Source: Pseudomonadota bacterium
GTDB taxonomy: Bacteria > Pseudomonadota > Gammaproteobacteria > Pseudomonadales > Halieaceae
Assembly (NCBI GenBank): GCA_002862405.1
Contig: PKCZ01000034.1
Span: 1 to 40,536, forward strand
Direction: 5' to 3'
DNA: 40,536 nt
Of this stretch, positions 1 to 40,536 are shown in pieces. The notes beneath the pieces are model-generated. The model was not told the origin of the DNA and did no database searches. It saw only the letters and a program-made list of their open reading frames with translations. A program made the translations under genes and the position numbers. Numbering within the stretch: position 1 is the stretch's first letter; every line of letters begins with the position of its first letter.

Positions 1-387
<387 letters not shown>

Positions 388-403
388 TGTCTGGAGAAAT
401 TTG

Positions 404-1423
404 GTGAAAACTTACAATGTAGCCATTGTTGGTGCCACGGGCGCCGTTGGGGAGGTCCTGCTCGAGCTATTAGAGGAGCGCAATTTTCCTGTCGAAAATT
501 TATATCTCCTCGCGTCTGAGCGATCGGCGGGCACTAGCCTGTCATTCAAAGGCAATCGTATCACTGTTCAAAATCTGGCCGAGTTTGATTTCTCGCAGGC
601 GGATATCGGTCTGTTCTCTGCCGGTGGCCCAATTAGCGAAGAGTTCGCGCCTAAGGCAGCGGCCGCTGGATGCGTGGTCATCGACAATACCTCGCACTTT
701 AGGCGTAATGACAACATCCCGCTCGTGGTGCCCGAGGTAAATCCTCACGCCCTAGCAAACTATGCTGAAACGAACATCATCGCTAACCCAAATTGTTCGA
801 CTATCCAGATGCTGGTTGCGCTAAAGCCAATTCATGATGCGGTGGGCATAGCACGTATCAATGTCGCGACGTATCAGGCGGTCAGCGGTACGGGAAAGTC
901 TGCAATCGAGGAACTGGCAAGCCAGACTGCACGCCTTCTAAACGGTCAGCCTGCGGAGGCAAAGGTGTACCCGAAGCGCATTGCGTTCAACGCACTGCCG
1001 CACATCGACACGTTTCAAGACAATGGATACACCCGTGAAGAAATGAAAATGGTGTGGGAAACCCAAAAAATTCTAGAGGATGACTCGATTTTGGTGAACC
1101 CCACTTGCGTTCGCGTTCCCGTTTTCCACGGTCACTCGGAGGCTGTGCACATTGAATTGCACGAGTCATTGAGTGCGGAGCAGGCTAGAGTGCTTCTCGA
1201 GGCAGCGCCAGGCGTTCAAGTGATCGATGAGCGACAGGACGGAGGTTACCCAACGCCGGTCTCCGAGGGCGCTGGTGCTGATCCCGTATTCGTCGGCCGA
1301 ATTCGCTCTGATATCACTCATGACCACGGGCTCAACCTCTGGGTGGTCTCTGACAATCTCAGGAAAGGTGCAGCGCTAAACTCCATTCAGATTGCGGAAA
1401 TTCTCATCGAAAAATACCTCTGA
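404..1423 (+). CDS. asd: Aspartate-semialdehyde dehydrogenase
   Basis: NVAIVGATGAVGEVLLELLEERNFP and active-site NPNCSTIQ; GGAG about 8 nt upstream of GTG at 404 (the ORF track begins at TTG 401). Confidence 0.95.
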   Translation: MKTYNVAIVGATGAVGEVLLELLEERNFPVENLYLLASERSAGTSLSFKGNRITVQNLAEFDFSQADIGLFSAGGPISEEFAPKAAAAGCVVIDNTSHFRRNDNIPLVVPEVNPHALANYAETNIIANPNCSTIQMLVALKPIHDAVGIARINVATYQAVSGTGKSAIEELASQTARLLNGQPAEAKVYPKRIAFNALPHIDTFQDNGYTREEMKMVWETQKILEDDSILVNPTCVRVPVFHGHSEAVHIELHESLSAEQARVLLEAAPGVQVIDERQDGGYPTPVSEGAGADPVFVGRIRSDITHDHGLNLWVVSDNLRKGAALNSIQIAEILIEKYL

Positions 1424-1478
1424 CAAGTCATCCAGATCGCGGTTAGTATATGGGCGTTGGGGGTTTTGATCGATCACT

Positions 1479-1688
1479 ATGAACACAAGACGCGTTAAGC
1501 TTATAGCTCTGCTCTGGTGGGTCCTTCCAGGTTCATTACTGGCCACTGGTATTGGTGATATGACCGTCACGTCGTACATCAACACGGGTGATAAAGCGGG
1601 CGCCGCTGATTTATTGCAAACGGTGCTTTCCTCGAGAGCCGAGGCGCAGCGTGAGCACGCTCAATCGTTGTTAGACAGCCTCGAATAA
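1479..1688 (+). pseudogene. fimV-like remnant: signal peptide/GIGDMTV N-terminus joined to the C-terminal GDKAGAADLLQ repeat region (69 aa)
   Basis: Sits between asd and truA, where many gammaproteobacteria carry fimV. The translation combines a FimV-like N-terminus (LLATGIGDMTVTS) with a FimV-like C-terminal domain (SYINTGDKAGAADLLQTVLSSRAEAQREHAQSLLDSLE) without the large middle. Confidence 0.55.
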
Positions 1689-1693
1689 GCTCA

Positions 1694-2524
1694 ATGAAAT
1701 TCTCGGATGAAAGGCTCGAGCCCGGCACTCGAATCGCGTTGCGTGTCGAGTACGATGGAAGGGCATTCAACGGCTGGCAGGCTCAGACAAAGCTGGATGT
1801 GCCTACGGTACAGGAGACGTTGGAAGCAGCTCTGAGCGTCATTGGTAATCAGCCAATCCGCACCTGGTGTGCCGGTCGAACTGACAGCGCTGTTCACGCA
1901 TCCGGTCAAATTGTTCATTTCGACGATCCTGTTGGGCGTAGCTTGAAGTCCTGGGTATTGGGCGTTAACAGTGAGCTACCTGACGCCGTTTCAGTTCACT
2001 GGGCTGGATCTGTCTCCAGTGATTTCCATGCGCGTTTCAGTGCTGTTTCGCGGCGCTATCAATACATTATCGCCAATACACAGACTCGATCGGCACAACT
2101 CTCGGGTTTGGTCACCTGGTATCGACGTCCACTGAGTGCGGAAGCAATGCACCAATGTGCACAACTGCTCGTGGGCGAGCACGATTTCAGCGCATTCAGG
2201 GCGGCAAGCTGTCAGAGCACTACGCCGTGGCGAAATTTATCTGAAATTTCAGTCACTCGCCAAAACGATTTTGTCATTGTCGAGCTCGAGGCCAATGCCT
2301 TTCTGCATCACATGGTACGAAACATCGTGGGAAGTCTACTGTTGGTTGGGGCGGGCCTTAAGACGCAAACGTGGTTCGAACAGATATTTATTGGCAAAGA
2401 TCGAACGAAATCTGGGGACACCGCGAGTAGTTCGGGTCTTTACCTTGTCTCAGTGGGCTATCCCGAGGACTGCGGCGTTCCCGCGGGCCCCAAAGCAGCA
2501 ACACTGCTGTCCCACAGTGTTTGA
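1694..2524 (+). CDS. truA: tRNA pseudouridine(38-40) synthase TruA
   Basis: RVEYDGRAFNGWQAQ, CAGRTDSAVHASGQ, FLHHMVRNIVGSLL motifs. Confidence 0.95.
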   Translation: MKFSDERLEPGTRIALRVEYDGRAFNGWQAQTKLDVPTVQETLEAALSVIGNQPIRTWCAGRTDSAVHASGQIVHFDDPVGRSLKSWVLGVNSELPDAVSVHWAGSVSSDFHARFSAVSRRYQYIIANTQTRSAQLSGLVTWYRRPLSAEAMHQCAQLLVGEHDFSAFRAASCQSTTPWRNLSEISVTRQNDFVIVELEANAFLHHMVRNIVGSLLLVGAGLKTQTWFEQIFIGKDRTKSGDTASSSGLYLVSVGYPEDCGVPAGPKAATLLSHSV

Positions 2525-2544
2525 TACAATAAACAGCTTTTCTC

Positions 2545-3182
2545 ATGGGTATCGACGTGCAAGTAAAGATTTGCGGCATTACTAACAGTGAAGATGCGCG
2601 CGCGGCCGTTGATGCGGGCGCTGATGCCATCGGACTCATTTTTTACAAGGGTAGCAAGCGTTGTATTGATGAGCAGCGCGCCGCCGACATCGTTGCACAT
2701 GTGCCTCCCTACACATCGATCAACGCCTTGTTCGTCAATCCGACGGAAGCTGAAGTTCGCAAGGTCCTATCCACGGTCGCCGTGTCGCAAATTCAGTTCC
2801 ATGGTCAGGAGTCATCGGCTTTTTGCGAACAGTTCGATCGCCCCTATGTCAAAAGTATCCCAGTGGTCGATACGGCGCGAATGAAGGCACTGATCGCTGA
2901 TTACACGAATGCCAGAGCCTACTTATTCGATACCCATGTGTCGGGAGAGCACGGTGGAACCGGTAAAACCTTTGATTGGACAAAAATGCCCGAGAAAAAT
3001 ATTGGACATCGCATCCTTGCGGGCGGTTTAGACACGGAAAATGTTGCAAAAGCGATTAGAATAGCGCGTCCAGATGCGGTGGACGTCAGCAGTGGTGTTG
3101 AATCGCAGCCCGGAATTAAAAATCACAAGACGCTAGAACGTTTTATTGCCGCCGCAAAGCTGGCCGGTAAGGACCTTGCACT

Positions 3183-3186
<4 letters not shown>
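2545..3186 (+). CDS. trpF: Phosphoribosylanthranilate isomerase
   Basis: [28 protein letters not shown]...[10 protein letters not shown]...[22 protein letters not shown]. Confidence 0.95.
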
Positions 3187-4411
<1,225 letters not shown>

Positions 4412-4412
<1 letters not shown>

Positions 4413-5236
4413 TGTCACGTCTTGGCCCTTTGTTTGAAACGCTACGCGCGGAAAATCGTCGCGCAGTGATTCCCTACTTGGTGGCGGGGGACCCCGATGA
4501 GGCGTTGACTGTGCCATTGATGCACAGTCTGGTTGGGGCAGGTGCCGATATCATTGAAGTCGGCGTGCCATTTTCGGATCCGATGTCTGAAGGCCCCACA
4601 ATTCAGAAGGGCCATGAGCGAGCGCTAGAAGGAGGCACGAGTCTTCTTTCAACGCTTGCACTGGTGAAGCAGTTTCGTGAAACAAATGTAGAGACCCCCT
4701 TGGTGTTGATGGGGTACGCGAATCCACTCGAGCGTAAAGGCTATGCTGCTGTGGCTGATGCCTGCGCTGAAGCAGGTATCGACGGCTTGATAACGGTAGA
4801 CCTCCCTCCAGAAGAAGTCGCAGCGATGAACGCCGAATTGCAGCGCCAAAACATCGATAATATTTTTCTTATCTCACCGACCACGAGTGATGAACGTGTC
4901 GCCACAATTACGGCCCAAGCCAGTGGATTCATCTACTATGTTGCACTTAAGGGCGTCACAGGGGCAGGACACTTGGACACGGACGCAGTTGAGGCGCATC
5001 TAGCTACCATACGGCAGCATACGAGCCTACCGGTTGCCGTTGGTTTCGGTATTAAAGATGCAGACACGGCAGCAACAGTCGCGGGATGCGCTGATGCGGT
5101 TGTGGTCGGTAGTGCACTGGTTGATCTCGTAGCAAACGACCTCATCAGTGGCGGTTCCCACACTAGTGCCATTTCTGGGGCACATTCATTGATCTCAAGC
5201 ATCCGAAACGGCGTAAATTTGGCAACTTCCAACTAA
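4412..5236 (+). CDS. trpA: Tryptophan synthase alpha chain (GTG start overlapping the trpB stop by 1 nt)
   Basis: AGADIIEVGVPFSDPMSEGPTIQ and ALKGVTGAGHLDTDAVEAHL; directly follows trpB. Confidence 0.95.
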
Positions 5237-5283
5237 AACCGTCAACGACGTAGACTGCGCACCGCAATGTGCAGGGGGCCAAA

Positions 5284-6150
5284 ATGAGCTGGATCGATAA
5301 AATCATTCCCGCGGGTGTCCGGAAAACGGACGGGGATAAAAAGGCAAATATTCCCGAGGGGTTGTGGCGTAAGTGCGTTAAGTGCGATGCCGTACTCTAT
5401 CGCCCCGATCTGGAGCGCAATGCTGAGGTTTGTCCCAAATGCGATCATCACATGCGCATCACTGCACGTCGACGGCTGGACCTCTTTTTAGATGATGCCG
5501 GTCGTACTGAGCTGTTTGCAGATCTGGAAACGGTTGATCGCCTAAAATTTAAAGATAAAAAACGCTATCGAGACCGCTTGAGTACGGCACAGAAAAGTAC
5601 CGGTGAGAAAGACGCCATCATTGCATTCCGAGGGACACTCCACGGCATGGAAATTGTCGCAATAGCGTTTGAGTTCAACTTTCATGGCGGGTCCATGGGT
5701 TACGCCGTGGGTGAAAAGTTCACCCGCGCTGCTGGAGTCGCTCTTGAAAATGGCATACCACTGATTTGTTTTGCCGCTTCGGGTGGCGCGCGCATGCAGG
5801 AAGCTCTGATTTCATTGATGCAAATGGCCAAGACATCAGCTGTGATTGAGCGGATGAAGGCCGCCGGTGTACCTTACGTGTCGGTCATGACGGACCCGAT
5901 TTATGGCGGTGTGTCTGCCTCGCTAGCGCTCTTGGGCGATATTAATGTTGCGGAGCCTGATGCTCGTGCGGGGTTTGCCGGCCCCAATATTATCGAGCAG
6001 ACGATTCGACAGAAGTTGCCTCGTGGCTTCCAGCGAAGTGAGTTTCTTCTTGAGCATGGTGCCATCGACATGATCATTCCGCGGTCTGAGATGCGAGACA
6101 CGCTAGCTCGGGTTCTCGCGAAGTTCACCAACGCACAGCTCGCTTCATAA
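5284..6150 (+). CDS. accD: Acetyl-CoA carboxylase carboxyltransferase subunit beta
   Basis: MSWIDKIIP..., zinc ribbon CVKC...[31 protein letters not shown] at 5284; the ORF track starts 5 codons upstream. Confidence 0.96.
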
Positions 6151-6168
6151 GTTAAACCGGGGGTAGTT

Positions 6169-7419
6169 TTGGATCTTGCCGCGTGGCTTGAACGCCTCGA
6201 GCAATTACATCCCTCTGCGATTGACCTAGGCCTTGCCCGTTGTGGTGAGGTTGCGCGGCGTCTCGAGCTGTTGGATACAGCCCTTACTAGCATCACAGTA
6301 GCGGGTACCAATGGTAAGGGCAGCACAGTTGCCGTCATGGAAGCCATCTTATGCGCCAAAGGTGAACGTGTTGGTGCCTTTACCTCCCCACACCTAGTCC
6401 GATACAACGAGCGCATTCGTGTAGAAGGCGCAGAGGTATCAGATGCGCTTATTGTGGAGGCCTTTGAAGCCATCGAGAAGGCGCGATCGGACATTTCGCT
6501 GACCTATTTCGAATTCAATACGCTTGCTGCATTGTGGATTTTTAAAAAGCTTAATGTTTCCTGCCAGCTTCTTGAGGTGGGTTTGGGGGGCAGATTAGAC
6601 GCGGTGAATATCGTCGATTCCGATGTGGCAGTTGTCACCGCCATTGGTTTGGACCACCAAGAATGGTTAGGTTCGGACGTCGAGACCATTGCTATCGAAA
6701 AATGCGGTATCGCACGTGACGGACGTGTTTGCATTGTCGCCGACTCGGCGGCACCCGTGTCGGTCTCGACCGAACTACAGAGAATCGGCGCTTGTGAAGT
6801 GCGGGCGCTGCGCGATTACGCTTTCGGCGACACGTATTTTGACAGTCTAAAGGCGGGGTCAATTACCTGGTCATTGCCAGCAGGCATTCTGCCTTTGAAT
6901 GCCGCTGCGGGCCTAAGAGCGCTCGAGGCTGCTGGTGGTGAGATCACCGAAGAGCTTGTTGCCGCGGGTATGAAGCGTATTGTGCTCAAGGGACGACGAG
7001 AGTCTTTTCGTCTCGGTAATATCGACATTGTTCTTGACGTTGCCCACAACCCTGATGCCGCGGTGGAACTCAGAAAATTCCTTGATCACCAAATGGCTAC
7101 GCAAACGACGACGGCTATCTTTGCTGTCATGTCCGATAAAGACTGCCGTGATATGATCGCGGCCGTCGAGCCAGTCATCGATGAATGGTATCTACCGTCA
7201 GGTATTGGCGGAGCGCGCGGGCAGTCACCGGAGGTAGTTGAAGGGCTTATTTCCGGAGCGGCACGAGTTACACCAACGTTCGAATCGGCCTTTGAACGCG
7301 CGATGGGAAGTCTGGCGGATGGAGGCAGACTCATTATATTTGGCTCGTTTTTCACCGTGGGAGAAGGTATGAAAGCGCTTGATAGCCTCCGTCTGTCACC
7401 ACTGGATAGTCAATCGTGA
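6169..7419 (+). CDS. folC: Bifunctional folylpolyglutamate/dihydrofolate synthase (TTG start)
   Basis: VAGTNGKGSTVAVMEAIL P-loop, FTSPHLVRYNERIRV, VLDVAHNPDAA. Confidence 0.95.
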   Translation: MDLAAWLERLEQLHPSAIDLGLARCGEVARRLELLDTALTSITVAGTNGKGSTVAVMEAILCAKGERVGAFTSPHLVRYNERIRVEGAEVSDALIVEAFEAIEKARSDISLTYFEFNTLAALWIFKKLNVSCQLLEVGLGGRLDAVNIVDSDVAVVTAIGLDHQEWLGSDVETIAIEKCGIARDGRVCIVADSAAPVSVSTELQRIGACEVRALRDYAFGDTYFDSLKAGSITWSLPAGILPLNAAAGLRALEAAGGEITEELVAAGMKRIVLKGRRESFRLGNIDIVLDVAHNPDAAVELRKFLDHQMATQTTTAIFAVMSDKDCRDMIAAVEPVIDEWYLPSGIGGARGQSPEVVEGLISGAARVTPTFESAFERAMGSLADGGRLIIFGSFFTVGEGMKALDSLRLSPLDSQS

Positions 7420-7997
7420 TCAAGCAGCGTTTTGTCGGCTTTGTGGTGCTTGTTGCGATTGCTGTCATCTTCTGGCCCATCGTATTTGTTACGCCAGAGA
7501 ATGCCGATGATTTTGAGCTCACCGCCTTCGAAATGCCGCCAAAACCTGCCGTCGCAGTGTCTGAGCGACGCGAGCCGGCACTCGATAAAGTAGATCAATC
7601 GATTTTGCCTAAGATTCCGGAGCGGCAGCCACCAATCGCTCAACCTGTTGATATCGCATCGCCAATGCCTGATGTGGCTCTCGTGGACGCTGATGAGGAA
7701 CCTGAGCAGCAGGCGTCGGCATTGGAGAGAGCAGAGTTTGACGATCAAGGCCTGCCGGTTAGCTGGGAGCTTCAGATTGCTACTTTCAGCAATGCAGAAA
7801 GAGCTGAGAAAATTTCGCAATTACTGCGAGACAAGGGTCACAAGGCCTATGTTTCACCAATAATATTGGACGATCAGCGCTTATTTAGAGTTATGATAGG
7901 TCCAAAGTTACAAAAGCAGCGCCTTATTGAAATCCAGCCTGCCATTAATGACTATTTTTCTGTTGAAAGCTTTATCGTGAGATTTACACCAATCTAA
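7416..7997 (+). CDS. SPOR-domain inner-membrane protein, DedD-like
   Basis: N-terminal TM segment; C-terminal SPOR-like WELQIATFSNAERAEKISQLLRDKGHKAYVSP...LFRVMIGP; position between folC and cvpA. Confidence 0.85.
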   Translation: MIKQRFVGFVVLVAIAVIFWPIVFVTPENADDFELTAFEMPPKPAVAVSERREPALDKVDQSILPKIPERQPPIAQPVDIASPMPDVALVDADEEPEQQASALERAEFDDQGLPVSWELQIATFSNAERAEKISQLLRDKGHKAYVSPIILDDQRLFRVMIGPKLQKQRLIEIQPAINDYFSVESFIVRFTPI

Positions 7998-8009
7998 GGG
8001 AGTAGATGT

Positions 8010-8576
8010 TTGGATATAGTCTCTTTTGCTAGTCCAGAATCTTTTATAGATTGGACGATAATAGCTGTCTGCAGTATCTCGGGGCTTATGGGCCTTAAGG
8101 GCGGATTCATCAAAGAATCGATTTCACTTTTCGGTTGGATTCTTGCTCACTTCATTGCAACAGTCTCTGCAGAGCCAATTATATTTGCTGTGGGAATAGA
8201 TCTTTCACAAGACTCGTTGCTCTATCTGCTTAGCTATGGCTTGGTCTTCGCAGCGGTTGTTGTGTTTTTTTCGACTGTAGGTGCTGGTCTCTCTGCGAGA
8301 TTAAAAAATGGGCATACAAAGACCGGTAATGCTCTGTTGGGAGCGGCCTTTGGTGTGGGCCGCGGAGTCGTTTTATTGTCAGTGGTAAGTCTTCTGATGG
8401 GGACGGCAGCGCCTCAGTGGCAGAGAGACACGTTTGGCGAAAGCGTATATGCAGAATACCTCGAAATCACTGAATCGTTTTTAAGTAGTGGCTTTGAGTC
8501 GCAATTCTTCAAGGATCCAAATAATTTATTTGAACAGACAGTGGATGATGCGAGTGACATGGCAGAAGGTACCTAA
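8010..8576 (+). CDS. cvpA: CvpA family membrane protein (TTG start)
   Basis: Four-TM protein with ISGLMGLKGGFIKESISLFGWILA and NALLGAAFGVGRGVVLL; directly upstream of purF. Confidence 0.9.
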   Translation: MDIVSFASPESFIDWTIIAVCSISGLMGLKGGFIKESISLFGWILAHFIATVSAEPIIFAVGIDLSQDSLLYLLSYGLVFAAVVVFFSTVGAGLSARLKNGHTKTGNALLGAAFGVGRGVVLLSVVSLLMGTAAPQWQRDTFGESVYAEYLEITESFLSSGFESQFFKDPNNLFEQTVDDASDMAEGT

Positions 8577-8579
8577 CTA

Positions 8580-10082
8580 GTGTGCGGCGTAGTTGGAATT
8601 TCATCGAAAGAAAGCGTGGCTGCAGATATATACGACGCCCTGACTATGCTTCAGCATCGAGGCCAAGATGCCGCCGGTATCATGACCTGCCATAAGGGTC
8701 AGTTCCTTCAACGCAAGGGAGAGGGGCTAGTTCGAGACGTCTTCCAAGCCGATCATATGCAGCAATTGGCCGGCAACTTTGGCTTGGGTCACACGCGCTA
8801 TCCAACTCAGGGAAGTTCAGGATCAGCGCTCGCTCAGCCGTTTTACGTCAACTCGCCTTACGGAATTGCGTTGGCACACAACGGAAACCTCACAAACTCA
8901 GCGGCTCTGTCCGAGGAGCTCTATCAAACCGACTTGCGTCATCTGAATACCGATAGTGACTCGGAAGTGTTACTGAACGTCTTTGCGCACGAGTTACAGC
9001 GCCAGGGCAAGTTGATTCCCTCCGCAGAAGATGTGTTTAACGCCGTAACAACGCTTCATACGCGTTGTGAAGGCGGGTATGCGGCCATAGCAATGATCGC
9101 TAGCGTGGGTTTAGTGGCGTTTAGGGATCCCAACGGTATTAGACCTCTGGTGGTGGGCGTTAAGACTCAGGGTGATTACAAAAGTTATATGTTGGCCTCT
9201 GAAAGTGTGGCTCTTGACGTACTAGGCTACCGGCTCATAGGCGACGTAGACCCGGGGGAGGCATTATTTATTGATGCTAGCGGGGAGCTTTACCGAAGAC
9301 AGTGTGCGGCGGAGCCGAAGCTAAAGCCCTGTATCTTCGAACACGTCTATTTTGCGCGCCCTGACTCATTGATGGATGGTATTTCCGTCTACAAGACACG
9401 TATGCGCCAAGGCGAGCGACTAGCACATAAGATCATGCGTGAGCGCCCTGATCATGACATTGACGTCGTGATACCCATCCCGGATACCAGCAGAGTTGCA
9501 GGTCAGGCTCTGGCCCATGAATTGGGTGTGAAGTTCCGCGAGGGCTTCATGAAAAACCGTTACATTGGTCGTACGTTTATCATGCCGGGGCAGACGCAAC
9601 GCCGGAAGTCAGTACGGCAGAAGTTGAATCCTGTACCACTCGAGTTCGAAGGCAAAACAGTACTTCTAGTCGACGACTCGATCGTTCGTGGTACAACCTG
9701 TCAGCAGATAATCCAGATGGCACGCGATTCTGGCGCCAAGCGGGTCTATTTTGCCTCGGCAGCGCCGCCTGTTCGATATCCGAATGTTTATGGCATCGAT
9801 ATGCCAACCGCATCTGAGCTGGTGGCTCACGGTAGAACCATAGGACAGATCTCTGAACACATTGGGGCAGACTGGCTGATTTATCAAGAGATAGATGACC
9901 TCATTGAGTGCTCCCGAGAGGGTAACTCGCTGGTGGATGGCTTTGAGCTGTCGGTGTTCGACGGTAAATATCAAACCGGCGTCATTGACGATGCCTATCT
10001 CACAGGACTGAGTGACGCTCGCTCCGATAACTCGGTTGATCGTGCTGATGGTGCCCTTGTTGGCCTTCATAATCGGAGTTAA
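8580..10082 (+). CDS. purF: Amidophosphoribosyltransferase (GTG start)
   Basis: MCGVVGI N-terminal Cys nucleophile; LQHRGQDAAGI; PRPP loop VLLVDDSIVRGTT. Confidence 0.97.
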   Translation: MCGVVGISSKESVAADIYDALTMLQHRGQDAAGIMTCHKGQFLQRKGEGLVRDVFQADHMQQLAGNFGLGHTRYPTQGSSGSALAQPFYVNSPYGIALAHNGNLTNSAALSEELYQTDLRHLNTDSDSEVLLNVFAHELQRQGKLIPSAEDVFNAVTTLHTRCEGGYAAIAMIASVGLVAFRDPNGIRPLVVGVKTQGDYKSYMLASESVALDVLGYRLIGDVDPGEALFIDASGELYRRQCAAEPKLKPCIFEHVYFARPDSLMDGISVYKTRMRQGERLAHKIMRERPDHDIDVVIPIPDTSRVAGQALAHELGVKFREGFMKNRYIGRTFIMPGQTQRRKSVRQKLNPVPLEFEGKTVLLVDDSIVRGTTCQQIIQMARDSGAKRVYFASAAPPVRYPNVYGIDMPTASELVAHGRTIGQISEHIGADWLIYQEIDDLIECSREGNSLVDGFELSVFDGKYQTGVIDDAYLTGLSDARSDNSVDRADGALVGLHNRS

Positions 10083-10085
10083 TGG

Positions 10086-11279
10086 GTGTCAAACGAGTGG
10101 TTAAGAGAGGCTGGGTTTGAAACGCTGGCCATCCGAGAAGGATTAACTCAGGGCTTCGAGCAAGAACATTCCGATCCGATCTACGCAACGTCGAGCTTTG
10201 TTTTCGAATCGGCTGAGCAGGCCGCGGCAACATTTTCGGGTGAGCGTGATGGTAATACGTACTCGCGGTTTTCTAATCCCACGGTGTCTGTGTTTGAGAA
10301 GCGACTGGCCGCCCTAGAAGGGGGGCAAGAGGGTGTAGCTACCAGCTCAGGTATGGCCGCGATTCTGACGCTCTGTCTGACCTTGCTGCGCGCGGGTGAT
10401 CATGTAATCTGCTCGCGCAATGTCTTCGGAAGCACTGTAGGTTTATTCAATAACATACTGACTAAGATCGATATTTCCGTTACATTTGTGGCACTGCGCG
10501 AGCTTGATGATTGGCGACAAGCGGTTACTCCGAATACCAAGCTTTTCTTTTGCGAGACGCCCTCGAACCCGCTATGTGAGGTTGGAAATATCCGAGAAAT
10601 CGCGAATATTGCGCATGACTCGGGCGCGCTACTTGCCGTTGATAACTGTTTTTGTACACCCGCGTTACAACGTCCACTTTCCCTTGGGGCCGATGTGGTG
10701 ATGCACTCAGCAACCAAATATCTCGATGGTCAGGGTAGGGTGCTGGGAGGGGCTTTAGTCGGCTCCGAGGAGTTAATGGCTGAGGCCCGAGGCTTTGTCC
10801 GTGTATGTGGCCCATCGATGAGCCCGTTTAACGCGTGGATATTCAGCAAAGGGCTCGAAACACTGCAACTGCGCATGGACGTTCACAGTCAGCGCGCACA
10901 GGCCCTAGCAGAGTGGTTAGAAACACATCCTGACTTGAAAAAAGTCAATTATTGCGGTCTAGCGTCGCACCCTGATCACGCGTTGGCGGCGTCTCAGCAG
11001 TCGGCCTTTGGCGGTGTCCTGTCATTTGAGGTTGATGGCGGGCGCGACACGGCGTGGGCGTTTATTAACGCGGTTCGACTGATGTCGCTAACAGCGAATT
11101 TGGGCGACGTTAAAACCACGGTATGTCATCCCGCATCAACAACGCATGGGCGATTAACTGATGTGCAGAAGCAGCAAGGTAATATTACTGAGGGGTTGAT
11201 ACGGATTGCAGTTGGACTTGAGGACCTCGAAGATCTCAAGCGTGATTGTGAGCGAGGTTTTGCTGCCATTTCGGCATAG
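10086..11279 (+). CDS. metZ: O-succinylhomoserine sulfhydrylase (GTG start)
   Basis: Cys/Met metabolism PLP enzyme (HSATKYLDGQGRVLGGALVG; SLTANLGDVKTTVCHPASTTHGRL); purF-metZ linkage. Confidence 0.9.
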   Translation: MSNEWLREAGFETLAIREGLTQGFEQEHSDPIYATSSFVFESAEQAAATFSGERDGNTYSRFSNPTVSVFEKRLAALEGGQEGVATSSGMAAILTLCLTLLRAGDHVICSRNVFGSTVGLFNNILTKIDISVTFVALRELDDWRQAVTPNTKLFFCETPSNPLCEVGNIREIANIAHDSGALLAVDNCFCTPALQRPLSLGADVVMHSATKYLDGQGRVLGGALVGSEELMAEARGFVRVCGPSMSPFNAWIFSKGLETLQLRMDVHSQRAQALAEWLETHPDLKKVNYCGLASHPDHALAASQQSAFGGVLSFEVDGGRDTAWAFINAVRLMSLTANLGDVKTTVCHPASTTHGRLTDVQKQQGNITEGLIRIAVGLEDLEDLKRDCERGFAAISA

Positions 11280-11314
11280 TGGCCACGAGATGTGTTTCAT
11301 ACTTTCGTCAGGTA

Positions 11315-11345
11315 TAAAAAAAGCACCCCAGGGTGCTTTTTGTTG
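11315..11345. terminator. Bidirectional rho-independent terminator between convergent metZ and acnB
   Basis: AAAAAAAGCACCC-CA-GGGTGCTTTTTGTT: perfect GC stem with T-run on both strands. Confidence 0.9.
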
Positions 11346-11357
11346 CTGAGCTTGGGA

Positions 11358-13970
11358 TCAAGCGACTTCTTCAATAAGCGTTGCCGCAATTTTTTGCCCG
11401 TCATCGGCCAGGGCCTGGAAACTCTGGATCTCGTTGAAATTCATGTATCGATAAATTTCGCCCGCCATAGAATCTAATTCATCCGCGTAGCTCATGTACT
11501 CCTCGGACGTAGGTAGGCGCCCAAGAATGGCTCCTACAGCAGCTAGCTCCGCCGATGTGAGGTAGACATTCGCGCCTTCACCCAGTCGGTTAGGAAAGTT
11601 TCTTGTCGAGGTTGATAAAACGGTCGATTTGGGCGCTACGCGAGCCTGGTTACCCATACACAACGAACATCCTGGCATTTCAGTTCGTGCACCTGCGCGT
11701 CCGAAAATGGCGTAATAACCTTCCTCCATGAGCTGATACTCGTCCATACGGGTAGGCGGACAGATCCACATGCGCGCTGCGACACCGCCTGTGTGTTGGT
11801 CAAGTAGTTTCCCGGTGGCTCTAAAATGACCGATGTTAGTCATGCAGCTACCGATAAAGACCTCGTCGACCTGATCGCCTGCTACCTGACTGAGCAAGCG
11901 TGCGTCATCAGGGTCATTGGGGGCACAAACGACGGGCTCAGTCACCTCGGCGAGGTCGATTTCGATGATGGCCGCGTATTCGGCATCTGCATCGGCCTCG
12001 AGTAAATCCGGTTTCTCCAGCCACTTCTCCATATTGCGAACGCGCCGCTCCAACGTACGTGGATCGCCATAACCCTCGGCGATCATTGAACGCAGAAGGA
12101 CAATATTTGATTTTAGATAGCTTCCAATCGTCGATTCAGACAGCTTGATGGTGCAACCAGCTGCTGAGCGCTCAGCAGACGCATCGGAGAGTTCAAAGGC
12201 TTGCTCTACGGTCAGCTCTTCAAGGCCCTCAATTTCGAGGATACGGCCCGAGAAGATGTTCTTCTTACCTTTTTTCTCGACAGTCAGCAGACCTTCTTGA
12301 ATGGCATAGTAGGGAATCGCATGTACCAAATCACGCAAGGTTATTCCTGGCTGCATCTCGCCCTTAAAGCGCACAAGCACAGACTCTGGCATATCGAGCG
12401 GCATAACCCCAGTTGCTGCGGCAAAGGCTACAAGGCCTGACCCGGCAGGGAATGAAATGCCCAGAGGGAATCGTGTGTGCGAGTCGCCGCCAGTGCCAAC
12501 CGTGTCAGGCAGCAGCATACGGTTCAACCAGCTGTGAATGATGCCGTCACCGGGACGAAGTGATACGCCGCCTCGGTTACGGATAAAGTCAGGCAAAGAA
12601 TGCTGTGTTTCGATGTCAACGGGCTTGGGGTAGGCCGCTGTGTGACAGAAAGACTGCATGGTGAGGTCCGCGGAGAAACCGAGACACGCAAGGTCCTGCA
12701 GTTCGTCCCGTGTCATAGGCCCCGTGGTGTCCTGAGAACCGACAGTCGTCATTTTGGGTTCGCAGTAGGTGCCGGGTCGAATTCCTTCAACTCCACAGGC
12801 GCGCCCCACCATTTTCTGTGCAAGGGTAAAGCCGGTATTCGTCTCCTCGGGCATATCGGGCTTTCTAAAGAGGGTGCTTTCGCCCAAGCCCAGCGCTTCC
12901 CGAGCCTTGGCGGTCAAGCCACGGCCAATAATGAGATTGATTCGGCCACCGGCACGAACCTCGTCCAGCAATACGTCCGAGCGCAGCTCGAACTCGGAGA
13001 TAACGTCACCAGCTTCGTTAAGAACCTTTCCGTCATAGACACGGATATCGATGATATCGCCCATGCCCATTTTTTCGACGGGCGCTTCGAATACGAGCGC
13101 GCCAGCATCTTCCATGGTGTTGTAGAAAATCGGCGCAATTTTTCCGCCAATGCACACACCACCCATTTGTTTATTAGGGACACCTGTTACAGGCTGGCCG
13201 AAATACCACAAGACGCTGTTAGCGGCTGACTTTCTGGACGAGCCTGTGCCTACGACGTCGCCTACAAACGCGACCGGTAAGCCAGTCGCCTTCACTGCTT
13301 CGATTTGGGCCATGGGACCGACTTTGCCCTGGTCCTCGGGCTCCAATCCGTCGCGTGTCATCTTGTACATGGCACGTGCGTGAAGTGGGATATCGGGTCG
13401 TGACCAGGCGTCGGGCGCCGGTGACAAGTCGTCTGTATTGGTCTCGCCCATGACTTTGAACACAGCCATTTTGAGTGACTCAGGTAACTCATCTCGCTTA
13501 GTAAACCACTCAGCGTCAGCCCAAGACTTCATGACTGACTGCGCGTTGGCATTGCCGTCCTTTGCCAGCGACGCCACGTCATAAAAAGAATCAAACATGA
13601 GCAATGTGTGCTTGAGTTCCGTCGCTGCTTGCTCGCCCAGCTCATTATCGCTTAGGAGTTTCACCAAAGTCTCGATGTTGTAACCGCCGTGCATGTCACC
13701 CAACAGGTCGACCGCCATCACTTTGTCAATCAAGGGACACTCAACATTACCGAGCGCAACATCCGACAAGAAGGCGGCTTTGACGTAAGCGGCTTCATCA
13801 ACACCCGGTGGAACACGGTTGGAAATTAGATCGACTAGGTAGTCCTCTTCACTGGCGGGTGGCGCTTTTAATAGTTCCACCACGTCAGCGACCTGCTGCG
13901 GTGATAATGGTTTTGGTGGGATGTTCATAGCCGCACGGTCGGCTACATGATCACGATAAGCTTCAAGCAC
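11358..13970 (-). CDS. acnB: Bifunctional aconitate hydratase 2 / 2-methylisocitrate dehydratase
   Basis: 870 aa; [35 protein letters not shown]..., [54 protein letters not shown]. Confidence 0.97.
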
Positions 13971-14124
13971 TGAATTTTCCTCTTCCCCAGAATTTGTGAG
14001 GGCGCTCGCTTTTAAAGGGCGCCTTGCTCTACGGCGCGCAAATTATAGCTTGTGCCCAGGTCTGTCGACAGCGATTCGATCAATTCTGTGCATTCATGCG
14101 ATGTTTATCCTAGACTTTCGCGTC

Positions 14125-14619
14125 ATGTCGACGGGTAACCCACCACAAACGAACCTAAAGCCAATCAAGACGCCATGTATTGGCGTCTGCTCAACAGGCA
14201 TTGGTGATAGCGTGTGTCGTGGTTGCAAGCGGTTTAGTCACGAGGTCATTCACTGGAACGGCTACACTCAGGACGAGAAACGATTCGTTGATCAACGACT
14301 GTCGAAATTTTTGTCGCAGGCCTGCGCCCACAAATGCACGGTCATCGATCGTGAATTGCTGAAATGGCAGCTTGATACGCAGCTGGTGAGATATAACGAT
14401 GAGCATGACGAGTACTGTTGGTTGTTTCAGCTGCTTAAGGCGGGTGCGAGTCAGATAAGTGATCCAAGTAAATACGGGTTCCGAGTTCATCCATCGTGGG
14501 CAGACCTTAGTCTCATTGAGCTCCGTGATAAGATCGATGAGGATTTTTGGGTGTTATCGACAGCCCATTACGATCGTTATCTAGCCACACCCGATCTTTT
14601 CGAAGAAGTACAGCGCTAA
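14125..14619 (+). CDS. DUF1289 domain-containing protein with a C-terminal extension of about 110 aa
   Basis: IKTPCIGVCSTGIGDSVCRGCKRFSHEVIHWNGYTQDEKRFVDQRL is the DUF1289 Cys-rich motif; internal ATG at 14125 preferred over the track start at 13996. Confidence 0.8.
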   Translation: MSTGNPPQTNLKPIKTPCIGVCSTGIGDSVCRGCKRFSHEVIHWNGYTQDEKRFVDQRLSKFLSQACAHKCTVIDRELLKWQLDTQLVRYNDEHDEYCWLFQLLKAGASQISDPSKYGFRVHPSWADLSLIELRDKIDEDFWVLSTAHYDRYLATPDLFEEVQR

Positions 14620-14622
14620 GTC

Positions 14623-15240
14623 ATGCCGTCCACCGTAGATTTGACGCCCGTGTTTGATTTTCTGCCATGCCGAACGCCCGATGCCTGGTTAACAGCGGCG
14701 GTAACGTCGTTGCCCGTATTGATGGTTGACCATGCGAACTGCGAGAAGAAGGCGGCGGCAACCGCAATGTCGCTTATGCATCGTTATACGGACAACACTC
14801 CGCTTCTAAACAAAATGTCGCGACTGGCTCGGGAAGAGCTTCGACATTTTGAGCAAGTGCTGAAATTGATGACACAGCGAGGTATTGCTTACGAGTCGGT
14901 AACAGCCTCTCGGTATGCGCAAACTCTCCGGGAAAAGGTTCGTAAAAAAGACCCACATAAATTAGTGGATACGCTTATCGTCGGGGCACTTATCGAGGCC
15001 CGCTCCTGTGAGCGTTTTGCGGCATTAGCACCACACGTCGATGAGACGCTGCGAGACTTCTATACATCGCTGCTGAAAAGTGAGTCTCGCCATTTCGCCG
15101 ATTACATCAGCCTGGCGAAAAATCTAGAGGATGCAAGCGCTGCGGAGGAACGTCTTGCCTTATTTCGCTCGGTAGAAAAGGAGCTCATTGAAAGTCAGGA
15201 TACCGAGATACGCTTTCACAGCGGCGTGCCGATAGTCTGA
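14623..15240 (+). CDS. miaE: tRNA-(ms[2]io[6]A)-hydroxylase
   Basis: VDHANCEKKAAATAMSLMHRYTDNTPLLNKMSRLAREELRHFEQVL, typical MiaE diiron helices. Confidence 0.92.
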   Translation: MPSTVDLTPVFDFLPCRTPDAWLTAAVTSLPVLMVDHANCEKKAAATAMSLMHRYTDNTPLLNKMSRLAREELRHFEQVLKLMTQRGIAYESVTASRYAQTLREKVRKKDPHKLVDTLIVGALIEARSCERFAALAPHVDETLRDFYTSLLKSESRHFADYISLAKNLEDASAAEERLALFRSVEKELIESQDTEIRFHSGVPIV

Positions 15241-15250
15241 AACAAAGTAG

Positions 15251-15961
15251 TTAAAGCGAGAATTCGCATAGCTCCAGCGATGTTCCTTGTTCTCGCAAAC
15301 ACCAGCCGATCTTATTCCAGTCGCCCAACACGATTCGCTCGGCGTTTTGCAGTGGGTGTCGGCATGGTCTGTGAGTGTGGCCGTGAATCAATCGTGTGAC
15401 ACCGTGCTCCGCCATCACGGAGCGAACGGTATCATCGTTAACATCCATGATGTCCTCAGCCTTGTTACTCGCCGCTTCTTTACTCATAGCGCGGAGTTGC
15501 TTTGCTAGTGCTCTTCGTTCATCAAGTGACTTGCTTAACATTTCCGCCTGCCACTGGGGGTTGTGAGCGATGGCGCGGAACGCCAGATAATCGACGTCAT
15601 CGGAGCAAAGTAGGTCACCGTGCATGAGCAGGGTGGATTCACCAGCAACCTCTATACACACAGAGTCACCGAGTAGCGTCGCCCCGAATTGATCCAAATA
15701 GTTCTCACCTACAAGGAAGTCCCGGTTACCGCGGGTAAAGTAGATTTGAGTGCCACTGTCCGCGATCCGTTTCATGGTGTCGGCAAACCGCTGCGCCAGC
15801 GGACTGTTATCGTCATCCCCAATCCACGCTTCGAAGATGTCGCCCAATAAAAAAAGGCGATCGATACCGCCTTCTTGTTTTAGGAACTTTGTCAGCCCTT
15901 GTTCGATGTGCGGCGTATCCTCGCTTAAATGAAGATCGCTGATGAACAGGGATTGCGTCAT
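15251..15961 (-). CDS. lpxH: UDP-2,3-diacylglucosamine diphosphatase
   Basis: FISDLHLSEDTPHI, LGDIFEAWIGDD, TRGNRDFLVG, LMHGDLLCSDDVDY, IHGHTHRP metallophosphoesterase signatures. Confidence 0.95.
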   Translation of the reverse strand: MTQSLFISDLHLSEDTPHIEQGLTKFLKQEGGIDRLFLLGDIFEAWIGDDDNSPLAQRFADTMKRIADSGTQIYFTRGNRDFLVGENYLDQFGATLLGDSVCIEVAGESTLLMHGDLLCSDDVDYLAFRAIAHNPQWQAEMLSKSLDERRALAKQLRAMSKEAASNKAEDIMDVNDDTVRSVMAEHGVTRLIHGHTHRPCRHPLQNAERIVLGDWNKIGWCLREQGTSLELCEFSL

Positions 15962-15963
15962 GG

Positions 15964-16506
15964 TTAGTCGGAGAGCACCGTCACAGATTCAATAACGATA
16001 GGGTCAGTAGGGACGTCCTGGTGACCGGCCTGACTGCCCGTGGGGACAACGCGGATCTTGTCGAGAACGTCTTCGCCCTCAACCACGCGACCGAACACGG
16101 CATAGCCCCAGCCCTGCGTGTTCTCTCCCGAGAAGTTCAGGAAGTCATTGTCCGAGACATTGATAAAAAACTGCGCCGTCGCAGAGTGTGGGTCCATTGT
16201 ACGCGCCATGGCGATGGTGCCGCGGTCGTTCTTCAAGCCGTTATTAGCTTCATTTTCAATCGGCTCATTAGTGCCTTTCTGACACATGTCGGTATCAAAA
16301 CCGCCGCCCTGCACCATAAAATTGTTGATCACGCGATGGAAGATGGTTCCGTCGTAGTGCCCGCTTTGAGCATACTCTACAAAATTAGTAACGGTGGCTG
16401 GCGCCTTATCGGCATCCAGCTCCAACATCAGATCTCCGAGAAGCGTCTTCATTAATACGCGAGTCATCGCCATGGTTGATACTGCCTTTTTAAGGAAAGG
16501 GCGCAT
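15964..16506 (-). CDS. ppiB: Peptidyl-prolyl cis-trans isomerase (cyclophilin type)
   Basis: [64 protein letters not shown]; true start may be an internal Met. Confidence 0.93.
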
Positions 16507-16622
16507 GATACAAGGTCAGCCTTGTGCATTCGAGTAAATTACTACCAGCCTGTCACCATTGTTGGAAACTGACGTGACCGGTTTCGCTTGGTAAACTCGC
16601 GCCCACACATCAAGGGCGTCGC

Positions 16623-18275
16623 ATGGACACAGAACCTCGCAGTAACTTTCTACGGACTCAAATTCAGAGCGATCTGGACGCTGGGGTTGTGGATCGAGTA
16701 GTCACTCGGTTTCCGCCCGAGCCAAATGGTTTTTTACATATCGGCCACGCAAAGTCGATCACGGTTAATTTTGGACTCGCCCAGCAATACGGTGGTGTCT
16801 GTAACCTGCGCTTTGATGACACCAACCCTGAAAAGGAGAGCCAAGTCTTCATCGATGCCATTCAGGCGGATGTGAGATGGCTGGGTTACGAGTGGGACGG
16901 TGAAGTTCGTTACGCGTCAAGTTATTTCCAACAGTTTTATGAGTGGGCACTCCATCTAATCGATGAAGGCAAGGCTTACGTGTGTGACTTAAGCGCTGAC
17001 GAGGCTCGTGATTACCGAGGTACATTGACCTTACCTGGTAAAAACAGCCCGTATAGGGATCGGTCAATCGACGAGAATCATGCCCTGTTCGCTGCAATGA
17101 AAGCAGGGGAATTTGAGGATGGATCTCGGGTGCTGCGCGCCAAGATTGATATGGCGTCTCCAAACATCAACTTGCGAGACCCAACGCTTTACCGTATCCG
17201 CCGAGTAGCACACCATCAAACGGGCGATGAGTGGGTTATCTACCCCACCTATGACTATGCGCATGGACAGGAAGATGCAATTGAAGGTATTTCGCATTCG
17301 ATTTGCACCCTAGAGTTTGAGGATCATAAACCGTTGTATGACTGGTTTATTGATAATCTGCCGGTACCTTCCAGGCCGCGACAATATGAATTTGCCCGCT
17401 TGAACGTCAACTACACGGTCACCAGTAAGCGGAAGTTGAAGCTTCTTGTCGATTCCGGCGTTGTTAGTGGCTGGGACGACCCGCGTATGCCAACCATTGC
17501 TGGGATGCGTCGGCGCGGTTACACACCCGCTGCGTTGCGTCACTTTTGCGAGGAGGTGGGCACATCGCGTTCTGACGGTGTGGTCGACGTCGCCATGCTC
17601 GAGAGTGCTGTCCGCAATGATCTCAATGTGACAGTGCCGCGTGCCATGGCGGTATTGAATCCACTCAAGCTGCAAATCACTAATCTGGAAGCGCCTGAGG
17701 TGTTACACGTGGCAAATCACCCGGCGAATGACAATCAGGGTAAGCGCGAGGTTCAGTTTGGACCTGAGATCTGGATTGACAAGGATGACTTCCGGCAAGA
17801 GGCCAATAAGAAGTTCAAGCGACTGGTTTTGGGTAAACGTGTCCGTTTGCGGGGGGGTTATGTGATCGAAGCAGAGCGATGCGACGTCAACGCTGACGGT
17901 GAGGTAACCGCGGTGTACGCGTCGATAGTGCCTCAGACCTTGGGTGAAGATCCGGACGACAGTGTGAAGGCTAAGGGCGTCATCCATTGGGTCGATGCAG
18001 CGACCGGTATTTCGGCAGAAATTAGAAGCTACGATCGTCTGTTCACTGTGGAAAACCCATCAAAAGCAGACAACATGGATGATGTAGTCAATCCGATGTC
18101 CCTTGTTGTCGGCCAGGCGATTGTCGAAGCATCTCTCGCCTCGGCAGACCCCGAAGATCGATTCCAATTTGAACGCGAAGGCTACTTTGTGGCCGATCGT
18201 TTTGACCACACGAGCGACAAGCTGGTGTTCAATAAAGTGATTGGGCTGCGTGATACATGGGCTGGTAATGACTGA
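16623..18275 (+). CDS. glnS: Glutamine--tRNA ligase
   Basis: [18 protein letters not shown] (HIGH), [43 protein letters not shown]. Confidence 0.97.
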
Positions 18276-19641
18276 ACTGCTTCTCACTAACAGTGCAGGC
18301 GGAGGTAAATCCGTCTTCAAGCCCATGGATCCCGAGCATATCCGGATGTACGTTTGCGGACCCACCGTTTACAACCTCGTTCACATTGGAAACGCGCGTC
18401 CGGTCGTGGTCTTCGATACCTTATTTCGGGTGCTGCAAGCGCTGTATCCCAAGGTAACTTACGCTCGTAATATCACGGACATAGACGACAAGATTATTGT
18501 TGCAGCGCGCGAGCGTGACACCGATATCATGACACTCACTCAGGAATTTACTGATAAGTTTCGCCAAGACATGGCAGCTCTGAATAACCTCGATCCTTCA
18601 ATCGAGCCGCAGGCGACAGCGCATGTCGAGGCGATGTTGGATCTTACCGCTCGGCTCATCGAACGCGGACACGCTTACGTCTCTGAGGGGCACGTGCTCT
18701 TTGACGTAACATCGATGGAGGATTACGGCGAATTGAGTGGTCGTAACCTCGAGGACATGCTGGCAGGTGCGCGCGTGGAGGTGTCTTCTTACAAGCGGCA
18801 TCCCGGTGACTTTGTGTTATGGAAACCGTCCAGAGACGATGATCCTGGCTGGGATAGCGACTATGGTCGCGGACGGCCAGGATGGCACCTCGAGTGCTCG
18901 GCCATGATCCACCAGCACCTCGGGGACAACATTGATATCCACGGTGGTGGCAGGGATCTGATCTTTCCGCATCATGAAAATGAGCGAGCACAGAGCTGCT
19001 GTGGTTACGGCGGGAGCTTTGTCGGGACCTGGATGCACAATGCCTACGTCGATATGGACGGTGAAAAGATGTCTAAGTCGCTGGGCAACGTGAGAACCGT
19101 TCGTGAATTACTCGAGCAGTACTCGGGTGAAACCCTTCGGTTCGCGCTTCTGTCGGCGCATTATCGCTCGCCACTCAATTTTTCAAAGGAGCTTCTGGAT
19201 AACGCACAAGCCACCTTAGATGGCTTTTATCTCGCTTTGCGCAATGCGGGTGACACCGCAGCAGAGGCCTCAGACGCACATCTTTCGCCGGTTTTTAGTG
19301 CGCTTCTTGATGATTTGAATACGCCTGAGGCCATTGCCGAGCTTCACCAGCTGGCAAAAGCGCTCAACAAGGCGTCAGAGAATGAAAAAGCCGCGGCAAA
19401 GGCGGCTTTACTGGCTGGTGGCGCCGTATTGGGAATTTTGTCCGAGGATCCTGTCGCATGGTTGTCAAAATCAGATCCCGATGGCTTAACTGCGGAGGTC
19501 ATCGATCAAATGCTCATCGACCGTGCCGAGGCAAAAGCCAATAGAAATTTTTCGCGAGCTGACGCCATTCGGGACGAGCTCAATGGGGCGGGTATTATCA
19601 TCGAGGATAACGCGTCAGGTGCTACCTGGCGGCGTGGGTAA
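18268..19641 (+). CDS. cysS: Cysteine--tRNA ligase (8-nt overlap with glnS)
   Basis: [57 protein letters not shown]. Confidence 0.97.
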
Positions 19642-19653
19642 GTTCGAATTCAA

Positions 19654-20682
19654 TTACGAGTGCGGCACCTGTTTGAGGAATGCCAGTAGGGCTTCATTCA
19701 CTGCTTCAGGTGCCTCTTCTGCGGTCCAGTGACCGACATTTGGTAGCTCTAGGGCCATCTGCAGATTGTCATAGTTCTTTCGCACGTGATCGATAAACGA
19801 GGTGCTCAGCGGAACGAAGTTACTGACAGGATCTAATTCACCAGTGATGAAAAATGCCGGTTGTTGGATTGTGGCACCATCCAAATGAGCAAGTTCGCGC
19901 CAATCTAAATTTTGGGCTCGATAGCGGTTGAAGGGGCCTCGTTTCCCACTCAGCTCAAACTGCGATGCCAGATAGTCCAAGTCGTCTTGCGAGAACCAAT
20001 CTGGGAAGCTGTCGAAGCGTGTCATGCCGTCCAGCAACTGGGCGTTTGGTGGCTTTATACCTACGAATCCGCCTTCCTCATTTGCGCGTTGATGATTCAT
20101 GCCTCGAGCATCAATGGCGGTGTATACCAGGAACAAAGATTCGGCTACGTCAGCTTCAAACTCTGCCTCGGCAATCCCCTCATTAAGGAAATACAGCTGG
20201 TAAAAAAAGCGATCCTTGTAAAGTTCGCGCCATAAATCGAGTGTAGGCAGCGGCGGTCGCGTCAAATGGGGAACAGAGAGCGAACCCGTAGCATAGACGC
20301 GATCCGGATAGAGAAGGGCTGTGGTCAATGCAATGGGCCCACCCCAGTCATGCCCGATTGTGATGAAACGGTCAAACTCTAAAGCATCGCTAATGCCCAC
20401 GACATCGGCGGCGAGCTCCTTCAGGGTGTAGGCCTCTATTGCATGGGGTTTATCTGATTCACCATAACCCCGCACATCGTAAGCCACTGCGGTATAACCG
20501 GCGTTTGCAAGAGCCGGGATTTGATGACGCCAGCTATACCAGCTCTCGGGCCAACCATGGCATAGAATAATCAGGGGACCACTACCTTGCATTGCAAGTC
20601 GCAAACTAATTCCGTTTGCGGTGACGGTCCGAAACCTAATGTCCGAGAGCAAGTTGATCTCCTCTGGTTGTCCTGTCCTCAC
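19654..20682 (-). CDS. Alpha/beta-fold hydrolase (epoxide hydrolase-like)
   Basis: [40 protein letters not shown] and [11 protein letters not shown] nucleophile elbow with Asp. Confidence 0.9.
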
Positions 20683-21524
20683 CGGAGTGCTTTTTCTCCG
20701 GATACAACCGTTTGCATAATCAGGGTATTGATCGTCATCGGACCAACACCACCTGGAACGGGTGTGTAAGCCGAGACCCGATCAACCAACGGCCCGAGTT
20801 CAATGTCGCCGACCCCACCCGGGTGATAGCCCGCATCCACAACAACTGCACCGTCTTTTATCCAGTCGGCGCGAATAAACTCGGGTCGCCCGACAGCACC
20901 AACAATCACATCGGCTTGTTGAATGTGCGATTCGAGGTTTTGCGTTCTGGAGTGGCAGATGGTAACGGTTGCGTTCGCCTGGAGCATCATCATGGCCATA
21001 GGCTTGCCGAGAATGGGACTTCTTCCAACAACAACAGCGTGCTTACCTGAGAGTTCAATCTCATAGTGTTCCAGAAGACGCATGATGCCTTGTGGCGTTG
21101 CACACCCGTAAGCTGCTTCACCCATACTCATTCGACCAAAGCCCAAGCAGGTCACGCCGTCGACGTCTTTCGCAAGCGCTATCATATCGAAGGCAGCTCG
21201 CTCATCGATGTGAGCGGGGACGGGGTGCTGAAGTAAAATACCATGAACATCCGGATTCGCGTTGAGTTGCTCGATTTCCCTTAGCAAGTCATTGGTCTTG
21301 ATAGAGGCGGGGAGTTCGATGGCTAATGACTCCATGCCGATGCGTCTGCATGCATTTGCCTTCATTTTGACGTAGGTAGCGGAAGCAGGGTCATCGCCCA
21401 CCAAAATGGTGGCGAGTACAGGGGTTCTATCGCCTGTATTTGCTTTAAGCGATTCGAGACGCTCCGCGAGATTAGCCTCGGTCAGCTGCGCTACGTGTTT
21501 TCCATCGAGAAGCGTGGCCGGCAT
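20679..21524 (-). CDS. folD: Methylenetetrahydrofolate dehydrogenase / methenyltetrahydrofolate cyclohydrolase
   Basis: [79 protein letters not shown]. Confidence 0.97.
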
Positions 21525-21594
21525 AAAAAATCCCCCCCATTTTTTGGCGCAATTGTTTCAGAATTCAAATATCGGGGAAAGGCGATTTCTGCAA

Positions 21595-21624
21595 TTGACC
21601 CAGCGACCGCAAACCTTGTAGACT
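21595..21624 (+). promoter_or_regulatory. Candidate sigma-70 promoter for tRNA-Pro/tRNA-His with a GC-rich discriminator
   Basis: TTGACC, 18-bp spacer, TAGACT followed by CGCCGCCCGCGAG, about 36 nt upstream of tRNA-Pro. Confidence 0.5.
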
Positions 21625-21660
21625 CGCCGCCCGCGAGATGTTGAACATCGCGCCTTTTTT

Positions 21661-21737
21661 CGGGGTGTAGCGCAGTCTGGTAGCGCGCCTGCTTTGGGAG
21701 CAGGATGTCGGGGGTTCGAATCCCTCCTCCCCGACCA
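21661..21737 (+). tRNA. tRNA-Pro(TGG), encoded CCA
   Basis: CGGGGTGTAGCGCAGTCTGGTAGCGCGCCTGCTTTGGGAGCAGGATGTCGGGGGTTCGAATCCCTCCTCCCCGACCA folds as a cloverleaf; loop TTTGGGA gives anticodon TGG. Confidence 0.97.
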
Positions 21738-21790
21738 CTTTTTCGGCCATATAGCCACGGCCGAAGGTCTTGGGTTATCACCCAGTCAGT

Positions 21791-21867
21791 GGTGGCTGTA
21801 GCTCACCAGGTAGAGCACCGGATTGTGGCTCCGGAGGTAGTGGGTTCGAGACCCATCAGCCACCCCA
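21791..21867 (+). tRNA. tRNA-His(GTG), encoded G-1 and CCA
   Basis: GGTGGCTGTAGCTCACCAGGTAGAGCACCGGATTGTGGCTCCGGAGGTAGTGGGTTCGAGACCCATCAGCCACCCCA; anticodon GTG. Confidence 0.97.
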
Positions 21868-21884
21868 TCTTTCGTCGATGATGA

Positions 21885-22340
21885 TCAGGCCGCTACGGTC
21901 GGAATAAGGTCATTTTGTGCCCCCCTGATCAAGTCTTCCGCACGTTCCAGAGCCACCTGCGCCGGAGAGATTTTCCGCGACTGCGCCTCCGTCAGAACCT
22001 AATTGAGTCCATCATCGATCGCTGCTACCCCAGCGTCGATATTTTCCTGTGTGTGGCCATGTCTTCGATGATAGACGTCAATGACACCACCCGCGTTAAC
22101 CAATTAATCAGGACAATACAAAATTCCCGCATTGGCCAGTCGCATGTCATCTTCCTGGGTCAACAGCTGATTGTTGGCTGCACCTGCGATGACGGACGTA
22201 TTAAGATTTGGAATAGACCATTCATTGAGCACTCCGCCAAGTGCACATGGAGCAAAAACGTCGCAGTTGCCAATGAGTAACTGGTCAAAACGCCACTGAG
22301 CTACCCATCGCAACACAGCTTTAGTGGCGCCGGCATCACC
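21885..22340 (-). pseudogene. Leu/Phe/Val/Glu dehydrogenase family, 5'-truncated, two in-frame stops
   Basis: Reverse-strand translation: DAGATKAVLRWVAQWRFDQLLIGNCDVFAPCALGGVLNEWSIPNLNTSVIAGAANNQLLTQEDDMRLANAGILYCPD*LVNAGGVIDVYHRRHGHTQENIDAGVAAIDDGLN*VLTEAQSRKISPAQVALERAEDLIRGAQNDLIPTVAA*. In-frame TAA at 22104-22106, TAG at 21999-22001, terminal stop at 21885-21887. Confidence 0.9.
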
Positions 22341-23729
22341 TCAGCCTGGTACCGCCACCTGAGTCGGGCGCTTGGCTCCTTTGCCATACAGATTGACCTT
22401 CAGGCTCGAGATGGCGTGGACTAAGATAATGGGCTCGATTTTCTGTTTTCCTGTCCAATGGATATTTGGAAAACGCTCAAGAATGCGCTCGAAGGCCATT
22501 TTCAGCTGCATTTGCGCGATACGGTTGCCTAAGCACCGATGCACACCATGACCAAACGCCACGTGTTTCTCCACATTATCGCGCGTTAAATCAAAGACAT
22601 CGGGGTTTGGGAAGACCGACGGGTCTCGATTTGCGGCGCCGTACCACATGATGATTTTTTCATTTTCGGCAATACGTTGCCCTGCGATTTCTGTGTCCTC
22701 AGTCGCCGTCCGACGCATATGCATGACGGGTGACGTCATGCGCAGCGCCTCGTGTGACATTCGGTCAATCAAAGACGGGTCATCAATTACCATTTGCCGC
22801 TGCTGCTTGAATTCGGTCATCAGCCGGATGGTGCCGGAAAGGGAATTACGCGTGGTGTCGTTACCCGCAAAAATGATCAGCAGCCACGAGCCGTCCAGAT
22901 AGTTCTGCGACAGAGGTTTGCCATCAAGCGTGGCGTTTGCAATGACTGTCAGAAGATCTTGCCGTGGATTCTTGATTCTGTCCGCCATGACACGTTCGCC
23001 GTAATTGAACATATCCTCAAGCATCTGATTGAACCTAAATAGGAACATGGGCTCGGCCATAAACATTCGGAACGGGTGAGTCAGGAACTGAGGGGCAAGC
23101 TCGAGGTAGTGCATCCACTTGATGATATCCGGCCGATCTTCCTCATCGACGCCCAGCATTTCACACAGCGTGAACATTGGCAGCTCGGTCGAGAACATCT
23201 TGGCGAAGTCGACCTCCGGGCCTTGCCGCTCCATATTATCAAGTAGCTCGTCAATTTTCTTACCAACAAGTTCTTTGAGGGTCTCCACGTATTTGGGAAA
23301 GAAGAATTCGGACTGCTGCAAACGGAGATCTCGATGCACATCGGCGTCGAGGTTAATCAACGAATTGTGCGCGGCATACATCAACCGGTCCGCTTTGCCG
23401 CTGGCAGGTAATACAGCCATGTGCATACTGCCGCGTTGAGAGGAGAAAATCTTTGGGTTCAGCTCTACGTGCTTAACGTCATCATAGCGAGAGACCGACC
23501 AGAAACCGGACGTCGGCTTTCGACCTTCAGTCCACATAACAGGGGATTCTTCACGCATTCGGCGGTAATAGTCGAACGGTTGCCCGCGGGTCCACGCATT
23601 GGTTGATCCCAGATTGAAGCCTTTTAACCGCTGATAAATCTCAGGGTAAAGAGGGTCGGTAGCACCCGTATCGACAAAAATATCATCGCTGACGGATGCG
23701 TAATGGTCGATATTTTGAGGCTGATTCAT
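22341..23729 (-). CDS. Cytochrome P450 (start probably the internal ATG MNQPQNID)
   Basis: I-helix FAGNDTTRNSLSG, ExxR (EALRM), heme-binding FGHGVHRCLGNRIAQMQ. Confidence 0.95.
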   Translation of the reverse strand: MNQPQNIDHYASVSDDIFVDTGATDPLYPEIYQRLKGFNLGSTNAWTRGQPFDYYRRMREESPVMWTEGRKPTSGFWSVSRYDDVKHVELNPKIFSSQRGSMHMAVLPASGKADRLMYAAHNSLINLDADVHRDLRLQQSEFFFPKYVETLKELVGKKIDELLDNMERQGPEVDFAKMFSTELPMFTLCEMLGVDEEDRPDIIKWMHYLELAPQFLTHPFRMFMAEPMFLFRFNQMLEDMFNYGERVMADRIKNPRQDLLTVIANATLDGKPLSQNYLDGSWLLIIFAGNDTTRNSLSGTIRLMTEFKQQRQMVIDDPSLIDRMSHEALRMTSPVMHMRRTATEDTEIAGQRIAENEKIIMWYGAANRDPSVFPNPDVFDLTRDNVEKHVAFGHGVHRCLGNRIAQMQLKMAFERILERFPNIHWTGKQKIEPIILVHAISSLKVNLYGKGAKRPTQVAVPG

Positions 23730-23942
23730 AGCTGGCCTTGGTGAGTTTATTGAGCTGCTGGCGCGTAGATTAACCAAAAATGATCGCCATGGACTAGATC
23801 CGTCCAGCTTTTCTCCATTTGTTTAAACCTGAGTCACTGATAAGTGTTGTTTAACCGACTCCTGCCTATTGAGGAGCATTGTTTGGACTACCGTGTCTGG
23901 GCCGGTTACTGTGTATCCAATACGTTCTCGCTGGGGGCAATC

Positions 23943-24059
23943 ATGTTCAAAAATGAAACAGAGCGTACTTTCGTATTGGTCATGCTGATCTGCGGGTTTG
24001 CGCTGCTTTGGATGACGTTGAAAGACGCCGCATTCGCGGGCTACCGACGGTTCCAGTAA
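23943..24059 (+). CDS. Small single-TM protein (38 aa), hypothetical
   Basis: MFKNETERTFVLVMLICGFALLWMTLKDAAFAGYRRFQ; G-rich stretch upstream; one hydrophobic segment. Weak evidence. Confidence 0.3.
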   Translation: MFKNETERTFVLVMLICGFALLWMTLKDAAFAGYRRFQ

Positions 24060-24122
24060 ATGATGAGGTGTTGGGTAGCGCCAACATCAGAAATGAAATA
24101 ATAAGAAAAGCGGGTTACAACA

Positions 24123-24746
24123 ATGGGTGAACAAGCCGACATACACGTCAAAATTCTAACTGCAGCGTCTACCGACGAGCTAATGGAGGTTTACGACGGT
24201 TGGGCAGATCGATACGACCGTGAATTGCTGGAAGACTGGGGGTATACCAGTCCTCAGAAAGCGGTGCAGCTACTCGTAGAGGCAATGGACTCCCCAGAGC
24301 TAGCGGTATTGGATGCCGGTTGCGGTACTGGGTTGGTGGGTGTCCTGCTAAAAGAAGTGGGAATGTCATCTCTAACGGGCATTGACTACTCACCAGGGAT
24401 GCTCGCTGAGGCGGAGAGGAAAGGAGTCTATGATGCGCTCCATACTATGGATATGAATCTGCCTCTGATGGTGCCATCGGCTAGCTATGATGCGGTGACC
24501 TGCATCGGCACGTTCACGTCGACCCATGTAAAACCCGAGGCGGTTAAAGAGCTTGCGCGGGTTACACGCTCTGGTGGTGTGCTGGTGTTCACGGTGAGAG
24601 ACGATTACTGGCAGTCGACGAACTTCATTGATTTGGTGATCGAATTACATGTCTCAGGCGTCGCGCGAATCGAACAAATAAGACGCGAGCCCTATATTCA
24701 CTCCGAAGGCTCTGAATGCCGTTTTGTTGTCTTGAGAGTGTGTTGA
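24123..24746 (+). CDS. Class I SAM-dependent methyltransferase
   Basis: VLDAGCGTGLVGVLLKEVGMSSLTGIDYSPGMLAEAERK motif I; SYDAVTCIGTFTSTHV; LARVTRSGGVLVFTVRD. Confidence 0.9.
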   Translation: MGEQADIHVKILTAASTDELMEVYDGWADRYDRELLEDWGYTSPQKAVQLLVEAMDSPELAVLDAGCGTGLVGVLLKEVGMSSLTGIDYSPGMLAEAERKGVYDALHTMDMNLPLMVPSASYDAVTCIGTFTSTHVKPEAVKELARVTRSGGVLVFTVRDDYWQSTNFIDLVIELHVSGVARIEQIRREPYIHSEGSECRFVVLRVC

Positions 24747-24999
24747 AGCTTGGGATTGACCATTTTTTTAGGCAAAACAGCCACGCAAATGCCAAGTATG
24801 GCGAATCGCGCATGCGGTGCTCTGCTGAGTGATGGCTCGCTCACTAACGATTGGCGAGATCCCTTTTATTCAACAAATACTGCTATAACTTGCGTCGACT
24901 AACTAGTAGGCAAAGAACAAGAGAACGAAGAGAGACCAACGTTAGTAACTATAAAAATTAGTAACGAAAAAAATAAATAACGGTAAAAAGAGGTTACCC

Positions 25000-26226
25000 A
25001 TGATCGATTTTGAAATACCCGAGGAAACCAAGTTAGTCCGAGGCATTGTGCGAGAGTTTGTGCATGAGGTCTGCATTCCGGCCGAAAAGGGCCTTACAGT
25101 GGATACCTATGACGAAATACTCTCTGACCTTCGTCAAAAAGCGCGAGCCAAAGGACTTTGGTGTCCTTTTTTCCCAGTCGAATGGGGTGGTATGGGCCTT
25201 AAGCCTTTGGCAAACGCGTTAGTGCAGATGGAATTAGGTGAGTCGATTCTAGGAGCCCTCGCTTTAAACACCCAAGGTCCTGATGATGCGACCATGATGA
25301 CTTTGTTGCACCACGGCACCGAGTACCAGCACGAAGCCTTCCTCAAGCCTCTCGTGGCAGGTGAGAAACGAGTTTGCTACGCCATGACTGAGAAAGGAGG
25401 TGGCGCAGATGCAACGGGGATGAAAACATCGGCGGTCGAAGACGGGGATAATTACGTGCTGAACGGCGATAAGTGGTACATCTCGTCGGCAAACGTCGCC
25501 AATATCGCCGTGGTTATGGCGAAGACCGACCCCGACGCACCGCGACATCAGCAGTTTTCGACCTTTATCGTGGAGTTGCCTAATCCCGGTTTCAAAATTC
25601 TCCGGAATATCGACACCATGCATCGTCACACACCGCTGGGTGAGCGATTAGGTGCAGCCCACTGCGAGATCGAGATTAACAATCTGATTGTGCCAAAGGC
25701 GAATTTACTGGGGGGACGGGGTCAAGGGTTCAACATGGGCCAACACCGCCTTGGCTACGGTCGTTTACGGCATGGCATGCACAACGTTGCTAAAGCACAA
25801 CGAGCGCTCGACATGGCGGCCAAACATGTAGTGGAGCGAGAGACGTTCGGGAAAAAGCTCTCTGACCGTCAAAGTGTGCAGTTCATGCTGGCGGATTGTG
25901 CGGCCGAGATTTACAAAGCGCGTCTCATGCTGATGCATATTGCCTACAAGGCAGAGAACGGGCTCGATATGACTCAGGAAAACTCGATTGCCAAAATATT
26001 TTTGGCCAATATGGTCCACCAGGTCGTGGATACCGCGCTCCAGCTCCATGGGTCACTCGGGTACTCGCGAGACACACCGCTGGCAGATTGGTACACATCG
26101 ATTCGAAGCCAGCGTTTGGTCGACGGGCCCGATGAAGTTCACCGCTGGAAAGTGGGGAAAAATGTACTGCGGGCCTATGAGCGAGATGGTACAACTGCGA
26201 TGGCTGCGGGTGGTGACTTACTTTAA
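25000..26226 (+). CDS. Acyl-CoA dehydrogenase family protein
   Basis: CYAMTEKGGGADATGMKTSAVEDGDNYVLNGDKWYISSANVANIAVVMAKTD; RETFGKKLSDRQSVQFMLADCAAEI; LQLHGSLGYSRDTPLADWYTSIR. Confidence 0.95.
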   Translation: MIDFEIPEETKLVRGIVREFVHEVCIPAEKGLTVDTYDEILSDLRQKARAKGLWCPFFPVEWGGMGLKPLANALVQMELGESILGALALNTQGPDDATMMTLLHHGTEYQHEAFLKPLVAGEKRVCYAMTEKGGGADATGMKTSAVEDGDNYVLNGDKWYISSANVANIAVVMAKTDPDAPRHQQFSTFIVELPNPGFKILRNIDTMHRHTPLGERLGAAHCEIEINNLIVPKANLLGGRGQGFNMGQHRLGYGRLRHGMHNVAKAQRALDMAAKHVVERETFGKKLSDRQSVQFMLADCAAEIYKARLMLMHIAYKAENGLDMTQENSIAKIFLANMVHQVVDTALQLHGSLGYSRDTPLADWYTSIRSQRLVDGPDEVHRWKVGKNVLRAYERDGTTAMAAGGDLL

Positions 26227-26320
26227 TTTCACGGTCGGCCTGTTGCATGCAGTTTCGGCGTATAGAGCGTAAGATCTTTAAATCGGACGAAGGTTGTAAG
26301 AAATAAAAGCGAGGTGTGTT

Positions 26321-26734
26321 GTGTCAAATACGTTCCACTTAGCGGTACCTGCAGGCGACTTAGCGTCGACGATTCCTTTTTACACGGAGGTTCTAGGCTG
26401 TGCTACGGGCAACAGCGAAGAGGGAAAATGGATTGATATCAATTTCTGGGGTAACGAGCTGACATTGCATCAGAGTGAGGAGCAATTGTCGGGTGTTCGC
26501 CACGATGTCGACATGGGCAATGTCAGCGTTCCGCACTTTGGCGCGCATATGCCGGAGGCGGAATTTCAGGCGCTCAAGCAACGAATTGAATCCAGCCAGT
26601 TTGATTATCTAGACCAGCCCTATCGTCGATTTAAAGGCACTGAATTTGAACAGGAGACGTTTTTCATTTCGGACCCGAACGGTAACGTGCTCGAGATGAA
26701 AACGATGGTGAATCCGAGCGTTTTATTCGACTAG
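26321..26734 (+). CDS. VOC (glyoxalase/bleomycin resistance) family protein (GTG start)
   Basis: FHLAVPAGDLASTIPFYTEVLGCATGN...FFISDPNGNVLEMKTM. Confidence 0.85.
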   Translation: MSNTFHLAVPAGDLASTIPFYTEVLGCATGNSEEGKWIDINFWGNELTLHQSEEQLSGVRHDVDMGNVSVPHFGAHMPEAEFQALKQRIESSQFDYLDQPYRRFKGTEFEQETFFISDPNGNVLEMKTMVNPSVLFD

Positions 26735-26764
26735 CGAGCGGTTTATAGAATTCGCTGACGTAAA

Positions 26765-26841
26765 TGGCGCGCCCACCAGGACTCGAACCTGGAACCTCAT
26801 GCTTAGAAGGCACGTGCACTATCCAGTTGTGCTATGGGCGC
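26765..26841 (-). tRNA. tRNA-Arg(TCT), encoded CCA
   Basis: Reverse complement GCGCCCATAGCACAACTGGATAGTGCACGTGCCTTCTAAGCATGAGGTTCCAGGTTCGAGTCCTGGTGGGCGCGCCA; loop CTTCTAA gives anticodon TCT. Confidence 0.95.
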
Positions 26842-26873
26842 GGGGCGCGGAAGTATCGCACAATCAAACGCGG

Positions 26874-27191
26874 TTATTCCACGATATCGCGACCTTGACA
26901 GTCCTTTCCGGGTACCGGTTTTTCAGTCCAGATTTGTAACAACTGCATGATGGCTGTGACGGCCGCTATGAGCAGGCAGCAGATTTGAATGGTGCGCGGT
27001 AACGACTCTGTTAACCCCACCTCAACAAGGATGCCTGTAACCGCAAGACAGTAGGCCGTCACCAGTGCTCTTGCCGTATTAGGAGCGCGTGAATCCGCAG
27101 CGCCCTCATGCATTGAATGACTGAGCCGAAAGCCCAACCAGAGACCGACGAATGCGGCTATGAGCCACAGCGGAATAGAGGCATGAGTCAT
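26874..27191 (-). CDS. Hypothetical multi-TM membrane protein (105 aa)
   Basis: Open frame with three hydrophobic segments; no family recognised. Confidence 0.55.
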   Translation of the reverse strand: MTHASIPLWLIAAFVGLWLGFRLSHSMHEGAADSRAPNTARALVTAYCLAVTGILVEVGLTESLPRTIQICCLLIAAVTAIMQLLQIWTEKPVPGKDCQGRDIVE

Positions 27192-27280
27192 GTGGTTAAC
27201 CGTCCATTTGCTGAGTGAAACTTAACTGCTGCCAGCAATTTATAAAACCTGCGTCACCGAGTCGAGTCCAGTGCGCCGAC

Positions 27281-27889
27281 TTAAACATTTACGTTTAAGA
27301 TTGCCCGGGTGGCGGTGCGTAGCATGGCTTCGGCGTCTGCGTCGTGGTCAAAGGTGTCCAACAAGCGGTTGTGTTGCAGCGTGGCAATGCCATGCGCGGC
27401 TGACCATAATAGCGTTGCGGTCTGTAACGAGGTCTCTACAGACTCGGGACGTTGCTTTCGCAAGTAAAGCTCGATTGCTTCGTGAAGCACCTGAAACCCT
27501 GTTCGCTTCGCACGTGCCTCCGCTCTTCGCTCTTCAGCGTCTCCATGGTTTTCCCACATCAGGCCAAAAAACGCTTTTTTGTCCATAGCGAAACGCAGAT
27601 ATGCGGACCCAAGCGCGTCAATGTGAGCGAGGGTGCCAGGAGCGACAGAATCTTGCGCGTCCGTGGTGTATTCCATGATGCCAATATGGGCAAGCTCCCT
27701 TACTGCTGTAAGCAGAGCATCCTTGTCCTTAAAGTGACGGTAGAGGGCTGGCGAGCTAACTCCTACCCGTTTTGCTACCTGTGCAATGGTGATGTCGTAG
27801 CTGCCGATGCTTTCGATGAGTTCAGCAGCTGCAGTGATGGCGCAATTGCGCAAATCACCGTGGTGGTAGGGCGCAACCGATTGGTTCAT
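27281..27889 (-). CDS. TetR/AcrR family transcriptional regulator
   Basis: HHGDLRNCAITAAAELIESIGSYDITIAQVAKRVGVSSPALYRHFKDKDALLTAV is a TetR_N HTH; start overlaps the RND gene stop by 4 nt. Confidence 0.93.
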   Translation of the reverse strand: MNQSVAPYHHGDLRNCAITAAAELIESIGSYDITIAQVAKRVGVSSPALYRHFKDKDALLTAVRELAHIGIMEYTTDAQDSVAPGTLAHIDALGSAYLRFAMDKKAFFGLMWENHGDAEERRAEARAKRTGFQVLHEAIELYLRKQRPESVETSLQTATLLWSAAHGIATLQHNRLLDTFDHDADAEAMLRTATRAILNVNV

Positions 27890-30800
27890 GTCAGTGCTCC
27901 CCTAGGCGCCTTCAGCTGAGCACGTTCTATTCGGCTGTCCTGCGGCGCTCCTAAAAGCACGTACGCAGATGGCACAAGGTAGAATGTAATAATAGTAGAG
28001 AGTACAACACCGCCTGCAATTGCCATTGCAAAGGGTGGCCAGAACTGACTGCCTTCAAGTATTAGTGGCAGGAATCCGCCGAAAGTGGTCAAAGTGGTCG
28101 ATATGATGTGGCGACTTGAGTCTAATACCTCGTCGCGCATGGCTACTCTGTTACCGCTGGCGGCTGCAGGCGATTGTTGAAACGATGTCAAAATAATTAT
28201 GCATGCATTAACAGAAACTCCAATTGACCCGAGCACACCAACCAAAGCCATGATCCCTAGAGGGTAACGAAAAAGTGCGAGTGTGAGGAAGCTCAGCCCG
28301 AAGGCACAAACGACGACACCGGCAGTGAGAAGGGAAAGTCGCCAAGAGTTGAATGTCAGCATAATCGTTGCCAACAACAACGAAAGCACTAGTCCCGCCG
28401 GTCCCATCAGGTCGTTCACAACGTCAGCCCGGTCAGCACTGTCACCACCAAAGTTGTAACGGTATCCATCAGGCAACGATATGGGGTTTATCTCCAGGGA
28501 TTGCCTTAGTAACTTTAACGCTTCCTCCGGAAGAACGCCTCGTGTCAAAAACGCTTGAACCTGATTAATTCGTTCCCCGTCTCTCCGCCCTATAGGCGGG
28601 TCATCCGGTACAATCTGTAGGTCACCGATAGCAGAAAGAGGTACAAACCGAGGTTTACCAAGTTTCCCGGGGAGAGGGATCTGCAAATTAAGCAGTTTAT
28701 CGCTGTCTTGCCAGACCTCACGCTCCAGTTTAGTTCTAACTCGCAACTGCTCGGTGTCTTCGATGACAGCGCCGCCAAACTGACCTCTGAGATATCCATC
28801 TACTAACGCGGCTACCTGTGCCCGTTCCAAACCAAGACGGCGGATTTTACCTTGGTCAAGGTAGAGCTCTAATTTCGGCGCAGCTGGGCTAATGGATAAC
28901 CTTGTATGAGTAATGTCAGGCAACTCTTGCAGGCGCTGCCTGAATTGCTCACCTAAGACACGTAGGGTGTGCGTATTGGGTCCGTAGAGGATAACCTCGA
29001 GCGGCGCATCCACTGGCGGGCCCTGATCAATACCCAATACTAGGATCTGCGCTTGAGGATACTTGCGATCAAAGTTTTTCTGTAGCCGCCTTATCAAAGC
29101 ATTTGTTTGATTCTCGTCTCGCGTGAGGACCATGCCCTCTGCCCAGCCCGGAGCATTACGTTTATTTGAACGAAGGTTATAGTAAAACGCGGGCGGACTC
29201 TCGCCAACAGACCAGTCGGCTCGACGAATGAGCGGCTCTGCCCTTAGATCATTATCGACCTGGCGCACGAGCTCCAGAGTCGCCTCAATGCCCGCACTTC
29301 TCGGCATCTCAATCCTAAGATAGAGCTGGTCGCGATCAGTGCCCGGGAAAAATTGCGCCGTGAGTGTCGATACACTGGCAAACCCAAGGATAGGCACTGA
29401 CACGGCAAGCAATATCGAAGCCAAGGGATATTTCAGGGACCAATCGATAGATGATGCAAAAGCCTCCTTCGCTTTTGGAAGGACGATCCCTGACCGCCAC
29501 CATGCGGCTCGAGCCATCAATGCGCCGGGCAATAAGCGACCGCCCAGTGCGGGGGTGATCGAGAGCGCCAGGAGTAAACTCATAAAAAGCATTACAATCA
29601 CACAGGTCGCTAAGCTTCCTATGAAATCGCCAGCGGCGCCTTTAAGTATTGCCATCGGCGTAAAGGCGAACGCCGTGGTAATCGTAGCACTGACGAGAGG
29701 TATGGTCATACGTTTGACTGCTTTTTGCATTGCGTCTATCGCCTCATCGCCGTTGAGTAGGTGTTTACGGATCTCGTCGGTTATCACAATCGACCCATCA
29801 ACGAGAAGTCCAAGAGCCACTACTAGGCCGGTCATTGAAAACTGATGAATGGGTACGTCTAGATAGTTCAAGGCAACCATTGACATTAGAGTGCAAAGCG
29901 GGAGGCTGAGAGCGACGATCAATGCAGCTCGCCAACCCAAAGTCAAAAACAAGACGGAAACGACAATAATCACACCGGCGATAATATTTTTCGCAACCCC
30001 AGCTAAGCGCGCCTCCGTGTACCCGCTCTGATCATAGGTTGTCTCGATGACAATCCCTTCGGCTGCATTCGTGCGGTAGTCTTCAAGAAATGCATCGAAT
30101 TGCTTGCTGTACTTATCGACTTGATAGCCCTCCTTCATTTCCACCGCAATAAATACAGATCGACGTCCATTCGATAGGGCCAACCTCACAGGTGGCTCTG
30201 CTTCAGATTTAGTAATAGTGGCTATATCGCTAATTCGGATACCTGTGACGCTGTTAGCGTCGGCTTTAATAAACGTGTCTCTCACGGCTTGCGCATCGGT
30301 GAAATTGCCAGCAACTTCAATGGTTAGCGCATTCGTAGGTGAGGCAAGCTTACCCGCAGGTGTCCTCGCATCGGCCAGTGCCAATGTTCTTGCAACATCG
30401 TCTATCGAAAGACCCATTGTGCTTAAGGCTGAGCCATCGATCTCAATGTTAATCTCCTCGTCAGGTAAGCCGTAGTGTTTTACGCGGCGCGTTTGAGGCA
30501 CTTTGCGAGCTGCATCGGCCAGGCTAAGAGCCTCTCGTCGTAACAGCGACGGCGATATACTTACCCCCTCGTCGGCGCTGATAGATAAAATTTTTACAAA
30601 GGTCGTGAAGAGATCGTCGTCAAAAACGGGTTTGGTGGCACCGTCGGGTAGCTCAGCAGTAATGCGATCAATTTTACCCCGCAATTCTGACCAAACGCGC
30701 TTAATTTCAGCGCGGGGCAGTTTGTAATCAGCCTCGACCACGATAGTAGATACGCCACTGACGGAGCTCGAGTTGATCTGATCTACACTAGGATGCTCTC

Positions 30801-31011
30801 GCAGAGCGTCTTCAAGGGGTTTTGTGACTAGGCTCTCCACCCGCGCAGGGCTGGCACCGGGATAAAAGGTTTGGATCGAAGCAACGAAAGGTGTAATCGA
30901 GGGATCTTCCTGTCGACCCAAACTGTTGTAGGAAGTGAACCCCACAACAACGATGGAAAGCACGAGTAGGGCGAGGTAGCGCCCATTTTCAAATAGGCTT
31001 GAGGCAATCAT
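27886..31011 (-). CDS. RND efflux transporter permease (AcrB-like, 1041 aa)
   Basis: NGRYLALLVLSIVVVGFTSYNSLGRQEDPSI, FYPGASPARVESLVTKPLE, LGLLVDGSIVITDEIRKHL; downstream of an MFP gene. Confidence 0.95.
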   Translation of the reverse strand: MIASSLFENGRYLALLVLSIVVVGFTSYNSLGRQEDPSITPFVASIQTFYPGASPARVESLVTKPLEDALREHPSVDQINSSSVSGVSTIVVEADYKLPRAEIKRVWSELRGKIDRITAELPDGATKPVFDDDLFTTFVKILSISADEGVSISPSLLRREALSLADAARKVPQTRRVKHYGLPDEEINIEIDGSALSTMGLSIDDVARTLALADARTPAGKLASPTNALTIEVAGNFTDAQAVRDTFIKADANSVTGIRISDIATITKSEAEPPVRLALSNGRRSVFIAVEMKEGYQVDKYSKQFDAFLEDYRTNAAEGIVIETTYDQSGYTEARLAGVAKNIIAGVIIVVSVLFLTLGWRAALIVALSLPLCTLMSMVALNYLDVPIHQFSMTGLVVALGLLVDGSIVITDEIRKHLLNGDEAIDAMQKAVKRMTIPLVSATITTAFAFTPMAILKGAAGDFIGSLATCVIVMLFMSLLLALSITPALGGRLLPGALMARAAWWRSGIVLPKAKEAFASSIDWSLKYPLASILLAVSVPILGFASVSTLTAQFFPGTDRDQLYLRIEMPRSAGIEATLELVRQVDNDLRAEPLIRRADWSVGESPPAFYYNLRSNKRNAPGWAEGMVLTRDENQTNALIRRLQKNFDRKYPQAQILVLGIDQGPPVDAPLEVILYGPNTHTLRVLGEQFRQRLQELPDITHTRLSISPAAPKLELYLDQGKIRRLGLERAQVAALVDGYLRGQFGGAVIEDTEQLRVRTKLEREVWQDSDKLLNLQIPLPGKLGKPRFVPLSAIGDLQIVPDDPPIGRRDGERINQVQAFLTRGVLPEEALKLLRQSLEINPISLPDGYRYNFGGDSADRADVVNDLMGPAGLVLSLLLATIMLTFNSWRLSLLTAGVVVCAFGLSFLTLALFRYPLGIMALVGVLGSIGVSVNACIIILTSFQQSPAAASGNRVAMRDEVLDSSRHIISTTLTTFGGFLPLILEGSQFWPPFAMAIAGGVVLSTIITFYLVPSAYVLLGAPQDSRIERAQLKAPRGALT

Positions 31012-31021
31012 TGGTGGGTGC

Positions 31022-32146
31022 TCAATTGATCACGCGTATCGAGGGTACGATTTCGACAGGAGATCCAGGTGACAGCCGCTGCATGCCGGAGGCGACAACC
31101 TTTGCATCATCGGTGATCGTTCCTCGCACAAAGACGCGATCGCCCTCGCTGTAGATGACCTCTACACTTTCTCTCGCTGTAATGGTCTCACCGGACGCAT
31201 TTTTGCGCGTGATAAGCACAGTCCATAGTCCCTTGTCACCCTCAAGAAGGGCACTGAGGGGTAACCATCCGCCTGTTTCCGTGATATCCTCCTCGAATTG
31301 GAGTGCAACGGTTTGCCCGACGCGAGCAGGCGTGCCCTCAGGTAGGGTGAGAACAACGAGTACCGTCAATGTTTGGGAATCCACGTCTGCGCCCACACTT
31401 CGTAGTGTTGCTGGAACGGCTGTATCGTTGAGGTAGAGGCTGTACTGCTCACCAATCCGGGCGCTGTCAGCAAATTTTGGTGATATGCCAACGTGAGCCT
31501 CGCGCTCACCGACAGATACCAGGCGTAGGACCGGTACATTTGGGCCAATGATGCTTCCGGGCTCTCGCAGGGTCTTCGAGACGACGGCATCGAAGGGCGC
31601 GGTCAATTGGCTCTTTGCAACGACTATTTCTGCATTTCGGACGCTAGCCTGTGTGGTTTCAAGTCGAGCACGGGTAGCTTCAACGGTGAGACGTGCATCG
31701 TCGGCCTCCCTTTCTGAAACAAGATTCTGACTGAGTAGGCTGTTGATGCGTTCTAGGTTGAGTTCTGCAAGCTCGAGCTGAGCTGCCACTTCTTTCGATT
31801 GCGCCCTCGCAAGCGAGAGCGCGGCTTCTTGCTGGCGCGTATCAAGTTTACCAAGCTCTTGACCGGTGGTGACGAAATCACCCTCCTGTGCGGTGAGAGC
31901 GTCTAAGACGCCCGCGACCTCAAAACCCACATTGCTATCTGAGCTTGCCTCGACAACGCCTAAAAAGCGTGTCGTGGTCTTGTAACTGCGCTCCAGCTGA
32001 TAGGGCACAACAACGACAGGTAGGGGCTGTGCCTCGGTCGAGATGGTTGGTTTGACGTTTGCCTCGATTGCATCAGACCCGAACAGTACGATGCCGGCGG
32101 CACCGACAGCACTGAACAGGGTTGTAAAGAACATGCGTGATGTCAT
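31022..32146 (-). CDS. RND efflux periplasmic adaptor (HlyD/MFP family)
   Basis: FLGVVEASSDSNVGFEVAGVLDALTAQEGDFVTTGQELGKLDTRQQEAAL lipoyl-like half-motif; SQLTAPFDAVVSKTLREPGSIIGPNVPVLRL. Confidence 0.93.
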   Translation of the reverse strand: MTSRMFFTTLFSAVGAAGIVLFGSDAIEANVKPTISTEAQPLPVVVVPYQLERSYKTTTRFLGVVEASSDSNVGFEVAGVLDALTAQEGDFVTTGQELGKLDTRQQEAALSLARAQSKEVAAQLELAELNLERINSLLSQNLVSEREADDARLTVEATRARLETTQASVRNAEIVVAKSQLTAPFDAVVSKTLREPGSIIGPNVPVLRLVSVGEREAHVGISPKFADSARIGEQYSLYLNDTAVPATLRSVGADVDSQTLTVLVVLTLPEGTPARVGQTVALQFEEDITETGGWLPLSALLEGDKGLWTVLITRKNASGETITARESVEVIYSEGDRVFVRGTITDDAKVVASGMQRLSPGSPVEIVPSIRVIN

Positions 32147-32161
32147 AGCTTCGCGTGTCTC

Positions 32162-32206
32162 GAATGTTAATGATATTAACTTGCGATGTTATCACGATTA
32201 ACATTC
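32162..32206. promoter_or_regulatory. Candidate tandem TetR-type operator upstream of the MFP-RND-tetR operon
   Basis: Outer arms GAATGTTAAT...ATTAACATTC (perfect 10-bp inverted repeat); two direct copies ATGTTAnnnnnATTAAC at 32164-32180 and 32186-32202, 22-bp period; 16 bp upstream of the MFP start. Confidence 0.65.
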
Positions 32207-32317
32207 AAAAATCAGCCTGTCGTGTTGCTGTTTAGGTTGAGGACGAGAACCTTTCTACTTGCGTCAAATTCGCTAATCCGAGACACTTCGAAGCCTTGTC
32301 TTCGGACAAGGTCACTG

Positions 32318-32426
32318 GTGACTCGGACGGTCCCCTCGCAGCGATAGATAGTGAACCCCGCCAGGCCCGGAAGGGAGCAACGGTAGTTATCGACTCGGGT
32401 GCCGAGGTGTGGCTGTTCGAGTCGCC
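32318..32426 (+). ncRNA. ffs: 4.5S signal recognition particle RNA
   Basis: Conserved apical domain GCCAGGCCCGGAAGGGAGCAACGGTAG plus CTCGGGTGCCGAGG; terminal stem GGTGACTCG pairs with CGAGTCGCC; directly upstream of dnaX. Confidence 0.93.
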
Positions 32427-32449
32427 TCCAATAACGGTCGGGCTCCAAA

Positions 32450-34324
32450 ATGGCTTATCAAGTTCTTGCGCGTAAATGGCGACCCTCCAACTTCTCCGAG
32501 ATGGTTGGACAGGAGCACGTGGTTAAGGCACTGACGACCGCATTAGAGTCCGAGAGACTGCACCATGCCTACTTGTTTACGGGTACCCGCGGGGTAGGGA
32601 AAACCACGGTTGCGCGGCTGATTGCGAAAAGCCTCAACTGCGAAACGGGCGTAACCGCTGAGCCCTGTGGGCAATGTGCGAGTTGCATCGAGATTGCCGA
32701 AGGCAGAAGCGTTGATGTACTTGAAGTTGATGCTGCCTCTCGAACCAAGGTCGAAGATACGCGAGACCTGCTTGATAATGTTCAGTACGCGCCAACGCGC
32801 TCGCGTTTCAAGATTTACCTGATCGACGAAGTTCACATGCTCTCGAATCACAGCTTCAATGCGCTGTTGAAAACGCTCGAAGAGCCACCGGAACACGTCA
32901 AGTTTTTACTGGCAACGACAGATCCGCAAAAACTGCCCGCAACCGTGTTGTCGCGGTGTCTACAGTTCAACTTGAAGAACATGGTGCCGCAGCAAATCAT
33001 TGATCATCTTCGTCAGGTGCTGGCAGAGGAATCGGTAAGCTTCGACGATGAGTCGCTGGCATTGCTCGCTCGTGGTGCCGAGGGGTCGATGCGAGACGCA
33101 CTGTCGCTGACTGACCAGGCCATCGCGCATGGATCGGGAAAGTTGGCGGCTGATGAAGTCCGGCAAATGCTTGGCACAGTGTCGAGAACCAAGGTATTTG
33201 ACTTGCTGGATACAATCGTTGCGAACGATCCCAAGCTTGCACTGGTTGTGGTCGAGGACATCGCGTCACATTCACCGGACTATGCCGGGACATTAGACGA
33301 GCTCGCATCAGTCTTACACCAGATAAGCTTGGCTCAGGCAGTACCAGGCTCGGTAGATTTGACCTTACCCGAGCATGAGAGGCTGGCGAGCGTGGCTCAG
33401 GGTATGACAGCTGATGATGCGCATTTGTGGTGGCAGATGGCTGTGGCCGCGAAACGTGAGCTTTATTTGGCGTCTGATCCCCGTGCTGGGCTCGATATGG
33501 CTGTCCTGCGAATGATTGCCTTCAGACCGGCCGTTGTGTTGACAGACGCATCTGAGGTGCTCCCGGCAAAAAAGCCTGAGCCACCGGTGATGCCGGTGGA
33601 GCCGGTAACCACGTCAAAGCAACAACCGAGTATTTCATCGGATCGACCTAGCAACGACGTTATAAGCGCGGATCAAATGGCTTTCGAGCGGGAAATTGTC
33701 GCGTCAAAGCGGGTTTCTGCGCCAGTGTCCAGAGCCTTTGCAGCAGAAAATCTCGCGCCCGCGGTGGAAGTTGCTGATAAACCCTCACAGGCAATCGTCG
33801 AGGTGCCAACACGAGCTGCAACAAGCGTCCATCCGTTGGGGGCTTCCAACGGTGTTGCCAATGGCAGTCAGGTTCTGTCCCCGACTGTCATTGAGGTCCC
33901 TGACGGAGCCAAGCCACCAGATGAGGATCTGCCAACCCATGGATCCTGGCCCGACTTTTTCGAAACGTTGGGGCTCAAAGGCGTTATACACACGGTAGCC
34001 TCGCACTTCGAGCTGTCTGTGGCCTTTGACCGGACTCTATGTTTTACGGTGTCTCCCGCCAATGCCACGCTCTTCAACGAACGGCACCAGAGAGGTCTGG
34101 CATCTGCGATCGAACAAGTGTTAGAAGATCTGGTGACCGTACAGGTTGTTCTAGGTGAAACCTCGGATAACACACCTGCGCATCAACGCGAATTGTTGGA
34201 GCAGCGACGGCTCTCAGCTGCGCGCCAAGCGCTCGAGTCTGATGATTGTCTCAACGCGTTGTTGACCGATTTTGATGCCATTGTCCTTCCAGAGTCGGTC
34301 CGTCCCCCCCTAGTGGAGCTGTAG
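32450..34324 (+). CDS. dnaX: DNA polymerase III subunits tau/gamma
   Basis: [55 protein letters not shown]; Zn site [32 protein letters not shown]. Confidence 0.97.
33568..33599 (+). promoter_or_regulatory. Programmed -1 ribosomal frameshift site in dnaX (gamma subunit)
   Basis: In-frame A-AAA-AAG (33568-33574); GAGGTG SD-like element 8 nt upstream; 7-bp perfect hairpin CCACCGG-TGATG-CCGGTGG (33581-33599) 6 nt downstream; -1 frame reads GCC TGA. Confidence 0.88.
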
Positions 34325-34328
34325 ATCC

Positions 34329-34934
34329 TTGAAACTGAGTCCCGCAATACAAGAATTGATTGAGGCGCTACGACACTTGCCCGGTGTGGGGCCTAAATCT
34401 GCTCAGCGAATGACATTACATTTGCTCGAGCGCGATCGCGAGGCAGCTCAATTGTTGGGGGATGCACTTTTAAATGCGCTGGCAAAGGTTGAACGCTGCC
34501 AACGCTGTCGTAATTTTACAGAACTGACTATTTGTGAGATTTGCGGTGATCCAAAGCGCGACGATACGGCACTGTGTGTTGTTGAAACCCCAGCTGACGT
34601 AATGGCGATAGAACAGACGGGAAGTTATCGGGGACTATACTTTGTGCTCATGGGGCATTTGTCGCCCTTGGATGGGATCGGTCCAAAGCAGCTGGGTCTA
34701 GACAGCCTCAACGGTCTGTTCGATTCAGAGTCGATTGCGGAAGTCATTCTGGCGACCAACCCGACCGTCGAGGGTGAAGCAACAGGTCATTACATCGCGG
34801 AACTCGCACAACGACATAACATCAAGGTCACTCGCATTGCTCACGGGGTGCCACTGGGCGGTGAACTGGAATTTATCGATCCAACCACGTTGGCTCACGC
34901 GTTGGGCGGTAGAAAAGAAGTAGGGCAAGCTTGA
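34329..34934 (+). CDS. recR: Recombination protein RecR (TTG start)
   Basis: [46 protein letters not shown] Zn finger, Toprim [15 protein letters not shown]. Confidence 0.96.
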
Positions 34935-36049
34935 CATACGAGCTTATAGAAACAGATGAGGCCTTGGATGCGCTGCTGGAGCAGCACTCGGGCGAGCGAT
35001 TTGTTGCCGTTGATACCGAGTTTCGACGTCGAGACACGTTTTATCCGCAAGTTGCACTGCTACAGCTTTGCTGGAGAAAAGAGTCGTATCTAATTGATCC
35101 AACAACGATTTCTACTCTTGATTCAGTGAGAGAGTTATTGGCTGACTCCCGCGTGATCAAGCTGATCCACAGCCCTAGTGAAGATTTAGAAGTATTTGAT
35201 CGGTGGCTTCAGATGACGCCAACCCCTCTATTCGATACTCAACGCGCGCTGGCTGTGCTCGGACGAGGCTTCGGACTCGGCTATAGGGCAATGGTGGAGA
35301 TGTATACGGGTGACGTTATATCCAAAGAGGAAACTACTTCGGATTGGCTTAAACGACCCTTGACCGACCGTCAGCTTAGTTACGCCGCGCTCGATGTTAC
35401 CTACCTTCGCCAGATCGGAGAGCAACTCTACGATGCGTGCGAAGATCGTCAGCGTTTAGCCTGGGTTCTGGACGATACGGCGCGTCTGACACTTGGTGGC
35501 CGAGGGCCCGCGGCAAAATTTAAATCGGCTTGGAAAATGAAACCTCGCGAGCAGGCCATACTTCATCGATTGATCGACTGGCGCGATGAAGAGGCGAGAC
35601 GACTGGATAGGCCACGAAGTTGGGTGATACCCGACAAGGTAATGGTATCACTTGCGAAGCGTCAGCCATCGCATATGGCACAGCTGTCGACCGTCGATGG
35701 ACTTCACGACGCTATTATCAAAAAAAGGGGTAAGCGCATTCTGGAGGTCATCGCCAATGCAAGTGATGACCTGTCCGAATTGCCTGCTGGCTGGCAGGCA
35801 CCGCTGCGCTCAGATCAAAAAGAATGGGCATCAACGCTAGGAGAAGCTGTCGCAACCACTGCGGTGACTCTTGGCGTTGCGCCTGAGGTTCTGTTTGCGA
35901 GTAAGGACGTTGAGCGACTAATTCACGCTACCTTGGAATCTCAGGAAGTGCCGGAAGATCTCTTGGGTTGGAGAGATCCGGTCATAACTCAGCACCTAGT
36001 AGCGCTATTGGTGTCACTAGCGGGCCCATCTACTGACCCCAAGGCATGA
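34931..36049 (+). CDS. rnd: Ribonuclease D (TTG start)
   Basis: [57 protein letters not shown]-like C-terminus. Confidence 0.93.
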
Positions 36050-37411
36050 ATGCGCAATCTCACTGACAGCTTGAGTTACGCATCTTTGACTGCAATGGCA
36101 TGGCCTTTCATTTTGGCCAATGCGTCGGTGCCGCTGCTCGGTATTGTTGATACTGCGGTTATTGGTAACACGGGTTCCGTCGTTGAGTTGGGAGCAATTG
36201 CGCTTGGGTCCCTTATTTTCTCCTTTGTTTATTGGAGTTTCGGGTTCCTCAGGATGGGAACAACCGGCTTTATCGCGCAAGCTGACGGGTCGGCTGACCA
36301 TAAAGAGGTCCGAGCCATTCTGGGTCGATCTTGCATTATTGCGCTGATTATTGGGGTGCTATTACTTTTAATCCAGTGTCCGATCGGAGCGCTCAGTTTT
36401 AGCTTGTTGTCGGGCGATGCAGCGGTCGAGAGCGTCGCAAAAACGTATTTTTACACGCGAATTTGGGGTGCTCCTGCGACTTTGCTTGTCTTCGTCATTA
36501 TGGGTGTCTGGATAGGGCTTGGGGAGGCAAAAGAGTTACTTAAGCTTCAGCTTTTTCTCAACGGTTTGAATATGGTGCTGGATATTCTCGCCGCTGGGGT
36601 TTTGGGCCTTGGCGCGTATGGCATTGCTATTGGCACCGTTTTTTCCGAAATCATCACCTGTCTGGTCGGGTTTTACCGATTGCAACGATTCCTCGCTGCG
36701 AAACACGAGGTTGGTGCGGCTTGGTACGCGTTCTGGCCGGTGGACCGCGTGCGCGAAATGACGCAGATGTGGCGCTTGCTGACCGCCAATGGAGACATCA
36801 TGATCAGAACGATGCTACTTGTCTTCGCGTTTTCCTATTTTACCAACGAGGCCGCTAAATTCGGTGTCGTATCACTTGCCGCTACGCACATCGTGCTTCA
36901 GATCATGGCGTTCACCGCCTTCTTTCTCGATGGATTCGCTTATGTCGCTGAATCTCAGGTAGGTCGCAGTTACGGCGCCAGAAATGTCCGGGCATTTAAG
37001 CTTGCCTTGCACCGAACAACGGTATTAGCTGCGGGTGCTGCAGTGGCACTTGCTGCGGCTATACTATTTTTCGGAGAGATGCTCGTGGCCGCACTGACTG
37101 ATCTTGATGAAGTCATTGTGACCTCGCTGGGGTTGCTACACATCTGCGCCGTTTATGTCATTGCCTCATTTCCAGCATTCCAGTTGGACGGCGTATTCAT
37201 TGGCACGTCACGGACAAAAGAGATGCGGAATGCGTCGTTCGTGTCGCTCTTAGTATTTTTGTTGGCGGTCTGGGCACTGACAGAAACCTACGCGCTTGTG
37301 GGCTTGTGGTGGGCAATGGTGGTATTCGTCATTGCCCGAGCCATCAGTTTGTGGGTTTATGTACCAAGATTCTGGAATCATTTTGCTCGAGACGACGAGG
37401 TGACTGTATGA
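36050..37411 (+). CDS. MATE family efflux transporter (DinF-like)
   Basis: AWPFILANASVPLLGIVDTAVIGNTGSVVELGAIALGSLIFSFVYWSFGFLRMGTTGFIAQADG; 12 TM-like hydrophobic pattern. Confidence 0.93.
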   Translation: MRNLTDSLSYASLTAMAWPFILANASVPLLGIVDTAVIGNTGSVVELGAIALGSLIFSFVYWSFGFLRMGTTGFIAQADGSADHKEVRAILGRSCIIALIIGVLLLLIQCPIGALSFSLLSGDAAVESVAKTYFYTRIWGAPATLLVFVIMGVWIGLGEAKELLKLQLFLNGLNMVLDILAAGVLGLGAYGIAIGTVFSEIITCLVGFYRLQRFLAAKHEVGAAWYAFWPVDRVREMTQMWRLLTANGDIMIRTMLLVFAFSYFTNEAAKFGVVSLAATHIVLQIMAFTAFFLDGFAYVAESQVGRSYGARNVRAFKLALHRTTVLAAGAAVALAAAILFFGEMLVAALTDLDEVIVTSLGLLHICAVYVIASFPAFQLDGVFIGTSRTKEMRNASFVSLLVFLLAVWALTETYALVGLWWAMVVFVIARAISLWVYVPRFWNHFARDDEVTV

Positions 37412-37677
37412 GCGCTGCAAATAGTATCCGGGTGTTGGCAGGAAAGCGTAAACCGGATACCTATCTATTCATATCGGCAGACGCGGGAGCCGAGGATTTA
37501 CCAGCCGATCTGCTTTCATTGTTAGGCGAGCTTAGAGAAGTAATTACGCTGGATATTACGCCAGAGCGGCAACTGGCAAGGTGCACGGGCGAAGAAGTGC
37601 TCGAGGGTGTTGCTGATGCGGGTTATTATTTGCAAATGCCGACGGGGGAGCGCACGCGTCATGATGACGACCACTAG
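37408..37677 (+). CDS. YcgL domain-containing protein
   Basis: MSAANSIRVLAGKRKPDTYLFISADAGAEDLPADLLSLLGELREVITLDITPERQLARCTGEEVLEGVADAGYYLQMP; ATGA overlap with the MATE stop, internal start preferred over 37306. Confidence 0.88.
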   Translation: MSAANSIRVLAGKRKPDTYLFISADAGAEDLPADLLSLLGELREVITLDITPERQLARCTGEEVLEGVADAGYYLQMPTGERTRHDDDH

Positions 37678-38002
37678 TTACCTATTTGCACTTGTCATTT
37701 ATTGGTTGGCCGCTGGCGTGGGTTGCCGACTGCTCTACGTGATGGTTTTTCGTCATCTATCGCCGATGTGGTCTGGTGCGACCACGGGTCTCGTTGCTGG
37801 TCTTTTGCTCGTCCCCTCCTATGCGGCCGCCGACGCTAATACGCTCGCACCCGCGCTGATCACGGGTGTGTTTAATCTGATGTTTGCAGGTGGTATGGAA
37901 GCGGCGGTAGGGGCTTTTTTAATGCTGTCCTTAGGCGCGGTTATGGGGGTTATTGTGGGCATCATCACCGCACGATTGTCCACGTCACGTCCTAGCCAGT
38001 AG
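37661..38002 (+). CDS. Hypothetical membrane protein
   Basis: MMTTTSYLFALVIYWLAAGVGCRLLYVMVFRHL...; three to four hydrophobic segments; overlaps the ycgL-like gene end. Confidence 0.7.
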   Translation: MMTTTSYLFALVIYWLAAGVGCRLLYVMVFRHLSPMWSGATTGLVAGLLLVPSYAAADANTLAPALITGVFNLMFAGGMEAAVGAFLMLSLGAVMGVIVGIITARLSTSRPSQ

Positions 38003-38092
38003 TAGATCTGCGAATCGTCAGAATTAGTAAAACGACTCGTAAACCTGCGGATTGTCCGTTAGTCTCACGTCTCGATTTTAGGGAGCTGTTAT

Positions 38093-38941
38093 ATGAAATT
38101 CACCGGCACTGACAATTATGTAGCGACTGACGACCTCAGAATGGCCGTAGACGCGGCGGTCGCGCTACAGCGTCCTTTACTCATTAAGGGCGAGCCCGGC
38201 ACTGGCAAGACCATGCTGGCTGAAGAAGTTGCATCAGGCTTGGGAATGAAGCTGATCCAGTGGCACATCAAGTCAACTACGAAAGCCCAGCAGGGCTTGT
38301 ATGAGTACGATGCTGTATCGCGGCTCCGTGATTCACAGCTGGGTGATGAGGGTGTCCACGACATCTCCAACTACATCAAGCGGGGAAAGCTCTGGGACGC
38401 ATTTGATGCCGATGAGCAGGTGGTATTGCTCATTGACGAGGTCGACAAGGCGGACATCGAATTCCCCAATGACCTTCTCGTCGAGCTCGATCGAATGGAG
38501 TTTTTCGTCTACGAGACAGGCGAGACCATCAAGGCCAAGCATCGCCCCGTCATTATTATTACGTCCAATAATGAGAAAGAGCTTCCCGACGCATTCTTGC
38601 GCCGTTGCTTCTTCCACTTCATTAATTTCCCCGATCGGGATACGATGCGCCAGATCATTGGCGTGCACTATCCGTCCATTAAGCAAGATTTGGTGCAAGA
38701 GGCGCTTGAAGTTTTCTTTGAGCTCCGAGCGATTCCAGGTTTAAAGAAAAAGCCTTCAACGTCTGAGCTAATTGATTGGCTGAAGTTGTTGATGGCGGAC
38801 GATATTCCAGATGAAGTACTGAAGAATCGCGATCAGAGCAAGGCAATTCCGCCCTTGTACGGTGCGTTGGTTAAGAACGAGCAAGATGTTCAATTGCTTG
38901 AGCGTCTCGCTTTCATGCATCGTAGAGAAAGCAGTCAGTAA
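38093..38941 (+). CDS. MoxR-type AAA+ ATPase
   Basis: LLIKGEPGTGKTMLAEEVASGLG Walker A; VVLLIDEVDKADIEFPNDLLVELDRMEFFVYETGE Walker B; PVIIITSNNEKELPDAFLRRCFFHFI. Confidence 0.95.
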   Translation: MKFTGTDNYVATDDLRMAVDAAVALQRPLLIKGEPGTGKTMLAEEVASGLGMKLIQWHIKSTTKAQQGLYEYDAVSRLRDSQLGDEGVHDISNYIKRGKLWDAFDADEQVVLLIDEVDKADIEFPNDLLVELDRMEFFVYETGETIKAKHRPVIIITSNNEKELPDAFLRRCFFHFINFPDRDTMRQIIGVHYPSIKQDLVQEALEVFFELRAIPGLKKKPSTSELIDWLKLLMADDIPDEVLKNRDQSKAIPPLYGALVKNEQDVQLLERLAFMHRRESSQ

Positions 38942-38952
38942 GGAGCTAACCG

Positions 38953-40128
38953 ATGCTCGTCAATTTTTTTCAGGGATTAAAAGACGGTGGCGTTCCGGTT
39001 ACGCCCCGTGAGCTTTTGGATTTGCTCGCTGCGATGAACAAACAGCTCGTCTTTGGCAGTATTGACGACTTCTACAATCTCTCACGCGCCGTGATGGTGA
39101 AAGATGAGAAATACTACGATCGTTTTGATCGGGCGTTTGGCCTGCACTTTCGTGATCTTGAAGGTGTGGATGATGTTATTGAGGCGCTGATCCCCGACGA
39201 CTGGTTACGCTCAGAGTTCGTGAAACAGCTCTCGGAAGAGGACAAAGCGAAAATAGAGTCGCTGGGGGGACTGGAGAAGCTGATCGACGAGTTCAAAAAG
39301 CGTCTAGAGGAGCAGGAGAAGCGTCACGAGGGCGGTAATAAGTGGGTTGGTACTGGCGGTACATCTCCGTTCGGCAACGACGGTTTTCATCCTGAAGGTA
39401 TTCGCGTGGGCGGACAGGGTAAAAACAAGAAGGCGGTCAAAGTATGGGACCGCAGAGACTTTAAAAACCTCGATGACAGTGTCGAAATTGGCACTCGAAA
39501 CATTAAAGTCGCGCTTCGTCGACTGCGAAAGTTTGCACGCACGGGCTCGGCAGACGAGCTCGATCTTGATGATACGATCAGCTCCACAGCGAAAAATGCT
39601 GGGCTGCTCGATATCAAGATGGTTCCAGAGCGGCACAACGCTGTGAAGGTCCTCCTGTTCCTTGACGTAGGTGGATCCATGGATCCTCATGTAAAGGTAT
39701 GCGAAGAGCTGTTCTCTGCGGCCAGAAGCGAGTTCAAGCACCTCAAGCACTTCTACTTCCATAACTTTCTCTACGACAACGTCTGGGAAAACAACATCCG
39801 GCGTCACAATCAGCGAACACCGTTGCATGATGTGATGCATAAATTCGGCCACGACTACAAAGTAGTGATCGTCGGAGACGCCTCCATGTCGCCTTATGAA
39901 ATCGTTCAGCCGGGCGGCAGTGTGGAGCACTGGAACGAGGAGCCAGGTGCCGTTTGGTTGGAGCGTCTGCGCTCGACCTATGAGAAGTGCGTCTGGCTGA
40001 ATCCCGTACCTGAGGACGAGTGGCAATACACTCAGTCCATTTCCATTGCCAATCAGCTCATGGAAGAGAAGATGTATCCCTTAACCTTAGGCGGCTTGGA
40101 GGATGCGATGGGTTTCCTCGCCAAATAA
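38953..40128 (+). CDS. VWA domain-containing protein, CoxE-like
   Basis: FFQGLKDGGVPVTPRELLDLL; FLDVGGSMDPHVKVCEELFSAARSEFKHLKHFYFHNFLYDNVW; directly downstream of the MoxR ATPase. Confidence 0.92.
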   Translation: MLVNFFQGLKDGGVPVTPRELLDLLAAMNKQLVFGSIDDFYNLSRAVMVKDEKYYDRFDRAFGLHFRDLEGVDDVIEALIPDDWLRSEFVKQLSEEDKAKIESLGGLEKLIDEFKKRLEEQEKRHEGGNKWVGTGGTSPFGNDGFHPEGIRVGGQGKNKKAVKVWDRRDFKNLDDSVEIGTRNIKVALRRLRKFARTGSADELDLDDTISSTAKNAGLLDIKMVPERHNAVKVLLFLDVGGSMDPHVKVCEELFSAARSEFKHLKHFYFHNFLYDNVWENNIRRHNQRTPLHDVMHKFGHDYKVVIVGDASMSPYEIVQPGGSVEHWNEEPGAVWLERLRSTYEKCVWLNPVPEDEWQYTQSISIANQLMEEKMYPLTLGGLEDAMGFLAK

Positions 40129-40198
40129 CTGTGGTTCCACATGCGCCAGACATTGGCTAAACTCGGAGGGATAACAATTAAAACTCTGAGGATTTGAT

Positions 40199-40536
40199 AT
40201 GTCTTATAAGAACGTTATGGCAAGTCTAGTGGCGGCGGCGGTTGTGTCTGCGTGCGGAGATTCTGATACCCCCGTGGAAACGCAAGTAGAAGCGTCAAGC
40301 GCTGTTGCGGCAGTGGACACACAGCGCATCATGAACGCAGCGGAAGAGCCCGAGATGTGGCTTACCTACGGCGGCTCTTACGATGAGACTCGACACTCGT
40401 CACTCGCCTCGATCAATGGCGATACCGTTCAAAACTTGGGTGTGGACTGGGTTTACACCATGGATAAGCCACGCGGTGCCGAAGCGACGCCTATTGTTGT
40501 GGACGGCGTCATGTACGTGACCGGATCCTGGTCTGT
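40199..40536 (+). CDS. PQQ-dependent (quinoprotein) dehydrogenase, N-terminus; lipoprotein-like signal; truncated by window end
   Basis: MSYKNVMASLVAAAVVSACGDSDTPV...MWLTYGGSYDETRHSSLASINGDTVQNLGVDWVYTMDKPRGAEATPIVVDGVMYVTGSWS; open to the end of the window, absent from the ORF track. Confidence 0.88.
   Translation, partial: MSYKNVMASLVAAAVVSACGDSDTPVETQVEASSAVAAVDTQRIMNAAEEPEMWLTYGGSYDETRHSSLASINGDTVQNLGVDWVYTMDKPRGAEATPIVVDGVMYVTGSWS

Follow-up and report, generated by a model that had tools for sequence, protein, structure and literature searches.

The 69-aa ORF located between asd and truA (positions 1479-1688, forward strand, ATG to TAA) in the window, that is, the whole 40,536-nt stretch of marine Halieaceae DNA analysed here, is very probably a non-functional relic of fimV, which a single in-frame internal deletion would have produced after the loss of type IV pili (T4P). 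FimV, a large protein, acts as a marker of the cell pole and contributes to the placement of type IV pili. Its domain layout comprises LysM-like (cell-wall-binding), transmembrane, acidic cytoplasmic and C-terminal parts (PMC12918733), and the FimV/HubP family, represented by TIGR03504, TIGR03505 and PF25800, includes FimV of P. aeruginosa and HubP of Vibrio and Shewanella. The gene relic appears to be real, recurrent and recent, and it is of a known kind, being a fairly ordinary case of decay. The literature searches returned no description of a lost fimV for Halieaceae, to which the related loci in GTDB contigs belong, several of them from marine metagenomes. Together, the close relatives form a natural decay series with intact fimV, four in-frame stubs of different sizes and a near-total deletion.

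In the proposed order of events, the clade would first have lost its T4P genes, as indicated by the absence of pilQ and pilM, and this loss may have removed the main need for FimV, judging from work on P. aeruginosa. Subsequently, fimV would have been removed by repeated, independent deletions, the products of which are visible at the locus. In the source genome, one in-frame deletion of more than 500 codons would have left the signal peptide, with 12 residues of the mature N-terminus behind it, joined to roughly the final 35 residues of the C-terminal domain, and one lineage appears to have gone further, with almost the whole of fimV gone.

Genomic context

The gene order in the window, with names assigned by reading the sequences, is leuB (partial), asd, the 69-aa ORF, truA, trpF, trpB, trpA, accD and folC, followed by a gene for a SPOR-like protein, cvpA and purF. 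The upstream neighbour asd (aspartate-semialdehyde dehydrogenase; 401-1423, +) has orthologues that immediately precede fimV in other genomes of the genus, and the downstream neighbour truA (tRNA pseudouridine synthase; 1694-2524, +) has orthologues in relatives; the stub occupies the same position as the full-length genes of the genus. Only 5 nt (1689-1693, +) separate the fimV stop codon from the ATG of truA, and they contain no Shine-Dalgarno-like motif. Elsewhere in the window, an ordinary-looking RND efflux pump and membrane-fusion protein are encoded at 27886-32146 (-), adjoined by a gene for a TetR-like regulator (27281-27889).

Anatomy of the fimV remnant

The initial annotation described the ORF as a fusion of the two ends of FimV. 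Its C-terminal half indeed resembles the FimV C-terminal domain, as NCBIfam TIGR03504 (FimV_Cterm) matched residues 32-68 over profile positions 8-44 of 44 with 36.1 bits (E 5e-9), and a score above the curated cut-off of 30.65 bits means that the match is not due to chance. This remnant of the TPR-like domain (1572-1682, +), which retains most of the FimV C-terminal domain, also aligns with the solved structure 4MAL (phmmer, E 0.005), and it is the only TIGR03504 match across the source genome. The N-terminal half begins with a signal-peptide-like segment (residues 1-23; 1479-1547, +) that was aligned with the N-termini of the FimV of G066, an intact sister, and of a longer stub in G001, and in a Kyte-Doolittle scan the sole hydrophobic window of the stub begins at residue 8. 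It is followed by the opening 12 residues of the Ig-like FimV_N domain (GIGDMTVTSYIN; 1548-1583, +), which are identical in G001. The proposed FimV-like character of this half stood in the alignments to G066 FimV (E 1.2e-5) and to the G001 stub (76% identity over residues 1-42, E 3.8e-16) but not in the Pfam search, where PF25800 (FimV_N) had no match in the ORF because the retained segment is too short; the G001 stub is recognised by the same family with 51.6 bits. The N-terminus of G066 FimV, MGIRRFQFVALLFLVLTGRSMAIGVGDMTVSSYINQPLQ, matches MNTRRVKLIALLWWVLPGSLLATGIGDMTVTSYIN in the window as far as the junction, and residues 1-44 are the only part of the stub that matches the intact N-terminal 480 aa of this protein.

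With 69 aa compared to roughly 520-830 aa in FimV/HubP proteins, the stub differs from them in what it lacks. The LysM-like/FimV_core profile TIGR03505 is absent from both the stub and the source genome, whereas FimV of G030 matches it at 54.2 bits. Hydropathy scans of the stubs detected no internal transmembrane segment, only the signal-like N-terminal stretch, while G066 FimV has a second hydrophobic segment near residue 353; comparison with the latter protein also shows that the long acidic cytoplasmic region is deleted. Without the LysM-like, transmembrane and acidic parts, the stub would be unable to function as a FimV/HubP landmark, and its C-terminal domain, which is normally cytoplasmic, would now follow a signal peptide. 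The sole Pfam match of the ORF, to RTP1_C2, was sub-threshold and taken as chance. A second fimV elsewhere in the source genome was rejected, as searches with TIGR03504 and with the intact G066 FimV found no other FimV part; the positive controls G030, G063, G066 and G006 were recovered in the same search, and for genome-wide absence the G066 FimV search was preferred over TIGR03505, whose source-genome search had no positive control.

Parallel reductions of fimV within the genus

The asd-truA interval was extracted from 57 same-genus genomes, of which 44 carry a long fimV at the locus or one of its ends, truncated where the contig stops, seven have a reduced fimV, and six could not be judged. 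The reduced set consists of in-frame stubs of 69 aa (source genome, G000), 109 aa (G001), 114 aa (G058) and 17 aa (G019, where MNTRRYAVGRSLLDNLN alone remains), and of a near-total deletion common to G017, G067 and G035 that leaves 37 nt between asd and truA. The interval of the latter three genomes (L049-L051) contains, immediately ahead of truA, a possible TTG-L-D-S-L-E-stop mini-ORF that corresponds to the 3' end of the former fimV. The stubs in G001, G058 and G019 share with that of the source genome the locus, the N-/C-terminal fusion design and the absence of T4P genes, but their breakpoints differ on both sides. For instance, the source genome retains fimV codons 1-35 plus roughly the final 34, and G001 retains codons 1 to about 82 plus roughly the final 27; as the retained parts are not nested, they must derive from separate deletions. 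A clean in-frame deletion of 1587 bp, with shared sequence of about 1 nt, distinguishes G058 from its sister G030, a complete genome with a 660-aa fimV ORF; the flanks of the two are nearly identical.

In a protein tree of asd and truA, from which G066 was left out, G000 and G001 group with support 98, the addition of G017, G067 and G035 has support 88, and that of G019 has support 100. Read from these sequences, the reductions represent at least five independent events, four in a six-species clade and one in G058. The closest outgroup that keeps fimV is G066, with a truA 84-85% identical to that of the source; its fimV is split between two contigs, the first with a 480-aa N-terminal part that includes FimV_N (119 bits) and the second with an intact C-terminal part at its edge. 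Because outgroups carry full-length genes, the idea that the clade ancestrally had no fimV between asd and truA was rejected. The presence of such full-length ancestors at the locus in sister genomes, together with the homology of both ends of the ORF to FimV, bears out the in-frame internal deletion originally suggested.

These successive, parallel deletions in relatives, with near-total loss as an endpoint and relaxed selection on the remnant, are similar to gene decay by internal deletion in the course of genome reduction. The difference is that all stubs keeping both ends are in frame; decay here did not proceed through frameshifts or stop codons.

Association with type IV pilus and flagellar genes

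A search for T4P genes, as the initial annotation had advised, found neither pilQ nor pilM in the source genome; with this genome included, PilQ and PilM matches over the cut-off are missing in all seven reduced genomes. T4P genes are carried by 35 of the 44 other genomes, and the remaining nine lack them yet keep fimV. The association of reduced fimV with T4P absence was significant (Fisher p 1e-4; p 1.2e-4 at completeness >=79%), but by descent it comes down to T4P being lost twice and fimV five times afterwards, and the p value makes the cases look more independent than they are; the link rests on two independent T4P losses and on draft genomes, and pilM and pilQ, being about 3.6 kb apart, are not independent markers. 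As nine T4P-less genomes keep fimV, the loss of T4P is permissive for fimV loss and not sufficient for it, and the existence of these genomes suggests that T4P were lost before fimV. In P. aeruginosa, FimV is needed for the positioning of PilMNOP and PilQ (PMC5285504). A possible pilM pseudogene, a fragment of 57 residues interrupted by a stop codon (G018:C24:10159-10329), was noted in a genome where fimV is still present, and it fits the pilus-first order.

The loss of fimV is tied to that of type IV pili and not to that of the flagellum. G000, G017 and G035 have a full-length FlhA, which in G001 was recovered in part, and flagellum loss was thus rejected as the trigger. FlhF could not be used as a presence test, because TIGR03499 matches were below the cut-off in all genomes. 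In the source genome, flhA and an adjoining flhF-like gene with such a sub-cut-off match (G000:C99:1115-3951) are present though FimV is gone. These observations suggest that some bacteria retain the flagellar gene flhA although no FimV/HubP is recognisable in them, and the clade may lend itself to testing how a polar flagellum is placed in the absence of FimV/HubP.

Selection and the origin of the short ORF

The selection check on the short ORF compared the stubs of G000 and G001, which differ by 8 nonsynonymous and 6 synonymous changes, as opposed to about 22 to 117 in asd and truA (p 0.001). In the C-terminal part the counts, which are small, are 4 nonsynonymous and 0 synonymous, compared with 7 to 57 in sister pairs with intact genes, two of these pairs sharing one genome (p 4e-4); dN/dS values for truA against G066 and for some other pairs were misaligned and were discarded. 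From the sequence comparison, purifying selection on the C-terminal domain of the stub appears to be lost. The absence of changes between the two genomes in residues 24-34 could hint at some retained constraint.

On the choice between a relic and a retained micro-FimV, which the initial annotation left open, the findings favour the relic. A working short peptide, secreted or membrane-anchored and with a reduced function, would agree with four independent stubs that are in frame with intact start and stop codons, three of them with a signal-like N-terminus, and with the identity of residues 24-34 in G000 and G001. It appears improbable, however, given that the stubs vary in size and in the parts retained, that close sisters have lost the gene wholly, that changes in the C-terminal domain are nonsynonymous only, and that the LysM, transmembrane and acidic regions are gone. 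Slightly less probable still is an assembly artefact, in which the true genome has a full-length fimV and the contig misjoins its two ends. The genomes concerned are drafts (209 contigs in the source assembly), fimV is split over contigs in G066, the fimV coding region of G027 (C108, L058) holds a run of N that marks a scaffold gap, and G001 bears a single-cell-like record name (AG-901-J11), such genomes being prone to amplification chimeras, so that its stub might be a chimera. At the presumed deletion junction TACATCAACACG (1575-1586, +), compared with both parental sides, the N-side TACATCAA and the C-side TACATTGACATGGGT have the 5-nt TACAT in common. Against an artefact, the longest exact repeats in intact fimV are 11 nt (between the two G066 ends) and 10 nt (inside the G030 gene), too short for usual assembly k-mers, which makes repeat collapse by an assembler unlikely. 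Moreover, several independent assemblies show different in-frame junctions, the reduction is associated with T4P loss, the G066 FimV search found no orphan FimV middle elsewhere in the source genome, and the 4:0 pattern in a C-terminal part without purifying selection is not expected from an intact gene wrongly assembled. In view of the N run in G027, fimV lengths from draft assemblies generally need care.

A further reading, tentative yet compatible with a relic, is that the stub is a translated leader serving only to deliver ribosomes to truA, with selection holding its frame and not its sequence. All four stubs that retain start and stop codons are in frame, for which the chance is 1/81, or 1/27 without the source-genome case, and truA starts between -14 and +6 nt relative to the fimV stop in each of the 43 genomes where its start could be located, a close spacing that holds throughout the genus; in most cases no Shine-Dalgarno-like motif is present. 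Ribosomes finishing fimV may help the translation of truA, and frame retention may be due to this translational coupling, under which frameshifts in a dead fimV would be penalised and start-codon-keeping stubs would stay in frame with the stop beside truA. Its extended form is marginally more doubtful: the stubs might be translated leader ORFs through which truA translation is tied to the upstream mRNA. A decaying fimV could then lose only multiples of three nucleotides, up to the point where a deletion restores a usable truA start right after asd. On the other side, four of four in-frame stubs give a p of only about 0.01-0.04, and G017, G067 and G035 keep truA 37 nt after asd without a fimV start, so the coupling cannot be essential. 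The in-frame pattern makes it easy to test whether a dead gene is constrained in how it shrinks by coupling to a housekeeping neighbour.
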